A DNA stretch of 64,000 nucleotides from Microbacterium sp. TNHR37B (lineage in GTDB: Bacteria; Actinomycetota; Actinomycetes; Actinomycetales; Microbacteriaceae), in assembly GCF_001620065.1 (NCBI RefSeq), contig NZ_LQGV01000001.1, positions 372,001 to 436,000 of the forward strand. Direction: 5' to 3'. The position numbers and the translations under genes were made by a program. The notes below the pieces were generated by a model. That model was given only the letters and a program-made list of their open reading frames with translations. It had not been told where the DNA came from and searched no databases. Within the stretch, counting starts at the first letter, position 1. Every line of letters begins with the position of its first letter. This document shows positions 1 to 64,000 of this stretch, in pieces.

Positions 1-235
1 CGGCGGCGGCGCGGGAGCCGGTGAGGATCGTCTCGGACGCCTCGAATCCGGGCTCGCGCAGGTGGGTGTGCAGGTCGACGAGGCCGGGCAGGGTCAGGAG
101 CCCGTCGGCGTCGACGACCGTCGCGCCGGCGCGGCTCAATCCGGACCCGACCTCCTCGATCACTCCCCCGGAGAACACGATGTCGGTGACCGTGCCCTCG
201 ACCGTGCGGGCACCGCGGATCAGTGTCGAGGTCAT
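1..235 (-). CDS. pyrC: dihydroorotase (N-terminal part, gene cut by window edge)
   Basis: Zinc amidohydrolase that interconverts carbamoyl aspartate and dihydroorotate, the third step of pyrimidine synthesis. Only the first 78 codons are in the window. Translating the minus strand from the ATG at 235 gives a typical start ending in [14 protein letters not shown], which holds the HxH metal-binding pair of the family. The ATG overlaps the pyrB stop codon (ATGA), so translation is probably coupled, and the gene is third in a pyrR-pyrB-pyrC operon. The metal-ligand lysine and the later histidines lie outside the window, so the integrity of the gene cannot be judged. Confidence 0.93.
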
Positions 236-1203
236 CGGGCGTCTTCCTCTGCGTTGGTGTCGGTGCGTTCCCCGGCCAGGAGGAGATAGAGCGCCGCCAT
301 CCTCACGGACACTCCGTTGGCGACCTGCTCGAGAACCGTTGACCGGGGTGAATCGGCGGCGTCGGCGGAGATCTCCAGGCCACGGTTCATCGGGCCCGGG
401 TGCATGACAATGCTACCGTCCGGCAGAGCGGCCAGGCGCTCCGCGTCCAGACCCCAGCGCCGGGAATACTCCCGTTCAGTCGGGAAATACGCCGCGTTCA
501 TCCGTTCCAGCTGGATCCGCAGCATCATGACGGCGTCCGGAGCCGCGGCGATCGCCTCGTCGAGGTCGTAGACCACGCGAGCCGGCCACGCCGAGACATC
601 CTGTGGCACGAGGGTGGGCGGGGCCACCAGCGTGACGCGGGCCCCGAGGAGGGTGAGGAGCCACACGTTGGACCGCGCCACCCGGGAGTGCAGGATGTCG
701 CCGACGATGGCGACGTGCATCCCCGCGAGATCCCGACCGCGGCTGTCGTCACCGAAGGCACGCTTGCGGATCGTGAAGGCATCGAGCAGCGCCTGGGTGG
801 GGTGCTCGTGGGTGCCGTCTCCCGCATTGATCACGCCCGCGGTGATCCAGCCGCTCGTGGCGAGCGTGTGCGGCGCGCCGGACGCGCCATGGCGGATGAC
901 GACGGCGTCTGCCCCCATCGCCTGGAGCGTCTGCGCCGTGTCCTGCAGCGACTCGCCCTTGGAGACCGACGACCCTTTCGCCGAGAAGTTGATGACGTCC
1001 GCCGAGAGCCGCTTGGCGGCCGCCTCGAAGGAGATTCGTGTGCGCGTGGAGTCCTCGAAGAAGAGGTTCACGACCGTCTTGCCCCGAAGCGTCGGAAGCT
1101 TACGCACCTCGCGCGACTGCGTGTCGCGCATGTCCTCGGCCACATCCAGGATCCGAAGGGCCTCGGCGCGGTCCAGCGAGGCGGTGTCCAGCAGGTGCCT
1201 CAT
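232..1203 (-). CDS. pyrB: aspartate carbamoyltransferase catalytic subunit
   Basis: Condenses carbamoyl phosphate with aspartate, the committed step of pyrimidine synthesis in the cytosol. The 323-residue protein has the usual length of the catalytic chain. The carbamoyl-phosphate motif [15 protein letters not shown] lies at about residue 52, and [12 protein letters not shown], the second conserved signature, at about 134. No regulatory PyrI chain is seen beside it, as expected for actinobacteria. The start ATG overlaps the pyrR stop by 4 nt and the stop overlaps the pyrC start by 4 nt, so the three genes form one tightly coupled operon. Regulation is most likely through the PyrR element in the leader of the operon. 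Confidence 0.96.
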
Positions 1204-1757
1204 GATTCGATCGTCACCTCCTCGACACCGTCGGTGTCGGCGAGATGGACGTTGACGCGTTCGTCTCGAGAGCTCGGCAGGTTCTTGCCCACGAAGTCGG
1301 GGCGGATCGGCAGCTCCCGGTGCCCGCGGTCGACGAGGATCGCCAGACGCACCGCCGCCGGTCGGCCGATGTCGTTGAGGGCGTCAAGGGCAGCCCGGAT
1401 GGACCGGCCCGAGAACAGCACGTCGTCGACCAGGACGACGGTGCGACCGTCGACACCGCCGGCGGGGATGCGGGTGCGTTGCGGTGTCCGGGTGGGGTTT
1501 CGGTGTAGATCGTCCCGGTACATGGTGACGTCGAGAGACCCGACCGGCACCGTCTGGCCGGAGACATCGCCGACGAGGGCTCCGATGCGCTCGGCGAGGG
1601 TGACTCCGCGTGTCGGGATTCCGAGGATGACGAGCCCCTCGGGGCCCTTGTTCGACTCGAGGATCTCGTGCGAGATCCGAGTCAGAGCACGGGCGATATC
1701 TGCGCCGTGCAGGACGGTTCGTGATGCCCCGGTGCGCACAGGCTCCTGGGTACTCAT
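1200..1757 (-). CDS. pyrR: bifunctional pyr operon regulator / uracil phosphoribosyltransferase
   Basis: RNA-binding regulator of the pyr genes that also has uracil phosphoribosyltransferase activity. The PRPP-binding motif [18 protein letters not shown] is seen near residue 100, followed by the usual [17 protein letters not shown] segment. I chose the ATG at 1757 (MSTQEP, 185 residues) because GGGAG lies about 9 nt upstream. An in-frame start at 1781 would lengthen the protein by 8 residues rich in arginine and would lie inside the leader element. First gene of pyrRBC. Its own leader contains a match to the PyrR-binding loop, so the protein likely represses its own operon. Confidence 0.95.
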
Positions 1758-1775
1758 CCGCCGCTCCCTTCTCCG

Positions 1776-1785
1776 CCTCACAGGA
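1776..1785 (-). promoter_or_regulatory. PyrR-binding RNA loop in the pyr leader
   Basis: In transcript direction this reads UCCUGUGAGG, matching the UCCNGNGAGG core of known PyrR-binding loops, and it is flanked by a short CCG/CGG stem. It ends 18 nt before the pyrR ATG, next to the ribosome binding site. In Mycobacterium smegmatis a PyrR loop near the ribosome binding site was proposed to act by translational repression. The position here suggests the same mode, which is inference. Confidence 0.7.
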
Positions 1786-1816
1786 CGGTGTTAAAGGTTG
1801 CTGTGGTTCGCCCGCC

Positions 1817-1822
1817 AGCCTA
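1817..1822 (-). promoter_or_regulatory. -10 box of the pyrRBC promoter
   Basis: TAGGCT on the minus strand, a TANNNT match, about 60 nt upstream of the pyrR start. It would give a leader of about 53 nt that includes the PyrR loop. No clear -35 box is seen. Confidence 0.45.
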
Positions 1823-1854
1823 TCGGATCCGGCCGCGAGGCGAGATCATCCGGA

Positions 1855-2256
1855 TCACACGGTGGGGACGCCGGGAGCCAGCAGTCGCCGCACCAGAGTG
1901 CGAGAGGCCGTGAGTCCGAGCACGAGGAACGTCACCGACCAGAATCCCCCCAGCGAGACCGCCTCGCCGAACAACCAGTCTTCCAGCCACAGCACGACGA
2001 ACTTGCTGCCCGGCAGAATGAGCGCGAGCATCATCGCCGAGGTCACGCGTCGTCCGGTGGTCGAGGCGGCGCGCAGGCGCGCGACGACGACCTTCTTGAG
2101 ACGCAGCACTGCCTCCAGGACGAGCTTGAGCATCACGGATGTCGCCAGCGAGACCGCGAAGCTCTCCGCGACGACGCCCGGGACGAACTGAGCGGTCAGA
2201 TTGAGGACCACGAGGTAGACGAGGACGTCCACGAGGTGCAGTGGGTCGAATCTCAT
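1855..2256 (-). CDS. small membrane protein of unknown function
   Basis: I do not recognise this 133-residue protein. Three to four hydrophobic stretches are visible: residues about 8-28 (VDVLVYLVVLNLTAQFVPGV), a central segment with SVMLKLVLEAVLRL, one with AMMLALILPGSKFVVLWLEDWLF, and a C-terminal one with GFWSVTFLVLGLTA. They point to an integral membrane protein. The ATG at 2256 (MRFDPLHL) is preferred over an in-frame start at 2292, because the extra 12 residues are polar and arginine-rich. It stands alone between the namH-like gene and the pyr operon, in the same orientation as both. Function unknown. Confidence 0.6.
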   Translation of the reverse strand: MRFDPLHLVDVLVYLVVLNLTAQFVPGVVAESFAVSLATSVMLKLVLEAVLRLKKVVVARLRAASTTGRRVTSAMMLALILPGSKFVVLWLEDWLFGEAVSLGGFWSVTFLVLGLTASRTLVRRLLAPGVPTV

Positions 2257-2314
2257 GGCGGTCCGGCGTGCGTCTCGGGATCCTGGGTGCATCTGCGCGC
2301 GAGTGGAAGAGGAT

Positions 2315-3868
2315 TCAGACGACGGCGGACTCCGACGTCCGTGCGGCGCGGATGGGATGACCTTGCGAGGTCAGGCAGCGGCCGGTGGCGAGGTCCCACT
2401 TCCAGTCGTGGAGCGAGCACGTGAGCACGCCGTCCTCGATCTTGCCGGTCTTGGTGAGGTCGGCGCGCAGGTGCGGGCAGCGCCGCTGCACGGTCCACTC
2501 GCCGAGCTCGGTGTCCTCGGTCTGATCAGACTGCTCCGCGTACCAGTTCTCGACGTACTCGATCCGGTCGCGAGACAAGCACTTCAGGAACGTCGTGAGG
2601 AACTCGTTGAACTTCCCGCTGCGCCCGACGTCGAACTGCATGGAGAGGAAGATGGAGTTCGACCAGTCGATCTCATGGTCGGCGATGTTCGTGGAGACGA
2701 GGTCGGCGGGGATCGTGTACCAGTAGATGCACTCCTCCCCCGCGTACTCCCGCACCTTGGCCTTGGGGAAGTCGACGACCATGTCGAGCTCGCCGATGCG
2801 GAAGCGGACGTTGCCGCCGACGCCGTTGCGGATGGTCCGCGCGCGCCGGAGGAGCGGCTCCCACCACTCCTTGATGGCCAGCAGCATCTCCTCGGGCGGA
2901 AGGACCGCGGCGCGCGAGCCCTCTTCGCGGCGGATCTCGTCCTGGCGGGAGTCGCGCTGTTCGGCGAGGTAGGCCCACTTGTCGTCGAAGACGCGATCGA
3001 TCTCCGCCTCGCTGTAGAGGGTCTGGGTGACCGAGATCTCGCCGTGGTTCAGATCGACCTGGGTGCCCGGAACGAACTCGTAGCCCTTCTGCTCGGGGCG
3101 CAGCTCACGCATATGGGCGAGGAACTGACGCTGATCCGTGAAGATCGAGTCGTCCTCCAGGCCCCAGCCGTTGTAACGGAACAGCTCCTCGCGAAGGAAC
3201 ATCGGGGGGCCCGCCATCGGGAACACGTGCTCCGCGTCGACCTTCTCGATGTAGTACATCGCCCGCTTGTTCTGCGCGTCGCGCTTGAGCTGAGCGAACG
3301 TCTGCTTCGAGTCCTGGGGAAGGTCGTAGACCATCGGCCACCAGATCGCTCCGGAGACCTGGGTGAAGTAGGCGTCGGGCTTCGTGAACGACAGCAGCTT
3401 CTCCAGGTCGAGGGGGTGCGAGTCGTTCTGGTTGAGCACACTCGCCGTGCCGTCGAACACACTCAGCGACGAGTCGCCGATCGGTCCGTCGCTCGGTGCG
3501 CGCAGCGGCGTGACCATCACGTGCAGGTCGCCGAACTCCAGCGGCACACCGGCCTGCGTGTAGACGATGTTCTCGTACCCCAAGGCTCGGATGTCCTTCT
3601 CGAGGTCGTCGGTGGGATACTCCGGCAGCAGCACCCTGATGTCCTTGCGGACGTAGCGGTTCAGCAGTGCGGGGTCGAAGTGGTCGCGGTGGCGGTGCGA
3701 GATGTACAGGAAGTCCGCCGCCCCGAAACGCTCCCAGTCGAGCGCCCGGTTGTCGGGGAAGGGGAACCAGGAACCGAAAAAGCTCGGGCCGATCACCGGG
3801 TCGCAGAGGATGCTGCCCCCTGCCGTCTCGATGAACATTCCCGCGTGGCCCAAGCCTGTGATCCGCAT
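2315..3868 (-). CDS. namH: UDP-N-acetylmuramate hydroxylase-like protein (MBL fold plus C-terminal Rieske domain)
   Basis: 517 residues in two parts. The N-terminal part is a metallo-beta-lactamase-like fold with an intact HxHxDH motif (ISHRHRDHFDP, about residue 57). The C-terminal part, from about 455, is a Rieske [2Fe-2S] domain with CPH and CSLH ligand pairs. Length and domain content match mycobacterial NamH (Rv3818), which hydroxylates UDP-MurNAc to UDP-N-glycolylmuramate before peptidoglycan assembly. The related animal CMP-sialic acid hydroxylase does the same chemistry. Microbacterium is known for glycolyl-type muramic acid, which fits. AGGAGG lies 8 nt before the ATG. Single-gene unit with its own promoter. 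Without a database search another Rieske/MBL oxygenase cannot be excluded. Confidence 0.68.
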   Translation of the reverse strand: MRITGLGHAGMFIETAGGSILCDPVIGPSFFGSWFPFPDNRALDWERFGAADFLYISHRHRDHFDPALLNRYVRKDIRVLLPEYPTDDLEKDIRALGYENIVYTQAGVPLEFGDLHVMVTPLRAPSDGPIGDSSLSVFDGTASVLNQNDSHPLDLEKLLSFTKPDAYFTQVSGAIWWPMVYDLPQDSKQTFAQLKRDAQNKRAMYYIEKVDAEHVFPMAGPPMFLREELFRYNGWGLEDDSIFTDQRQFLAHMRELRPEQKGYEFVPGTQVDLNHGEISVTQTLYSEAEIDRVFDDKWAYLAEQRDSRQDEIRREEGSRAAVLPPEEMLLAIKEWWEPLLRRARTIRNGVGGNVRFRIGELDMVVDFPKAKVREYAGEECIYWYTIPADLVSTNIADHEIDWSNSIFLSMQFDVGRSGKFNEFLTTFLKCLSRDRIEYVENWYAEQSDQTEDTELGEWTVQRRCPHLRADLTKTGKIEDGVLTCSLHDWKWDLATGRCLTSQGHPIRAARTSESAVV

Positions 3869-3895
3869 GATGGCTACCTCCTGTCGAGCCCGACG

Positions 3896-3901
3896 AGTCT
3901 A
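3896..3901 (-). promoter_or_regulatory. -10 box upstream of the namH-like gene
   Basis: TAGACT on the minus strand, a TANNNT match, about 28 nt before the start codon. This leaves room for a short leader carrying the strong AGGAGG ribosome binding site. The same hexamer recurs before rpsD, pdxR and the thrS leader. Confidence 0.4.
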
Positions 3902-3952
3902 CGCGAGCCGGTTCGCCGGACCCTGGGCGACGGGCCGTGTATGCGTCGCGCC

Positions 3953-6865
3953 TCAGTCGAGAAGCCGCCGGATGTCGTCGGCGCCCAGCGCCTTCGAGAA
4001 CGCACCGTCGGCGTCGATGACGGAGTGGAACAGGTGAGCCTTGCGCTGCTGCAGCTCGAGCACTTTCTCTTCGATCGTTCCGGAAGCGATGAGCCGGTAG
4101 ACCGTCACCGGACGCGACTGTCCGATGCGGTGGGCACGTCCGATCGCCTGTTGCTCGGCGGCCGGGTTCCACCACGGGTCGAGGAGGAAGACGTAGTCCG
4201 CCTCGGTCAGCGTCAGCCCGACCCCGCCGGCGGTCAGGCTGATGAGGAAGACCGGCGCGGATCCGTTCCGGAACGCGCGGATGACGTCCTCACGGCGCGT
4301 CGTCGCGCCGTCGAGCCGCACGAGATCGAGCCCGTGCGCGCGCAGATCGCGCTCGACGAGGTCGAGGTAGGAGGTGAACTGGCTGAACACGAGCGCCCGG
4401 TGACCCTCCGCGGCCAGCTCCATGAGTCGCTCACGGAGGGCGTCGAGCTTGCTGGACGCGATGCCGGGGCCCCCGGCGTCGACGAGGGACGGGTCGAGCG
4501 CGAGCCTTCGGAGAAGGGTGAGCGAACGGAAGACGATGAAGCGATGACTGTCGAGGTCGTCGAGGAGTCCCAGCACTTTCCGTCGCTCCCGCTGAAGCAC
4601 CCGGTCGTACACGGCACGGTGACCGCTGGTGAGGTCGATGCGCACGTCTTGCTCCTGGCGTGGTGGCAGGTCGGCGGCCACGACGTCCTTGGTCCGGCGG
4701 AGGAGGAAGGGCCGCAGCCGTCGCCGCAGCCGCTCGAGCCGCCGACGACGCGAGGCCCCTTCGTCGCCATCGTGCCGTCCGTCACCGCGCTCGATCGGTT
4801 GCACGTACTCGTCGCGGAAGCGCCGGGCGGAGGCGAAGAGACCGGGTGAGGTCAGCGACAGGATCGCCCAGAGATCGACGAGGCTGTTCTCCAGCGGGGT
4901 ACCGGTCAGCGCGAACCGCGCGCGGGCACGCAGACCCTGGGCGGCGCGGTGCACACGGGTGCGGGGGTTCTTCAGCGCTTGCGCCTCGTCGAAGACCACG
5001 ACCGACCAGTCCGACCCGGCATAGGCGGCCTCATCCAGGCGGAGAAGCGCATAGGACGTCACGACGATGTCGGCGGTGAGGTCGGCAGGACGGATACCGG
5101 TGGCTGTCACGACCTGCACGGTGAGACCCGGCGCATGTCGCGCGGCCTCGTCGCGCCAGGTCGACACCACCGAAGTCGGGGCGACGACCAGCGCGGGGCG
5201 GGCCGGTCCTGAGGCGCTCGCGTGACGGATCAGCGCCAGGGTTTGGAGTGTCTTGCCGAGGCCCATGTCGTCGGCGAGCACGCCGCCCAGCCCGGCGTCC
5301 CACAGGGCCGCGAGCCATCGGAAGCCCTCGCGTTGATACGGCCGCAGGTCGCTCGCGAGACCGGTCGGAAGGGTCGCGTCAGCGGGCGCGGCGGCGCGCA
5401 GTGCCGCGGTGGCCTCCCGCCAGGCGACGGCCGGCGCGGCGACGTCGGCGGCGTCCTCGAAGTCCTCCCAGAAGGGCAGGTGATAGCGGCTCAACCGCGG
5501 CCCCGCCTCCCATTCGACGAGATCGCGGGAGTCGTCGATGAGATCGCGGAGTCGGTCCAAGGAGCGATGGGCCAGCGAGAAGTAGGCGCCGTCCGAGAGG
5601 AGGATCCGCTTCCGCCGCTGAGCGAGCGCGGTGAACAGCGGAGCGAAGGGGATACGGCGGCCCTCGATCTCCACGAGCACGCCCAGGTCGAACCAGTCGG
5701 CCTCCCTCGAGGGAACGGTCGTGATCGTCACCCGCGGATCCCCCCGCAGTTCCCGGTAATCACGGCGGATTCCGGACGTCTCGATCCGCACGCCGTCGAG
5801 CTCTGCGAGGGCCGGCAGCAAGAGCGCGACGAACTCCGCAGCAGCGATGCCCGATGCGCGCCCGGAGGCCTGGAAAGGGATGTCGAGCGATGAGTTCCAG
5901 GCCGCCTCCGCGGCCCGTCGGCGACGGTGCAACGCGGGGTCGCGCTCGCCGTCGGTCGCCAGCGCGATGCTTCCCGTGACGTCGTCCTGCCACGTGATCT
6001 CCCACGAGACGACGTCGCGGGGCTGCAGATCCACCCGCACGAGCAGGACCGCCGGGCGCTGAGGAGGGAGCTGGACGCGCGGGCCCGCGGCCACGACCGT
6101 TTCTCGCGCGATCCGAGGATAGGCCTCTCGGAGGAACTCCTCGCGCTCGCCGTCGGGGACAACGACGGGCCCGCCAGAGCTCAGCAGCGCATGAGCCGTC
6201 TCGCCGAGCGCGACCGGTGCCAGTCGCAGGTGCAGGGCCTCCCCCTCGCGACGGACGGCATACAGGCCCACGTGACCGATCGGGCGGATCACCGAGGTGG
6301 GCCCCGGGTCCTCCCCGTCGATCGTGATCTGCGCCGCAAGTCGGAGCCCGGCTCCCTCCGCGTCGACGCGGAGGTCCACCGTCGCCGCGACGGCGAACGA
6401 GACGTCCTGGTCGGCGCGGGTGGGAACGATCGGGATGCCGAGGGCATCGGCGGCGGTGAGATGCGGCCACAGGAGATCGGAGTCGACGCCGTCGAGCGTG
6501 AGCCACTCGGAGTCGCCGTAGCCTCCGAAGACCCGCACGTCGTGAGCGATGCCGTGGAGGGCGGCGAACCATCGGCGCCGAGCGGCGTCGACGCGCCACG
6601 CTCCGCGTCGCAGCGACTCCCAGGTCTCTGCTCCCTGCACCCACGCACCCGTCGCCGTGCTCCGCACGAGCGGACGCACCGCGAGGCGGAGCTCTCCCGA
6701 CGACGTCTCGACGCTTCGCGCGGTCGCCGGTCGCACGCGACGGGGCCCCCAATGGGCTTCGTCACCCTCGCGCTGGCGCAGCTGAACGCCGAGGGCGACC
6801 TCGATCGGGTCGGCGACGGCGGCAGGCAGCACGGCGCGCCACGAGCGGGGCCGTGCGGAGGTCAT
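3953..6865 (-). CDS. SNF2-family DEAD/DEAH box helicase-like ATPase
   Basis: 970-residue DNA-dependent ATPase of the SNF2/HepA type. The C-terminal motor carries Walker A (DDMGLGKTLQTL, about residue 533), the VFDEAQALKN Walker B, ALTGTPLENSLVDLW, and the helicase C-terminal block ending in GRAHRIGQSRPVTVYRL. The N-terminal 500 residues are divergent, and I see no CxCx(n)CxH SWIM zinc finger, which many bacterial SNF2 proteins have. The true start is the ATG at 6865, since the open frame further upstream only mirrors nusB. It follows nusB by 40 nt, so co-transcription is likely. Its target (DNA repair or RNA polymerase recycling) cannot be read from sequence. Confidence 0.85.
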   Translation of the reverse strand: MTSARPRSWRAVLPAAVADPIEVALGVQLRQREGDEAHWGPRRVRPATARSVETSSGELRLAVRPLVRSTATGAWVQGAETWESLRRGAWRVDAARRRWFAALHGIAHDVRVFGGYGDSEWLTLDGVDSDLLWPHLTAADALGIPIVPTRADQDVSFAVAATVDLRVDAEGAGLRLAAQITIDGEDPGPTSVIRPIGHVGLYAVRREGEALHLRLAPVALGETAHALLSSGGPVVVPDGEREEFLREAYPRIARETVVAAGPRVQLPPQRPAVLLVRVDLQPRDVVSWEITWQDDVTGSIALATDGERDPALHRRRRAAEAAWNSSLDIPFQASGRASGIAAAEFVALLLPALAELDGVRIETSGIRRDYRELRGDPRVTITTVPSREADWFDLGVLVEIEGRRIPFAPLFTALAQRRKRILLSDGAYFSLAHRSLDRLRDLIDDSRDLVEWEAGPRLSRYHLPFWEDFEDAADVAAPAVAWREATAALRAAAPADATLPTGLASDLRPYQREGFRWLAALWDAGLGGVLADDMGLGKTLQTLALIRHASASGPARPALVVAPTSVVSTWRDEAARHAPGLTVQVVTATGIRPADLTADIVVTSYALLRLDEAAYAGSDWSVVVFDEAQALKNPRTRVHRAAQGLRARARFALTGTPLENSLVDLWAILSLTSPGLFASARRFRDEYVQPIERGDGRHDGDEGASRRRRLERLRRRLRPFLLRRTKDVVAADLPPRQEQDVRIDLTSGHRAVYDRVLQRERRKVLGLLDDLDSHRFIVFRSLTLLRRLALDPSLVDAGGPGIASSKLDALRERLMELAAEGHRALVFSQFTSYLDLVERDLRAHGLDLVRLDGATTRREDVIRAFRNGSAPVFLISLTAGGVGLTLTEADYVFLLDPWWNPAAEQQAIGRAHRIGQSRPVTVYRLIASGTIEEKVLELQQRKAHLFHSVIDADGAFSKALGADDIRRLLD

Positions 6866-6905
6866 GGCAGATATCCTCGCCCCGGCCTCCGACGCTGCGG
6901 CTCGG

Positions 6906-7316
6906 TCAGCTCGCTCGCGCGATGCGGGCGAGCACGCCGTGGACGAATGCGCCGGAATCGTCGGTCGACAGTTCCTTCGCGAGCTCCACCGCCTCGTCGA
7001 TCGCCACCGCGGTGGGAACGGCGTCGTTGAACAGGATCTCCCAGACCCCGATCCGCAGCACCGCGCGATCGACCGTCGGCATCCGCTCGAGCTTCCAGTC
7101 TCGTGCGTGGCTGACGATCTGCTCGTCGATCTCGTCGCGGTTGTCGATGATGCCGTCGACGATCTCCCGCGCGTAGAGCCACGACGCCTCCCGGGCCGGC
7201 TCACTGGCGGCGCGACGGGCTTCGGCGGCGAGGGTGGAGGCCAGATCGTCCCCGCGGACGTCGCTCTGGTACAGGATGTCGAGGGCGCGTTTGCGCGCCT
7301 TACTCCGGGCGCTCAT
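6906..7316 (-). CDS. nusB: transcription antitermination factor NusB
   Basis: 136-residue all-helical RNA-binding protein that joins NusE (S10) on boxA RNA for antitermination, mainly in rRNA operons. The sequence begins with the typical ARSKARKRALDILYQSD and has DRAVLRIGVWEILF and PTAVAIDEAVELAKEL, the signatures of the family. Length is normal. It sits 18 nt downstream of efp, an arrangement common to actinobacteria, and reads on towards the SNF2 gene. Confidence 0.96.
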   Translation of the reverse strand: MSARSKARKRALDILYQSDVRGDDLASTLAAEARRAASEPAREASWLYAREIVDGIIDNRDEIDEQIVSHARDWKLERMPTVDRAVLRIGVWEILFNDAVPTAVAIDEAVELAKELSTDDSGAFVHGVLARIARAS

Positions 7317-7334
7317 ACAGTCGGCGTGGGGCGA

Positions 7335-7895
7335 TCAGTTGACGCGGCCGAGGTAGTCGCCCGTGCGGGTGTCGACCTTGACCTTCGTGCCCGTCTCGAG
7401 GAACAGCGGCACCTGGATCTCGTATCCCGTCTCGACGGTGGCGGCCTTCGTGCCGGCCGACGAGCGGTCGCCCTGCAGGCCCGGCTCGGTGTAGGTGATC
7501 TCGAGCACGACGGAGGCGGGAAGCTCGATGTAGAGCGGGTTTCCGTTGTTCAGCGCGATCTGGACCTGCTGGTTCTCCAGGAGGAAGTTCGCGGCGTCGC
7601 CGACCGTGGCCGCACCCACCGTGATCTGGTCGTAGTCGGCCACGTCCATGAACACGAAGCCCTCACCGTCGTTGTACAGGTAGGTGAAGTCGCGTCGGTC
7701 GACGTTCTCGAGCTCGACCTTGGCGCCGGCGTTGAACGTCTTGTCGACGACCTTTCCGGTCATGACGTTCTTGAGCTTGGTGCGGACGAAGGCGCCGCCC
7801 TTGCCGGGCTTGACGTGCTGGAACTCCACGACGCTCCAGAGCTGTCCATCGATGTTGAGGACGACGCCGTTCTTGATGTCTGCGGTGGATGCCAT
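7335..7895 (-). CDS. efp: translation elongation factor P
   Basis: Relieves ribosome stalling at polyproline stretches. 186 residues, the usual length, with an N-terminal KOW-like domain ([21 protein letters not shown], where the modifiable loop residue is K within PGKGGA) and C-terminal OB folds ending in [21 protein letters not shown], the EF-P signature. It begins an efp-nusB pair. The 74 nt before it up to aroQ may hold its own promoter, but no convincing one is seen. No modification enzyme genes (epmA, epmB, earP) occur in the window. Confidence 0.97.
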
Positions 7896-7969
7896 GAGAG
7901 TGGAGGTTTCCGTTCGTGTGGGTTTCGGGGCCGCTCGCCGAGGCTCCGGTCGCAGGCCGACAGTCGATT

Positions 7970-8455
7970 CTACGGGATCGCTCGCTCGGCACCGTCGGTG
8001 CGGCCCTCGATCACGTCGAGGAGATCGCGAGTCGCGCGGGCGTATCCGGCGACGCCCTCGCCGACGACGTGGACCACTGCCACGTCGCGGATGAAGGAGT
8101 GATGCCGGAACGGCTCCCTCGTGGAGACGTCGGAGATGTGTACCTCGGCGACGGGGAGCGCCACGCCCGAGAGGGCGTCGCGCAGGACCACCGAGGTATG
8201 CGTGAGGCCTCCGGGGTTAATCACGATGCCCGCACAGTCGATGCGTGCGGCATGGATCGCGTCGATCAGGACGCCTTCGTGGTTGCTCTGGATGCTCCGC
8301 ACCTCGGCGCCTCGCTCGAGAGCGGTCTCCCGCACCAGCTCTTCGACATCGGCGAGGCTCTCGCGGCCGTAGATGTCGGGCTCCCGGATGCCGAGGAGGT
8401 TGAGGTTGGGACCGTTCACGAGGAGCAGCCGGACGGGAGAGGGCACAGGCAGCAC
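7970..8455 (-). CDS. aroQ: 3-dehydroquinate dehydratase, type II
   Basis: Dehydrates 3-dehydroquinate to 3-dehydroshikimate in the shikimate pathway. 161 residues with the type II signature [20 protein letters not shown] (catalytic tyrosine in the IYG segment), [28 protein letters not shown] and the histidine-bearing [16 protein letters not shown]. The start is a GTG at 8455, one base after the stop of the upstream GNAT gene, so it is likely coupled to it. It ends the aro cluster that begins with aroE. Confidence 0.96.
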
Positions 8456-8456
8456 C

Positions 8457-9020
8457 TTAGTCGTCGCCGCTCGCCCGGGGCGCGGGAGCCACGTCGCGAC
8501 GCATCTCGATCTCGGGACCGATGCTGCTCGTGAACGTCACCCCGGTCGGCTCGAAGCCGAGTCGGTGATACGCGCGTCGTGCCCTCTCGTTGTCGCGATG
8601 CACATCGAGTGTCAGGGCCGTCGCGCCGCGGGCACCCGCCCAGTCGCCGGCCGCGTCGACGAGACGGCCCAGGATGCCGGCCCCGCGATGATCCGGGGCG
8701 AGGTAGACCCCGACGACGTCGGCCCGTCGCGTGAGCACCGCACGGCCGTGGTGGTCGACAGTGCGCGCTTCGCGGAGAAGAAGCGTCGCGGAGCCCACCC
8801 ACCGGCCGTCGCTCTCGGCGATGAACTGCGCTGCGTCGTCGCTGTCGGCGGCGTGGGCGGCGCGATCCCGCCAGAACCCGTCGTCATGCGCAGACTCCTC
8901 CTCGAACGTGTGCAGGAAGGCCAACGGGGCGGCCGGATCGCTGACCGCTTCGAGACGGAGCGCGCGCACGTCGGCCCACTCGTCGGCACGAATGCGCCGG
9001 ACGGCGACCTCCGGCCTCAC
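8457..9020 (-). CDS. GNAT-family N-acetyltransferase
   Basis: 187 residues with an acetyl-CoA binding motif A at about residue 105 ([21 protein letters not shown]), followed by [25 protein letters not shown], the classic C-terminal GNAT block. The substrate cannot be inferred. It is embedded between aroB and aroQ, with its GTG start overlapping the aroB stop by 4 nt (GTGA) and its stop one base before aroQ, so it is a true member of the aro operon in translation terms. A link to aromatic metabolism is only suggested by position. Confidence 0.88.
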
Positions 9021-10093
9021 TCGGCCACCTCCTGGTAGGCCGCGAACAGCAGCGACTCGTCGGGCGCCTGGAGGACCGTCGGTTTGGCGATGTCATCGAG
9101 CACGATGAAGCGCAGGAGGGAACCGCGCGTCTTCTTGTCCCGCTGCATGGTGGCCAGCAGCTGGCTCCACGCTCCGCCGCGGTACGAGGTCGGCAGACCG
9201 AGCGTCTCGAGGATGTCGCGGTGCCGCTGGGCGCCGGCATCACTGAGACGGCCGGCGAGCCGCGACAGCTCCGCCGCGAACATCATCCCCACCGAGATCG
9301 CCGCCCCGTGGCGCCACCGGTAACGCTCGGCGTGTTCGATCGCGTGACCGAGGGTGTGTCCGTAGTTCAGGACCTCGCGCAGACTCGCCTCGCGCAGATC
9401 CTCGCCGACGACGCGCGCCTTCATGTCGATCGCCAGCTCGATGCACCGGCGGAAGACGTCGCTGCCGGGGTCGACGGCCGCCGCAGGATCGGCTTCGATC
9501 AGATCGAGGATCTCCGGGTACCAGATGAAGCCCGCCTTGACGACCTCGGCGAAGCCCGCCACACGCTCGTTCTCCGACAGCGTGTCCAGCAGATCCAGAT
9601 CGCAGACGACCGCGCGGGGCGGCCAGAAGACGCCCACGAGGTTCTTGCCCTCGGCCGTGTTGATCCCGGTCTTGCCGCCAACGGCGGCGTCGACCATCCC
9701 GAGGACCGTCGTGGGAACCTGCACCACCGCCACACCGCGCAGCCAGGTCGCGGCGACGAACCCGGCGAGGTCGGTGACGGCGCCCCCACCGAAGCCGATC
9801 ACGGCATCCGTGCGCGTGAAGTCGGCCTGGCCCATCACCTGCCAGCAAAAGGCGGCCACCTCCACGCGTTTGCCCTGCTCGGCGTCCGGGATCTCGGCCA
9901 GAAGCACCTGGCGCTCGTCCGACAGGCGTGCGCGGAGGTCTTCCGCCTGAGCGGCGAGGGTCGGGGGGTGGACGATCAGCACCTTGCGCGCCTCAGGCGG
10001 CAGAGCCGCACCGACGAGGTCTCGCACACCTCGACCGATCGTGACCTCGTACGGCTGCTCGCCGCCCACGGGGATGACGGTGGTTGCGCTCAC
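9017..10093 (-). CDS. aroB: 3-dehydroquinate synthase
   Basis: Converts DAHP to 3-dehydroquinate with NAD and a divalent metal. 358 residues from the GTG at 10093, which overlaps the aroK stop (GTGA). The open frame upstream of that is only a mirror of aroK. Seen are the NAD-binding [20 protein letters not shown], the substrate loop [20 protein letters not shown], and the metal-ligand region [13 protein letters not shown] with its histidines. Normal length. Second-to-last shikimate enzyme in the operon order aroE-aroC-aroK-aroB-GNAT-aroQ. Confidence 0.96.
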
Positions 10094-10599
10094 GCGGTGT
10101 CTCCTCTCACCCAGGACGCAACGGCGGTCACCACGTCCTGCAGTGGGCCCACCGATGTATCGAACGCCGCGTCCGCCAGGCGTTCGTAGGTCTCTCGTCG
10201 TTGCTCGTACAGTGCGTTCCAGCGCGCGACGGGATCCTCGTCCTGCAGGAGCGGACGTCGGGTGCGCCGGATGCGCGAGGGCACTGTCTCGGGTCGGACG
10301 GTGAGGAGCACGACACGGTGTGCGGACAGGTCCCGCTGCGTCTCCGGATCGAGGACGGCTCCCCCGCCGAGCGACACGACTCCGCCCTGCGCGAGGCCGG
10401 CTCGCACCGCGCCGCGCTCGAGCGCGCGGAAATGCGCTTCGCCGTGCTCCGCGAACAGTCGGTCGATCGGACCGTGCTCGCGGACGACCGCCGCGTCGCT
10501 GTCGTAGAAAGACAGGCCGAGCTCCTTCGCCAGCCGTTTGCCGACGCTCGTCTTGCCCGCGCCCATCGGGCCGATGAGGACGATCGCGCGCTCGGTCAT
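10090..10599 (-). CDS. aroK: shikimate kinase
   Basis: ATP-dependent phosphorylation of shikimate at O3. 169 residues, standard length. The Walker A motif is at the extreme N-terminus ([19 protein letters not shown]), followed by [11 protein letters not shown] with the substrate aspartate and [10 protein letters not shown] with the shikimate-binding glycines. Start and stop overlap aroC and aroB by 4 nt each, so translation is strongly coupled. Confidence 0.96.
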
Positions 10600-11807
10600 C
10601 CCAGCGATTCGTCGCTCGCGGACGCTGTCGCCAGGGACTCCGGAATCGCGGCGACGTAGCTCTGGAGGTTCCGTCGCGTCTCGGCCACGCTGTCGCCGCC
10701 GAACTTCTCCAGGACAACGTCGACGAGGGTGAGGGCCACCATCGCCTCCGCTACGACGCCTGCGGCGGGAACGGCACAGACATCGGATCGCTGGTGGTGT
10801 GCCGTGGCGGCCTCGCCGGTGGCCACATCGACGGTTCGCAGCGCCCGCGGGACGGTCGCGATGGGCTTCATCCCGGCGCGCACGCGCAGCACGGTGCCGG
10901 TCGACATCCCTCCCTCGGTGCCTCCGGCGCGGTCGCCTGCGCGGGTGATCCCCTCTCCGGCCGAGAAGAGCTCGTCATGGGCCGCCGAGCCGCGGCGACG
11001 CGTGGTCTCGAAGCCGTCGCCGACCTCGACTCCCTTGATGGCCTGGATGCTCATGAGCGCCTGGGCCAGCTTGGCGTCGAGGCGCCGGTCCCAGTGCACA
11101 TGCGAACCGAGGCCCGGCGGGAGCCCGTAAGCCAACACCTCGACGATCCCGCCCAACGTGTCGCCGTCTTTGCGTGCAGCATCGACCTCGGCGACCATCG
11201 CGGTGCTCGTGGCGGGGTCGAAACAGCGCAACGGGTCGGCGTCGAGCGCGGCCACGTCGTCGGGTGTCGGGAGCGCCGCCCCGTCGGGCACGCGTACGGG
11301 GCCGATCGACAGGGTGTGACTGACGAGCCGGATTCCGAGCTCGGACAGGAAGGCGCGGGCGACGGCGCCGAGCGCGACACGTGCCGCCGTCTCGCGCGCA
11401 CTGGCGCGCTCGAGCACGGGGCGCGCCTCATCGAAGCCGTACTTCTGCATGCCCACCAGATCGGCGTGCCCCGGGCGCGGACGCGTGAGGGCGGCGCCGC
11501 GGCCTCGCGAGCGATCGGTCAGCTCTGCGGGCTCGGGGCTCATCACCTCGACCCACTTGGGCCACTCCGTGTTGCCCACGCGCAGAGCGATGGGGCTTCC
11601 CAGGGAGAGGCCGTGGCGGACGCCGGCCGAGATCGTCAGCTCGTCCTCTTCGAACTTCATCCGCGAACCGCGACCGTAGCCGAGCTTCCGGCGAGCGAGG
11701 TCCTCCTGGATCGCCGCCCGCGAGATCGGCACTCCGGCCGGGAGTCCCTCCATGACGGCGACGAGTTCGGGGCCGTGCGATTCGCCGGCCGTGATCACGC
11801 GAAGCAT
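10596..11807 (-). CDS. aroC: chorismate synthase
   Basis: Final shikimate-pathway enzyme, which uses reduced FMN to make chorismate. 403 residues from the ATG at 11807. All three signatures are present: [14 protein letters not shown] near the start, [15 protein letters not shown] about residue 115, and [17 protein letters not shown] near the C-terminus. The open frame extends 25 codons upstream into the end of aroE, but that part has no similarity to the family. Only 4 nt separate it from aroE. Confidence 0.97.
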
Positions 11808-11811
11808 TCGA

Positions 11812-12645
11812 CTATCCTCCCACGAGCGCGCGGCGCATGACGGCCAGCACGACCGCCTCGTCGGGCAGGGGTTCGGAGACATCGGCGGTCGCGAAGATCC
11901 GAATCTGCAGGAGGGCTTGATGCAGCAGCAGCGCCTCTCCCGACACCACGAGGGCGCCCGTCTCGTGCCATGCGGCGGTGAGGGTGGTGGCTCCGTGGCC
12001 GTACCCGACGTCGAAGAGTGCGCCCCCGGCGTCGGCGAGGGCGCCAGCGGTGGTGGAGGCCATCGCCGCGTCGGCGGGGATCGTGGAGACCGTCAGCTCA
12101 CGCGCGTCCGGAGAGCTCGCCATCAGTGAGCCCGTCCGCACCGCGACGCCCAGCCGCTCTCCCCGCTCGACGAGTGGTCCGGCCGCCGTCGGACGTCGCG
12201 CGAGGATCTCCACCTCCCGCGCACCCATCTCGGCAAGGGCGACCAGCGCCGAGGTAGCCGTCGCCCCGGCGCCCAGGATGCGGACGCGTTCCACCGCTGT
12301 GATGCCGTGCTCGGTGAGCGCCCGGACCATGCCTCCGACATCGGTGTTGTATCCGCGCCGACGACCTTCCGTGAGCAGCAGTGTGTTGACGGCCCCCGTG
12401 AGCTCCGAGCGGTCGTCGCGAGACTCGGCCGCCGCGAACGCGACCGCCTTGAGCGGCATGGTGCACGACAGCCCGCGGTGACGATCGTCCAGCCCCGCCA
12501 ACTCGGCGGCGAACCGGTCCTCACCGACGCGCCGGCGACCGTAGGTCCAGTTCCAGCCCAAGTGGGCGTACGCGGCCGTGTGCAGAGACGGAGAGAGACT
12601 GTGGGCGATGGGATCTCCCCACACCTCCAGGATCTGGCCGGACAT
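11812..12645 (-). CDS. aroE: shikimate dehydrogenase
   Basis: NADPH-dependent reduction of 3-dehydroshikimate to shikimate. 277 residues with the N-terminal substrate-binding [13 protein letters not shown], the [14 protein letters not shown] segment (catalytic lysine) at about residue 65, and a Rossmann-type [20 protein letters not shown] near 125. First aro gene of the cluster, only 3 nt after mltG on the minus strand, so aromatic synthesis is tied to the alaS-ruvX-mltG transcription unit. The family also includes quinate dehydrogenases, but the context favours AroE. Confidence 0.93.
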
Positions 12646-12648
12646 CCG

Positions 12649-14127
12649 TCAGCAGCCGGAGTCGGGGTTCTCGGCGCACCACGACTGCCATTGCTTCACG
12701 TACTTCTGGTGCTCCTGGTACGTGTCGGTGAAGATCGTCTCGCCGGTGTCCAGGTTGACGGTCACGAAGTACAGCCACGGTCCCTCCGCAGGGTGCATCG
12801 CGGCGTCGATCGCGAGGTCTCCCGGATTGGCGATCGGTCCCACCGGCAGGCCCTTGCGCACGTACGTGTTCCACGGGTTGTCGTCGTACTGCGCCTCCGC
12901 GCTCGTGCTGGCCGAGCCGTCGTGCATCTCGCCGTACCCGTACTGGGCGGTCGAGTCCATCTGCAGCAGCCCGTGCGTCTCCTGGTTGGAGCTGTCGAGC
13001 CGGTTCTGGATCACGCGCGAGACCTTGAAGAAGTCGTCCTCGAAGCGCGCTTCACGCTGGATGATCGAGGCGATCGTGAGGATCTCCTCACGGCGGTCCT
13101 TCGGCACGTCCGCGCGGTCGAGCGACGTGATGGTGCGATCGACGAGCGTCTTGATGACGTCCTTGGCCGTGGCCTCGGGGCCGAACGTGTAGGTGGCCGG
13201 GAACAGCCAGCCCTCCAGGCTGTCGGCCGACACGCCGTAATCGGCGGGCGTGGCGACGGCCTTCTGGAGGTCTTTCAGGGGAATGCCCGTGCCATCGGCC
13301 AGGATCGGAAGCGACTGCTCGACGGTCAGCCCCTCACGCAGCTGCGCGGTGTTCTCCATCTTGTTGGCGGGGTCCTCCAACGCTTCGAGAGCGGCGGCGG
13401 AGGTCATCTGCTTCTGGAGCCGATAGGCGCCCGGGTAGAACTCCGTCGCCACGGCATTGGAGATGAGATAGTCGTAGAAGGCCCCGCTGGTCTTGGTGAC
13501 GCCGGCCTCATACAGCCGCTGGGAGATCGAGGACCCGGTGTCGCCTTCGACGATCGTGACGACGGCCTCGCCGTTGGCCTGTCCGGCCTCGTAGTCCTTG
13601 GGCTCTTCCCACCCCATGAAGGCGCGGATCTTGTCTTCGTAGGTCGTCCAGACGTAGAAGCCGCCCGCAACGACGCCCCCGAGGAGGAGGAGGACGATCC
13701 CCAGGATCACCCACCCGGCGATGCGTCCCTTGCGGCGGTCGCGGGCATGGCGCTTGTCGTGCACGTGATCCGACGCGGCGGCGTCGGCGCCGAACAGCGC
13801 GTCGATCGTGGCCGGCGAGCGGGGCGGCTCGGGCGCGGCGGCGCGGGTCTCGCCGCGGGCAGCCTCGCCTGACGCACGCGGCGTTGCTGCGTGATCCGCC
13901 GCCGTGACGGGAGCGGCGGCGACGCCTCCCGCGGCGAGGTGCAGCTCGGAAGCCTCGGCATCGCCGCGTGCGGCGGCTTCGCGGGCTGCGCGTCGACTCA
14001 AGGGCTGCTCGGAAGGACGATCAGGCGGCGACTTGCCGTCCGGACGAGAAGGAACGGCGCGTTGCGGAGCCGGCAGTTTGCCGAACAGGTCGGCGAACTG
14101 ATCGTCGGACGACGGGGTCTCGGGCAT
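12649..14127 (-). CDS. mltG: endolytic peptidoglycan transglycosylase MltG
   Basis: Membrane-anchored lytic transglycosylase that cuts nascent glycan strands. 492 residues. A polar N-terminal region of about 150 residues, rich in Ala, Pro and Arg, lies in the cytosol. One transmembrane helix follows (GWVILGIVLLLLGGVVAGGF), then LysM-like and YceG domains. The catalytic glutamate is in ASIIQREARFEDDFFKVSRV, followed by GLLQMDSTAQYGYG. The start ATG overlaps the ruvX stop by one base (TGATG). The long N-terminal extension is common in actinobacterial MltG and may be a docking segment. Confidence 0.93.
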   Translation of the reverse strand: MPETPSSDDQFADLFGKLPAPQRAVPSRPDGKSPPDRPSEQPLSRRAAREAAARGDAEASELHLAAGGVAAAPVTAADHAATPRASGEAARGETRAAAPEPPRSPATIDALFGADAAASDHVHDKRHARDRRKGRIAGWVILGIVLLLLGGVVAGGFYVWTTYEDKIRAFMGWEEPKDYEAGQANGEAVVTIVEGDTGSSISQRLYEAGVTKTSGAFYDYLISNAVATEFYPGAYRLQKQMTSAAALEALEDPANKMENTAQLREGLTVEQSLPILADGTGIPLKDLQKAVATPADYGVSADSLEGWLFPATYTFGPEATAKDVIKTLVDRTITSLDRADVPKDRREEILTIASIIQREARFEDDFFKVSRVIQNRLDSSNQETHGLLQMDSTAQYGYGEMHDGSASTSAEAQYDDNPWNTYVRKGLPVGPIANPGDLAIDAAMHPAEGPWLYFVTVNLDTGETIFTDTYQEHQKYVKQWQSWCAENPDSGC

Positions 14128-14597
14128 CAGACGGGCTCCGGGGGGTTGTGCAGAGCACCGGCCGGGTTGCCCGTGCTCTTCTCGACGTCGATCGCCTGCT
14201 GGAGGAGGACGACCGCGGCGACCTGATCGACAAGCTTACGAGAGTTTCGCTGCGTACGACCCGAATCGCGCAGCGCCGCATGCGCGGACACCGTGCTCAG
14301 ACGCTCGTCCACCAGGCGGACCGGCAGCCCCGTCGCCTGCGCGATCTGTCCGGCGACCTCACGCGCGTCCGAGGTGGAAGCGGTCTCACTCCCGCTCAGA
14401 CTGATCGGCAATCCGACGAGGATCTCCAGCGGCTCGTAGTCGGCGACGAGTTCGACGATCCGAGGGATCGTCGAACGGCCTCGGGGAACCGTCTCGACCG
14501 GAACCGCGAGCATGCCGTCGGGATCGCATCGTGCCACGCCGACGCGTGCCTTTCCGACGTCGATGCCGAGGCGAACCCCGCGTCGGAAACCGGTCAC
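14127..14597 (-). CDS. ruvX: Holliday junction resolvase-like protein RuvX (YqgF)
   Basis: RNase H-fold protein (YqgF family) linked to pre-16S rRNA processing and proposed as a Holliday junction resolvase. 156 residues from the GTG at 14597, with LGIDVGKARVGVARCDP at the start carrying the first catalytic aspartate, EILVGLPISLSG, and LVDERLSTVSAHAAL with the later acidic residue. The GTG overlaps the alaS stop (GTGA). The alaS-ruvX-mltG order is conserved in actinobacteria. Confidence 0.93.
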   Translation of the reverse strand: MTGFRRGVRLGIDVGKARVGVARCDPDGMLAVPVETVPRGRSTIPRIVELVADYEPLEILVGLPISLSGSETASTSDAREVAGQIAQATGLPVRLVDERLSTVSAHAALRDSGRTQRNSRKLVDQVAAVVLLQQAIDVEKSTGNPAGALHNPPEPV

Positions 14598-17263
14598 GCG
14601 ACCGCTGACCTCAGCTCCGCGACGACGGCGTCGAGCGCGCGGGCGAGCGCGCTGGCGTCGGGTCCGCCGCCCTGGGCAACGTCGTCGCGTCCGCCTCCGC
14701 CGCCGCCGAGCAGGCCCGCGGCGGTCTTGGCCAGCACGCCCGCCTTGGCTCCGGCGTCTCGAGCGGCCTCGTTGGTCGCAACGATGACGACGGGGCGGTC
14801 GTCGCCGACCAGCGCCCCCAACGCCACCACCGCGGGCTCGGATCCCATCCGATCCCTGACCTGCAGGGTCAGCGTGCGCAAGTCGTCGGCCGCGCCGACG
14901 GCTCCGATGGCATGAGCCACGACGCGCACCGGCCCTACCTGCTGCGCACGCTCGACGAGCCCGGGGATCCGCTCCCCCAGCGCCTTCGCCTCGAACTGTG
15001 CGATGCGCTTCTCGGCGGCCTTGAGGCTCGCCTGAAGCTCCGCGATGCGCGCGGGAAGCTGATCCCGGGGCGCCTTGAGATGCGTCGTCAGCTGCGAGAC
15101 GATGGCGCGCTCCGCCGCGAGCTCGCGGAACGCGTCGAGTCCGACGAGGGCCTCCACGCGGCGGTTGGAGGCACCGACGGACGACTCGCTGACGAGGCTG
15201 ATGAGTCCCACCTCGGCGCTGCGACCCACATGGGTACCCGCGCAGAGCTCCCGGGACCACGGTCCGCCGATGTCGACCATGCGCACCGTCTCGCCGTACT
15301 TCTCCCCGAACAGGGCCATGGCTCCGAGGGACTTGGCCTCGTCGAGCGGCAGCACGCGCGTGGTGACCTCGAGGTTGTCGCGAACGGCGTTGTTCGCGAT
15401 CTCCTCGATCTCGCTCTTCGTCGCCTCCGACAGCGCCTGGTTCCAGGAGAAGTCGAACCGCATGTAGCCGGCACGGTTGAGAGAGCCCGCCTGCGTCGCC
15501 GACGTCCCGAGGGTGTCGCGCAGTGCGGCGTGCACGAGGTGGGTCGCCGAATGCGCCTGCTGCGCGGCGCGGCGGTTGACCGCGTCGACGACCGAGGTGG
15601 CCGGTTGCCCGAGCCCCACCTCTCCCGAGACGACCTCGACGGTGTGACTGATCAGGCCGGGCACGGGCTTTTGGACGTCGATGACATCGAGCTCGAAGCC
15701 GGGCCCCACGATCACGCCCTTGTCGGCCACCTGGCCGCCCGATTCGGCGTAGAGGGCCGTCTCCGCGAGGATCACTTCGGCGATCTGCCCCTGCGTCGCG
15801 CGCGTCGCCGGCTGTCCGTCCACCAACAGCCCGAGGACGGACGATGCCGTCTCCAGGTCGCTGTATCCCGTGAACACCGTCTCGCCGTGGGCGCGGAAGT
15901 CGCGGTACACGCTGGTGTCGGCGAGCTGACGCTTGCGCGAACGCGCGTCGGCCTTGGCCCTCGCCCGCTGCTCCTGCATCAGGGAGTCGAAGGCTGCGCG
16001 ATCCACCGAGAGCCCCGCTTCTTCGGCGATCTCCATCGTGAGGTCGATCGGGAACCCATACGTGTCGTGGAGGAGGAACGCCTCGCTCCCGCTCAGGCTG
16101 CGACCGCCCGCGCGGCGGGTCTCCTCGACGGACGCGTCGAGGAGCTCGGATCCGGCCGCGAGCGTACGCAGGAACGTCGCCTCCTCGGCGAGGGCGTACT
16201 GCGACAGGCGGGGGTAGTCGGCTTCGACCTCCGGGTAGGCCTCCTTCATCGCGTCGCGTGACGCCGCGAACAGCTCCGCGAAGGTGGGGCCCTCGACACC
16301 CAGGAGACGCATGGCGCGAATCGCCCGACGCATGAGCCGGCGGAGGATGTAGCCGCGCCCTTCGTTGGAGGGTGTCACGCCGTCGGACAGCAGCATGAGC
16401 GACGAGCGCACGTGGTCGGCGACCACCCGGAAGCGGACGTCGTCCTCGTGCACCTGGCCGTACGTCTTGCCCGACAGCTCCACCGCCTTGTCGAGGACGG
16501 GGCGCACCTGGTCGGTCTCGTACATGTTGTCGACGCCCTGCTTGAGGAAGGCGACGCGCTCGAGGCCCATCCCGGTGTCGATGCTCTTGGCCGGCAGCTC
16601 CCCGACGATCGTGAAGTCGTACTTGGACCGGACGTCGGTGATCTCGTACTGCATGAAGACGAGGTTCCAGATCTCGACGTACCGGTCGTCGTCGGTCGCC
16701 GGTCCCCCGTCGATGCCGTACTCCGGGCCGCGATCGAAGAAGATCTCCGAGCAGGGCCCCGCCGGCCCCGGAAGGCCTGTGCTCCAGTAGTTCGAGTCCT
16801 TGCCGAGACGCTGGATCCGCTCTTCCGGGATGCCGGTGAGCGTCAACCACAGCTCCCGGGCCTCGTCGTCCTCCTCGTAGACGGTCACCCAGAGGTCCGC
16901 CGGATCGAAGCCCAGACCACCATCGTCCTCGGGCGTGGTCAACAGCTCCCACGCGAAGCGGATCGCCCCTTCTTTGAAGTAGTCCCCGAACGACCAGTTG
17001 CCGAGCATCTGGAAGAAGGTGCCGTGGCGAGGGGTCTTGCCGACCTCGTCGATGTCCAGGGTGCGAATGCACTTCTGATTGTCTGCGACACGGGAGTACG
17101 GCGAGGGGACGTCACCGCTCAAGTAGGGGATGAACGGCACCATTCCGGCCACGGTGAACAGCAACGCAGGGTCGTCGGTGACCAGTGAGGCCGACGGGAG
17201 GATGGTGTGGCCGTTCTTCTCGAAGTAGTCGAGGTAGCGCCGGGCGATCTCAGCGGTCTTCAT
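14594..17263 (-). CDS. alaS: alanine-tRNA ligase
   Basis: Charges tRNA-Ala and edits mischarged Ser and Gly. 889 residues. The class II catalytic core is N-terminal (HTILPSASLVTDDPALLFTVAGM and the KTPRHGTFFQMLGNWSFGDYFK motif 2 region). The editing domain has HSATHLVHAAL and CAGTHV zinc ligands. A C-Ala domain ends in a Gly-rich and Ala-rich tail (LLGGGGGGRDD). Normal length. Downstream ruvX overlaps by 4 nt. A 66-nt gap separates it from the small upstream membrane gene, so it could be co-transcribed with it. Confidence 0.97.
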   Translation of the reverse strand: MKTAEIARRYLDYFEKNGHTILPSASLVTDDPALLFTVAGMVPFIPYLSGDVPSPYSRVADNQKCIRTLDIDEVGKTPRHGTFFQMLGNWSFGDYFKEGAIRFAWELLTTPEDDGGLGFDPADLWVTVYEEDDEARELWLTLTGIPEERIQRLGKDSNYWSTGLPGPAGPCSEIFFDRGPEYGIDGGPATDDDRYVEIWNLVFMQYEITDVRSKYDFTIVGELPAKSIDTGMGLERVAFLKQGVDNMYETDQVRPVLDKAVELSGKTYGQVHEDDVRFRVVADHVRSSLMLLSDGVTPSNEGRGYILRRLMRRAIRAMRLLGVEGPTFAELFAASRDAMKEAYPEVEADYPRLSQYALAEEATFLRTLAAGSELLDASVEETRRAGGRSLSGSEAFLLHDTYGFPIDLTMEIAEEAGLSVDRAAFDSLMQEQRARAKADARSRKRQLADTSVYRDFRAHGETVFTGYSDLETASSVLGLLVDGQPATRATQGQIAEVILAETALYAESGGQVADKGVIVGPGFELDVIDVQKPVPGLISHTVEVVSGEVGLGQPATSVVDAVNRRAAQQAHSATHLVHAALRDTLGTSATQAGSLNRAGYMRFDFSWNQALSEATKSEIEEIANNAVRDNLEVTTRVLPLDEAKSLGAMALFGEKYGETVRMVDIGGPWSRELCAGTHVGRSAEVGLISLVSESSVGASNRRVEALVGLDAFRELAAERAIVSQLTTHLKAPRDQLPARIAELQASLKAAEKRIAQFEAKALGERIPGLVERAQQVGPVRVVAHAIGAVGAADDLRTLTLQVRDRMGSEPAVVALGALVGDDRPVVIVATNEAARDAGAKAGVLAKTAAGLLGGGGGGRDDVAQGGGPDASALARALDAVVAELRSAVA

Positions 17264-17329
17264 CAGGGGTATGTCCTCGGGAAAGCATGCGGGTGCGTCG
17301 TGCCCGTCCGGGCAGAGCGGGGTGGTGCC

Positions 17330-17635
17330 TCAGTCGGTGAGACGGGCGGCGCCGTCTTCTGCCGCGTCGGCGACGGCGTGGGCCGCGTCGGCGACGGCGT
17401 CCTTCGCGGAGTCGAGGGCGTCGGTGGCGGCGGTCTTCGCATCGGCGACCAGGCCCTCCATCTTCGCTTCCTGCGCGCGATAGGCATCGCCGATCCGCTC
17501 GGTGAACTCGGAGATACGCGCGTCGACCTCGGCGAGGACTTCGTGTCCGCGCGGATCCTTGTTCACCAGGTGGGCGGCGACGAAACCGCCGGCGAGCCCG
17601 AGCACGAACCAGAACGCGTTCTTCATGCGTTCCAT
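17330..17635 (-). CDS. small alanine-rich protein with N-terminal membrane segment
   Basis: 101 residues. One hydrophobic helix at the start (NAFWFVLGLAGGFVAAHLV) is followed by a charged region and an Ala/Asp-rich, probably helical tail with repeated AVADAAH/AVADAAE units. It resembles the small YtxH- or DUF948-like proteins that sit between rpsD and alaS in many actinobacteria, but the family is not certain. The start may be either the first ATG or the in-frame ATG three codons later. Its role is unknown; the conserved position suggests an envelope-associated function. Confidence 0.65.
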   Translation of the reverse strand: MERMKNAFWFVLGLAGGFVAAHLVNKDPRGHEVLAEVDARISEFTERIGDAYRAQEAKMEGLVADAKTAATDALDSAKDAVADAAHAVADAAEDGAARLTD

Positions 17636-17650
17636 GTTAGGTGCAAACGA

Positions 17651-17682
17651 CGAAGGGCGCCGGGTGTCCCCGGCGCCCTTCG
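17651..17682 (-). terminator. rpsD transcription terminator
   Basis: Perfect 14-bp stem (arms 17651-17664 and 17669-17682) with a 4-nt loop, 17 nt after the rpsD stop, followed on the minus strand by a short T-containing run (TCGTTTGC). It separates rpsD from the downstream alaS unit. Confidence 0.8.
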
Positions 17683-17698
17683 CGCGATCGTCACCGAC

Positions 17699-18328
17699 TC
17701 AGCGAGCGGCGTAGTACTCGACGACGAGCTGGACGTCACAGGTCACGGGGACCTCGGCGCGCTTGGGGCGACGCACGAGACGTGCCTGGAGCTTGTCGAG
17801 TTCGACCTCGAGGTAGCCCGGAACGGGCGGCAGGACCTCGGCGTGACCGCCGGCGGCCGCCACCTGGAAGGGCTCGAGCGCTTCGCTCTTCGGCTTGACG
17901 TGGATGAGCTGGCCCGGCTTCACGCGGAACGACGGGCGGTCGACGAGCTGGCCGTCGACGAGGATGTGACGGTGCACGACGAGCTGGCGGGCCTGCGCGG
18001 TGGTGCGGGCGAAGCCGGCGCGGACGACGAGGGCGTCCAGACGCATCTCGAGCTGCTCGACCAGGTTCTCACCGGTCAGGCCGTCCTTGCGGCGGGCCTC
18101 TTCGAACTGGATGCGCAGCTGCTTCTCGCGGATGCCGTACTGCTCGCGCAGACGCTGCTTCTCGCGCAGACGGACGGCGTAGTCGCTGTCGGCCTTGCGC
18201 TTGGTGCGGCCGTGCTCGCCGGGCGCGTAGGGGCGCTTCTCGAGGTAACGGGCAGCCTTGGGGGTGAGCGCGACACCGAGTGCGCGCGACAGGCGGACCT
18301 TGCGGCGGTCCTGGGACTTCGTAGCCAC
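17699..18328 (-). CDS. rpsD: 30S ribosomal protein S4
   Basis: Primary 16S rRNA-binding protein and a nucleation factor for 30S assembly. 209 residues, beginning KSQDRRKVRLSRALGVALTP. The central S4 RNA-binding domain (LEMRLDALVVRAGFARTTAQARQLVVHRHILVDG) is intact. No CxxC zinc motif is seen at the N-terminus, so this is the zinc-independent form. It starts with GTG, with an AAGGA ribosome binding site 8-9 nt upstream. Monocistronic, with a strong terminator behind it and a leader of about 140 nt in front. Confidence 0.97.
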   Translation of the reverse strand: MATKSQDRRKVRLSRALGVALTPKAARYLEKRPYAPGEHGRTKRKADSDYAVRLREKQRLREQYGIREKQLRIQFEEARRKDGLTGENLVEQLEMRLDALVVRAGFARTTAQARQLVVHRHILVDGQLVDRPSFRVKPGQLIHVKPKSEALEPFQVAAAGGHAEVLPPVPGYLEVELDKLQARLVRRPKRAEVPVTCDVQLVVEYYAAR

Positions 18329-18484
18329 GAAGTGATCCTTCCGATGACGTGGTCGTGTCTCTCACGACTCACGGACGTATCCCCCGCTCTTCGCCCGATC
18401 TGGACTGCACGCCGGAGCACGCCAGATGGTCTGTGTCGGAAGAGGGAGATGCCCGAAAACCCGGTTTCGAGCCGCTCAAGTCTA
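18329..18484 (-). promoter_or_regulatory. rpsD promoter and structured leader
   Basis: A TAGACT -10 box at 18479-18484 (minus strand) would start a leader of about 140 nt. The leader contains a 6-bp GTCGTG/CACGAC hairpin shortly before the ribosome binding site. S4 represses its own mRNA through leader structures in several bacteria. Whether this leader does so is unknown. Confidence 0.35.
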
Positions 18485-18546
18485 TCAGAGCTGCCGTCTC
18501 CGCCGAGAGCGGGCTCTTCGCGACCCGGATCGGACGCTCTCGGGCC

Positions 18547-19440
18547 TCACGGGAGGAAGTCGAGCACCCCGTCGGGGTACACGGGTTGGTTTCCGCGTCG
18601 GAGGTCCGCGACCGAGTGCCACGCCACGAATGTGTCGCTGTCCTGAACAGGGAGCCGGTCGCCGATCGGGAGGCGCTCCAGGTCTCGCGAGGCCACCTCG
18701 AACACGTGGACGATCTCGTGTCCGCGCCTTCCGTGCGCATCGAAGATGTTCTCTGTCACCGCCCGGAGAGTGGCGCTGTCCAGCGTCGCGCCGAGCTCCT
18801 CGGCGAACTCCCTGCGGATCGCTTCGGCGGCCCGCTCTCCGATCTCGATTCCTCCTCCGGGCATCCGGAGAAACCCCGCGTGGTGCGCAGTGGGCGGGTA
18901 CTCCTCCGCAAGGACGTGCCCGTCGTGCACGAGCAGGCCGACCACGATGCTACGAACACGTTCGGCCTGTCGGAGCTCGCCCGCGTACGCCTCGACGGCT
19001 CGCGTATACGCCGGAAGGTGGGGAGCGAGCGCACGGAGGGCGAGGCGCAGGGCCTCGGCGGGCTTGCCGTCGTCGTACAGAGCGAGCGAGCGGAACGCGG
19101 CGGCCGCATCGGCCAGCGGGTCATCGGCGCCGATGTCGCGCAGCACACTCAGCGCGGCCGAGGGCTCTCCGACGTTGCGCAGCGAGCTGGCGAGCTGGAT
19201 CCGGGCTTCGGTGCGGGCCCCACCCGCAAGGCCTCCGCCCAGCGCTTCGCGGTAGAGCGGGATGGCGCGGTCTTCCTCGCCGAGATAGTCGTGCAGCGAC
19301 GCGCGCTCGAACAGGGCGTCCGGATCGGTGGCGGCGCGCTCGACCAGGATCGCCTCGAGACGAGTCCACAGTCGCGCCGCATCCTGTCCCTCGGCGTCCC
19401 GCCAGAACGCTCCGATCCGGCCCTCCCACGTGTCGGACAT
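18547..19440 (-). CDS. TPR_5-like domain fused to a Nudix hydrolase
   Basis: 297 residues. The first 150 form a helical repeat region of the tetratricopeptide TPR_5 kind (ARIQLASSLRNVGEPSAALS, with ALFERASLHDYLGEEDRAI before it). The last 135 form a Nudix hydrolase with a complete box: G-x5-E-x7-REFAEELGA in GGGIEIGERAAEAIRREFAE. The Nudix part should hydrolyse a nucleoside diphosphate linked to another group; the substrate is unknown. I chose the ATG at 19440 because GGGAGG lies 9 nt upstream; an in-frame ATG at 19461 has no such site. It follows rarA by 29 nt on the same strand, so they may be co-transcribed. The fusion could give a protein-binding arm to the enzyme. Confidence 0.82.
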   Translation of the reverse strand: MSDTWEGRIGAFWRDAEGQDAARLWTRLEAILVERAATDPDALFERASLHDYLGEEDRAIPLYREALGGGLAGGARTEARIQLASSLRNVGEPSAALSVLRDIGADDPLADAAAAFRSLALYDDGKPAEALRLALRALAPHLPAYTRAVEAYAGELRQAERVRSIVVGLLVHDGHVLAEEYPPTAHHAGFLRMPGGGIEIGERAAEAIRREFAEELGATLDSATLRAVTENIFDAHGRRGHEIVHVFEVASRDLERLPIGDRLPVQDSDTFVAWHSVADLRRGNQPVYPDGVLDFLP

Positions 19441-19469
19441 CTGCTCACGCCTCCCGTCCATCGGCTTGT

Positions 19470-20813
19470 TCAGTCCCCCAGGATCTTCCGGATCTTCTCG
19501 AGCCGTGCGGCGATGTCACGCTCGAGTCCGCGGCCGGAGGGGCGGTAGTACTGGCGGTCGCGCAGTTCGTCAGGAAGATACTGCTGCGTCGCGACCCCTA
19601 CCTCGAGATCGTGGGGGTAGACATAGCCCTTGCCATGCCCCAACCGCTTCGCGCCCGGATAGTGGGCGTCTCGCAGATGAGGGGGCACCCGGCCGAAGCC
19701 GCCCGCCCGGACATCGGCGATCGCACGGTCGATCGCGGTGTAGGCGGCATTGGACTTCGCGGTGGTCGCCAGATACGCGGTCGCCTCGGCAAGGGGGATC
19801 CGTCCTTCCGGCATCCCGATGAAGGCGACGGCGTCGGCGGCGGCGACGGCGATCTGCAGTGCCTGGGGGTCGGCGAGGCCGATGTCCTCGGCCGCCGAGA
19901 TCACCAGGCGACGAGCGATGAAACGCGGATCCTCCCCCGCCTCGATCATGCGGGCGAGGTAGTGCATCGCTGCATCGACATCGGATCCACGGATCGACTT
20001 GATGAACGCACTGATGACGTCGTAATGCTCATCCCCCTGCTTGTCGTACCGCAGGAGCGCGCGGTCGACGGCTTGGGCGACGTGATCGGCCGTGATGACG
20101 GGAGGATCCTCCGCCGCGTCGGCATCGTCCTCGGTGGCGGGCGTCACCATCGCGGCGGCGGCCTCGAGCGACGTCAACGCGCGCCGCGCGTCACCCGATG
20201 CGAGATGCACGAGCGCGTCGCGGGCTTCCGGCGAGAGCGCCACGGCTCCCGCCAGACCCCGGGGATCGCTCACGGCGCGATCGATGAGACCGCCGAGGTC
20301 GGCGTCGGTCAGGGGCTGGAGCGTGAGCAGCAATGATCGGGAGAGCAGCGGCGAGATCACAGAGAACGACGGGTTCTCCGTCGTCGCTGCGATGAGGATC
20401 ACCCAGCCGTTCTCCACACCGGGAAGCAGCGCGTCCTGCTGGGCTTTGGTGAACCGGTGGATCTCATCGAGGAAGAGGATCGTCGAGGCGCCGTAGAGGT
20501 CACGCTGTGTCATCGCCTCCTGCATGACCTCGCGCACGTCGCGCACTCCGGCGGTCACGGCGGACAGCTCGACGAAGCGGCGTCCCGACGTCCGCGCGAT
20601 CGCTTGAGCGAGCGTCGTCTTGCCCGTGCCGGGCGGTCCCCAGAGGATGACGGAGACGGCGGAGCGGGTGGTCGTGCTCCCGTCGGCGAGGGCGACCAGG
20701 GGAGAGCCGGGACGCAGGAGATGGGCCTGACCGGCCACTTCGTCCAGTGACACGGGCCGCATGCGCACAGCCAGAGGCGTCTGCCCCGAGAACAGGGCGC
20801 TGGGGGTGGTCAC
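19470..20813 (-). CDS. rarA: replication-associated recombination protein A (RarA/MgsA AAA+ ATPase)
   Basis: AAA+ ATPase related to clamp-loader subunits and to eukaryotic WRNIP1, which acts at stalled replication forks. 447 residues with Walker A ([18 protein letters not shown], about 57-70), Walker B ([10 protein letters not shown]), a sensor 1 [12 protein letters not shown], and the C-terminal tetramerisation region with [17 protein letters not shown] and [18 protein letters not shown]. The start is a GTG at 20813, with a TAGCCT -10 box six bases upstream, so the mRNA is probably leaderless. Confidence 0.95.
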
Positions 20814-20819
20814 CGATAC

Positions 20820-20825
20820 AGGCTA
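20820..20825 (-). promoter_or_regulatory. leaderless -10 box of rarA
   Basis: TAGCCT on the minus strand, ending 6 nt before the GTG start codon. The distance places transcription start at the start codon itself. Confidence 0.5.
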
Positions 20826-20919
20826 GCCGCGGTCACCGACGCCGGCCGCGTTTGTCGCCCGCGGCAGGCTCCCCGTAGGCTTTCCCTGCCCCGGGCGTCC
20901 GGGAATCGAGGGAGGTCCT

Positions 20920-21225
20920 GTGGCTCTGGGGTCGGGAAAGAAAGGTGCGCGCGACGCGCGCGCCGCACGTGAGCGCGCGCGTCTCTACCAGGCGCGTCAA
21001 GAGTTCCAGGCCTCGATCGTCCGGCGCCGTCGCCGCGACAACCTCTGGGCCGGGGTCGCCGGTGGCGCGCTCATCCTCGCGGTGATCGGTGGTCAGGTCG
21101 CGTACTACACGCTGGGCCCCGGTCAGCCCGAACCCGTGCCGACTCCGACTCCGACCGTCGGTTCCCCGGTGCCGAGCGACACGCCGGCGCCCAGTGACAG
21201 CCCGACGCCCACTCCCACTCCCTGA
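20920..21225 (+). CDS. small single-pass membrane protein with Pro/Thr-rich tail
   Basis: 101 residues. A basic N-terminal region (KKGARDARAARERARLYQ) precedes one transmembrane helix at about residues 42-62 (WAGVAGGALILAVIGGQVAY) and an extracellular tail of Pro, Thr and Ser repeats (TPTPT, SDTPAPSDSPTPTPTP). By the positive-inside rule the basic part faces the cytosol. The GTG start has GGGAGG 4 nt upstream, and a TAGGCT -10 box is at 20876-20881. Unknown function. The same orientation as the DUF349 gene 68 nt downstream may mean they work together. Confidence 0.7.
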   Translation: MALGSGKKGARDARAARERARLYQARQEFQASIVRRRRRDNLWAGVAGGALILAVIGGQVAYYTLGPGQPEPVPTPTPTVGSPVPSDTPAPSDSPTPTPTP

Positions 21226-21226
21226 C

Positions 21227-21249
21227 GGCTGCCGTATAGGCTGGCAGCC
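21227..21249 (+). promoter_or_regulatory. hairpin enclosing a -10 box before the DUF349 gene
   Basis: Arms GGCTGCC (21227-21233) and GGCAGCC (21243-21249) enclose TATAGGCT, in which TAGGCT at 21237-21242 is a TANNNT -10 candidate. The site could end the upstream transcript, start the DUF349 transcript about 40 nt before its GTG, or be a palindromic operator across its promoter. Confidence 0.4.
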
Positions 21250-21292
21250 GACCGAACCCCCAGGCGGCGTGTGCCGCGACGAGGTGCTACCC

Positions 21293-22654
21293 GTGACTTC
21301 CGCTTCCCCTGACTCCGCATCGAACGACACCCCGCTCGAGCAGTCATCCTCCCCCGTCCCGACCCCCGCCACCATTCCGGTCCCGCGGCCGCCGGCAGGG
21401 TCCCCGCGACCCGCCGCCGTGTCGGCTCCGAGTGAGACCTGGGGGCGCGTCGATGACGACGGAACCGTGTCGGTGCGCGAGGGCGACGAATGGCGCGTCG
21501 TCGGACAGTACCCCGACGGCACACCTGCCGAGGCGCTCGCGTACTTCGAGCGCAAATACGTCGACCTCGCCGGCGAGGTGACCCTGCTGGAGGTCCGTCA
21601 CCGTCGCGGTGGCGCGTCGGCGTCGGATCTGCGATCGACCCTCCAGGCGGTTCGGGAACGGGTCGTCGGTGCCGCTGCGGTCGGAGACTTGGCGGCCCTC
21701 GGGGCGCGACTCGACGCGCTCGACGGCGCGCTGAGCGAAGCATCGGCCGAAGAGGCCCAGGCGCAGCGCGAGGCGGTGGATGCGGCCATCGCCGAACGCA
21801 CCGCGCTCGTCGAGCAGATGGAGGCGATCGCGGCGCGCGATCCCCGCTCGATCCAGTGGAAGCAGACCACCGCCGATGTCTCGGCCCTTTTCGAGCAGTG
21901 GCAGTCCCACCAGAGCGCGGGGCCGCGCCTGCCGAAGTCGGTGGGACAGCAGCTGTGGAAGCGGTTCCGTGACGCTCGTGCGATCGTCGACAAGAACCGT
22001 CGTGAGTTCTACGCCGCCCTCGACGAGACCCACAAGTCGGCCCGCGACGCCAAGGCCGCGCTCGTGGAGCGTGCAGAGGCTCTCGCGCCGCAAGGCGAAG
22101 ACGGCATCGTCGCCTATCGCGGGCTCCTCGATCAGTGGAAGCGCGCGGGACGGGCCGGCAAGAAGGCAGACGATGCCCTCTGGGCGCGCTTCAAGGCAGC
22201 CGGTGACGCGCTGTACGCGGCTCGTGCCGAACGCGAGGAAGCCGACGCCGAGGCGTCGCGGGAGAAGATCGAGGCCAAGAAGCAGCTCCTCGCCGAGGCC
22301 GCGGGCATCCCGCGGGAGAAGGACACCGCCAAGGCGCGCGCGCTCCTCACGGGCATCCAGCGGCGCTGGGACGAGATCGGCCGCATCTTCCCGCGCGAGG
22401 CCGAGCGGAGCCTCGATGACGACCTGCGCAAGATCGAGCAGTCCGTGAAGGCTCGCGAGGACGCGGATTGGAAGAGCAACAACCCCGAGACCAAGGCGCG
22501 TCAGAACGACATGACGCAGCAGTTGCACGATGCGATCTCCAAGCTCGAGGAGGAGCTCGCCGCCGCCGTGGCCTCGAAGGACAAGCGCAAGATCGCCCAG
22601 GCCGAGGAGGCGCTCGAGGCGCGGAAGGCGTGGTTGCGGGCGCTCGGCGGCTGA
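21293..22654 (+). CDS. DUF349 domain-containing protein
   Basis: 453 residues. A low-complexity Ser/Pro/Thr/Ala-rich start of about 50 residues is followed by SETWGRVDDDGTVSVREGDEWRVVG and then a long, highly charged helical region with repeated DUF349 units (QWKQTTADVSALFEQWQ, KRFRDARAIVDKNRREFYA, YRGLLDQWKRAGRAGKKADD, ARFKAAGDALYAARAER). The coiled-coil character is clear from the E/K/A periodicity. The family is common in actinobacteria and its function is not firmly known. The GTG at 21293 has GAGGTG about 7 nt upstream; the frame extends further but that part is non-coding in character. Confidence 0.9.
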   Translation: MTSASPDSASNDTPLEQSSSPVPTPATIPVPRPPAGSPRPAAVSAPSETWGRVDDDGTVSVREGDEWRVVGQYPDGTPAEALAYFERKYVDLAGEVTLLEVRHRRGGASASDLRSTLQAVRERVVGAAAVGDLAALGARLDALDGALSEASAEEAQAQREAVDAAIAERTALVEQMEAIAARDPRSIQWKQTTADVSALFEQWQSHQSAGPRLPKSVGQQLWKRFRDARAIVDKNRREFYAALDETHKSARDAKAALVERAEALAPQGEDGIVAYRGLLDQWKRAGRAGKKADDALWARFKAAGDALYAARAEREEADAEASREKIEAKKQLLAEAAGIPREKDTAKARALLTGIQRRWDEIGRIFPREAERSLDDDLRKIEQSVKAREDADWKSNNPETKARQNDMTQQLHDAISKLEEELAAAVASKDKRKIAQAEEALEARKAWLRALGG

Positions 22655-22742
22655 CCCTCCCCGGAGGCGGCACCGGACGGACTGTCCACAGTCCGCGCCA
22701 CGACGACGTCTCCCCGGGTCCCGCGTACGCCAGAGTCGAGGG

Positions 22743-23297
22743 GTGATTTCCCCTTTCCTCTACTACTGCGGAGACCGCCTCAGTCATGCCGAGCTGATGT
22801 CGGCGCGACTCGACGGCGATGTCGTCGAGATCGGAGAGGCCTACATGCCGGCCGATGCGGTGGAGACGGCGGAGATCCGGGCGGGCTCGCTCCGCGACCT
22901 CGCCGGTGAGAATCTCGCTCTCACACACGAGTCGGCAGCATGGGTCTACGGGGCTCTGGATGATCCGCCCCAGCGGCACAGCATCCAGCGGTACGCGCCG
23001 ACGCGTCCTCACCACATCCTCGACGCGCGGGTCCGTTACCGCGATGTCCGCCTTCCCGCGGCCGACGGTCGCGTCTTGGCCGGGGTGATCGTCAGTACCC
23101 CGGTGCGCACGGTGATCGACCTCCTCCGCGACCGTGTCATCCGCGACGGTGCGAGCACCACCACGGTCGAGGGGCTGCTGCGTGGCGATGCAACCCTCGC
23201 GGCGGCCGCCATCGAGTGGAGCGTCCACTCGGCGCCACTGCCGCACAAGCGAGCTGCGGTGGCGTTCCTGCGGGAATGGGAGCTCAGGAAGACGTGA
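22743..23297 (+). CDS. AbiEi-like antitoxin-family protein, orphan
   Basis: 184 residues from the GTG at 22743. The layout matches the actinobacterial AbiEi-type antitoxin family: [17 protein letters not shown] (the SHESAAxxxG region) at about residue 60, and [16 protein letters not shown] (the TxPxRTVxDL region) at about 120. I do not see a clear N-terminal winged helix. No AbiEii-type nucleotidyltransferase toxin gene is next to it, so if it is a type IV antitoxin relative it is an orphan. Its last 14 bases overlap the end of rel on the other strand. The ribosome binding site is poor (GAGGG directly before the GTG), so the ATG at 22797 is a possible alternative start. Confidence 0.55.
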
Positions 23298-25548
23298 CGC
23301 GATAGACGTCGTAGACGGCGTCGATCCGGCGCACCGCGTTGAGCACCCTGTCCAGGTGCACGATGTCGCCCATTTCGAAGACGTAACGGCTGAGGGCGAG
23401 GCGATCATTGTTGGTCTGCACCGACGCCGAGAGGATGTTCACGTGGTGCTCGCTGAGTACCCGGGTGATGTCGCTCAGCAGCCCCGAACGGTCCAAGGCC
23501 TCCACCTGGATGTGGACGAGGAAGACGCTCTTGGTCGTGGGCGCCCAGGACACCTCGATCATCCGCTCGGGATCGTCTTTGAGCGAGCGCACGTTCGTGC
23601 AGTCGGCCCGGTGGACCGACACACCGCTCCCCCGTGTCACGAACCCGACGATCTCGTCGCCGGGCACCGGAGTGCAGCACTTCGCGAGCTTGACGAGGAT
23701 GTCGGGCGCTCCGCGGACGAGGACGCCCGAGTCGCCTCCTCGCGGGGCCCGGGAACGTCCCACGGGCGGAAGATCGATCGGCCCCGTCGAGGTGTCTTCT
23801 TGCGCGCCGACGAGCGCGGTGACCTTCTCGATCACCGATTGCGTCGAGACGTGCCCCTCACCGACGGCGGCGTACAGGGCGGTCACGTCCTCGTAGCGGA
23901 GCTGATGGGCGACTTCGGTGAACGAGTCCTGGCTCATCAGTCGCTGCAGCGGCAGGTTCTGACGACGCATCGCGCGCGCGATGGCATCCTTGCCCTGGTC
24001 GACGGCCTCCTCGCGCCGTTCCTTGGTGAACCATCCGCGGATCTTGCTGCGCGCTCGCGTGGACTTGACGAAGCCGAGCCAGTCCTGGCTGGGACCGGCG
24101 TCGGGGTTCTTCGACGTGAAGACCTCGACGACATCGCCCGAGTGCAGTTCGGACTCGAGGGGCACAAGGCGTCCGTTGACTTTGGCGCCCATCGTCCGGT
24201 GGCCCACCTCGGTGTGCACCGCGTAGGCGAAGTCGACAGGCGTGCCGCCCGCGGGAAGCCCGATCACCCGGCCCTTCGGCGTGAAGACGTAGACCTCCTT
24301 CGCCCCGATCTCGAAGCGGAGGGAGTCGAGGAACTCGCCCGGGTCGGCGGTCTCGGCCTGCCAGTCCGAGATGTGCGCGAGCCACGCCATGTCGGTGTCG
24401 AGGGCCTTCTCGCCCGTCTTTCCGCCATTGACGCGTTCCTTGTACTTCCAGTGCGCCGCGACCCCGTACTCCGCCTGCTGGTGCATCTCGTTCGTGCGGA
24501 TCTGGATCTCGACCGTGCGTCCTCCCGGCCCGATCACGGTCGTGTGCAGCGACTGGTACAGGTTGAACTTGGGTGTGGCGATGTAGTCCTTGAAGCGGCC
24601 CGGAAGGGGCGTCCACCGGGCGTGGATCGCGCCGAGCACCGCGTAGCAGTCGCGGACGGTGCCCACGAGCACCCGGATGCCGATGAGGTCGTAGATGTCG
24701 TCGAACTCGCGGCCACGCACGACCATCTTCTGGTACACGGAGTAAAGCTGCTTCGGCCGGCCCATGATCCGGCCCCGGATGCGCAGATCGCGCAGATCCG
24801 CCTCGACCGCGTCGATCACCGTCTGCACGTACTGCTCGCGTTGCGGCGTGCGTTGCTTGACGAGGCTGTCGATCTCGACATAGAGCTTGGGGTGGAGCAC
24901 GGCGAACGAGAGGTCCTCGAGCTCGCTCTTGATCGCCTGGATTCCGAGTCGATGCGCCAGCGGCGCGTAGATCTCGAGAGTCTCCGTCGCTTTCTTGGCC
25001 GCCTTCTCGGGCGGTACGAAGCCCCACGTCCGCGCGTTGTGCAGCCGGTCGGCGAGCTTGATCAGAAGCACCCGGATGTCCTTGGACATCGCGACGATCA
25101 TCTTGCGGACGGTCTCGGCCTGGGCGGCGTCACCGTACTTGACTTTGTCGAGCTTGGTGACGCCGTCGACGAGCATGGCCACCTCGTCGCCGAACTCGGC
25201 GCGGAGCCGGTCGAGCCCGTAGTCGGTGTCTTCGACGGTGTCGTGCAGCAGGGCGGCCGCGATCGCGCGCGGACCGAGCCCGAGGTCGGCGAGGATCTGT
25301 GCGACGGCCAGCGGATGGGTGATGTAGGGCTCGCCGCTCTGGCGCTTCTGTGAGGAGTGGGCCGCGGCGGCCACCTGATAGGCGCGCTCGATGATCGCGA
25401 GATCACCCTTCGGGTGATGTGTCCGCACCGTGCGGATGAGTTGCTCGACCCCGTTGCGCGACGGCGCCCGCGAGAACAGGCGCGGCACGAGCCGGCGGAG
25501 CGAGCTCTGGGGAGGGTTCTGCGCCGATGAGGAGACCGTCTCGGTCAT
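23284..25548 (-). CDS. rel: bifunctional (p)ppGpp synthetase/hydrolase
   Basis: Long RelA/SpoT homologue, 754 residues. The N-terminal hydrolase domain has an intact HD motif ([12 protein letters not shown], about residue 100). The synthetase domain has [14 protein letters not shown] and [19 protein letters not shown], and the RFKD motif marks the bifunctional Rel type. TGS ([20 protein letters not shown]), helical, zinc-finger and C-terminal ACT regions follow. It is the usual single Rel of actinobacteria. A canonical GGAGGTGACTCG precedes the ATG, with TAGGAT as a possible -10. It lies downstream of the yajC-secD-secF genes on the same strand. Confidence 0.96.
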
Positions 25549-25602
25549 CGAGTCACCTCCGCCGCTTCAGAATCCACTCATCCTACGCTCGTGAGAACCG
25601 GG

Positions 25603-26592
25603 TCAGGCCGCCGCGAGAGCCTTCTCGCGCGCCGCCAGAACGCGGGCATCCCGCTCCTTGATCTCGGTCTCGTTCTCCCTCATCAGCGAGAACAGAGGAG
25701 CCGCGACGAAGAGGGTCGAGTAGGCCGCCACGATCGTTCCGACGAAGATCGACAGGGAGATGTCGGTGAGGGTCTGCGCTCCGAGCCACAACGCGCCGAT
25801 GAACAGGATCGCCCCGGTGGGAAGAGCCGCCACGACGGTCGTGTTGATCGAGCGCACCAGGGTCTGGTTGACCGCGAGGTTGACCGATTCGCCGAAGGTG
25901 CGTCCCGACTTCTCGCCGTCCTCGCGCGTGTTCTCCCGGACCTTGTCGAACACGACGGTGGTGTCGTAGAGCGAATAGGACAGGATCGTGAGGAACCCGA
26001 TCACCGCCGCCGGCGAGATCTCGAATCCGAAGACCGCGTAGACGCCGACCGTGATGACGAGGACGTCGACGAGGCCGATGATCGCCGCGACCGACATCTT
26101 CCACGTGCGGAAGTAGATCGCGAGGATGAGGAAGGTGAGCGCGAGGAAGATCGCGAGTCCCCACAGCGACTGACGGGTGACGTCCTGTCCCCAGCTGGGG
26201 CCGATGAAGGACGAGCTGACCTTGGACTCGGCGACCTTGTACGCCTCCGCGAGCGCTGTCGTGACCTCGCGCGTCTCGGCGTCGGTCATCTGATCGGTCT
26301 GCACGCGGACGGCGTCGTCGCCGATCGTGGTGACCTTGGTCGTGGAGCCGGGGACGACCGACTGCACGGCTGTCGTCGCGAGGGTCTGGTCGGGAGCGGT
26401 CACGCCGCTCACCGTGAACTGTGATCCCCCGGTGAACTCGATCGAGAACTGGATCGGCCGGAAGACGGGCACGAGCGCGGCTCCGATGACGAGCACGGCG
26501 GCGATGACGAACCACAGCCGACGCCGACCGACGAAGGGGAAGGAGGTCTTCCCCGTGTAGAGGTCGTTACCGAATTCGTTCATGGAGCGCAT
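25603..26592 (-). CDS. secF: protein translocase subunit SecF
   Basis: Inner-membrane partner of SecD that uses the proton gradient to drive late steps of Sec export. 329 residues with six expected membrane segments, the first at GRRRLWFVIAAVLVIGAALV, the FSIEFTGGSQF motif in the periplasmic part, and YSLYDTTVVFDKVREN, which is diagnostic of SecF. The ATG overlaps the secD stop by one base, so the two are coupled. The ATG three codons in (MNEFG) is a possible alternative start. Confidence 0.96.
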   Translation of the reverse strand: MRSMNEFGNDLYTGKTSFPFVGRRRLWFVIAAVLVIGAALVPVFRPIQFSIEFTGGSQFTVSGVTAPDQTLATTAVQSVVPGSTTKVTTIGDDAVRVQTDQMTDAETREVTTALAEAYKVAESKVSSSFIGPSWGQDVTRQSLWGLAIFLALTFLILAIYFRTWKMSVAAIIGLVDVLVITVGVYAVFGFEISPAAVIGFLTILSYSLYDTTVVFDKVRENTREDGEKSGRTFGESVNLAVNQTLVRSINTTVVAALPTGAILFIGALWLGAQTLTDISLSIFVGTIVAAYSTLFVAAPLFSLMRENETEIKERDARVLAAREKALAAA

Positions 26593-28325
26593 CAGTCGTC
26601 TCCCTCCGTCGTGGAGCGGCTATCCGCGGACTGCTGGGCGAGCTTTCGCTCGGCGATGGTCTGTCGACGTTCGGCCTCGCCGCGTGAGCGCGACGCCCGA
26701 CGCTGAGCGGCACTCCGGCCGCCGGCCTCCACGGGCGAGCGGAACTGTGCACGGCCGCGATAGACGGCTCCGAGCGCCTCCGGGTCGAGCCCCGACAAGC
26801 GGTGCCCGCCGCCGAAGAAGCGTGTGCGTGCGAGGAGCTGCAGCACCGGGTGGGTGAACCAGATGAAGATCAGGATGTCGATCAGGGTCGTGAGGCCGAG
26901 CGTGAAGGCGAAGCCCTTCACGGTCGCGTCCGCGAGGATGTAGAGCACGACGGCCGCGAGGATGTTGATCGACTTCGAGATGTAGATGGTCCGCTTGGCG
27001 CGGCCCCAGCCGTCCTCGACGGCACCCGTGATCGACTTGCCGTCACGGAGCTCGTCTCGGATGCGTTCGAAGTACACGATGAACGAGTCGGCGGTGAAGC
27101 CGATCGTCACGATGAGGCCCGCGACGCCGGCGAGCGACAGGCGGAAGCCCATGCGCCACGCCAGGATGCACAGGGTGATGTAGGTCAGGACGCCCATCAC
27201 GGCGAGCGACGCGATGATGACGAAGCCCAGGGCGCGATAGACCACGAGCGAATAGACCGCGACGAGCGCCAGCCCGATGAGGCCGGCGATCAGGCCGATC
27301 TGCAGCTGCTGCGAGCCGAGCGTCGCGGAGATGGAGTTCGAGCTCTGCACCTCGAAGCTCAGCGGCAGCGCGCCGTACTTGAGCTGGTCGGCGAGGGTCT
27401 TCGACGTCTCCTGCGTGAAGTTCCCGGTGATCTGCGGCTTGCCGTCGAGGATGACGGCGTTCATCGACGGCGCCGACAGCACACTGCCGTCCAGCACGAA
27501 CGCGAACTGGTTCCGCGGCGCGGTCTCGCCGAACAGACGCTGGCTGATCTTGCCGAAGACCTCGGTGCCCTTGGCGTCGAAGACGATGTTGACGGCCCAC
27601 TGGTTGTTCTGCGTGTTGAGGCCGTTGGTGGCGTCGGAGATCGACGAGCCGTCGAGCTCCACGGGACCCAGGATGTACTTCGCCGTCCGCGTGTCGTCAC
27701 ACGTGATGAGCGGCTGGTCGGCCGGCTCGTTGGCGGGGTCGTTCGCGGCGTCCTCACAGTTGTAGGCGAGGAACTTCGCCTGCAGCTCGTCGGTGATCCA
27801 GCTCGGGTCGCTGCCGTTGGTGGGCGCGGCGGTCGGGGTCGCGTTGAGCGTCGCAGCGGGGCTCGGGTACGGCGTCTCCTTGCCGTCCTCGCCCACGAAA
27901 GAGGTCGCGGGGTTGCCGGTGAAGAGCACGGCGCGCAGCTGCAGCTGCGCGGACGACTGGATGCGGTTGCGCGTCTCCTCGTCGGCGGGTCCGGGCACCT
28001 GCACCACGATCTGGTTGCCGGCCTGCGTCGTGATGTCGGCCTCGCCGACACCGGAGGCGTCGACCCGCTGACGGATGATCGATGCCGCCTGGTTCATCTG
28101 CTCCGCCGAGGGCTGCGCGCCGTCCGGCGTCTTCGCCGCCAGGATGATCTGCGTCCCTCCCTGGAGGTCGAGCGCGAGCTCGGGCGCCCAGGAGCTGGCG
28201 GGGTTGCCTTCCGCGTCGGTGAAGGCGAACACGCCGAGGGCGTTGATGCCGAACAGGAGCGCAGTGAGCACCAGCAGGCTGGTCAGGGCGCGCCAGGCAT
28301 GTCTGACGGGAGTGGGAGCGGCCAC
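26592..28325 (-). CDS. secD: protein translocase subunit SecD
   Basis: 577 residues. First membrane helix near residue 14 (SLLVLTALLFGINALGVFAF), then the P1 head with LALDLQGGTQIILAAK and RQRVDASGVGEADITTQ, and a central Ser/Thr/Pro-rich insert. The C-terminal bundle of five helices carries GLIVTIGFTADSFIVYFERI with the conserved charged residues used in proton movement. A C-terminal cytosolic tail of about 80 residues rich in Arg and Ala is longer than in E. coli. GTG start with AAGGA about 8 nt upstream. Second gene of yajC-secD-secF. Confidence 0.96.
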   Translation of the reverse strand: MAAPTPVRHAWRALTSLLVLTALLFGINALGVFAFTDAEGNPASSWAPELALDLQGGTQIILAAKTPDGAQPSAEQMNQAASIIRQRVDASGVGEADITTQAGNQIVVQVPGPADEETRNRIQSSAQLQLRAVLFTGNPATSFVGEDGKETPYPSPAATLNATPTAAPTNGSDPSWITDELQAKFLAYNCEDAANDPANEPADQPLITCDDTRTAKYILGPVELDGSSISDATNGLNTQNNQWAVNIVFDAKGTEVFGKISQRLFGETAPRNQFAFVLDGSVLSAPSMNAVILDGKPQITGNFTQETSKTLADQLKYGALPLSFEVQSSNSISATLGSQQLQIGLIAGLIGLALVAVYSLVVYRALGFVIIASLAVMGVLTYITLCILAWRMGFRLSLAGVAGLIVTIGFTADSFIVYFERIRDELRDGKSITGAVEDGWGRAKRTIYISKSINILAAVVLYILADATVKGFAFTLGLTTLIDILIFIWFTHPVLQLLARTRFFGGGHRLSGLDPEALGAVYRGRAQFRSPVEAGGRSAAQRRASRSRGEAERRQTIAERKLAQQSADSRSTTEGDD

Positions 28326-28361
28326 GGAAGGTCCTTCGGGATGAACGACGGTGGAGGACGA

Positions 28362-28823
28362 TCAGCCCTTGGGCTTGTCGTCCCCATCGGGCTGGACGTC
28401 AGCGGAGCCGGAGCTCAGACCCGGCTCGGGGTCGACGGCTGCCTGCTCGGTGTCGCTCTCGATGAAGTCGTCTTCCGTGAGTGTCGGCTCCTCGGGCTCG
28501 ACGACGCGGAGCACGGCCTGGCTGTGCACCTCGATCGGCACGCCGGGAGCGATCTCGACGACCGCGGGAAGGGAGAGGTCTTCGGCGTCGAACGACACGA
28601 GCGTGCCGTACAGGCCGCCCTGCAGGAGCACCTTGACGCCGGGCACCATGGCCTGCTGCTTCTTCTCCTGCTCGACCTTCATGCGCTGCGCCCGACGACG
28701 CGAGCTCCAGAACATGAACACGATGAGCGCGAGCAGCAGGAGGAGCAGACCGTAGTTGGCGAAGAACGACTCCACCGGACCGAGCTGCTGTGCGGGCGGG
28801 GTCTGGGTCGAGGCAAAGAACAT
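28362..28823 (-). CDS. yajC: preprotein translocase subunit YajC
   Basis: Small membrane accessory of the SecDF complex. 153 residues with one transmembrane helix (NYGLLLLLLALIVFMFW), the typical SSRRRAQRMKVEQEKKQQAMVPGVKVLLQGG, and VEIAPGVPIEVHSQAVLRVV. The acidic C-terminal tail is longer than usual (about 50 residues). First gene of yajC-secD-secF, with a 36-nt gap to secD. The 75 nt before it separate it from ruvB on the same strand. Confidence 0.92.
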   Translation of the reverse strand: MFFASTQTPPAQQLGPVESFFANYGLLLLLLALIVFMFWSSRRRAQRMKVEQEKKQQAMVPGVKVLLQGGLYGTLVSFDAEDLSLPAVVEIAPGVPIEVHSQAVLRVVEPEEPTLTEDDFIESDTEQAAVDPEPGLSSGSADVQPDGDDKPKG

Positions 28824-28898
28824 GAAGGTGAGTGCGCCTTTCGCGGGTGCTCGTCGCGAATCGCGACAGGGGAAATCGGCGGCCTGAGCCTTCAGTGA

Positions 28899-29930
28899 TT
28901 ATAGGTCATCGAATCTCAGCGACTCGTCGGACCGCGGAATTCGCAGATGCGCATACGCTTCGGGCGTCGCGACGCGGCCGCGGGGGGTCCGTCCGAGGAA
29001 GCCGATGCGGACGAGGTAGGGCTCGACGACCGACTCGATCGTCTCTGCTTCCTCCCCGACGGTCACCGCAAGCGTGTTGAGGCCCACGGGCCCGCCGCGG
29101 AAGCGACGGATGACCGCATCCAGCACGGCGCGGTCGAGGCGATCCAGGCCGATCGCGTCGACGTCGTAGAGGTCGAGCGCCGCAGAGACATCGCTCTCGG
29201 TCGCGCTGCCGTCCTCTGCACCATGCACGATGACGAAGTCGCGCACGCGGCGCAGCAAGCGGTTGGCGATGCGGGGGGTGCCGCGCGATCGTCGTGCGAT
29301 CTCCTCCCGCGCCGGGCCCGGCACATCGACGGCGAGCATTCCCGCCGATCGCGCGATCACCCGCTCCAGCTCCTCCGGCTCGTAGTACTCCAGGTGTGCG
29401 GTGAAACCGAAGCGGTCCCGCAGCGGATTCGGGAGGAGCCCAGACCGTGTGGTGGCGCCCACCAGTGTGAAGGGGGCGAGATCGAGCGGGATACTCGTCG
29501 CGCCGGCTCCCTTTCCGACCATGATGTCGATGCGGAAATCCTCCATCGCGAGGTAGAGCATTTCCTCGGCCGACCGCGCCATGCGGTGGATCTCGTCGAT
29601 GAACAGCACTTCGCCGGGGACCAGGCTCGACAGCAGCGCCGCGAGATCTCCGGCGTGCTGAATGGCGGGACCGCTGGACATCCGCAACGGTCGCTCGCTC
29701 TCGTGGGCGACGATCATCGCGAGCGTCGTCTTGCCGAGGCCGGGCGGGCCCGACAGCAGAATGTGGTCCGGTGGTCGCTGCTGGATGCGCGCCGCGTCGA
29801 GCAGCAGCTGGAGCTGGCCGCGAACCTTCTGCTGCCCGACGAACTCCTGCAGCGACATCGGGCGGAGGGCGCCCTCGACGGCGAGCTCCGTCTCGTCCTC
29901 GGCCAGGCCCGGATCGCGCGGCTCAGCCAC
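28899..29930 (-). CDS. ruvB: Holliday junction branch migration ATPase RuvB
   Basis: Hexameric AAA+ motor of the RuvABC resolvasome. 343 residues from the GTG at 29930. [19 protein letters not shown], Walker A ([18 protein letters not shown]), Walker B ([10 protein letters not shown]), the [12 protein letters not shown] sensor and the C-terminal winged-helix DNA-binding region are intact. The start overlaps the ruvA stop by 8 nt, so translation is coupled. The longer open frame upstream mirrors ruvA only. Confidence 0.97.
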
Positions 29931-30552
29931 GACCCGCCTCCTGTCGGGCGGGACCCAGGTGGGCCAGGGCGAGCTTGAGGAGTCCTGGCACCGATCCGCG
30001 CGCGTTCGCGTCTGCATCGGCGGCGACCGCGGTGACGGCTTCGGTGGACACGCGTTCGTTCCAGCCGAGCGCAACGAGGGCGGCCACCACCTGTGCCGTG
30101 ATCTCCGGGCCGCGAGCGCCACCTGAACGGCCGCTCGCCGGAGCGGCGGCCGTCACCGTGAGCTTGCCCGCCAACTGCACGACGATGAGCTTCGCTGTCT
30201 TGGGCCCGATCCCCGACACGCGCCGGAACGGGGCGTCGTCCTCGGCTGCTACGGCGTCGGCGATCTGGGCGACAGTCAGGGCGGAGAGCACTCCGAGCGC
30301 CGACTTGGGTCCCACCCCCGAGACGCCGAGGAGCTGGGCGAACACGGTGAGCTCCTCGCGATCGGAGAACCCGTACAGCGACAACGCGTCTTCGCGCACG
30401 ATGAGCGACGTGTGCAGGGTGATCTCGTCGCCGACGTGGAACTCGCGCGCGAACTGCGGGGTCACGGCCACCGCGAAGCCGACGCCGCCGACGTCCACGA
30501 CGACGCTCTCGGACTCCACGAGAAGCGCGCGCCCGCGCAGCGAAGAGATCAT
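29923..30552 (-). CDS. ruvA: Holliday junction branch migration protein RuvA
   Basis: Tetrameric junction-binding protein. 209 residues with the N-terminal OB fold ([26 protein letters not shown]), helix-hairpin-helix motifs ([19 protein letters not shown] and [19 protein letters not shown]) and the C-terminal RuvB-binding domain ([19 protein letters not shown]). A TAGGCT box 6 nt before the ATG gives it a leaderless promoter of its own, so ruvAB can be expressed apart from ruvC. Confidence 0.97.
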
Positions 30553-30600
30553 GCTCCGAGCCTAGGCGAGCGTTCGCATCTATGTTCGATCGACACGCGG

Positions 30601-31164
30601 TCAGCGGCGGGCGAGCCGTTCCGCGTCCGCCCATGCCTGCTGTGCCGGAGTGAGGCTGGATGTCGCCGGACCCGCGCCGCCACCACGGCGCCACGCGTGG
30701 CACAGGGCGATCGCGAGAGCATCGGCGGCGTCGGCAGGTTGTGGAAGCGTCTCGAGGCGGAGAACGCGCGCGACCATCGTCTGCACCTGTCGCTTGTCGG
30801 CCGATCCGTAGCCGGTGATCGCCGCCTTCACCTCCGACGGCGTGTGGGTGGCGGCGGGAAGCCCGCGCTCCCCCGCGATCAGGAGTGCGACGCCGCTGGC
30901 CTGAGCGGTGCCCATGACCGTCTGCCGGTTCTGCTGCGCGAACACGCGCTCCACGGCCACGACGTCCGGGCCGTGCGCATCCAGCACCTCACGCAGGCCG
31001 GCCGCGATCGTCGCGAGGCGCTCGTGGATGGGTGCTTCGGGATCGCTGCGGACCACCCCGACGTGCACGAGCGAGGCCGAGCGATCCCGGCGCACGTCGA
31101 CGACCCCGACACCGCAGCGGGTGAGGCCGGGGTCGATCCCGAGGACACGGAGGGGTGCAGCCAT
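30601..31164 (-). CDS. ruvC: Holliday junction endonuclease RuvC
   Basis: RNase H-fold nuclease that resolves Holliday junctions. 187 residues with the first catalytic aspartate in RVLGIDPGLTRCGVGV, VAVERVFAQQNRQTVMGTAQ with the catalytic glutamate, and ADAADALAIALCHAW with the C-terminal acidic pair. I chose the ATG at 31164 (MAAPL) over a start three codons upstream because a TAGCGT -10 box at 31172-31177 lies exactly 7 nt before it, which fits a leaderless start and would overlap the longer form. Confidence 0.95.
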   Translation of the reverse strand: MAAPLRVLGIDPGLTRCGVGVVDVRRDRSASLVHVGVVRSDPEAPIHERLATIAAGLREVLDAHGPDVVAVERVFAQQNRQTVMGTAQASGVALLIAGERGLPAATHTPSEVKAAITGYGSADKRQVQTMVARVLRLETLPQPADAADALAIALCHAWRRGGGAGPATSSLTPAQQAWADAERLARR

Positions 31165-31213
31165 GGCGCTCACGCTAGGGCTCGCCGCAGCGGGAGGCCC
31201 CCAGGCGCGCCCG

Positions 31214-31972
31214 TCAGTCGTCCGACTCGAGTTCGGCCTGCACGTCGGCGCTCAGGTCGAAGTTGCTGAAGACGTTCTGGACGTCGTCGCTGTCCTCGAG
31301 GGCGTCGATGAGCCGGAAGATCTTGCGAGCCGTGTCGGCGTCGATCTCGACCTTGAGGTTCGGAACGAACTCGACGTCCGCCGACTCGTACTCGATCCCC
31401 GCGTCGGCGAGGGCGGAGCGGACGGCCACGAGGTCGGAGGCCTCGGTGATGACCTCGAACCCCTGTGCGTGCGGCTCGACCTCCTCGGCCCCCGCTTCCA
31501 ACGCTGCCATCATGACGTCGTCCTCAGTGGTGCCCTCGTCGGAGACCACGATGACGCCCTTGCGGGTGAAGTTGTACGCGACCGATCCGGGATCGGCGAG
31601 CGTTCCCCCGTTGCGGCTGAGGGCGGTGCGCACCTCCGCGGCCGCGCGGTTCTTGTTGTCGGTCAGACACTCGATCATGAGCGCGACGCCGTTGGGGCCG
31701 TAGCCCTCGTACATGATCGAGGAGTACTCCACCGACTCGCCGCCGATGCCGGCGCCGCGCTTGATGGCGCGATCGATGTTGTCCTTGGGGACCGAGGTCT
31801 TCTTCGCCTTGAGGACCGCGTCGAAGAGCGTGGGGTTTCCCTGGAGGTCCGGGCCGCCGAGCTTGGCGGCGACTTCGATGTTCTTGATGAGCTTGGCCCA
31901 CGACTTGGCACGGCGCGCGTCGATGACGGCCTTCTTGTGCTTGGTCGTTGCCCATTTGGAGTGTCCGGACAT
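31214..31972 (-). CDS. yebC: YebC/PmpR-family transcriptional/translational regulator
   Basis: 252 residues of the widespread YebC family, beginning [23 protein letters not shown], with [18 protein letters not shown] and [19 protein letters not shown], both diagnostic. Members bind DNA, and recent work links some to relief of ribosome stalling. Gene order pdxST-yebC-ruvCAB is common in actinobacteria. A TAAACT box at 31980-31985 lies 7 nt before the ATG, so a leaderless mRNA is likely. Confidence 0.95.
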
Positions 31973-31982
31973 ATCGACGAGT

Positions 31983-32609
31983 TTACTGGTGCGCGTGGAC
32001 GGCGTCGTGCGCGGCGGCGCGTTCCTGGATCAGATCGAGGAGCAGTCGATGAAAGCGCAGGTCTCCGGTGACCTCCGGGTGGAACGACGTACCGAGGACG
32101 GACCCCTTTTGCACCGCGACGATGCGGCCGTCAGCCAGCGTCGCGAGGACCTGGACGTCACCGGCGACATCGACCACGATCGGGGCGCGGATGAACACTG
32201 CCCGCACGGGCGGCGGCTCCCACCCGGATACCGAGAGCTCCGTCTCGAAGGAGTCGAGCTGACTGCCGAACGCATTCCGCTGCACCGTGACGTCCAGGCC
32301 GCCGAAACTCCGCTGGCCCGCGGCGGCGTCCAGGATCCGGTCGGCGAGGAGGATCAGCCCCGCGCAGGTGCCGTAGACGGGAAGTCCGGCCGCGATGGCC
32401 TGCCGGATCGGCTCGTGCAGACCGAACGAGCGCGCCAGCTTGTCGATCACCGTCGATTCGCCACCGGGAAGCACGAGACCAGCGACGGACGCCAGCTCAT
32501 CGGGCCGCCGCACCGGGACGGCGACGGCTTCGAGGCGCTCCAGCGCGCGGAGGTGTTCGCGGACGTCGCCCTGCAGGGCGAGTACGCCGACGCGCGGGTT
32601 ACCAGCCAC
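31983..32609 (-). CDS. pdxT: pyridoxal 5'-phosphate synthase glutaminase subunit PdxT
   Basis: Supplies ammonia from glutamine to PdxS. 208 residues of a class I-type amidotransferase with [17 protein letters not shown] at the start, [15 protein letters not shown], the nucleophile cysteine in [12 protein letters not shown] and the His/Glu pair in [11 protein letters not shown]. It overlaps the end of pdxS by 11 nt, so the two subunits are co-translated. Its end lies 10 nt before the yebC start, so the yebC -10 box lies inside or right at the end of this gene. Confidence 0.96.
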
Positions 32610-33519
32610 GCTCGGCGAGCCGGTGCGGGGCGGGAAGGTCCGAGACGTTGATTCCGACCATCGCCTCCCCGAGGCCGCGCGACACCTCGGCGATCACCCG
32701 CGGGTCGTCGGCGAACGTCGTCGCCTTCACGATCGCCGCAGCGCGCTGGGCCGGATTGCCGCTCTTGAAGATGCCCGAGCCCACGAATACGCCATCGGCG
32801 CCCATCTGCATCATCATGGCCGCGTCGGCCGGGGTGGCCACTCCCCCGGCGACGAAGAGGACGACTGGCAGCGCCCCCGTCTCGGCCACCTCGGCGACGA
32901 GGTCATAGGGGGCCTGCAGCTCCTTCGCCGCGACGTACAGCTCGTCACGGGAGAGCGCGCGCAGCGACGCGATCTCGGAGCGGATCGTGCGGATGTGCTT
33001 CATGGCCTCCGAGACGTCGCCCGTCCCGGCTTCCCCCTTCGACCGGATCATCGCCGCGCCCTCGGTGATGCGACGGAGGGCTTCGCCGAGGTTTGTCGCG
33101 CCGCAGACGAAGGGCACCGTGAACCCCCACTTGTCGATGTGGTGCACGTAGTCGGCCGGCGAGAGGACCTCGGATTCGTCGATGTAATCGACGCCCAGTT
33201 CTTGCAGCACCTGCGCCTCCACGAAATGCCCGATGCGCGCCTTCGCCATGACCGGGATCGACACGGCGTCGATGATGCCGTCGATCATGTCGGGATCGCT
33301 CATCCGTGACACGCCGCCCTGGGCTCGGATGTCCGCCGGAACGCGTTCGAGTGCCATCACCGCGACGGCACCCGCGTCTTCCGCGATGCGCGCCTGCTCC
33401 GGCGTGACGACGTCCATGATGACGCCACCCTTGAGCATCTCGGCGAGACCGCGCTTGACGCGCGTGGACCCGGTGCGGGCGGAGGAAGACTCAGTGCCGG
33501 CGGCGTGTTCGTTTGACAT
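32599..33519 (-). CDS. pdxS: pyridoxal 5'-phosphate synthase lyase subunit PdxS
   Basis: Builds pyridoxal phosphate from ribose 5-phosphate, glyceraldehyde 3-phosphate and ammonia in a 12-mer with PdxT. 306 residues from the ATG at 33519 (MSNEHAAG), with [20 protein letters not shown] carrying one catalytic lysine region, [20 protein letters not shown] and [15 protein letters not shown]. An in-frame start at 33546 would run over the divergent promoter, and the TAGGTT box seven bases before 33519 makes a leaderless start at 33519 more likely. Probably activated by the divergent PdxR. Confidence 0.95.
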
Positions 33520-33559
33520 AGGCCAAAACCTAGCATGGTCTGTCACATAGACTCATCAG
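33520..33559. promoter_or_regulatory. divergent pdxS / pdxR promoter and candidate PdxR operator
   Basis: Only 40 bp lie between the two start codons. On the minus strand TAGGTT (33527-33532) ends 7 nt before the pdxS ATG. On the plus strand TAGACT (33548-33553) ends 6 nt before the pdxR GTG. An inverted repeat GTCT-N7-AGAC (33538-33552) overlaps the pdxR -10 box and lies just upstream of the pdxS one, a suitable place for a regulator that activates pdxS and represses itself. Confidence 0.55.
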
Positions 33560-34912
33560 GTGACCGATGCCCCGCCGACCCGCGCTGTGCGCATTCTCGG
33601 TGCGACGGCGACGGAGATCGCCGACTGTGTGCGTGAGCAGGTGGAGCGCGGCGCGCTCTCGCCTGGCGACGTGCTGCCGCCGGTCCGTGCCCTCGCGGAG
33701 GATCTCGGCGTCAATCGCAACACGATCGTCGCCGCGTACCGCCTCCTGACGCAGGCCGGGATCGTCGAAGCGCGCGGCCGCGCCGGAACGCGCGTCGCCG
33801 TACACACCCCCGTCGCCCAGGAGGGCTTCGCCCAGGGCACGGTGCTGCGCGACCTCGCCGCGGGGAACCCCGATCCGCGGCGCCTCCCGGATCTGCGTGA
33901 GGCCCTGGGCCGGATCGCCGCTCGCCCCGTGCTGTACGGGGAGCCGGTGATCGACAGGGAGCTGGAGGCGTGGGCCCAGACGTGGATGCGCGACGCCGTC
34001 GGTGATGACCGGCCGCTGCGGCTCACGATCACCGGGGGCGCCTCGGACGCGATCGAACGCCTGCTCGCGCAGACGCTCACGCGCGACGACGCCGTCGCGC
34101 TGGAGGACCCGTGCTTCCTCGCCAGCCTGAACACCGTGCGCCTGGGGGGTTACCGGCCCGTCGCGGTTCCCGTCGACGAAGAGGGAATGACGGTCGAGGG
34201 ACTGCGCTCTGCGCTGCAGGCCGGTGTCCGTGCGGTGCTGCTGACACCGCGCGCCCAGAACCCCACCGGAGCGAGCCTGAGCGCCGCGCGGGCGGCGGCG
34301 CTGCGGGAGCTGTTGAGCGAACACCCGTACGTCCTCGTCATCGAGGACGACCACTTCTCGCTGCTGTCCTCGCGGCCCCTTCACTCGGTGGTCGGTCCCG
34401 ACCACCGGCGCTGGGCGCTGGTGCGTTCGGTCTCGAAGTTCCTCGGCCCGGACATGTGTCTCGCGATCGTCGCCTCCGACCCCGAGACCGCCGAGAGGCT
34501 CGCCCAGCGGCTGAATCCGGGGGCCACCTGGGTGAGTCACCTGCTGCAACGCCTCGCGCTCGAGCTCCTGACCGACAGCGACGCGGTCCGGGCGGTCGCC
34601 GACGCGTCCACCCACTATGCCGAGCGCAACCGGGCCGCCGCCCAGGCGCTGTCGGGGCGAGGCATCGCCGTCGGTGCGGGGGACGGCTTGAGCCTGTGGG
34701 TGCCGCTTCCCGTGCCCGCGCGCGCGGTGTCCGAGCAGCTCATGCGCCGTGGCTGGCTCGCCCGCCCCGGCGACGAGTTCGTCTTGGAGCACGATCTCGC
34801 CGCGCGGCACCTCCGCCTCACCGTCCACGACCTGACCGACGCCGAGCTCGAGCGTCTGGTCGCCGACCTGGCCGCCGCCATCGCCGCGGCCGCGACCCCG
34901 AAAGCAGGATGA
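33560..34912 (+). CDS. pdxR: PdxR-type MocR-family regulator (GntR HTH plus aminotransferase-like domain)
   Basis: 450 residues. The N-terminal winged helix (LPPVRALAEDLGVNRNTIVAAYRLLTQAGIVEARGRAGT, about 35-75) is of the GntR type. The rest is a fold I aminotransferase-like domain that binds PLP as effector, with SVSKFLGPDMCLA holding the lysine position. The protein lies back to back with pdxST, as PdxR does in Corynebacterium and other bacteria where it activates pdxST under PLP shortage. The GTG start at 33560 follows a -10 box by 6 nt and has no ribosome binding site, so the mRNA is probably leaderless. pdxY follows after 7 nt. Confidence 0.9.
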   Translation: MTDAPPTRAVRILGATATEIADCVREQVERGALSPGDVLPPVRALAEDLGVNRNTIVAAYRLLTQAGIVEARGRAGTRVAVHTPVAQEGFAQGTVLRDLAAGNPDPRRLPDLREALGRIAARPVLYGEPVIDRELEAWAQTWMRDAVGDDRPLRLTITGGASDAIERLLAQTLTRDDAVALEDPCFLASLNTVRLGGYRPVAVPVDEEGMTVEGLRSALQAGVRAVLLTPRAQNPTGASLSAARAAALRELLSEHPYVLVIEDDHFSLLSSRPLHSVVGPDHRRWALVRSVSKFLGPDMCLAIVASDPETAERLAQRLNPGATWVSHLLQRLALELLTDSDAVRAVADASTHYAERNRAAAQALSGRGIAVGAGDGLSLWVPLPVPARAVSEQLMRRGWLARPGDEFVLEHDLAARHLRLTVHDLTDAELERLVADLAAAIAAAATPKAG

Positions 34913-34919
34913 TCCCGCG

Positions 34920-35771
34920 ATGAAGATCCTCTCGATCCAGTCCGCCGTCGCCTACGGACACGTCGGAAACTCCGCCGCCGTCTTCCCGCTGCAGCGCATC
35001 GGCGTGGAGGTGCTCCCCGTCTACACCGTGAACTTCTCGAATCACACCGGATACGGTGCGTGGCGCGGGCCGTTGATCTCACCCGACGACGTGCGCGAGG
35101 TGATCACCGGCATCGAGGAGCGCGGTGTGCTCGGCGATATCGATGTCGTGCTCAGCGGATACCAGGGTGGTGAGGGAATCGCCGACGTCATCCTGGACGC
35201 CGTCGCCCGCGTGAAGGCCGCCAACCCGTCGGCCGTCTACGCGTGCGATCCCGTCATGGGCAATGCCAAGAGCGGCTGCTTCGTCGCGCCCGCCATCCCG
35301 GTGCTCCTGCGTGATCGGGTGGTTCCGGCGGCGGACATCATCACCCCCAACCAGTTCGAGCTCGGGTTCCTCACCGACACCGACCCGCACGATCTGGCCT
35401 CGACGCTGGCGTCGGCAGACGCGGCACGGGCGATGGGTCCGCGAACGGTCCTCGTCACCTCGGTGGAGCGTCCGGACGCGCCCGAGGGGACGATCGAGAT
35501 GCTGGCCGTGACCGACGAGGGGGCCTGGATCGTGCAGACTCCGCGGATCCCCATGAAGGCCAATGGCTCCGGCGACGTCACCGCCGCGCTGTTCACGGCG
35601 CATCTGCGGGCAACGGGCGATCCTGCTGACGCCCTCGGCCGAACGGTCTCCAGCGTCTACGACCTGCTCCAGACCACCTTCGACTCGGGCGAGCGTGAGC
35701 TTCAGCTCGTCGAAGCTCAGGAGTTCTACGCTCACCCCCGTCTGCAGTTCGAGGTGCAGCGGGTGCGCTGA
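34920..35771 (+). CDS. pdxY: pyridoxal kinase PdxY
   Basis: Phosphorylates pyridoxal to PLP in vitamin B6 salvage. 283 residues of the ribokinase superfamily with ILSIQSAVAYGHVGNSAAVFPLQRIG, the NFSNHTGYG segment, VLSGYQGG, ACDPVMGNAKSGCFV and the C-terminal MKANGSGDVTAALFTAHL, where the GSGD aspartate is the catalytic base. It starts 7 nt after the pdxR stop, so one transcript should carry both, putting salvage under the same PLP-sensing regulator as de novo synthesis. Confidence 0.94.
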   Translation: MKILSIQSAVAYGHVGNSAAVFPLQRIGVEVLPVYTVNFSNHTGYGAWRGPLISPDDVREVITGIEERGVLGDIDVVLSGYQGGEGIADVILDAVARVKAANPSAVYACDPVMGNAKSGCFVAPAIPVLLRDRVVPAADIITPNQFELGFLTDTDPHDLASTLASADAARAMGPRTVLVTSVERPDAPEGTIEMLAVTDEGAWIVQTPRIPMKANGSGDVTAALFTAHLRATGDPADALGRTVSSVYDLLQTTFDSGERELQLVEAQEFYAHPRLQFEVQRVR

Positions 35772-35800
35772 TGTCCGCCGGCGGTTGCCGTACACGCGTG

Positions 35801-35826
35801 CTCCGCCGTCGGGCCTCAGGGCGGAG
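35801..35826. terminator. weak stem-loop between the convergent pdxY and SUKH-like genes
   Basis: Arms CTCCGCC (35801-35807) and GGCGGAG (35820-35826), 12-nt loop, 30 nt after the pdxY stop and 13 nt before the end of the opposite gene. No T-run is seen, so its strength is doubtful. Confidence 0.35.
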
Positions 35827-35838
35827 GAGGTCCCGCGT

Positions 35839-36288
35839 TCAGACCGGTGCGTAAGGCCAGCGGGCGGTGAGCTCGGGCGAGATCGCCTCCATTCCGGCGC
35901 GGAGGCGTGCCACGTCGAGATCGGTGGGCTCATCGATCTGCTCGAACGCCCCGAGGAGATGCCCCGTCATGATCCACTCCGTGACAGACAGGTGCATCGC
36001 TTGCAGGCGTGAGACCGACCGCTCGCCCTCCGTGTGATCGAGGAACCAGACGTCGCCACGCGGCCCGAGCCACCATTCGTCGCCTTGCCCGTTGTCTCCG
36101 ATGAGGAACCAGTCGGCGGCGACCTCCAGATCGACCCAGTAGATCGGATCTTGCCGCTCGCGCGTCTCCGCGACGGCCCGTCGCGCGTCGAACGCGGTGA
36201 CATCGCCGCTCAGCTCCCTGACGCTGGCCGGCAGGTCGCGCAGCCGGTGGTCGACGGCATCGAGGCCGGTCGCCCGATCTGCCCTCAT
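35839..36288 (-). CDS. SMI1/KNR4 (SUKH)-like family protein
   Basis: 149 residues from the ATG at 36288, which overlaps the HIT gene stop (ATGA). The segment YWVDLEVAADWFLIGDNGQGDEWWLGPRGDVWFLDHTEGE has the features of the SUKH fold: an early hydrophobic strand, the phrase fLIGDNGxGD, then an aromatic-rich strand and a DH at the end. SUKH proteins are often immunity proteins against polymorphic toxins, but stand-alone cellular members exist. No toxin gene is next to it. The coupling to thrS and HIT is unusual and may suggest a housekeeping role. Family assignment is by eye only. Confidence 0.5.
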   Translation of the reverse strand: MRADRATGLDAVDHRLRDLPASVRELSGDVTAFDARRAVAETRERQDPIYWVDLEVAADWFLIGDNGQGDEWWLGPRGDVWFLDHTEGERSVSRLQAMHLSVTEWIMTGHLLGAFEQIDEPTDLDVARLRAGMEAISPELTARWPYAPV

Positions 36289-36845
36289 CGTGCCGGCCAA
36301 GCGGCGGCGAGGGACTCCCGCACCTCCCCCAGGAGCTGAGGGAGGGCCTTGGTCCGGGCGATGATCGGGAAGAAGTTCGCATCCGACGCCCAACGCGGCA
36401 CGATGTGCTGATGCAGGTGCTCGTCCACGCCGGCACCGGCGACGGCGCCCTGATTCATCCCGATGTTGAACCCGTCGCAGCGAGAGACCTCGCTCAGGAC
36501 CCGCATGCCGGTCTGGGTGAGAGCACCGATCTCCGCGACCTCCTCCGATGACGCCTGGTCGTAGGTGGCGATGTGGCGGTAGGGGCAGACGAGCAGGTGC
36601 CCCGAGTTGTACGGGAAGAGATTGAGCAGGACGTAGGCGCTCTTCCCGCGATGCACGATGAGGCCGTCGGCGTCCGACTTCTGCGGCGCCGCGCAGAACG
36701 GGCATCCGGAGCCGCGCAGGGCGTCGGCGCCGGTGTTGATGTACGCCATCCGATGCGGCGTCCAGAGTCGCTGGAAGCCGTCGGGGACGCCGGCGAACGC
36801 GCTCGCCTCTTCGAGGCGGCCGTCGCCGGCGTCCGCCTCGCTCAC
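36285..36845 (-). CDS. HIT-domain protein, Ap4A phosphorylase-like
   Basis: 186 residues from the GTG at 36845, overlapping the thrS stop (GTGA). CPFC near residue 50 is a likely zinc site. [21 protein letters not shown] and [11 protein letters not shown] (the HxHxH HIT triad) near residue 150 are clear. In mycobacteria the HIT gene next to thrS (Rv2613c) encodes an Ap4A phosphorylase, and Ap4A is a by-product of aminoacyl-tRNA synthetases. The same place here supports that role. The branched class (hydrolase or phosphorylase) is not proven by sequence alone. Confidence 0.85.
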
Positions 36846-38851
36846 GCCAGGTCCTCCGCGGAGTTGACCAGAAGCTTGTCGGCGATGGCCGTCGTGATCT
36901 TGGCGATCGCCTCCTCGACCGGGATGCCGTTGGTCTGCGAGCCGTCGCGGAAGCGGAACGACACGGTGCCGGCGCTGCGGTCCTGCTCCCCCGCGATCAG
37001 TTGCAGCGGCACCTTCTGAGTCGTGTGCGTGCGGATCTTCTTCTGCATGCGGTCGGCCGAGTGGTCCACCTCGGCACGAACGCCGGCGGAACGCAGCCGC
37101 GCGACGATGTCGTCGAGGTAGGGGGCGAAGTCCTCCGCGACCGGGATGCCCACCACCTGGACCGGCGCGAGCCACACCGGGAAGGCGCCGGCGTAGTGCT
37201 CCAGGAGGATCGCGAAGAACCGCTCGATCGAGCCGAACAACGCCCGGTGGATCATGATGGGGCGGTGCTTCTCGCCGTCAGGCCCCGTGTACTCCAAGCC
37301 GAAGCGCTCCGGCAGGTTCGGGTCCACCTGCACCGTTGACAGCTGCCAGGTGCGCCCGATCGCGTCCTTCGTCTTCAGATCGATCTTCGGACCGTAGAAG
37401 GCGGCTTCTCCCGGCACTTCGGTGAGCTTCAGGCCACTGGCCAGGGCCACGTTGCGCAGGGCCTGCGTGGAGGAGGCCCAGAACTCGTCCGACCCGATCC
37501 ACTTCTCCTTTTCGTCGTCGCGCATCGACAGCTCGAGCTCGAACTCATCCAGCCCGAAGTCCCGCAGCATCGAGATGACGAACTCCAGCACGCGGGTCGC
37601 CTCGCTCTCGAGCTGATCGGGTGTCACGAACAGGTGCGAATCGTCCTGGGTGAAGCCGCGCACGCGAGTGAGCCCGTGCAGCGCGCCGGAGAGTTCGTTG
37701 CGGTACACCGTCCCGTTCTCGGCGAGCCGGAGGGGCAGGTCGCGGTAGCTGCGCGCACGCTCCTTGTAGATGAGGATGTGCATCGGGCAGTTCATGGGCT
37801 TGAGGTAGTAATCCTGGCCCTGCTTGGTGACCGTACCGTCGGCGGCCCGTTCCTCGTCCATCCGGATCGGGGGGAACATGCCCTCCTTGTAGGTGACGAG
37901 GTGGTTGGAGGTGAGGAAGAGGTCTTCCTTCGAGATGTGCGGCGTGTAGACGTATGAGTAGCCGCCCTCGATGTGACGGCGCCGCGCGTGCTGCTCCATC
38001 TCACCGCGCACGATGCCCCCCTTGGGGTGCCACACGCTCAGGCCCGAACCGATCTCGTCGGGGAACGAAAAGAGGTCGAGTTCCTTGCCGAGCTTGCGGT
38101 GATCGCGCTTGGCCGCCTCTTCGAGGCGCTGCTGGTAGGCGCGAAGTTCGTCCTTCGTGGCCCACGCGGTGCCGTAGATCCGCTGCAGCTGCGGGTTCTT
38201 CTCGCTGCCCCGCCAGTACGCGCCCGCGATCCGGGTGAGGTCCCAGCCGTTTCCCACGATGCGGGTGGAGGGGACGTGCGGCCCTCGGCAGAGGTCCTTC
38301 CAGACGGTCTCGCCGTCACGCGCGACGTTGTCATAGATGGTGAGCTCGCCTGTGCCGACCTCGACGGATGCTCCCTCGGCCGCTTCCTTCGTGCCGCCCT
38401 TGAGACCGATGAGCTCGAGCTTGAAGGGCTCGCCGGCCAGCTCTTGGCGAGCCTCGTCGTCGGACACCACGCGGCGGACGAAGCGCTGCCCCTCACGGAC
38501 GATGCGCTCCATCTCCTTCTTGATCGCCTTCAGGTCTTCCGGCGTGAAGGGCTCGTCCACACCGAAGTCGTAGTAGAAGCCGTCGACGATCGGCGGGCCG
38601 ATGCCGAGGTTGGCCTGGGGGCGGACGCGTTGAACGGCCTGAGCCAGCACGTGGGCCGTGGAGTGGCGGAGGATGGACAGGCCGTCGGCGCTGTCGATCG
38701 TGACCGGCTCGACGTCGTCGGTGGAGCGGACGACCGTGGCGAGGTCTTTCAGCTCGCCGTTCACGCGCAGGGCGACGATGGAACGGTCGGGGTACAGCGC
38801 GAATCCGTCGGTCGGATACGACACTTCGGCCGGGGTGATGGCGTCAGTCAA
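36842..38851 (-). CDS. thrS: threonine-tRNA ligase
   Basis: Charges tRNA-Thr and removes mischarged serine. 669 residues from a TTG at 38851, with GGGAG 7 nt upstream. An in-frame ATG at 38902 would add 17 residues ([11 protein letters not shown]...) but lies inside a hairpin and has no ribosome binding site. The N-terminal TGS is followed by the editing domain ([13 protein letters not shown] and, further on, the HxxxH/C set), the class II core with [11 protein letters not shown] (zinc cysteine), [13 protein letters not shown] and PVWLAPVQV of the anticodon domain. HIT and SUKH-like genes follow in the same operon. A leader peptide and hairpins upstream may tune its expression. Confidence 0.95.
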
Positions 38852-38869
38852 GGGAACTCTCCCGTCAAG

Positions 38870-38909
38870 GCTCGAATCAAGGCTACTCAGCTTCGAGCGC
38901 ATCGCGCTC
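38870..38909 (-). promoter_or_regulatory. two mutually exclusive hairpins in the thrS leader
   Basis: In transcript order a 6-bp stem GAGCGC/GCGCTC (38909 to 38895, loop of 3 nt) comes first. A 7-bp stem GCTCGAA/TTCGAGC (38898 to 38870) follows. They share 38895-38898, so they cannot both form. They sit between a short upstream reading frame and the thrS ribosome binding site, the layout of an attenuator or translation switch. Confidence 0.4.
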
Positions 38910-38916
38910 CGCCCGC

Positions 38917-38985
38917 TCAGGCGTGAAGCGTTCGCGTGCCGATGACGGTGCCCGCCCTTGTCGACCTGATCCGGAGCGGTTCCAT
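38917..38985 (-). CDS. candidate leader peptide upstream of thrS
   Basis: 22-codon frame, ATG at 38985 and TGA at 38917, encoding a peptide that begins MEPLRIR and contains four threonines (codons 9, 13, 17 and 19) and ends RTLHA. A TAGACT -10 box ends 7 nt before the ATG, so the message would start at the ATG. It stops 66 nt before the thrS start, with two alternative hairpins between. A threonine-sensing leader is possible. The Thr codons are not contiguous, which weakens the case. Confidence 0.4.
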
Positions 38986-38992
38986 GCCGCTC

Positions 38993-38998
38993 AGTCTA
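38993..38998 (-). promoter_or_regulatory. -10 box of the thrS leader promoter
   Basis: TAGACT on the minus strand, 7 nt before the leader ATG. It is the only clear promoter element between the lipoprotein gene and thrS. Confidence 0.45.
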
Positions 38999-39006
38999 CC
39001 GAGGGG

Positions 39007-39034
39007 CCGCGGGGGCGCGGACGCGCCCCCGCGG
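39007..39034 (-). terminator. terminator of the lipoprotein gene
   Basis: Perfect 13-bp GC-rich inverted repeat (39007-39019 and 39022-39034), 7 nt after the lipoprotein stop. The very short centre would open to a small loop in the RNA. It insulates the thrS promoter. Confidence 0.7.
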
Positions 39035-39041
39035 TGCACGG

Positions 39042-39467
39042 TCACTGCGAGCAGAGCGTCCCGAGCTTGGTGCTGGAGTCCTGGATCGCGGTGGCGGCAG
39101 GCTCGAACTGGTCGAGCTTTCCGCTCAGGCCCTCCATGTCGCCGTCCTCGAGCCCGTCGAACAGCGTCGCGAACTTGTCGACGCTCGCGGAGAGATCGTT
39201 GACCGCCGTCTTGACCTCTTCGTTGGTGATCTTTCCGGACGCCTCGTCGAGCTTGCCCTTGAGGGTGTCGAACAGCCCCGAGACCTTGGAGAACTCGCCG
39301 GCCGAGGCGTCCGCGGAGACCGAGGCGACGTCGGTCTGGACCTCGGAGACGGTGGACTCTGCGATCTTGCACGCGTCGGCGACGGACTGCTGGCCGGAGC
39401 AGCCGGTCAGCGCGGCGACGGCGAGCCCGCCGACGAGAAGGAGCGACAGAGAGGAGGTGGTGCGCAT
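39042..39467 (-). CDS. secreted lipoprotein of unknown function
   Basis: 141 residues from the ATG at 39467. A short basic start and hydrophobic helix (TTSSLSLLLVGGLAVAAL) lead to the lipobox LTGC at about residue 25, so it should be lipidated and anchored on the outside of the membrane. The mature part is small, acidic and probably helical (DTLKGKLDEASGKITNEEVK, DLSASVDKFATLFDGLEDGD) and ends in a cysteine-containing KLGTLCSQ. One more cysteine in ADACKIAES could pair with it. I do not recognise the family. A TAGACT box about 75 nt upstream may be its promoter. Confidence 0.8.
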   Translation of the reverse strand: MRTTSSLSLLLVGGLAVAALTGCSGQQSVADACKIAESTVSEVQTDVASVSADASAGEFSKVSGLFDTLKGKLDEASGKITNEEVKTAVNDLSASVDKFATLFDGLEDGDMEGLSGKLDQFEPAATAIQDSSTKLGTLCSQ

Positions 39468-39605
39468 GCGTATCCATTTCTTCGAGCTCGGGGCCTGTCG
39501 CCCGAGCGATGCGGTGATGACCCTCGGGGGCCGGTGCGAGTCTAGACGGATGGGGCGACCGGCGTGGCGCGTTCTGCCGTCGGCTGCGGCGGTGCCGCAT
39601 GCCAG

Positions 39606-40769
39606 ATGATGGATCCCGTGAAGCTCGTCCTCGTCGGATCCTTCCTGATCCTCGCCTCCGCTGCCGCAGTGATGGCCGGCGTGCTTCCCCTCGACGAGGT
39701 GGCGGTCATCGCAGAACGGGTCTGGCCGATCCTCGTCTTCGTCGTCGCGGTCACCGTGGTCGCCGAGCTGGCGTCGATCGCGGGTGTCTTCGACGTCGCG
39801 GCCGGCGCTCTTGCGCGCCTCTCGCGGGGGCGGACCATCGCGTTGTGGCTTCTCGTCGTAACGTTGGCGACCGCCTCGACGGCCTTCCTGTCGCTGGACA
39901 CCACCGCGGTGTTGCTGACACCTGTCGTCGTCGCGGTCGCGCGGGCGAACGGGCTCTCCCCACTGCCCTTCGCCTTCGCCACCGTCTGGCTCGCCAACAC
40001 CGCCTCGCTCGTTCTGCCGGTCTCCAACCTCACGAATCTCCTCGCCGTACATCGCCTGGGCGGCGCGGATGCCGGCGCCTTCATCGGATTGCTGGGGCCG
40101 TCCGCCGCCATCGCGGTGGGTGTGACGGTGGCGCTGCTCCTCGTGGTCCACCGGCGTGACCTGCGGGGGCGGTTCCTTCCCGCGGCTCCCCCGCTGATCT
40201 CGGATCGTCTGCAACTGCGCATCGCCTCGCTCGTGGTCGTGGTCCTCGCGCCGCTCCTCGTCGTCGGAGTGGAGCCGTGGATCCCGGCCACCGCGGGAGC
40301 CATCGTCCTGCTGGCTCTGTTCGCGTGGCGGTCTCCCCGCGTCCTGCGGTTCTCGCTCGTGCCGTGGTCCCTGCTCGTCTTCGCCATCGGGCTCTTCGTC
40401 GCCGTCGGGGCGCTCGAACAGGTCGGGCTTCGCACGATCGCCGCCGCGATGACCGGTACCGGGGAGAGCCCTCTCGCGTTGTGGCAGATGTCGGGTGTGG
40501 GGATGCTCACCGCCAACGCCGTCAACAACCTCCCCGCCTACGTCGCGCTGGAAGGGGCAGCGGACACCCCGCGACGGCTTGCCGCGCTGCTCATCGGCGT
40601 CAACGCCGGTCCGCTCATCACGCCCTGGGCGTCGCTGGCGACGCTGCTGTGGCACCAGCGCCTGACCGCCGTGGGAGTCCACGTCCCGTGGCGCACCTAC
40701 GTCCTCTGGGGCTTGGTCGCCGCACCGCTCACGGTCGCCGCCGCGGTCGTCCCCTTGACGGTGCGGTGA
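39606..40769 (+). CDS. ArsB/SLC13-type anion (arsenite) permease
   Basis: 387 residues, about ten transmembrane segments, in two similar halves as in the ion transporter superfamily. STAFLSLDTTAVLLTPVVVAVA in the first half and VGMLTANAVNNLPAYVALEG in the second are the discontinuous-helix motifs of ArsB/NhaD-like carriers, and LPVSNLTNLLAV is also typical. Arsenite export is the most likely activity, though other anions are possible. I start at the ATG at 39606 (MMDPVKL); the frame is open further upstream, but that part is short and polar. No arsR or arsC accompanies it. Confidence 0.72.
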   Translation: MMDPVKLVLVGSFLILASAAAVMAGVLPLDEVAVIAERVWPILVFVVAVTVVAELASIAGVFDVAAGALARLSRGRTIALWLLVVTLATASTAFLSLDTTAVLLTPVVVAVARANGLSPLPFAFATVWLANTASLVLPVSNLTNLLAVHRLGGADAGAFIGLLGPSAAIAVGVTVALLLVVHRRDLRGRFLPAAPPLISDRLQLRIASLVVVVLAPLLVVGVEPWIPATAGAIVLLALFAWRSPRVLRFSLVPWSLLVFAIGLFVAVGALEQVGLRTIAAAMTGTGESPLALWQMSGVGMLTANAVNNLPAYVALEGAADTPRRLAALLIGVNAGPLITPWASLATLLWHQRLTAVGVHVPWRTYVLWGLVAAPLTVAAAVVPLTVR

Positions 40770-40781
40770 GCCGAGGACGCG

Positions 40782-41288
40782 TCAGCCCAGGTTGAGGTCC
40801 ACCTGGATCTCGTCGGCCAGGCGCTCCAGCGCCGCCACGATGGGAGCGGCATCCGCGTCGGCAGGCACCCGCACCGAGACGACCGCCTCGAAGAGGAGAC
40901 CGCCCGCCATCGGCGCGTCGATCGTCCGGCTGGTGAAGGCGTCGATGCTCACGGCGTGCTCGTTGATCGCGTTCGTGACGTCGCGCACGATGCCGGGCCG
41001 ATCGTTGCCCAGCACCGTGAAGGTCAGGAGGCGCCCGGGAGTGGCCGGAAGCGTCGTGCCGCTGTGGGCGGTCACTCGCAGGAGCCCATCGAGACGGGCG
41101 AGCGCAGAGGTCAGCTCCTCCCGACGCTCGTCGGGAACGGAGACCAGCACGATGCCGGCGAATGCACCCGCGAGTTCCGTGAGTTCGCTGCGCTCCCAGT
41201 TGCCCTCGTGGGCGGCGATCGTGTCGGCGAGGGCACGGACGAGACCGGTGCGGTCGTCGCCGACGACGGAGAGGACGAGGTGAGCCAT
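40782..41288 (-). CDS. tandem ACT-domain regulatory protein (GcvR-like)
   Basis: 168 residues made of two ACT domains: MAHLVLSVVGDDRTGLVRALADTIAAHEG at the start and LLTFTVLGNDRPGIVRDVTNAINEHAVSI from about residue 88. This is the layout of glycine cleavage repressor-like GcvR proteins, which bind amino acids and act on other proteins, not DNA. The ligand and partner here are unknown. A TAGGCT box (41296-41301) 7 nt before the ATG suggests a leaderless mRNA. The ACR3-like gene stops 11 nt upstream of its start, so the promoter lies in that gene's end. Confidence 0.85.
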   Translation of the reverse strand: MAHLVLSVVGDDRTGLVRALADTIAAHEGNWERSELTELAGAFAGIVLVSVPDERREELTSALARLDGLLRVTAHSGTTLPATPGRLLTFTVLGNDRPGIVRDVTNAINEHAVSIDAFTSRTIDAPMAGGLLFEAVVSVRVPADADAAPIVAALERLADEIQVDLNLG

Positions 41289-41298
41289 ACCGCCGAGC

Positions 41299-42291
41299 CT
41301 AGCCCGCGACCCCGGGCGCGACCGAGGTCCCCTCGATGCCCTGCGCCGGAAGCAGGGAGGGGACGAGCCGCACCCACACGACCATCCCGACGAGTTCCAC
41401 CAGCGTCTGGGTCACCACGACGCTGCCGGCGACGGCAAGCCCCTCGGGGAGCGCGAGCGCCAGCGGCAGCACGACGAGCGAGTTGCGTGTGACGCCGGAG
41501 AAGACCACGGCGCGGGCGGGGACTGCCTGCTGCCGGAAGACGCGCGCCGTGAGAACGCCGAGCGCCGTCATCACCCCGAGGAACACCACGAAGAGAGGAA
41601 TCACGCGGACAAGGGCCGCGGCGTCGGAGCCGAGACGGGGGACCTGAGCGGCGACGACGATGACGAGCGTCAGCGTCATGATCGGCACCATCGCCGTGTC
41701 CGCAGAGCGGACGAGGGTGCGCGCGGGCCGCCATCGCGCGGCAGCCCACTGCGCGGCGGCAGCGAGGCCCAGGGGAACGGCGATGAACAACATGAACGCC
41801 TCGGCGAACGGTCCCGCATCGATGCCGACCATCGTGTCGGCGCCGGCGAAGAGGACGAGCCAGAGCGGCAAGAGCAGGAACTGGAGGATCATCAGGAGCG
41901 GTGTCGCGGCGAGGAGCCGATCTGCCGCTCCCCCGGCCATTCGGGTGAAGACGATCACGTAGTCGACGCAGGGCGTGAGGAGCACGAGCAGCACGCCGAC
42001 GAGGAGCGCGGCGTCGTCGGCGACGAACCTGCTGAGGATGAACACCACGCCGGGCGCGACGGCGAAGTTCAGGACCAGTACGGCGGCGAGGAACCGCACG
42101 TCCCGACCGGCTTCGGCCAGGCGTGCAAGCGGAACGCTCAGGAAGGTGGCGATGAGCAGCATCATGAGGGCGGGGGTCACCAGTGCCGGGAACGGAAATG
42201 CCGACGCCGGCACGAGGAGACCGACAGCGGCACCGGCCATCATCGCGCCGAGGTACAGCGCGAGCTGGTGACGCTGCATCCTCATCCTCAC
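41299..42291 (-). CDS. ACR3/bile-acid:sodium-symporter-like arsenic resistance transporter
   Basis: 330 residues with about ten membrane segments of the BASS fold. TPCVDYVIVFTRMAGGAAD at about residue 105 corresponds to the cysteine-bearing helix of ACR3 arsenite exporters, and SGVTRNSLVVLPLALALPEG to the second crossing motif. Arsenite extrusion is plausible. The start is the GTG at 42291 (MRMRMQRH), which lies 6 nt after a TAGGCT -10 box (42298-42303), so a leaderless message is likely. No ars regulator is seen next to it. Confidence 0.75.
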   Translation of the reverse strand: MRMRMQRHQLALYLGAMMAGAAVGLLVPASAFPFPALVTPALMMLLIATFLSVPLARLAEAGRDVRFLAAVLVLNFAVAPGVVFILSRFVADDAALLVGVLLVLLTPCVDYVIVFTRMAGGAADRLLAATPLLMILQFLLLPLWLVLFAGADTMVGIDAGPFAEAFMLFIAVPLGLAAAAQWAAARWRPARTLVRSADTAMVPIMTLTLVIVVAAQVPRLGSDAAALVRVIPLFVVFLGVMTALGVLTARVFRQQAVPARAVVFSGVTRNSLVVLPLALALPEGLAVAGSVVVTQTLVELVGMVVWVRLVPSLLPAQGIEGTSVAPGVAG

Positions 42292-42384
42292 TCGCCCAGC
42301 CTACGGACCGTCGCCGCCCGTGCCGCGAGCGGACCACCTGTCAACCCCCGTCTCCGCTCGAACGATCGTCCCTAGCCTCGCTCC

Positions 42385-42818
42385 ATGACCACGACGAACC
42401 AGACCCTTCCGGCAGAGACCGCTGCATCCGCTCCGCGTGCCATCGTCACCGCGTCCGATTCCGGCATCGGCGCCGCGACCGCCATCGCGTTGGCCGAGTC
42501 CGGGATGGATGTCGGGATCACCTGGCACACCGACGAAGAGGGCGCCCGTCGCAGATCACCGTCAACGCGGTGGCCCCGGGCGAGATCGCCACGCCCATGA
42601 ATGACATGGAGTCTGACGACGCCGACGTGACACATCGTCCCGGCATTCCCCTCGGGCGACCGGGCCGGCCGGAGGAGATCGCCGCGGTCGTCGCCTTCCT
42701 CGCCTCCCCGGCCGCCTCCTATGTGACCGGTGCCAGTTGGGCCGTGGACGGTGGCATGCTCCAGATGGGGCCGCAGGCAGGATCCCATCTCCGGGACGAC
42801 TCCTGGCGAGAGGGCTGA
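42385..42818 (+). pseudogene. short-chain dehydrogenase/reductase remnant with internal deletion
   Basis: The first 55 codons read as an SDR start: IVTASDSGIGAATAIALAES (cofactor loop) and MDVGITWHTDEEGA. At about 42548 the reading frame changes, and the continuation in another frame gives ITVNAVAPGEIATPMN and GRPEEIAAVVAFLASPAASYVTGASWAVDGG, the SDR C-terminus. About 100 residues, including the Ser-Tyr-Lys catalytic centre, are missing. A leaderless TAGCCT promoter (42373-42378, 6 nt before the ATG) is still present. The gene is therefore a broken copy, non-functional as a dehydrogenase. Confidence 0.82.
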
Positions 42819-42830
42819 GGATCTGAACGC

Positions 42831-42862
42831 AGAAGGACCCCTGAGAGATCAGGGGTCCTTCT
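42831..42862 (-). terminator. terminator of the tRNA Gly-Cys-Val operon
   Basis: Perfect 14-bp inverted repeat (42831-42844 and 42849-42862) with a GAGA loop, 6 nt past the 3' end of tRNA-Val(GAC). It may serve the pseudogene from the other side as well. Confidence 0.8.
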
Positions 42863-42868
42863 CGTGTG

Positions 42869-42940
42869 TGCGCGATACTGGGATCGAACCAGTGACCTCT
42901 TCCGTGTCAGGGAAGCGCGCTACCGCTGCGCCAATCGCGC
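42869..42940 (-). tRNA. tRNA-Val (GAC)
   Basis: 72-nt cloverleaf on the minus strand. The acceptor stem GCGCGAT pairs with ATCGCGC, the anticodon loop CTGACAC gives GAC, the T-arm has GGTTCGATC, and the discriminator is A. No CCA is encoded. Last of the three-gene tRNA unit Gly-Cys-Val, followed at once by the terminator. Confidence 0.93.
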
Positions 42941-42969
42941 CCGTGTGGGCTATTCAGTTTGTGCCGGAG

Positions 42970-43040
42970 AGGTGGCGACGGGATTCGAACCCGTGTAAAC
43001 GGCTTTGCAGGCCGGTGCCTAGCCGCTCGGCCACGCCACC
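42970..43040 (-). tRNA. tRNA-Cys (GCA)
   Basis: 71-nt cloverleaf on the minus strand with acceptor stem GGTGGCG/CGCCACC, anticodon loop CTGCAAA giving GCA, T-loop GTTCGAATC and a U discriminator as expected for cysteine tRNA. The middle gene of the Gly-Cys-Val unit. Confidence 0.94.
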
Positions 43041-43095
43041 GTGTGTGGTTCGACCCACGTGTCGGGATCTCTCCGAAGACAGATCCTCGCACTCG

Positions 43096-43168
43096 AGCGG
43101 ATGACGAGACTCGAACTCGCGACCCTCACCTTGGCAAGGTGATGCGCTACCAACTGCGCTACATCCGC
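43096..43168 (-). tRNA. tRNA-Gly (GCC)
   Basis: 73-nt cloverleaf on the minus strand with acceptor stem GCGGATG/CATCCGC, anticodon loop TTGCCAA giving GCC, T-loop GTTCGAGTC and a U discriminator. First gene of the unit, about 25 nt downstream of the predicted transcription start. Confidence 0.94.
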
Positions 43169-43199
43169 GTGCTCCCGAGTTGCCCCGGGCGCTTGATCG

Positions 43200-43227
43200 A
43201 CTTTAGTCGACGAACCGCCAAGTGCAA
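43200..43227 (-). promoter_or_regulatory. promoter of the tRNA Gly-Cys-Val operon
   Basis: -35 TTGCAC (43222-43227) and -10 TAAAGT (43200-43205) on the minus strand with a 16-bp spacer, the best two-box promoter in the window and as expected for a stable RNA operon. Confidence 0.6.
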
Positions 43228-43315
43228 AACCGGACGGCCTCCGCGCGTGTCCCGGTTCGGATTCGGTGCATGCCCGTCGATCCGGTAGCATCGGTTGTCG
43301 GCCCCTTGGGGCGAC

Positions 43316-43388
43316 GGGCGATTGGCGCAGTTGGTAGCGCGCTTCCTTCACACGGAAGAGGTCATCAGTTCGAGTCTGGTATCGCCCA
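43316..43388 (+). tRNA. tRNA-Val (CAC)
   Basis: 73-nt cloverleaf on the plus strand, divergent from the other three. Acceptor stem GGGCGAT/ATCGCCC, anticodon loop TTCACAC giving CAC, T-loop GTTCGAGTC, A discriminator, no CCA. A TAGCAT box at 43286-43291 may be its -10. Its 3' part overlaps, on the opposite strand, the last codons of the monooxygenase gene. Confidence 0.93.
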
Positions 43389-43724
43389 CTCCTCTCTTCC
43401 TGCCTCTTCCCGACCACTTCCCGCCTCGGCGAAGGTGGCGATGGTCATGAACACTCCCGGTCGAGCGCTGGACAGTTCCGCCGTGCGCCGCGCGTAGGCG
43501 GCGGCGCCCGGGGCCGATTGCGCCGCCGAGAGATGCTCCGCACTGTCCCAGCGCGCGACGTTGATGATCCGCGTGCCGTCGGTGCTCAGGAGCAGCTCGA
43601 GCGAGACGAAGCCGGCGCACCTCGAGAACACGGTCGCCGCGCCCTCCCGGAGATGTGCGATCACCTGGTCCCGGGTGTCCGGGTCGATGTCGAGGACGTT
43701 GACGAAGGTCACCGGTCCAGTCAT
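43365..43724 (-). CDS. antibiotic biosynthesis monooxygenase (ABM) family protein
   Basis: 119 residues from the ATG at 43724. The ferredoxin-like ABM pattern is visible: PVTFVNVLDIDPDTRDQVIAHL, a central FVSLELLLSTDGTRIINVARWDS and AEHLSAAQSAPGAAAYARRT. Members act as cofactor-free oxygenases or bind small ligands; the substrate is unknown. The last eight codons and the stop are read from the antisense of the tRNA-Val(CAC) 3' half. The upstream region holds a CCTCACA-N16-CGTC motif, matching that in front of the divergent ECF41 sigma gene, so this gene is a likely target of that sigma factor. Confidence 0.82.
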   Translation of the reverse strand: MTGPVTFVNVLDIDPDTRDQVIAHLREGAATVFSRCAGFVSLELLLSTDGTRIINVARWDSAEHLSAAQSAPGAAAYARRTAELSSARPGVFMTIATFAEAGSGREEAGREEWAIPDSN

Positions 43725-43780
43725 GTGGATCCTCCAGATCTGCGATGAGACGAGCACGTCGGTGGGCGGCTCTCCAGGTA

Positions 43781-43807
43781 GACGACACGACCCGCCGATG
43801 TGTGAGG
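43781..43807 (-). promoter_or_regulatory. ECF41-type promoter of the monooxygenase gene
   Basis: On the minus strand: CCTCACA (43807-43801), exactly 16 nt, then CGTC (43784-43781). The ECF41 consensus as I recall it is TGTCACA-N16-CGTC, so the -35 core CACA and the full -10 match with the correct spacing. The leader to the ATG would be about 50 nt. Confidence 0.6.
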
Positions 43808-43824
43808 TTCGGCGGCGAATCCGA

Positions 43825-43851
43825 CCTCACGGTCTGGGTGGCTGCGTCGTC
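43825..43851 (+). promoter_or_regulatory. ECF41-type promoter of the sigma factor gene
   Basis: On the plus strand: CCTCACG (43825-43831), 16 nt, then CGTC (43848-43851). It has the same layout as the divergent motif, with the two -35 boxes 17 bp apart and pointing away from each other. This suggests autoregulation of the sigma gene, with a leader of about 65 nt. Confidence 0.55.
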
Positions 43852-43921
43852 TCGTTGTCGAGAAGATGGGGCGAGGCGCGACGTGTGGCACCGGTGCCTG
43901 CCCCGACGGAAGGAGGGCGCA

Positions 43922-44839
43922 GTGGACGAGGACACCCACGCCCCGGATGCGGACGCGGCCGCGGCGAGCGAGCGCTCGGCACTGCGCGGGCTGGCGTATC
44001 GGATACTCGGGTCGGTCGCCGATGCCGAGGATGCCGTACAAGAGACCTACGTCCGGTGGTACCGGATGACGCCGTCGCAACGGCGGGAGATCCGCTCCCC
44101 TCGCGCCTGGCTGATGACGACGGCAGGGCGCATCGGCGTGGACATGCTGACCTCGGCGCGCGCCCGGCGGGAGCGCTATAGCGGGCCCTGGCTTCCAGAA
44201 CCCGTGCCCGGCGGCTCCACGTGGACGAGCGGCGGGGCAGCCGCGGTCGACCCGGCCGATCGGATCAGCACGGACGAGTCCGTCTCGATGGCCGTGCTGG
44301 TCGTGTTGGAGGCGATGACACCTGCCGAGCGTGTCGCCTTCGTGCTGCACGACGTCTTCGGCTACACGTTCCCGGAGGTCGCCGAGGTGGTCGGGAGGTC
44401 GCCGGAAGCGTGCCGCCAGCTGGCCGCGAGCGCCCGTCGACGGGTCCAGGGTTCCCGCCGGCGCCCTGTCGAGCCCGACGAGCATGCCGCAGCGGTGCGA
44501 GCGTTCCGGCTCGCGTGGGAGACGGGAGACACCGAGAACCTCATCGGTCTTCTCGACCCGAACGCGACCGCCGTCATCGATGGCGGGGGCGTCGTCTCTG
44601 CCGCTTCCGAACCGGTGGTCGGTGCCGAGGCGGTCGCCGCGCTCCTGATCGGGGTCCTGGCCCGACAGCCCGGTGTCACGGTCGCCGAAGATGTCGTGAA
44701 CGGCCGCCTCGGCCTCCTGGCTCGCTCGGACGGCGAGATCAGGGCCGTCATCAGCGTCGACCAGGTGGATGGCCGGTTCGTGGGCCTGTGGGTCGTGCGA
44801 AACCCCGACAAGATCCGGGCATGGCGGACCGAGCCCTGA
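43922..44839 (+). CDS. ECF41-family RNA polymerase sigma factor with SnoaL-like C-terminal domain
   Basis: 305 residues. Sigma region 2 (YRILGSVADAEDAVQETYVRWYR) and region 4 (PAERVAFVLHDVFGYTFPEVAEVVGRSPEACRQLAASARRRVQ) form the first 190. The rest is a SnoaL-like domain with the two ECF41 hallmarks, DGGG (AVIDGGGVVSA) and NPDK (VVRNPDKIRAW). In this group the C-terminal domain replaces an anti-sigma factor and tunes activity. GGAGG lies about 8 nt before the GTG at 43922. ECF41 genes usually neighbour a carboxymuconolactone decarboxylase, oxidoreductase or epimerase; here the neighbour is an ABM-family oxygenase. Confidence 0.9.
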   Translation: MDEDTHAPDADAAAASERSALRGLAYRILGSVADAEDAVQETYVRWYRMTPSQRREIRSPRAWLMTTAGRIGVDMLTSARARRERYSGPWLPEPVPGGSTWTSGGAAAVDPADRISTDESVSMAVLVVLEAMTPAERVAFVLHDVFGYTFPEVAEVVGRSPEACRQLAASARRRVQGSRRRPVEPDEHAAAVRAFRLAWETGDTENLIGLLDPNATAVIDGGGVVSAASEPVVGAEAVAALLIGVLARQPGVTVAEDVVNGRLGLLARSDGEIRAVISVDQVDGRFVGLWVVRNPDKIRAWRTEP

Positions 44840-44845
44840 CAAGGC

Positions 44846-45403
44846 TCAGCGCTCGATAGGCCAGCCCCAGCGACGATGCAGCGCGTCGGCCACGATCCGG
44901 TAGCGCGCCTCGTCGAGAATCGCCGCCTCTCGGCGCAGCCCGTCCCGATGGACGCTGTACACCTGGTCCAGGTCCAGCCATGACGCCCGGCCGGCGCTGT
45001 CCCAGTCGCCGGTTCCGATCGGGAGGAAGTCGCGGTCGCCGTCGTGGGCCTTGCTCGTGAGCTTGACCGCGAAGACACGCGACGCGTCCTGGCGCGCGAT
45101 CACGAGTACCGGGCGGTCCTTTCCGCGACCGTCGTTCTCGGCATAGGGAACCCACGTCCACACGATCTCGCCGGCGTCGGGATCACCGTCGAGCTCCGGG
45201 GCGTAGCCGATCTGCAGGCCGTCTGCGGGCGGTGGTGCGACCTCGACGGTGGCCGTGCCCGCGTCCTGCGGCGGCGTGGCCGTGCGTCGCGATGGGAAGG
45301 TGTCCGGAGCCGGGTCCGACGGCCGGAGCCGAGCCTTCGCCGTCCGCACGATTCCTGCGAGGAGATCTCGAACGGTGCGCGGGCGCGGCGAGGACGGCGT
45401 CAT
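44846..45403 (-). CDS. PemK/MazF-like toxin-family protein with N-terminal extension
   Basis: 185 residues. From about residue 78 the PemK/MazF fold is visible: GEIVWTWVPYAENDGRGKDRPVLVIAR, then VKLTSKAHDGDRDFLPIGTG and GRASWLDLDQVYSVHRDGL. The first 75 residues are Arg/Pro/Ala-rich and seemingly disordered, longer than in classical 110-residue MazF toxins. No antitoxin gene lies upstream or downstream; amtB and the sigma gene are its neighbours. Either the protein has lost toxicity, or its inhibitor lies elsewhere or in its own N-terminus. It converges on the sigma gene with only 6 nt between the stop codons. Confidence 0.72.
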   Translation of the reverse strand: MTPSSPRPRTVRDLLAGIVRTAKARLRPSDPAPDTFPSRRTATPPQDAGTATVEVAPPPADGLQIGYAPELDGDPDAGEIVWTWVPYAENDGRGKDRPVLVIARQDASRVFAVKLTSKAHDGDRDFLPIGTGDWDSAGRASWLDLDQVYSVHRDGLRREAAILDEARYRIVADALHRRWGWPIER

Positions 45404-45453
45404 GGCCGACAGGCTAACAATCCTCGACGTGGCGGGCCGTGAGACACGAACGC

Positions 45454-45487
45454 CGAGGGGCGCCGGACCGGTGTCCGACGCCCCTCG
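45454..45487 (-). terminator. amtB terminator
   Basis: 15-bp stem with one mismatch (45454-45468 and 45473-45487), CGGT loop, 28 nt after the amtB stop. It separates amtB from the PemK-like gene. Confidence 0.75.
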
Positions 45488-45515
45488 ACGTGCTGTGTCC
45501 TGCTGATCGCGGGGA

Positions 45516-46754
45516 TCAGTCGACGAGGGCGTAGCCCTCTTCGCCGTGAACGACCGTGTCGATGCCGGCGATCTCGTCCTCGTTCTTGACGCGGAAACCG
45601 AGCGTCTTCTCGATTGCGAAGCCGAGGACGTAGGCCACGATGAAGGAGTACACCGCGACCACGATGGAGGCGATCACCTGGAGGAGCAGCTGCCCTCCGT
45701 TGCCGCCGGTGAACAGGCCCGTGTTGATGGCGAAGAAGCCGAGGTACCAGCAGCCGATGAATCCACCGACCATGTGGATTCCCACCACGTCGAGCGAGTC
45801 GTCGTAGCCGAGCTTCCACTTCAGCTCGATCGCGAGGGCGCAGACCGCTCCGGCGATGAGGCCGAGCACGAGCGCCCAGATCGGGTCGAGGTTCGCACAG
45901 GCCGGCGTGATCGCGACGAGACCGGCGACGGCGCCCGAGGCGGCTCCGACCGACGTGGCCTTGCCGTCCTTGAGCTTCTCGACGATGATCCAGCCGAGGA
46001 TCGCTGCGGCGGTTGCACCGAGCGTGTTGATGACGATGAGGCCCGCACCCGTGTTCTCCTCGCCGAGGAGGTTGAAGGTTCCTTCGGCGCCGGCGTTGAA
46101 GCCGAACCAGCCGAACCACAGGATGGCGGCGCCCAGCATGACCAGAGGCACGTTGTGCGGCTTCTGGATGCCCTTCTGGAAACCGACGCGCTTGCCGAGC
46201 ACGAGGGCCAGCGCCAGGGCTGCGGCGCCGGCATTGATGTGCACGGCCGTGCCGCCCGCGTAGTCGATCGTGCTGTAGTCGAAGCCGAAGGCCTGACCCA
46301 GGTTGAAGATCCAGCCGCCGGCGCCCCACACCCATGCCGCCACCGGGAAGTAGACGAGGGTCGCCCACAGGCCCGCGAACAGCAGCCAGGAGCCGAACTT
46401 GGCCCGATCGGCGATCGCACCCGAGATCAGGGCGACGGTGATGATCGCGAAGGTCGCTCCGAAGGTCGCGCCGACCAGCTCGGAGCTCGTGTATCCGGCC
46501 AGGGCGAAGTGCTCACCGAACGGGTTGCCGGAGAACTCGAAGCCCCAGCTCTCGCGCTCGCTGATGCCGGCCATGTTGAATCCGTACAGGATCCACAGGA
46601 CCGCGACGAGCCCCATCGCGCCGAAGCTCAGCATCATCATGCTGACGACGCTCTTGGCCTTGACGAGTCCGCCGTAGAAGAACGCCACACCGGGCGTCAT
46701 GAACAGTACCAAGGCGGTAGCCGCGATCGACCAAGCGAAATTGCCTGAATCCAT
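45516..46754 (-). CDS. amtB: ammonium transporter
   Basis: Trimeric membrane channel for ammonium uptake. 412 residues from the ATG at 46754, which has GAGGA 6 nt upstream; an in-frame ATG four codons earlier has none. Eleven membrane segments are expected. TPGVAFFYGGLVKAKSVVSMMMLSF at the N-terminus, the DYAGGTAVHINAGAAALALALVLG segment with a pore histidine, and VVGIHMVGGFIGCWYLG with the second pore histidine are seen. No glnK/glnB gene follows, as it often does. GlnR-like boxes in the upstream region suggest nitrogen control. Confidence 0.96.
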   Translation of the reverse strand: MDSGNFAWSIAATALVLFMTPGVAFFYGGLVKAKSVVSMMMLSFGAMGLVAVLWILYGFNMAGISERESWGFEFSGNPFGEHFALAGYTSSELVGATFGATFAIITVALISGAIADRAKFGSWLLFAGLWATLVYFPVAAWVWGAGGWIFNLGQAFGFDYSTIDYAGGTAVHINAGAAALALALVLGKRVGFQKGIQKPHNVPLVMLGAAILWFGWFGFNAGAEGTFNLLGEENTGAGLIVINTLGATAAAILGWIIVEKLKDGKATSVGAASGAVAGLVAITPACANLDPIWALVLGLIAGAVCALAIELKWKLGYDDSLDVVGIHMVGGFIGCWYLGFFAINTGLFTGGNGGQLLLQVIASIVVAVYSFIVAYVLGFAIEKTLGFRVKNEDEIAGIDTVVHGEEGYALVD

Positions 46755-46873
46755 GAGAATCCTCATTCGTGTCGTGTTACTCAGATCCCGTAGCGACCGC
46801 GGGCAATCGGGTGTGCGGCTTTCCGGGCGCGACCAGTTTCGCGAGGCGGGGTTACCGCTGGCACACGTGTCGT

Positions 46874-46920
46874 GTTTCCAGTCGGTTACGGGGTCGGTGC
46901 CTACGTAAACTTCACGTTTC
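46874..46920 (-). promoter_or_regulatory. GlnR-like boxes upstream of amtB
   Basis: Two sites on the minus strand. GTAAC-N6-GAAAC (46889-46874) is an exact match to the a-site and b-site pattern of GlnR boxes. GAAAC-N6-TTTAC (46920-46905) is a second, weaker pair 15 bp upstream. They sit 120-165 nt before the amtB start. GlnR control of amtB is established in Streptomyces and mycobacteria. The regulator itself is not in the window. Confidence 0.55.
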
Positions 46921-46949
46921 GTGCCGCCGGACGGAGGCCGGGAATCGGC

Positions 46950-47975
46950 TCAGGCGTGCGTGAGAGCGACCAGGCGCGAGATCGCGCGCAGGTACTTCTT
47001 GCGGTATCCGCCCGCCAGCATGTCCTCGGAGAAGACCTCGTCGAGCGGGGTACCGGTGGCGCGGATGGGCAGTTGTGCGTCGTACGCGCGATCCACGAAC
47101 GCGACGAAGCGCAGCGCTGCCGACTGATCGGTCAGTTGTGACACATCGCGCAGCCCGACGAGCGAAAGGCCGTCGATGAGACGGATGTAGCGGGATGGGT
47201 GCACCGATGCGAGGTGACGGATCAGATCGGGGAACGCGTCATCCGATGCGACCCCCGGGGTGCTGGCGATCGCTTCCGCGTAGCTCTCCTCGTCGCACGT
47301 GGCAGCGTGCCCGTCGACGGCGCGCTGGCGGTAGTCGGTGCCGTCGATGCGGATCGTCTGGAAGCTCGCCGCCATCGCATGGATCTCTCGAAGGAAGTCC
47401 TGCGCGGCGAATCGCCCTTCCCCGAGCGCGTTGGGAGGAGTGTTGGAGGTCGCGGCCAGTTTCGTGCCGCCCGGGACCAGCTCGCCCAGCAGGCGCGTCA
47501 TGACCATGGTGTCTCCCGGGTCGTCGAGCTCGAACTCGTCGATGCACAGGAGGTCTGCCCCGCGGAACAGCGCAACCGTCTGCTGGTAGCCGAGCGCCCC
47601 GACCAGGGCGGTGTACTCGATGAACGAGCCGAAGTACTTCCGGCGAGCGGGAACTGCATGGTAGATCGCCGCCAGCAGGTGCGTCTTGCCGACGCCGAAC
47701 CCGCCGTCGAGGTAGACGCCGGGCTTGAGCTCTGCAGGCTTCTCCCGTCGGCGGAACAGCCCGCCCCCGCGGGGTGCTGCCGCTCCCGTGCCGCTGAAGG
47801 CCATGAGGAGATCCTTCGCGGCTTGCTGGGAAGGGTATTCCGAATCGGCGCGGTAGGTATCGAACGTGGCGTGGTCGAACTGTGGCGGCGGGACGAGGGC
47901 GGCGACCATCTCGCTTCCGGTGACCTGCGGAGAACGGTCGGTCAGGTGCACGATGCCGGCCGGGACGTTGCTCAC
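46950..47975 (-). CDS. zapE: cell division protein ZapE (AFG1-like ATPase)
   Basis: 341 residues. P-loop GVYLDGGFGVGKTHLLAAIYH at about residue 88, Walker B ADLLCIDEFELDDPGD, an arginine-rich later region and the AFG1/ZapE signature AATSNTPPNALGEGRFAAQDFLREI. ZapE in E. coli binds FtsZ and acts at constriction; the AFG1 homologue in mitochondria acts in respiratory-complex quality control. The GTG start at 47975 is preceded by TAGGCT (47982-47987) with a 6-nt spacer, so a leaderless mRNA is likely. Confidence 0.9.
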   Translation of the reverse strand: MSNVPAGIVHLTDRSPQVTGSEMVAALVPPPQFDHATFDTYRADSEYPSQQAAKDLLMAFSGTGAAAPRGGGLFRRREKPAELKPGVYLDGGFGVGKTHLLAAIYHAVPARRKYFGSFIEYTALVGALGYQQTVALFRGADLLCIDEFELDDPGDTMVMTRLLGELVPGGTKLAATSNTPPNALGEGRFAAQDFLREIHAMAASFQTIRIDGTDYRQRAVDGHAATCDEESYAEAIASTPGVASDDAFPDLIRHLASVHPSRYIRLIDGLSLVGLRDVSQLTDQSAALRFVAFVDRAYDAQLPIRATGTPLDEVFSEDMLAGGYRKKYLRAISRLVALTHA

Positions 47976-48000
47976 CCGTCAAGCCTAGACGGGCGATGTG

Positions 48001-49218
48001 TTACAGGCGCGACGCAGCGGGGGGCTGCGGGATCAGATCGTGGCCCTCGAGCCATTCGGTGATGCTCCGACTCCAGCGGTCCTGGTCGTAGTTCCAGAGC
48101 TTGGTGTGACGGGCCACCGAGAACGTCTGCATCTCGACCAGGTCCGGCCGCGCCGCGGCGAGGTCATACGACGCGTCGGGCGGGACGAATCCGTCGTCGT
48201 CGCTGTGCAGGATGAGCACGGGGTGGCGCAGCTCCCCCGCACGGGCGACGACGTCCAGCCGTTCAAAGGGGATGCGTGCTTCCGTTCCGGTCAGAGGCGT
48301 CGCCCAGTCGGTCCCCAGCGCTCCGATTGCGAGGCCGGCCACGCCCGCCGGGAGGCCGAGCTGACGCGCCTGATAGGAGAGCACGCGTCGCCAGTCGATC
48401 ACGGGTGACTCCAGGACGATCCCGGCGAGCAGATTCCGGTGCGCGGAGTTCAGGGCTACCTGAAGAGCGATGGCGCCGCCCATCGACCACCCCATGACGA
48501 TGATCCGTCGCGCGCCCCGCCGCCGCGCGACGCCGAGGGCAGCGTCGACATCGCGCCACTCCGTGGCTCCGAGCGCGTAGGCACCCGAACGGCTCCGCGG
48601 GGCGGAACCGTCGTTGCGGTACGACACCAGCATCGAGGTGATGCCGAGCCCCTGGAAGAGCGGAACCGCCCGCAGGCACTCGGCGCGCGTCGTGCCGCGC
48701 CCGTGGACCTGGATCACCCACGTGTCGGACGGCTGTGCGCTCGGGAAGATCCAGGCGGGACACGGGCCGACGGCGGCGCCGACCAGCTCGGACTCGAACG
48801 GGAGATGCAGCTGCTCGGGGTGGTCGAAGTACCATCCGCTGAAGGCGGCGTCGGCCGCCAGGCGCGAGTCCGATCCGATATGGGTCAGAAGCTTGCGTGT
48901 GACGGTGGATTCGTCGTCGGAGAGGACCGATCCGACCTTCACATAGTCCGCCGTGCCTGCTGTGAACAGCCCGTAACGCCCCGGGAGAACAGTGTCGGCG
49001 GTCTTGCTCAGTGTGATGGTCTGCGCCGCGACATCGACATCGACGATGCGCGTGTCGGCGAGCCGGCCCGCGGGTGTCACCACGCGCCGCGCCATGCGCC
49101 CGGCGACGGCGGCGAGAAGGGCCAGGGAGGCACCGAGGGCCACCGTGAGCCCCACGATCAGGGCATGGAGCACGGCCGGAGACGGTGCTGCGCCAGCGGC
49201 GCGCCTGGAGGCGTTCAT
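48001..49218 (-). CDS. membrane-anchored alpha/beta hydrolase
   Basis: 405 residues. An N-terminal membrane helix (LHALIVGLTVALGASLALLAAVAG) is followed by about 90 residues of accessory region and an alpha/beta hydrolase fold. The oxyanion WVIQVHGRGTTRAE, nucleophile elbow VMGWSMGGAIALQVAL (Ser), acid LILHSDDDGFVPPD and a C-terminal His in VARHTKLWNYD form a complete triad. Likely an esterase or thioesterase acting near or outside the membrane; the substrate is unknown. It diverges from the DUF3000 gene with only 25 bp between starts. Confidence 0.85.
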   Translation of the reverse strand: MNASRRAAGAAPSPAVLHALIVGLTVALGASLALLAAVAGRMARRVVTPAGRLADTRIVDVDVAAQTITLSKTADTVLPGRYGLFTAGTADYVKVGSVLSDDESTVTRKLLTHIGSDSRLAADAAFSGWYFDHPEQLHLPFESELVGAAVGPCPAWIFPSAQPSDTWVIQVHGRGTTRAECLRAVPLFQGLGITSMLVSYRNDGSAPRSRSGAYALGATEWRDVDAALGVARRRGARRIIVMGWSMGGAIALQVALNSAHRNLLAGIVLESPVIDWRRVLSYQARQLGLPAGVAGLAIGALGTDWATPLTGTEARIPFERLDVVARAGELRHPVLILHSDDDGFVPPDASYDLAAARPDLVEMQTFSVARHTKLWNYDQDRWSRSITEWLEGHDLIPQPPAASRL

Positions 49219-49227
49219 CGAGGCCTC

Positions 49228-49237
49228 ACTTTAGTCT
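49228..49237. promoter_or_regulatory. overlapping divergent -10 boxes (hydrolase / DUF3000)
   Basis: TAGTCT (49232-49237, plus strand) ends 6 nt before the DUF3000 GTG. TAAAGT (49228-49233, minus strand) ends 9 nt before the hydrolase ATG. The two hexamers share the central TA, so one melted region could serve both directions. Confidence 0.5.
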
Positions 49238-49243
49238 GTCGCT

Positions 49244-49831
49244 GTGGATGACACCCGTCCCCCGCGCGACCTCGGTTTCGCGCAGGCCGCCGAGGCGCTG
49301 CGAGCCCTCACGTTCCGTGATGACTTCGTGGTGCGGGAGATCGCGGCCCCGGCCTCGCTCGCACCTGACGCCGTGGCGTTCGCCGGGGACGTGCGGCCTT
49401 CTGCCGACGGGGTCGATTCCGAATACGGCACGGGACGATTCGTCCTCCTCCACAACGACGAGGAGCCCGACCAGTGGGGAGGCCCGTGGCGGATCGTGTC
49501 GTTCGCCCAGGCGCCGCTGGAGCCGGAGATCGGAACCGACCCGCTGCTTGCCGATGTGGCCTGGTCGTGGCTCGTCGACGCGCTCTCGGCACGCGGTGCG
49601 GCCTTCCACGCCGCCTCCGGGACAGCCACGAAGACGCTCTCGAAGGGATTCGGTACGCTCGCGGAGGAAGGTGACGGCGCGCAGATCGAACTGCGGGCGT
49701 CCTGGTCTCCCGCCGGAGACCTGACCGCTCATCTCTCCGCGTGGGCCGAACTGGTCTGCATGCTGGCGGGGTTGCCGCCCGGATCGGAAGGAATCGCCGT
49801 CTTCGGCGCGCACAGGAACACACGTGGCTGA
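49244..49831 (+). CDS. DUF3000 family protein
   Basis: 195 residues, an actinobacteria-specific family of unknown function. The pattern RTF-like ALTFRDDFVVREIAAPASLAPDAVAF at the start, GGPWRIVSFAQAPLEPEIGTDPLL in the centre and WSPAGDLTAHLSAWAELVCMLAGLPP near the end is characteristic. The gene lies directly before rnd in many actinobacteria, as here, with an 8-nt overlap. The GTG start has no ribosome binding site and follows a -10 box by 6 nt, so it is probably translated from a leaderless mRNA. Confidence 0.9.
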   Translation: MDDTRPPRDLGFAQAAEALRALTFRDDFVVREIAAPASLAPDAVAFAGDVRPSADGVDSEYGTGRFVLLHNDEEPDQWGGPWRIVSFAQAPLEPEIGTDPLLADVAWSWLVDALSARGAAFHAASGTATKTLSKGFGTLAEEGDGAQIELRASWSPAGDLTAHLSAWAELVCMLAGLPPGSEGIAVFGAHRNTRG

Positions 49832-51020
49832 CTACATCGTTATCGCCGACCCGGAAGGAATGCTCGACGCTGCTGCGGCGCTCGCCGCCGGAGAAGGGCC
49901 GGCTGCTGTCGACGTCGAGCGGGCGTCCGGCTTCCGCTACTCTCAACGCGCCTACCTGATCCAGGTCTTCCGGCGTGGCGCGGGCGTCTTCCTCTTCGAT
50001 CCGCCGGCGATCGGCGACATGTCTGCGCTCCAGGAGGCGATCGGTGACGTCGAGTGGGTTCTCCACGCGGCGAGCCAGGATCTGCCGTCGTTACGCGAAG
50101 AGGGCCTGGAGCCGCCCACGATCTTCGATACCGAACTGGCGGCCCGGCTTCTCGGCCACGACAAGGTGGGGCTGGGTGCGGTCGTGGAGGACACGCTCGG
50201 GATCACGCTGGCCAAGGCCCATTCGGCCGCTGACTGGTCCACGCGTCCCTTGCCCCAGGCCTGGCTCGAATACGCCGCCCTCGATGTGCTCCATCTGATC
50301 GACGTCCGTGACGCATTGGCCGTCGAGCTCGCCGAGCAGGACAAGTCCGACATCGCCGCGCAGGAGTTCCACTCCGTGTTGACGCGGCCCGCCAAGCCGC
50401 CGAGGGAAGAACCGTGGCGCCGCTTGAGCGGTCTGCACACCGTGCGCGGCCGGCGGTCGTTGGCGGTCGCTCGCTCGTTGTGGCAGGCGCGGGAGGACTA
50501 CGCGCGCGACGAGGACGTCTCCCCCGGTCGTCTGGTGCCGGACCGCTCGCTGGTGGCCGCTGTCATCGCGGACCCCGCGACCAAGCAGGACCTCGCACGG
50601 CTCAAGGAGTTCACCGGCCGTGCCAGCCGGACGCAGCTGGACCGGTGGTGGTCGGCGATCGAGGCGGGACGCGCCGCCGAGAGCCTGCCGTTGGAACGGA
50701 CGCCCGGCGAGGGGTTGCCGCCGCCCCGTGCGTGGGTCGACCGCAATCCGCCCGCCGACGTCCGCCTGAAAGCGGTCCGTCCGCGCATCGAGCAGCTGGC
50801 GCTGGATCTCCGGATGCCCACGGAGAATCTCCTTACACCGGAGACGCTTCGCCGCGTCGCGTGGGCGCCGCCGGAGCCCCTCAGTCCCGAAGCCGTTGCC
50901 GACGCTCTGGCCGGCCACGGCGCGCGCCCGTGGCAGATCGAGCGCACCGTCCCGGTGATCGTCGAGGCGTTTGTGGAATCCGTTCAGCCCTCGTCGCAGG
51001 CGCCGGAAACCGCTTCGTAG
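49824..51020 (+). CDS. rnd: ribonuclease D-like 3'-5' exonuclease with HRDC domain
   Basis: 398 residues. The N-terminal DEDD exonuclease domain has AAVDVERASGFRYSQRAYLIQV with the first Asp/Glu pair, ILHAASQD-like VLHAASQDLPSLRE with the middle Asp, and AAHSAADWSTRPLPQAWLEYAALDVLHLIDV with the last Tyr/Asp, so it is of the DEDDy kind. An HRDC domain follows at about 210-285 (ARSLWQAREDYARDEDVSPGRLVPDRSL). Function is tRNA 3' maturation or RNA turnover. GTG start, overlapping the DUF3000 gene by 8 nt. Confidence 0.93.
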   Translation: MADYIVIADPEGMLDAAAALAAGEGPAAVDVERASGFRYSQRAYLIQVFRRGAGVFLFDPPAIGDMSALQEAIGDVEWVLHAASQDLPSLREEGLEPPTIFDTELAARLLGHDKVGLGAVVEDTLGITLAKAHSAADWSTRPLPQAWLEYAALDVLHLIDVRDALAVELAEQDKSDIAAQEFHSVLTRPAKPPREEPWRRLSGLHTVRGRRSLAVARSLWQAREDYARDEDVSPGRLVPDRSLVAAVIADPATKQDLARLKEFTGRASRTQLDRWWSAIEAGRAAESLPLERTPGEGLPPPRAWVDRNPPADVRLKAVRPRIEQLALDLRMPTENLLTPETLRRVAWAPPEPLSPEAVADALAGHGARPWQIERTVPVIVEAFVESVQPSSQAPETAS

Positions 51021-51092
51021 GTTCGATCCAACGGTTTTCGCGAGACCCGGTTCCACTTTAAGCTGGACTCGATCTCAATCTTTGGAGGCAGT

Positions 51093-52295
51093 GTGGCCGA
51101 GCTCACCGACGTCTACTTCATCGACGGCATCCGCACCCCGTTCGGGCGCGCCGGCGAGAAGGGCATGTACTGGAACACCCGCGCCGACGACCTGGCGGTG
51201 AAGGCGACCATCGGCCTGATGGAGCGCAACCCCGGCGTCCCGGCCGACCGCGTCGACGACGTCGCGATTGCGGCGACGAGTCAGACCGGCGACCAGGGAC
51301 TCACGCTGGGTCGCTCCGTCGCGATCCTCGCCGGACTCCCCCAGACCGTGCCCGGGCTGGCGATCGAGCGGATGTGCGCCGGTGCGATGACGAGCGTCAC
51401 GACGATGGGCGCATCGATCGGCGTGGGGATGTACGACGTCGCCCTCGCCGGCGGTGTGGAGCACATGGGGCATCACCCGATCGGTTCGAACGCCGATCCG
51501 AACCCGCGATTCGTGGCCGAGCGCATGGTCGACCCGGGCGCGCTGAACATGGGGGTCACCGCGGAGCGGATCTTCGATCGCTTCCCCCACCTGACCAAGG
51601 AGCGCTCCGACCGTTTCGGCATGCTCAGCCAGCACAAGGTGCAGGCCGCCTACGACGCCGGCAAGATCCAGCCCGACCTGGTGCCGGTCGCGGTGAAGGG
51701 CGCCGACGGCGCATGGGGCCTGGCGACAGAGGACGAGGGGCGGCGGCCCGACACGACGATGGAGGACCTCGCCGGGCTGAAGACGCCCTTCCGCCCCCAC
51801 GGGCGAGTGACGGCCGGCACGTCCTCACCGCTGACCGACGGCGCGACGATGTCGCTGCTGGCCGGGCGTCACGCGGTGAAGGAGATGGGTCTGGCGCCGA
51901 AGATGCGCATGGTCTCGTTCGCCTTCGCCGGAGTGCAGCCGGAGATCATGGGTATCGGGCCGATTCCGTCGACCGAGAAGGCACTCGCGAAGGCCGGGCT
52001 CGCCATCTCCGACATCGGTCTGTTCGAGCTCAACGAGGCGTTCGCGATCCAGGTGATCTCCTTCCTCGACCACTTCGGCATCGCCGACGACGATCCCCGG
52101 GTCAACCCGTGGGGCGGGGCGATCGCCCTCGGTCACCCGCTCGCGGCGTCCGGCGTGCGGCTCATGATCCAGTTGGCGGCGCAGTTCGCCGAGAGGCCCG
52201 ACGTCCGCTACGGAGTGACCGCGATGTGCGTGGGCCTCGGTCAGGGCGGCACGGTCATCTGGGAGAACCCCCACTTCGACGGCAAGAAGCGCTGA
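51093..52295 (+). CDS. fadA: acetyl-CoA C-acyltransferase (3-ketoacyl-CoA thiolase)
   Basis: Final thiolytic step of fatty acid beta-oxidation. 400 residues with the acylated cysteine in LAIERMCAGAMTSVTTMG (about residue 92), NEAFAIQVISFL, GGAIALGHPLAASGVRL with the catalytic His, and VTAMCVGLGQGGTVIWE with the second cysteine. TTTGGAGG lies 5 nt before the GTG start and TAAGCT about 30 nt upstream may be the -10. The fadB gene begins 12 nt later, so this is a two-gene operon. Confidence 0.95.
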   Translation: MAELTDVYFIDGIRTPFGRAGEKGMYWNTRADDLAVKATIGLMERNPGVPADRVDDVAIAATSQTGDQGLTLGRSVAILAGLPQTVPGLAIERMCAGAMTSVTTMGASIGVGMYDVALAGGVEHMGHHPIGSNADPNPRFVAERMVDPGALNMGVTAERIFDRFPHLTKERSDRFGMLSQHKVQAAYDAGKIQPDLVPVAVKGADGAWGLATEDEGRRPDTTMEDLAGLKTPFRPHGRVTAGTSSPLTDGATMSLLAGRHAVKEMGLAPKMRMVSFAFAGVQPEIMGIGPIPSTEKALAKAGLAISDIGLFELNEAFAIQVISFLDHFGIADDDPRVNPWGGAIALGHPLAASGVRLMIQLAAQFAERPDVRYGVTAMCVGLGQGGTVIWENPHFDGKKR

Positions 52296-52307
52296 GGAGC
52301 ATCGCAC

Positions 52308-54452
52308 ATGAACGGATACGAGACCATCGACTTCTCCGCCCTCGACGAGCTCTCCGCCGACGAGGTCGTCACCCACGCACCCGTCCGCGACGTCCGGCTG
52401 CCGTCGGGGCGCACACTCGCGCTGATCACGCTCGACAACGGTCGTGATCACACTCGCCCGAACACGCTCGGACCGAAGACCCTCATCGCGCTCGGCGGGA
52501 CTCTCGACGAACTCGCACGCCGTGCTGCCGCCGGCGAGATCGACGCGGTCGCCATCACGGGCAAGCAGTACATCCTCGCCGCCGGCGCCGATCTGTCCGA
52601 CATCACGCGCGTCGGATCGAAGGACAACGCGCGCCGGATCGCCCAGCTCGGCCACCATGTGCTCGGGAAGCTGAGTGAGCTCGGCGTTCCGTCCTTCGCC
52701 TTCGTCAACGGTCTCGCCCTCGGCGGCGGCCTCGAGATCGCCCTCAACTCGACCTACCGGACCGTGGACGCCTCGGCCGCCGCGGTGGCGCTGCCCGAAG
52801 TGTTCCTCGGCATCATCCCCGGGTGGGGTGGCGCCTATCTCCTCCCCAACCTCATCGGCATCGAGAACGCGCTCGAGGTGGTGATCAGCAATCCGCTCAA
52901 GCAGAACCGGATGCTCAAACCGCAGCAGGCGTTCGATTACGGGATCATGGACGCGATCTTCCCGCCCGCCAACTACCTCGAGGACTCCCTGCGGTGGGCG
53001 GACAGTGTGCTGGCGGGCGAGGTGAAGGTCGTCCGCAAGAACGAGCCGGGGAAGATCGAGCGGCTCACCAAATGGCCGATCGCGATCAAGATGGCGCGCG
53101 GCATGCTGCAGTCCAAGATCGGAACGGTGCCGCGCTCCCCCTATGTCGCGCTGGACCTCCTCGACAAGGCGAAGTCCGGCTCGAAGGCCGAGGGCTTCGC
53201 ACGCGAGGACGAGGCGCTGGCAGACCTCGTCACGGGCGACCAGTTCGCCGCCTCCATGTACGCCTTCGATCTCGTGCAGAAGCGCGCCAAGCGGCCCGTC
53301 GGCGCCCCTGACAAGTCGCTCGCGAAGAAGGTGACGAAGGTGGGCGTGATCGGAGCCGGCCTGATGGCCAGCCAGTTCGCGCTCCTGTTCGTGCGCAAGC
53401 TGCAGGTTCCCGTGCTCATCACCGACCTGGACCAGGCCCGCGTCGACAAGGGTGTCGCCTACATCCACGAGGAGATCGGCGCGCTGGAGGCGAAGGGGCG
53501 TCTCGATGCCGACACCGCCAACAAGCTGCGCGGCCTGGTCACCGGCACGACCCACAAGAGCCTGTATGCGGACTGCGACTTCGTCATCGAGGCGGTCTTC
53601 GAGGAGGTGGCCGTCAAGCAGGCGGTCTTCGGCGAGATCGAGCAGATCGTTGCCGAGGACGCGATCCTCGCGACCAACACCTCCTCGCTGTCGGTGACGG
53701 AGATCGGATCCGCGCTCCGTCACCCCGAGCGGCTGGTGGGGTTCCACTTCTTCAACCCCGTGGCCGTCATGCCCCTCATCGAGGTGGTCCGGACGGAGGC
53801 GACCACCGATGCCGCGCTCTCGACGGCGTTCGTGGTGGCGCGCGGCCTCGGCAAGAACGCCGTGCTCACCGCCGACGCGCCGGGGTTCGTGGTCAACCGC
53901 CTTCTCGCGAAGGTGATGGGCGAGGCCGCGCGGGCAGTCTATGAAGGGACACCGGTGGCCGAGGTGGAGAAGGCCTTCGCCCCGCTCGGGCTTCCCATGG
54001 GCCCGTTCCAGCTCATCGACCTGGTCGGATGGAAGGTCGCCGCCCACGTGCAAGACACGATGGTGCGCGCGTTCCCCGATCGGTTCTACGCGAACGAGAA
54101 CTTCCATGCCCTGGCGGAGCTGCCCGCCGTCGTGGAGAAGGACAAGGGCGGCCGCGTCACCGGATTCACGAAAGAAGCGGAGAAGGTGGTCGCTCCTGCC
54201 GTCGGGTCCACCCCCGCCGCCGCGGAGACGATCCTGCGGAGGGTGCAGGACGGGCTCGCCGGAGAGATCAAGCTGATGTTGGACGAAGGCGTCGTCCCGG
54301 AAGTGCAAGACATCGACCTGTGCCTGATCCTCGGAGCGGGATGGCCGTTCATCGACGGCGGCGCTTCGCCGTATTTGGATCGCGAAGGTGCGTCTGAGCG
54401 CGTCTTCGGGGATACCTTCCACCACCCGCCGATCCGCGGCATCGACCACTGA
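52308..54452 (+). CDS. fadB: fatty acid oxidation multifunctional protein (enoyl-CoA hydratase / 3-hydroxyacyl-CoA dehydrogenase)
   Basis: 714 residues. The N-terminal crotonase part has AGADLSDITR and FAFVNGLALGGGLEIALNSTY with the oxyanion glycines, then ALPEVFLGIIPGWGGAYLLP with a catalytic Glu. The NAD domain begins at about residue 345 (VGVIGAGLMASQFALLF; the third glycine of the usual GxGxxG is Ala). LVGFHFFNPVAVMPLIEVVR carries the catalytic His, and LLDEGVVP and the C-terminal domain follow. Together with fadA it makes the trifunctional beta-oxidation complex. Confidence 0.95.
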   Translation: MNGYETIDFSALDELSADEVVTHAPVRDVRLPSGRTLALITLDNGRDHTRPNTLGPKTLIALGGTLDELARRAAAGEIDAVAITGKQYILAAGADLSDITRVGSKDNARRIAQLGHHVLGKLSELGVPSFAFVNGLALGGGLEIALNSTYRTVDASAAAVALPEVFLGIIPGWGGAYLLPNLIGIENALEVVISNPLKQNRMLKPQQAFDYGIMDAIFPPANYLEDSLRWADSVLAGEVKVVRKNEPGKIERLTKWPIAIKMARGMLQSKIGTVPRSPYVALDLLDKAKSGSKAEGFAREDEALADLVTGDQFAASMYAFDLVQKRAKRPVGAPDKSLAKKVTKVGVIGAGLMASQFALLFVRKLQVPVLITDLDQARVDKGVAYIHEEIGALEAKGRLDADTANKLRGLVTGTTHKSLYADCDFVIEAVFEEVAVKQAVFGEIEQIVAEDAILATNTSSLSVTEIGSALRHPERLVGFHFFNPVAVMPLIEVVRTEATTDAALSTAFVVARGLGKNAVLTADAPGFVVNRLLAKVMGEAARAVYEGTPVAEVEKAFAPLGLPMGPFQLIDLVGWKVAAHVQDTMVRAFPDRFYANENFHALAELPAVVEKDKGGRVTGFTKEAEKVVAPAVGSTPAAAETILRRVQDGLAGEIKLMLDEGVVPEVQDIDLCLILGAGWPFIDGGASPYLDREGASERVFGDTFHHPPIRGIDH

Positions 54453-54474
54453 TCCTCGACGTCGTACTCACGTG

Positions 54475-54507
54475 ACGAGGCTCCGGGGCATCCGCCCGGG
54501 GCCTCGT
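54475..54507 (+). terminator. terminator between convergent fadB and pepN
   Basis: Stem ACGAGGC/GCCTCGT (54475-54481 and 54501-54507) with further inner GC pairing, followed by TTCCGT. It ends 20 nt before the pepN stop, so it can act for both strands. Confidence 0.7.
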
Positions 54508-54527
54508 TCCGTCCCTCCGGGCCGCCG

Positions 54528-57056
54528 TCAGCCGTGGGGCTGCATGCTCTGCACACGGAGAGCTCGGGCGAGTCCGTCACGCTGCTCGATCACCAGACGC
54601 CGGAGGGCGCCGGGAGCCTCGCGATGCGAGGCGAGCCACGCGTCCACGTCGTCGAGGCGATCGGCGGCCGGGAAGAGGCCGCGGACCAGTCGAGTCGCGA
54701 TCTCGATGCTGCGGCCCTGCCACACAGCGCCGATCCGGGAGAAGTAGTCCGCGTCGAGGTCGGCGATGAGATCACGGCGCCCACCGGCACGGATGCCCGC
54801 GATCGTGGCGTCGAGATGGTCGTTGGAGAGCGTGTCGTCGGTCCACGCGGACGACCATGCGGCTCGTCGCACGGCCGCGTCGGGACGAGCGGCGATGACC
54901 GTTCGGTGTGCGCTCGCACCCCGCGACGACCGATCCGCCGCGAGTTCACGATCAGCGTCTGATGGTGTCGCATGCCCCGTCGCCGACAGCGCAGCCAGCC
55001 AGCTCCAGCGAAGATCGGGATCGAGGACGAGACCGTTCGGAGTCCGCGTCGTCCCGGCGAGCATCGCCGTGAGCTCACCGGCCCTGTCCGCGCAGACGGC
55101 CGCGGCAGTTCCCACCGCTCGCGACCACGCGACTTGCGCGTCGCTGCCGGCGGGGGCCTCGTGCAGTGCGCCCCACACCGTCTGCAGCCACGACGCCTGG
55201 AGCGTCTTCCGCTCGCGGGGAGCCGCGTACCGCGCGATCGCGAAGCCGGCGTGGGTGATCGCGTCGCCGAGAAGCGTCGCGTGCGGTTCGCGAGGCGCGT
55301 GGCGCGCGACGATGTCGAGATAGTCGACAACGGGCAGCCTGCCGTCGCGGACGGCATTCCACAGTCCGGCCCAGATCACCGAGCGCGCCAACGCATCGTC
55401 GAGCGTGTGCAGTCCGCGCGCAACGGTGGCGATCGAGCGATCGTCGAGGACGATCTTCGCGTAGCTCCGGTCGTCGTCGTTGGGCACGACGAGCGCCGTC
55501 TCCGGCAGCACGGGAGGCGTCACCGCGGTGCGCGTCGCCGCCACCTCGACCTCGACACCGCCACGGCGAACGAGCTCGTCACCCTCCAGGTCGTAGAACC
55601 CGATCCCCAGGCGGTGCGGTCGCGCGTCGCTCTGGATCACCGTCACAGGTGAGTGTCGATCGACTCGGACCTCCGGCACGCCCGTCGTCTGGAGCCAGCT
55701 CGCGCTCCAGGACCGCACGTCGCGTCCTGTCGCGGCGCCCTCCAATGCCGTGAGCAGATCATCGAGCCGGGTGTTGCCGAAGGCGTGCGCGGTGAAGTAG
55801 TCCCTGACGCCTCGGAAGAAGGCCTCCTCCCCCACGAAGGCGACGAGCTGCTTGAGGAGCGAGGCGCCCTTGGCGTAGGTGATGCCGTCGAAGTTGAGCT
55901 TGGCGGCCTCCAGATCGGGGATGTCGGCGACGACGGGGTGTGTCGTCGGCAACTGATCCTGCTCGTAGGCCCACCCTTTCCGGCGACTGGCGAAACTCAC
56001 CCACGCGTCGGGGAATCCTCCCGCCCGCGCTGCGACATGGGTGCCCATGAAGTCGGCGAAAGACTCTTTGAGCCAGAGGTCGTCCCACCACTGCATCGTG
56101 ACCAGGTCGCCGAACCACATGTGCGCCATCTCGTGAAGGATCGTATTGGCTCGTGTCTCGTGCTGCGCCGCCGTCGATGCTCCGCGGAAGATGTAACTCT
56201 CGGTGAAGGTCACGAGCCCCGGGTTCTCCATGGCGCCGAGGTTGTACTCCGGCACGAAGATCTGGTCGTACGTGTCCCCCCACGGATACGGGCCGCCGAA
56301 CACGTCTTCGTAGTAGGCCAGGCCTCGGCGCGTGACGTCGAGGATCTCCTCGGCATCGAGGTGGGGCGAGAGCGAGGCCCGGCAGAGGACACCGAGTGCG
56401 ATCTCGCGCTCCCCCGAGCGGTACGCGGAGGCGACCCGGTGGTACGGTCCGGCGGCCACGGCGGTGATGTAGCTGGACAGCGGCGGCGTCTCTGCGAACG
56501 TCACCCGGTCCGTGCCCGCAGCGGAGTTGGTCTCGCGGGCCGTCTGCGCGCCGTTGGAGAGGATGTGCCACGGCGTGGGGGCGGTCACCGAGAACCGCCA
56601 CCGCGCTTTGAGGTCGGGCTGCTCGAAGCACGGATAGACCCGGCGACAGTCGGCGGGCTCGTACTGCGTATAGAGGTAGACCTCGTCGTCGACGGGGTCG
56701 CGGAATCGGTGCAGCCCCTCGCCCGACGAGCTGTAGAGTCCGCGCGCGCGGATGACGACGACGTTCTCCGACTGGAGGCCGTCGAGCCGGATCCGCGCCC
56801 CATCCCACTCCACCGCACGCGGCTCCCCGTTGACGGTGACCTCCTCGACGGCTGCGCCGATGAAGTCGATCCAGGTGGAATCACCCGTCGCCCCGAAGGT
56901 CAGCACGGACGTCGTCGGGAAGTCGCGGCGCCGGAGATCCCGGGCGTCGCTCAGGTCGAGGTCGACGGAGATGGTCTCCAGACGCAGGCGAGAAGCGCGA
57001 TCCGCCGTCTCGTCACGGGTGAGGTTCGCGGAGGCAGATGAGGTGGTGTCGGGCAC
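54528..57056 (-). CDS. pepN: aminopeptidase N (M1 family zinc metallopeptidase)
   Basis: 842 residues. The exopeptidase motif is present as NLGAMENPGLVTF, and HEMAHMWFGDLVTMQWW is the HExxH zinc site with the third ligand Glu in LWLKESFADFMG 18 residues later. The N-terminal beta-rich domain and the long helical ERAP1-like C-terminal domain have the usual lengths. It cleaves N-terminal residues from peptides in the cytosol; no signal peptide is seen. GTG start with GGAGGG immediately before it, tighter than normal spacing. It follows dxs on the same strand by 48 nt. Confidence 0.96.
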   Translation of the reverse strand: MPDTTSSASANLTRDETADRASRLRLETISVDLDLSDARDLRRRDFPTTSVLTFGATGDSTWIDFIGAAVEEVTVNGEPRAVEWDGARIRLDGLQSENVVVIRARGLYSSSGEGLHRFRDPVDDEVYLYTQYEPADCRRVYPCFEQPDLKARWRFSVTAPTPWHILSNGAQTARETNSAAGTDRVTFAETPPLSSYITAVAAGPYHRVASAYRSGEREIALGVLCRASLSPHLDAEEILDVTRRGLAYYEDVFGGPYPWGDTYDQIFVPEYNLGAMENPGLVTFTESYIFRGASTAAQHETRANTILHEMAHMWFGDLVTMQWWDDLWLKESFADFMGTHVAARAGGFPDAWVSFASRRKGWAYEQDQLPTTHPVVADIPDLEAAKLNFDGITYAKGASLLKQLVAFVGEEAFFRGVRDYFTAHAFGNTRLDDLLTALEGAATGRDVRSWSASWLQTTGVPEVRVDRHSPVTVIQSDARPHRLGIGFYDLEGDELVRRGGVEVEVAATRTAVTPPVLPETALVVPNDDDRSYAKIVLDDRSIATVARGLHTLDDALARSVIWAGLWNAVRDGRLPVVDYLDIVARHAPREPHATLLGDAITHAGFAIARYAAPRERKTLQASWLQTVWGALHEAPAGSDAQVAWSRAVGTAAAVCADRAGELTAMLAGTTRTPNGLVLDPDLRWSWLAALSATGHATPSDADRELAADRSSRGASAHRTVIAARPDAAVRRAAWSSAWTDDTLSNDHLDATIAGIRAGGRRDLIADLDADYFSRIGAVWQGRSIEIATRLVRGLFPAADRLDDVDAWLASHREAPGALRRLVIEQRDGLARALRVQSMQPHG

Positions 57057-57104
57057 CCCTCCATGCTGTCACGGCCGGGTGGCCGGACCGTCGCGTGCGG
57101 GGCG

Positions 57105-59066
57105 TCAGCGGGTGCGGTGCGCGTCCTCGGACTCGTCGGTCGCCATCCAGCGCGGCGCCGGCTCGACGGGGGGACGCGCGACCGGGATGCGGGTGCCGAG
57201 AACCTGTGCCACGACATCGTGGGCGATCTTGGCCGCGGACAGTCCGGCGTCCGCGAGGATCTGCTCACGCGAGGCGTGGTCGATGAACTCATCGGGCAGG
57301 CCCAGTTCGTCCACGGCGGTGTCGACGCCGCCCTCGCGCAGTACCTGCCGGACTCGGGTGCCGATCCCTCCCACGCGGATGCCGTCTTCGATCGTGATCA
57401 CCAGGCGATGGCGGGCGGCCAGTTCCACGACCGACGGGGCGACGGGCACCACCCAGCGGGGGTCGATGACCGTCGCGCCGATGCCCTGCGCACGCAGGCG
57501 CTCGGCGACCTCCATCGCCAGCTGGGCCATCGGCCCGATGCCCACGAGAAGCACGTCTTCGCTGTCGGATCGGAAGAGGACGTCGACGCCGTCCGGCAAC
57601 CGCTCGATGGCCGGCAGATCGTCGGAGACCGAGCCCTTCGGGAAGCGGACGACTGTCGGCGCATCGTCGACGGCGAGGGCTTCGTCGAACTCTTCGCGCA
57701 GTCGGGCGGCGTCGCGTGGTGCCGCGATCCGGATGCCGGGAACGAGCTGGAGCATCGCCAGGTCCCAGATGCCGTGGTGGCTCGGACCGTCGGGTCCGGT
57801 CACCCCCGAGCGGTCGAGGACGAAGGTGACTCCGGCCCGGTGCAGTGCCACGTCCATCATCACTTGGTCGAAGGCACGGTTCATGAAGGTGGCGTAGATC
57901 GCCACCACGGGGTGCAGCCCGCCGAAGGCCAGGCCCGCAGAGGCGGCGACAGCGTGTTGCTCGGCGATCCCGACGTCGTACACGCGGTCCGGGAACCGCT
58001 GCGCGAACGGCTGGAGTCCCGTCGGGCGCAACATGGCCGCGGTGAGGGCGATGACGTCCTCGCTGCGCTCTCCCGCCTCGACGAGCGACTGCGCGAAGAC
58101 GTCCGTCCACGTGAGTGCGCCAGAGGCGCCCAGAGGCTCTCCGGTCACGGGGTCGATCTTCCCTACGGCGTGGAACTGGTCTGCTTCGTCGTTGCGCGCC
58201 GGCTCGTACCCACGGCCCTTCTCCGTGATCGCGTGCACGATGACCGGCGAGCGATACTCCTTGGCGAGCTGGAGCGTCTCCAGAAGGGCGTCGAGATCGT
58301 GTCCGTCGATCGGGCCCAGGTACTTGATGTCGAGATTCGAGTACAGGGCCGCGTTGTTCGTGAAGCGCGAGAGGAACCCGTGCGTACCGCCGCGCACGCC
58401 CCGGTAGAGGGCGCGCCCCATCGGTCCGAGCTTGCGGAAGAACGAATCCGACCCGCGGCGCAGGTGCTGGTAGCTCTCCGCCGTCCGCACACGATTGAGA
58501 TATCGGGCCATGCCGCCGATCGTCGGGGCGTAGGAACGACCGTTGTCGTTGACGACGATGACGAGGTTGCGGTCGTTGTCGTCGGAGATGTTGTTGAGCG
58601 CCTCCCACGTCATACCGCCGGTGAGCGAGCCGTCACCGACGACCGCGACCACATGACGGTCCTTGCGCCCCGTGCGCGTGAGGGCTCGGGAGATGCCGTC
58701 CGCCCAACTGAGCGAGCTGGACGCGTGTGACGACTCGACGACGTCGTGCGGGCTCTCGGATCGTTGCGGGTAGCCCGCCAGTCCCCCGCGACTGCGCAAC
58801 GCGGCAAAGTCTTGGCGGCCGGTGACGAGCTTGTGGACGTAGGACTGGTGCCCCGTATCGAAGACGATGGGGTCGCGCGGCGAGTCGAACACGCGGTGGA
58901 TGGCGAGAGTGAGCTCGACGACACCCAGGTTCGGCCCCAGATGTCCGCCCGTGCGGGCGACGTTCTCGACGAGGAAGGCCCGGATCTCGTCCGCCAGCTC
59001 CCGCAGCTGGTCGGTCGTGAGGGCATCGAGATCACGGGGACCGGAGATCGACGCCAGGAGACTCAT
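57105..59066 (-). CDS. dxs: 1-deoxy-D-xylulose-5-phosphate synthase
   Basis: First step of the methylerythritol phosphate pathway, joining pyruvate and glyceraldehyde 3-phosphate with thiamine diphosphate. 653 residues. VFDTGHQSYVHKLVTGR, the TPP motif VVGDGSLTGGMTWEALNNI, the domain with DRSGVTGPDGPSHHG, and the C-terminal transketolase domain are intact. A near-consensus TACAAT box (59073-59078) ends 6 nt before the ATG, so this gene too is probably leaderless. It is the only isoprenoid gene in the window. Confidence 0.96.
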   Translation of the reverse strand: MSLLASISGPRDLDALTTDQLRELADEIRAFLVENVARTGGHLGPNLGVVELTLAIHRVFDSPRDPIVFDTGHQSYVHKLVTGRQDFAALRSRGGLAGYPQRSESPHDVVESSHASSSLSWADGISRALTRTGRKDRHVVAVVGDGSLTGGMTWEALNNISDDNDRNLVIVVNDNGRSYAPTIGGMARYLNRVRTAESYQHLRRGSDSFFRKLGPMGRALYRGVRGGTHGFLSRFTNNAALYSNLDIKYLGPIDGHDLDALLETLQLAKEYRSPVIVHAITEKGRGYEPARNDEADQFHAVGKIDPVTGEPLGASGALTWTDVFAQSLVEAGERSEDVIALTAAMLRPTGLQPFAQRFPDRVYDVGIAEQHAVAASAGLAFGGLHPVVAIYATFMNRAFDQVMMDVALHRAGVTFVLDRSGVTGPDGPSHHGIWDLAMLQLVPGIRIAAPRDAARLREEFDEALAVDDAPTVVRFPKGSVSDDLPAIERLPDGVDVLFRSDSEDVLLVGIGPMAQLAMEVAERLRAQGIGATVIDPRWVVPVAPSVVELAARHRLVITIEDGIRVGGIGTRVRQVLREGGVDTAVDELGLPDEFIDHASREQILADAGLSAAKIAHDVVAQVLGTRIPVARPPVEPAPRWMATDESEDAHRTR

Positions 59067-59113
59067 TCCACGATTGTATGCGGCTGAACGTGGACCGGTC
59101 GTGGGGACACGGA

Positions 59114-59152
59114 AAGGCCCCGCCCCGCGCGGTTCACGCGGAGCGGGGCCTT
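59114..59152 (-). terminator. acnA terminator
   Basis: 10-bp outer stem (59114-59123 and 59143-59152) plus an inner CCGCG/CGCGG pairing, 10 nt after the acnA stop. It separates acnA from the downstream dxs promoter. Confidence 0.75.
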
Positions 59153-59161
59153 CCGACGGTG

Positions 59162-61996
59162 TCAGACGAGCGAGCGCAGCACGTACTGGAGGATGCCGCC
59201 GTTGCGGTAGTAGTCCGCTTCACCGGGCGTGTCGATGCGCACCTTGGCGTCGAAGACGATCGTGTCCTTGCCCTCCGGGGAGAACTCGCTGGGAGCCGCC
59301 GTGACCTTGACGGTCTTGGGCGTCACGCCCTCATTGAGCTGCTCGAGACCTTCGATCGAAATGATCTCGGTCCCGTCCAGCCCGAGCGACTTCCACGAGG
59401 CTCCCTCGGGGAACTGCAGCGGCACGACCCCCATGCCGATGAGGTTCGAGCGGTGAATGCGCTCGAAGCTCTCGGTGATGACGGCCTTGACGCCCAACAG
59501 ACTCGTGCCCTTCGCTGCCCAGTCGCGCGACGAGCCGGAGCCGTACTCCTTGCCGCCGAAGACCACGAGCGGCGTGCCCTGGGCCTGGTAGTTCATGCAC
59601 GCGTCGTAGATGTAGGACTGCGGACCGCCCTCGCGGGTGAAGTCGCGCGTGTATCCGCCCTCGACGACCTGCCCGTCATTGACGGCCGCGACCAGCTCGT
59701 TCTTGAGGCGGATGTTCGCGAAGGTGCCGCGGATCATCACCTCGTGATTGCCGCGTCGCGATCCGTAGGAGTTGAAGTCCTTCTGGGCCACGCCGTGCTC
59801 GGTGAGGTACTGGGCGGCGGGCGTGCCCGCCTTGATGTTGCCGGCCGGAGAGATGTGGTCGGTCGTGACCGAGTCACCGAGGGCCGCCATGACGCGCGCG
59901 CCGTGGATGTCGCTCACCGGGGTGAGGTCCATCGTCATCCCGTCGAAGTACGGCGCCTTGCGGACGTACGTCGAATCGGCGTCCCATTCGAAGACCGGAC
60001 CGGTGGGCGTGGGCAGGTTCTTCCAGCGCTCATCGCCATCGAAGACGGTCTCGTACTGCTTGATGAACTGCTCACGCGAGATCGAGGAGTCGATGATCTC
60101 CTGCACCTCGTCGGGAGCCGGCCAGATGTCCTTCAGGAAGACGTCGTTGCCCTCGGCATCCTTCCCGAGCGGATCTGTCTCGAAATCGAAGTTCATCGAC
60201 CCGGCCAGCGCGTACGCCACGACGAGCGGCGGCGAGGCCAGGTAGTTCATCTTCACGTCGGGGCTGATCCGGCCCTCGAAGTTGCGGTTCCCGGAGAGCA
60301 CAGCCGTCACGGCGAGGTCGTTCTCATTGACCGCCTGGGAGACCTCTTCGATGAGCGGACCCGAGTTGCCGATGCAGATCGTGCAGCCGTAGCCGACGGT
60401 GTAGAAGCCGAGGCCCTCGAGGTCCTTGTCCAGGCCCGACTTCTCGTAGTAGTCGGTGACGACCTTCGAACCGGGACCGAGCGTCGTCTTGACCCACGGC
60501 TTCTGCGTCAGCCCCTTCTCGCGCGCCTTGCGTGCCAGCAGGCCCGCCGCGATCATCACCGACGGGTTGGACGTGTTGGTGCAGGAGGTGATCGCCGCCA
60601 GCGTCACGGCACCGTTGTCCAGGATGTAGGAGGAGCCGTGCGGAGGTGTGACGGTGACGGGGCGGGAAGCGGCCGCCGGAGCGCCGCTGTTGATGTGGAC
60701 CTCGCGGGTCTCGGGCTCTTCATCGCCGGGCGCCCCGCCCGGGTCGGAGGCCGGGAAGGAGTGCTTGGACTCGAGGTCGACGACGTCGTTGGAGACCGAC
60801 GGCGACGCGTAGTTGAGGATGTCCTTCTCGAACTGCGACTTCGCTTCGGACAACAGAATGCGGTCCTGGGGGCGCTTCGGCCCGGCGATGGAGGGGACGA
60901 CCGTGGAGAGGTCCAGCTCCATGTACTCGCTGAAGGACGGCTCGGCCGACGGGTCGTGCCAGAGCGACTGCGCCTTGGCGTACTGCTCCACCAGCGCGAT
61001 GGCAGCGTCATCCCGGCCGGTGAGACGCAGGTAGTCCAGCGTCACGTCGTCGATCGGGAACATGGCGGCCGTGGAGCCGAACTCGGGGCTCATGTTCCCG
61101 ATGGTCGCGCGGTTGGCCAGCGGCACCGACGCGACGCCGGCGCCGTAGAACTCGACGAACTTGCCGACCACGCCGTGCTTGCGCAGCATGTCGGTGATCG
61201 TGAGGACGACGTCGGTCGCCGTGACGCCGGCGGGGATGTCGCCGGTGAGCTTGAAGCCCACGACACGCGGGATGAGCATCGACACGGGCTGTCCGAGCAT
61301 CGCGGCCTCGGCCTCGATCCCGCCCACGCCCCAGCCGAGCACGCCGAGTCCGTTGACCATGGTGGTGTGCGAGTCGGTGCCGACGCAGGTGTCGGGGTAG
61401 GCGCGCAGCGTGCCGTCGACGGTGCGGTCGTAGATGACCTTGGCGAGGTGTTCGATGTTGACCTGGTGCACGATGCCCGTTCCCGGCGGAACGACCTTGA
61501 AGTCGTCGAACGCGGTCTGACCCCACCGCAGGAACTGGTAGCGCTCACCGTTGCGCTCGTACTCGATCTCGACGTTGCGCTCGAGGGCGTTCTCGGTGCC
61601 GAAGAGATCGGCGATGACGGAGTGGTCGATGACCATCTCGGCCGGCGAGAGCGGATTGACGCGGGCGGGGTCTCCCCCGAGGGCCGTGACGGCCTCGCGC
61701 ATCGTGGCGAGGTCGACGATGCACGGAACGCCGGTGAAGTCCTGCATGACCACGCGTGCCGGAGTGAACTGGATCTCGGTGTCCGGCTCGGCATCGGGAT
61801 CCCACGATCCCAGCGCCTCGATCTGCGCCTTGGTGACGTTGGCACCGTCCTCGGTGCGCAGCAGGTTCTCCAGCAGCACCTTCAGGCTGAACGGGAGCTT
61901 GTCGTAGCCCGGGACTGTGTCGATGCGGAAGATCTCGTAGTCGGTATCGCCGACCGTCAGGGTGCTCTTGGCTCCGAAGCTGTCAACTGTGGACAC
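59162..61996 (-). CDS. acnA: aconitate hydratase A
   Basis: Iron-sulfur TCA enzyme that isomerises citrate to isocitrate. 944 residues of the IRP/AcnA type. The three cluster cysteines are in [14 protein letters not shown] and in [13 protein letters not shown], and [24 protein letters not shown]-like [16 protein letters not shown] is present. A poorly conserved insert at about 390-460 ([18 protein letters not shown]) is typical of actinobacteria. AAGGAGA lies about 10 nt before the GTG start. A strong palindrome and an IdeR-like half-palindrome upstream suggest tight control. Confidence 0.96.
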
Positions 61997-62074
61997 GTCT
62001 GGTCTCCTTCGTCGGCGGACGCAGGCGCACGGCCTGTCGATTCCATCTTCCCGCTGCTCCGACGCGCAGGCTAG

Positions 62075-62090
62075 TGAGGTAGCCCTTACC
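62075..62090 (-). promoter_or_regulatory. possible iron-regulator (DtxR/IdeR-like) box upstream of acnA
   Basis: TGAGGTAGCCCTTACC on the plus strand has GGTA/TACC arms and partial similarity to the DtxR/IdeR box. It lies about 80 nt before the acnA start. The match is imperfect, so this is a weak call. Confidence 0.25.
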
Positions 62091-62104
62091 GGGGCGGGAG
62101 AGAT

Positions 62105-62128
62105 ATTTATCTTGATGTCGAGATAAAT
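62105..62128. promoter_or_regulatory. strong palindromic operator candidate upstream of acnA
   Basis: Arms ATTTATCT (62105-62112) and AGATAAAT (62121-62128) are perfectly complementary around the 8-nt centre TGATGTCG; 10 of 12 pairs match over the full 24 bp. The site is AT-rich within GC-rich surroundings and begins 108 nt upstream of acnA, directly after the DUF3159 stop. It looks like a dimeric repressor site of the MarR or TetR kind. Confidence 0.6.
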
Positions 62129-62131
62129 CTA

Positions 62132-62932
62132 TCACGCCGCGGGTGGCTCGACGCGCCGGTACAGAGCGCGGACCGTCAGCCAGGTGACCGCGACCAGGGG
62201 CGCGAACAAGGGCAGACCCATCACGAGTTTCAGGGTGCCGAGCGTGGTGACGTCCCTGGCGAGGTAGAGCGGGAACTGCACGGCGAGGCGGAGGAAGAAC
62301 AGGGCCGCCCACGCGATCGTGAGCCAGAAGAAGACCCGTCGTTTGCGGCGATCGGCGCGCCAGCTGGTTCCCTCGTTCATGAGGAAGCCAACGGCCAGAC
62401 CGATCAGAGACCAGCCGACGAGGGCGGAGATCAGGAGGGCAGAGCCGTAGGCCGCATTCGTGATGAGGCCCGGCACGAAGTTGTCCTCGCCGCGGCCGGT
62501 CCACAGCGCGAGCCCCGCGGCGACGGCGGCAGCGACCAGGCCTCCGAGGGCCGCGCTGAGGGTGGATCGCTGCACGAGTCGGATGACGGTGAACAGCGCG
62601 GCCGATCCGACCGAGACGACGAGGGAGAGCACGAGATCGCGGGTGATCGTGAACAGGATGACGAAGGCGAGCCCGGGGACCACCGACTCGAAGATGCCGC
62701 GCCATCCGCCCATCGCGGCCCAGACCACGTGACCGGTGCTGGCCTCACGGGAAGGATCGAGGCCGGCCCGTCGAGCCGCCCCGCCGAGCGCTTGGCTGAT
62801 CAGTTCGGACGCGGTGGGCTCGGGGGGCGTCAGCCCGGGAGCAGTCGCTGCCGCGCCGCGCTCCGACGAGCTCTCGTCTGCCGGACCCGAGCCGATCGGC
62901 GCGCCGCCCTGAGTGTCGCGGGCGTCGCTCAT
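62132..62932 (-). CDS. DUF3159 family membrane protein
   Basis: 266 residues. A polar, low-complexity N-terminal part of about 65 residues precedes six hydrophobic segments, with GGWRGIFESVVPGLAFVILFTITRDL, ALLISALVGWSLIGLAVGFLMNEG and RVFFWLTIAWAALFFLRLAVQFPLYLA. These fit DUF3159, an actinobacterial integral membrane family of unknown function. The ATG overlaps the DUF3710 stop by 4 nt. The dut-DUF3710-DUF3159 order is conserved in actinobacteria. Confidence 0.88.
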   Translation of the reverse strand: MSDARDTQGGAPIGSGPADESSSERGAAATAPGLTPPEPTASELISQALGGAARRAGLDPSREASTGHVVWAAMGGWRGIFESVVPGLAFVILFTITRDLVLSLVVSVGSAALFTVIRLVQRSTLSAALGGLVAAAVAAGLALWTGRGEDNFVPGLITNAAYGSALLISALVGWSLIGLAVGFLMNEGTSWRADRRKRRVFFWLTIAWAALFFLRLAVQFPLYLARDVTTLGTLKLVMGLPLFAPLVAVTWLTVRALYRRVEPPAA

Positions 62933-63543
62933 GCCGAACCGGGCGCGGCCGGCATCTTAAGCGGAATGAGATCACGGGGAGGCATGGGAGTGCTGCCCCG
63001 GACCACGACCAGGGAGCGGAAGAGGTCCTCGACCTTCTCAGCCGCGGCGACGTCCGCCGCGGCGGCGCCACCGATGACGCCGCGAAGGAACCACCGGGGG
63101 CCGTCGATCCCGACGAAACGTGCGATGCGCTTGCCGCTGGCGCCTTCCGCGCCGGCCACGACGGGCACTTCGGCGAGCAGCTCGGGGCCGAGCGGGCCCT
63201 CGCGCTCCTCGACGCGGCCGCCCTGCTGGCGGATCTGCTGTCGGATCTGCTCTCGCGTCTCATCCCACAGCCCGCTCGACCGAGGAGCAGCGAACGGCTG
63301 GACCTGAAGGGTGGACTCGGCGTAATCGAGTCCGACCGCCACGATCCGCTTGGTCTGCTCTTCCACCTCGAGACGGAGGTTCAGGCCTTCCCGAGGAAGG
63401 ACCTTGATCCCGCCCAGATCGATGTACGGCCGTACCGGATTGGCTTCGGACTCGTCGAACGGCCCGGCGCTGGCCCGGTCTGTGGGTGCTGCCTTCGGAC
63501 GGTCGCCGGGAGCGGGAGCCGCAGGTGACGTCGGATCGGTCAT
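62929..63543 (-). CDS. DUF3710 family protein
   Basis: 204 residues, an actinobacterial family without known function. After a Pro/Ala-rich start it has [28 protein letters not shown] and [29 protein letters not shown], then [25 protein letters not shown], all as in the family. It is coupled to dut (4-nt overlap at its start) and to DUF3159 (4-nt overlap at its end). Confidence 0.9.
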
Positions 63544-63989
63544 GAGGTGCGTCCTGTCTGGTAGCCGGTGGAGCCGAAGCCGCCCTCCCCGCGCGTGCTG
63601 TCGGGGAGCTCGTCGACCGGGAGGAAGGTGGCACGGGTGACGGGCATGACGATCATCTGCGCGATGCGGTCGCCGGGCATGACCTCATAGGCGTTCTCGG
63701 TGTCCGTGTTGAGGAGGGAGACCTTGATCTCGCCACGATATCCGGCATCGACGGTGCCGGGTGAGTTCACGATCGTGATCCCGTGCTTGGCCGCCAGCCC
63801 GCTGCGCGGCACGACGAAAGCCGCGAAGCCCTCGGGGAGCGCGATACGTACGCCGGTCCCCACGAGAGCGCGCTGCCCCGGAGCCAAGGTCACGGCTTCG
63901 GCGGCGACCAGGTCCGCCCCCGCGTCGCCGGGGTGGGCGTAGGTCGGGAGGAGCGATGCGATGATGGGGATGTCCACACTTTGGATCAC
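63540..63989 (-). CDS. dut: deoxyuridine 5'-triphosphate nucleotidohydrolase
   Basis: Trimeric enzyme that hydrolyses dUTP to dUMP and keeps uracil out of DNA. 149 residues with all five motifs: [53 protein letters not shown] and the C-terminal GGFGSTGY. The GTG at 63989 is used here, but its ribosome binding site is poor (GGAG almost touching it), so a start at the next GTG (63977) is possible. First gene of dut-DUF3710-DUF3159. Only 11 bases remain beyond it to the window edge. Confidence 0.95.
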
Positions 63990-64000
63990 TCCACGAGGGT

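Follow-up and report, generated by a model that had tools for sequence, protein, structure and literature searches.

Organization of the locus

The window analysed here, 64 kb from the genome of Microbacterium sp. TNHR37B, contains an ABM-family oxygenase gene and an ECF41-type sigma factor gene that point away from each other. Both lie in a small islet between a tRNA gene and a PemK-like gene, and two predicted promoters stand between them. The features are as follows.

43316 to 43389, plus strand: tRNA-Val(cac), which bounds the islet on the left; 15 of 29 relatives have it close to the PemK-like gene
43365 to 43724, minus strand: ABM-family oxygenase gene (Pfam PF03992), 119 aa, ATG start, divergent from the sigma gene
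43781 to 43807, minus strand: predicted ECF41-type promoter facing the ABM gene; -35 CCTCACA at 43807-43801, 16-base spacer, -10 CGTC at 43784-43781
43825 to 43851, plus strand: predicted ECF41-type promoter facing the sigma gene; -35 CCTCACG at 43825-43831, 16-base spacer, -10 CGTC at 43848-43851
43922 to 44839, plus strand: ECF41/SigJ-type sigma factor gene, 305 aa, GTG start; sigma2, WLPEP linker, sigma4 and SnoaL-like C-terminal extension
44846 to 45403, minus strand: PemK-like gene (named by inspection), right boundary of the islet

The sigma protein scores 291.1 bits against the NCBIfam model PRK09636 of SigJ (cut-off 271), and 277 bits against TIGR02957 of SigX4, which is below the cut-off of 323. 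Pfam Sigma70_r2 and r4_2 are above cut-off, and residues 18-298 align with the structure of M. tuberculosis SigJ (PDB 5xe7, E 7e-47), a protein of the same sigma family that also carries a fused SnoaL-like domain. The full-length SigJ-type similarity together with the sigma2 and sigma4 regions identifies the protein as an ECF41 sigma factor. Its linker reads GPWLPEPVP and thus contains WLPEP, which is exactly kept in all 11 ABM-linked sigma factors described below and in 41 of 80 ECF41 loci (the best 80 of 111 relatives). The SnoaL-like C-terminal extension of about 100 aa, in which SnoaL_2 stays below the Pfam cut-off (18 versus 27 bits), shows the motifs DGGG, NGRLG and NPDKI. DGGG and NGxPG are C-terminal motifs of ECF41 proteins. 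An earlier note on this DNA had named DGGG and NPDK as hallmarks of the protein; both are present, and WLPEP is found in addition. NPDKL is named as an ECF41 motif in PMC7730460.

The ABM protein matches PF03992 with 37.9 bits (cut-off 23.1). A profile of the 11 ECF41-linked ABM proteins matched the solved structures 9lsd (1.5e-18), ActVA-Orf6 (4e-11) and SnoaB (3e-8), and the best fold matches of a structure model (mean pLDDT 80, residues 102-111 below 50) were 9lsd, Rv0793 and SnoaB, at 19-30% identity. The matches to HmoB and Rv3592 are far weaker than those to 9lsd, ActVA-Orf6 or SnoaB, which makes a heme oxygenase less likely. N9, N55 and W59 align with Asn18, Asn63 and Trp67 of SnoaB, if the numbering of the PDB chain is offset by one residue as we infer, and their equivalents are kept in 10, 10 and 11 of the 11 ECF41-linked ABM proteins. 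In SnoaB these three residues contact oxidised dithranol (PMC8093152). The protein thus has the ABM fold, as do the cofactor-independent oxygenases SnoaB, ActVA-Orf6 and RslO4, and an Asn/Asn/Trp active site of the SnoaB type. It differs from them by low sequence similarity and by a stretch around an invariant Q69 that is common to the ECF41-linked ABM proteins. The protein therefore resembles the SnoaB/ActVA-Orf6 oxygenases, and enzymatic activity is predicted. Such activity should not be assumed, because ArqI, another ABM protein, acts in signalling (PMC12274486).

Two predicted promoters of the ECF41 type lie back to back

The ECF41 promoter is given as TGTCACA-N16-CGTC in PMC3426412 (Wecke et al. 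2012), and the promoter of the S. meliloti ECF41 protein RpoE9, for which the start was mapped, likewise reads TGTCACA, 16 bases and CGTC (PMC6180224). The earlier note had proposed that the same architecture occurs on both strands of the intergenic region. This was found exactly: CCTCACACATCGGCGGGTCGTGTCGTC runs on the minus strand from 43807 to 43781 and faces the ABM gene, and CCTCACGGTCTGGGTGGCTGCGTCGTC runs on the plus strand from 43825 to 43851 and faces the sigma gene. The pattern common to both sites is CCTCACR-N16-CGTC, and 17 bases separate the two -35 boxes, which lie on opposite strands. The CGTC boxes lie 70 nt before the GTG start of the sigma gene (43922) and 56 nt before the ATG start of the ABM gene (43724), and a purine-rich site precedes each start codon. 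GCTGTCTCGTC is common to the RpoE9 promoter (PMC6180224) and to many of the sites studied here.

At both sites the -10 box is CGTC and the spacer falls within 16 ± 1 bases as in ECF41 promoters; the spacing and the CGTC are in fact exact, as the note had stated. The published -35 box TGTCACA is replaced by CCTCACA and CCTCACG. The note had placed the deviation at the 5' end only, which is right for the ABM-facing site; the sigma-facing box also deviates at its last base. With spacers of 15-17 bases, the motif occurs 3 times in the window versus 0.89 times expected, and at least three matches were seen in 7 of 100 shuffles. The local motif count alone is thus weak evidence, and the comparative evidence decides.

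The promoter motif is conserved across ECF41 loci

For the comparison, 80 loci were chosen by similarity of the sigma protein alone (the best 80 of 111 confirmed relatives), 330 bases upstream were scanned, and 200 rounds of dinucleotide shuffles served as control. In this best 80 of 111, CTSACR-N16-CGTC was found toward the sigma gene in 38 loci (shuffle mean 0.47, maximum 3), away from it in 52 loci (mean 0.50, maximum 3) and in both directions in 35 loci (mean 0.035, maximum 1). When the spacer was varied in the same best 80 of 111, a sharp peak appeared at 16 bases, and spacers of 15, 17 or 18 gave no match. A spacer of 13 gave 8 sigma-facing, 20 partner-facing and 5 two-sided matches, and smaller counts were obtained at 8, 11, 14, 19 and 22-25. 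The counts at 13 and 19 probably arise where repeats of CGTC or GTC close to the -10 box displace the match.

The choice of C or G at base 4 of the -35 box had been made after inspecting the ABM loci, and the count was hence repeated with CCTCACR. This stricter pattern was found facing the sigma gene in 19, facing the partner in 27 and on both sides in 10 of the best 80 of 111 loci, with shuffle means of 0.06, 0.07 and 0 and a both-strand maximum of 0 in 200 rounds; spacers of 15 or 17 gave none in these 80 loci. No site was seen on either strand in 25 of the 80 loci (best 80 of 111) by the CTSACR pattern, and in 11 of them even by a relaxed pattern.

The consensus that the earlier note had given is the one stated in PMC3426412, yet TGTCACA followed by CGTC after 15-17 bases occurs in 0 of the 80 loci (best 80 of 111). 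The relatives mostly have CCT(C/G)AC(A/G) as -35 box and TCGTC as -10 box. Among the matches of a loose pattern, the -35 box begins with CC in 33 of 64 that face the sigma gene and in 51 of 74 that face the partner, and with TG in one; the 5' mismatch of the window's boxes is therefore the common form in its relatives. The idea that base 4 of the -35 box (C or G) co-varies with the sigma factor was dropped, since in many loci the same sigma gene has one CTCAC and one CTGAC box.

The search was also run from the promoter side. The divergent pair pattern alone matched in 30 of 296 genomes of the class, and the reversed control matched in none. With one locus taken per genome, an ECF41 gene lies beside the pair in 24 of the 30 loci, the window included; five of the 30 genomes carry second matches. 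No adjacent ECF41 gene was found in the other six (L130, L133, L135, L141, L142, L143). The matches of L130, L133 and L135 resemble one coding sequence. L142 (genome G133) and L143 (G110) hold dispersed palindromes of the form GACGTCC...TGTCAGCC...GGCTGACA...GGGACGTC that are caught by the promoter-pair pattern, six times in G133 and twice in G110, and the locus taken from each is without ECF41. The conservation in loci selected by protein and the promoter-first search both support the reading of matched divergent ECF41-type promoters. The pair of sites is real and, with high probability, functional; the regulation itself is predicted.

Matches elsewhere in the host genome

A genome scan for the motif had been proposed in the earlier note. 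CCTCACR-N16-CGTC occurs 6 times in the whole host genome versus 3 times for the reversed control, which as a count is again weak evidence, and 3 of the 6 matches sit at the two ECF41 loci of the host, two at the locus described here and one at the second. The other three strict matches (L001, L004, L006) lie away from ECF41 genes. The L001 site is 45 or 72 nt upstream of a pyridoxamine-phosphate-oxidase-like gene, and it was rejected as a further target since no such site was found upstream in the three relatives that have this gene (in one of them, L182, the match begins at residue 44, which leaves the region before it less certain). L004 overlaps a long ORF of the minus strand in its start region. 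The L006 match overlaps a palindrome by a MerR-like gene and is, by inspection, probably that regulator's own site. A relaxed pattern gave 86 matches versus 24 in the control, which was too loose to serve as a target list.

The L006 match bears on another explanation of the pair, namely that the inverted GTGAGG...CCTCAC boxes form the operator of a dimeric repressor or of a MerR/TetR-like regulator. The two -35 boxes do make an inverted repeat, as operators do, and at L006 the motif falls, by inspection, on a palindrome upstream of just such a regulator gene. However, the distance between the boxes ranges from 0 to 45 bases across the 35 two-site loci (best 80 of 111), whereas the spacer between a box and its own CGTC is always exactly 16 bases. 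Some loci have one-sided sites, and an ECF41 gene stands beside the pair in most of the pattern-selected loci. We consider an operator highly improbable and retain the reading as two promoters.

An ABM oxygenase gene recurs as the partner of ECF41

An ABM gene was found divergent from the sigma gene in nine of the 80 loci (tblastn; best 80 of 111), namely L007, L028, L044, L046, L054, L058, L061, L064 and L067; three very weak tblastn matches (L008, L016 and L073, E 0.03 to 0.8) were left uncounted. A search in the genus found it in 3 of 99 genomes, which are the host, G074 (L093) and G038, whose locus L094 is the one already counted as L064. The nine loci, the window and the same-genus L093 make 11 ABM/ECF41 pairs. 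Four of the loci (L028, L058, L061 and L067) belong to metagenome-assembled genomes; L061 is labelled Thermoanaerobacterales, perhaps wrongly.

The comparison of orthologous pairs that the note had suggested bears the motif out: both promoters are kept in 10 of the 11 pairs when base 4 of the -35 box may be C or G (CTCAC or CTGAC), and 3 of the 11 have the exact CCTCACR box on both sides. In L093 the ABM-facing site is present and the sigma-facing site is absent. Both boxes are CTGAC in L044, L046, L054, L058, L064 and L067, and L061 has one of each.

When the downstream ORF was chosen mechanically, 62 of the 80 loci (best 80 of 111) had a partner-facing promoter. Their partners are 16 epimerase-like proteins, 9 ABM proteins, 7 FMN reductases, 7 SnoaL-like and 7 LUD proteins, 2 YceI proteins, 2 carboxymuconolactone decarboxylases and 12 singletons, several of which are questionable as reading frames. 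Partner names rest on one representative per cluster, and ABM was named by its match to the window protein. An obligate link of ABM to ECF41 was rejected: all 23 further ABM relatives (L155-L165 and L167-L178) were without ECF41 within about 1.5 kb on each side, some of these regions being cut by contig ends.

A tree of 106 sigma proteins was built by a quick search with SH-aLRT support only. The 11 ABM-linked sigma factors require 3 label changes on it versus 10.7 for shuffled labels, and none of 500 shuffles reached so low a value. Eight of them, the window's included, stand on one side of a branch with support 97, and three group with L129 with support 94. The sigma factors linked to ABM thus group together on the tree. 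Those from the four alphaproteobacterial records are almost identical and sit on a long branch (0.98), and they therefore count as one lineage whose exact place is unsure; their grouping with actinobacterial ABM-linked sigma factors possibly reflects transfer between phyla.

Some neighbouring genes were noted beside these pairs. The four alphaproteobacterial records (L044, L046, L054, L058) carry nearly identical ABM/ECF41 pairs with a SnoaL/DUF4440-like gene after them. In L007, L064 and L067 the gene after ABM is DoxX-like (Pfam-supported for L064), and in L129 a DoxX-like membrane protein gene, judged by eye, occupies the partner place alone. The window has no DoxX-like gene beside ABM.

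The second ECF41 gene of the host (L005, L088; G000:C1:1386525-1387376, within 1386525-1387512) encodes a sigma factor 51% identical to the one in the window and is divergent from an epimerase-like gene. That partner is preceded by CCTCACA-N16-CGTC, and a strict sigma-facing site is absent there. With the same site at the second locus, the promoters in the window could be real and be read mainly by this second sigma factor, or by both in cross-talk. Against this, every ABM locus except L093 keeps the promoter pair beside its local sigma gene, and the sigma lineage tracks the ABM partner. Core boxes alone cannot assign a site to one sigma factor. Reading by the second ECF41 protein, alone or jointly, is thus unlikely, and the local sigma factor is the preferred candidate.

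The pair lies in a variable spot of the genus

The stretch that separates tRNA-Val(cac) from the PemK-like gene (window 43316-45403) is a variable spot in the genus. Of 59 genomes in the genus, 57 have the PemK-like gene, the host among them. tRNA-Val(cac) was seen in the stretch in the 15 relatives mentioned above, about 20 to 1204 bp from the PemK-like gene and within 89 bp of it in 7 of the 15, and it was absent from the stretch in 14 of 29. None of the 29 relatives has ECF41 at this position at E 1e-10. In the host, 1456 bp lie between the tRNA and the PemK-like gene and hold the ABM/ECF41 pair. The last 25 bp of the ABM frame overlap the 3' end of the tRNA in antisense (window 43365-43389), and the frame exceeds its ECF41-linked relatives by 17-19 residues, as though the original end had been lost at the junction. 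The simplest reading is that the pair arrived beside the tRNA end. GC content (0.70 versus 0.69) gives no sign of origin.

Discussion

The layout agrees with published ECF41 systems. According to PMC3426412, 55 of 373 ECF41 loci are divergent from an enzyme gene, with a promoter before the sigma gene in 36 of them and before the partner gene in 41, and the neighbour genes were the sole targets detected. The locus shares with the ECF41 systems with divergent COE partners described there the WLPEP linker, the C-terminal extension, the adjacent partner gene, the 16-base spacer with CGTC, often before both divergent genes, and the lack of an anti-sigma gene. The partners in PMC3426412 are carboxymuconolactone decarboxylases, epimerases and oxidoreductases, whereas the neighbour here belongs to none of these classes and is an ABM oxygenase; the -35 box there is TGTCACA, whereas it is CCTCACR here and CTGAC in some ABM pairs. 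The main text of PMC3426412 names no ABM and does not contain the word monooxygenase, and ABM is not among the Pfam domains it gives for the oxidoreductase class. Titles and printed abstracts of the literature on ECF41 and on sigma factors with monooxygenases, a scope outside which the 2021 reclassification (Casas-Pastor et al.) falls, also name no ABM partner of ECF41. Because the neighbour is an ABM, the locus is an ECF41 variant and not a plain member. The earlier note had held that such a pair would be a different module; this is right for the partner enzyme, but the architecture is already published. The locus is a partner and -35 variant of the published regulatory layout.

ECF41 activity is under the control of the C-terminal extension (PMC3426412; also PMC8999054, PMC8103513 and PMC7730460), and the inducing condition was unknown to the founding authors (PMC3426412). 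The locus is very probably a self-contained ECF41 switch of this kind, as far as sequence comparison can tell. The sigma factor (43922-44839) would read both back-to-back promoters, of which one would drive the ABM oxygenase and the other the sigma gene, giving positive autoregulation. Its activity would be set by the fused SnoaL-like domain and not by an anti-sigma factor. This domain would hold the sigma factor weakly active when the cue is missing, and a small molecule or a redox change would release it, so that both genes rise together. The ABM oxygenase would in turn eliminate or transform the inducer. The autoregulation and the dependence on this particular sigma factor are predictions from the promoter arrangement, and its use of these sites, the ligand and the oxygenase feedback are likewise what we infer.

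SnoaL-like and SnoaB-like folds both occur in enzymes of aromatic polyketides. A tentative and, taken as a whole, rather doubtful extension is that the pair is a portable cassette for sensing and destroying one compound: the SnoaL-like domain might bind an aromatic hydroquinone- or anthrone-like molecule, the ABM protein might oxidise the same molecule, its removal might switch the system off, and the cassette might move as a unit between actinobacteria and Alphaproteobacteria.

Relatives of the ABM protein oxidise anthrone-like aromatics, and this offers concrete candidate inducers for ECF41. The layout of one sigma gene, one enzyme and two matching promoters could easily be moved to a laboratory strain. 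Since one promoter type recurs beside at least seven protein families, ECF41 may be a generic switch with an exchangeable partner.
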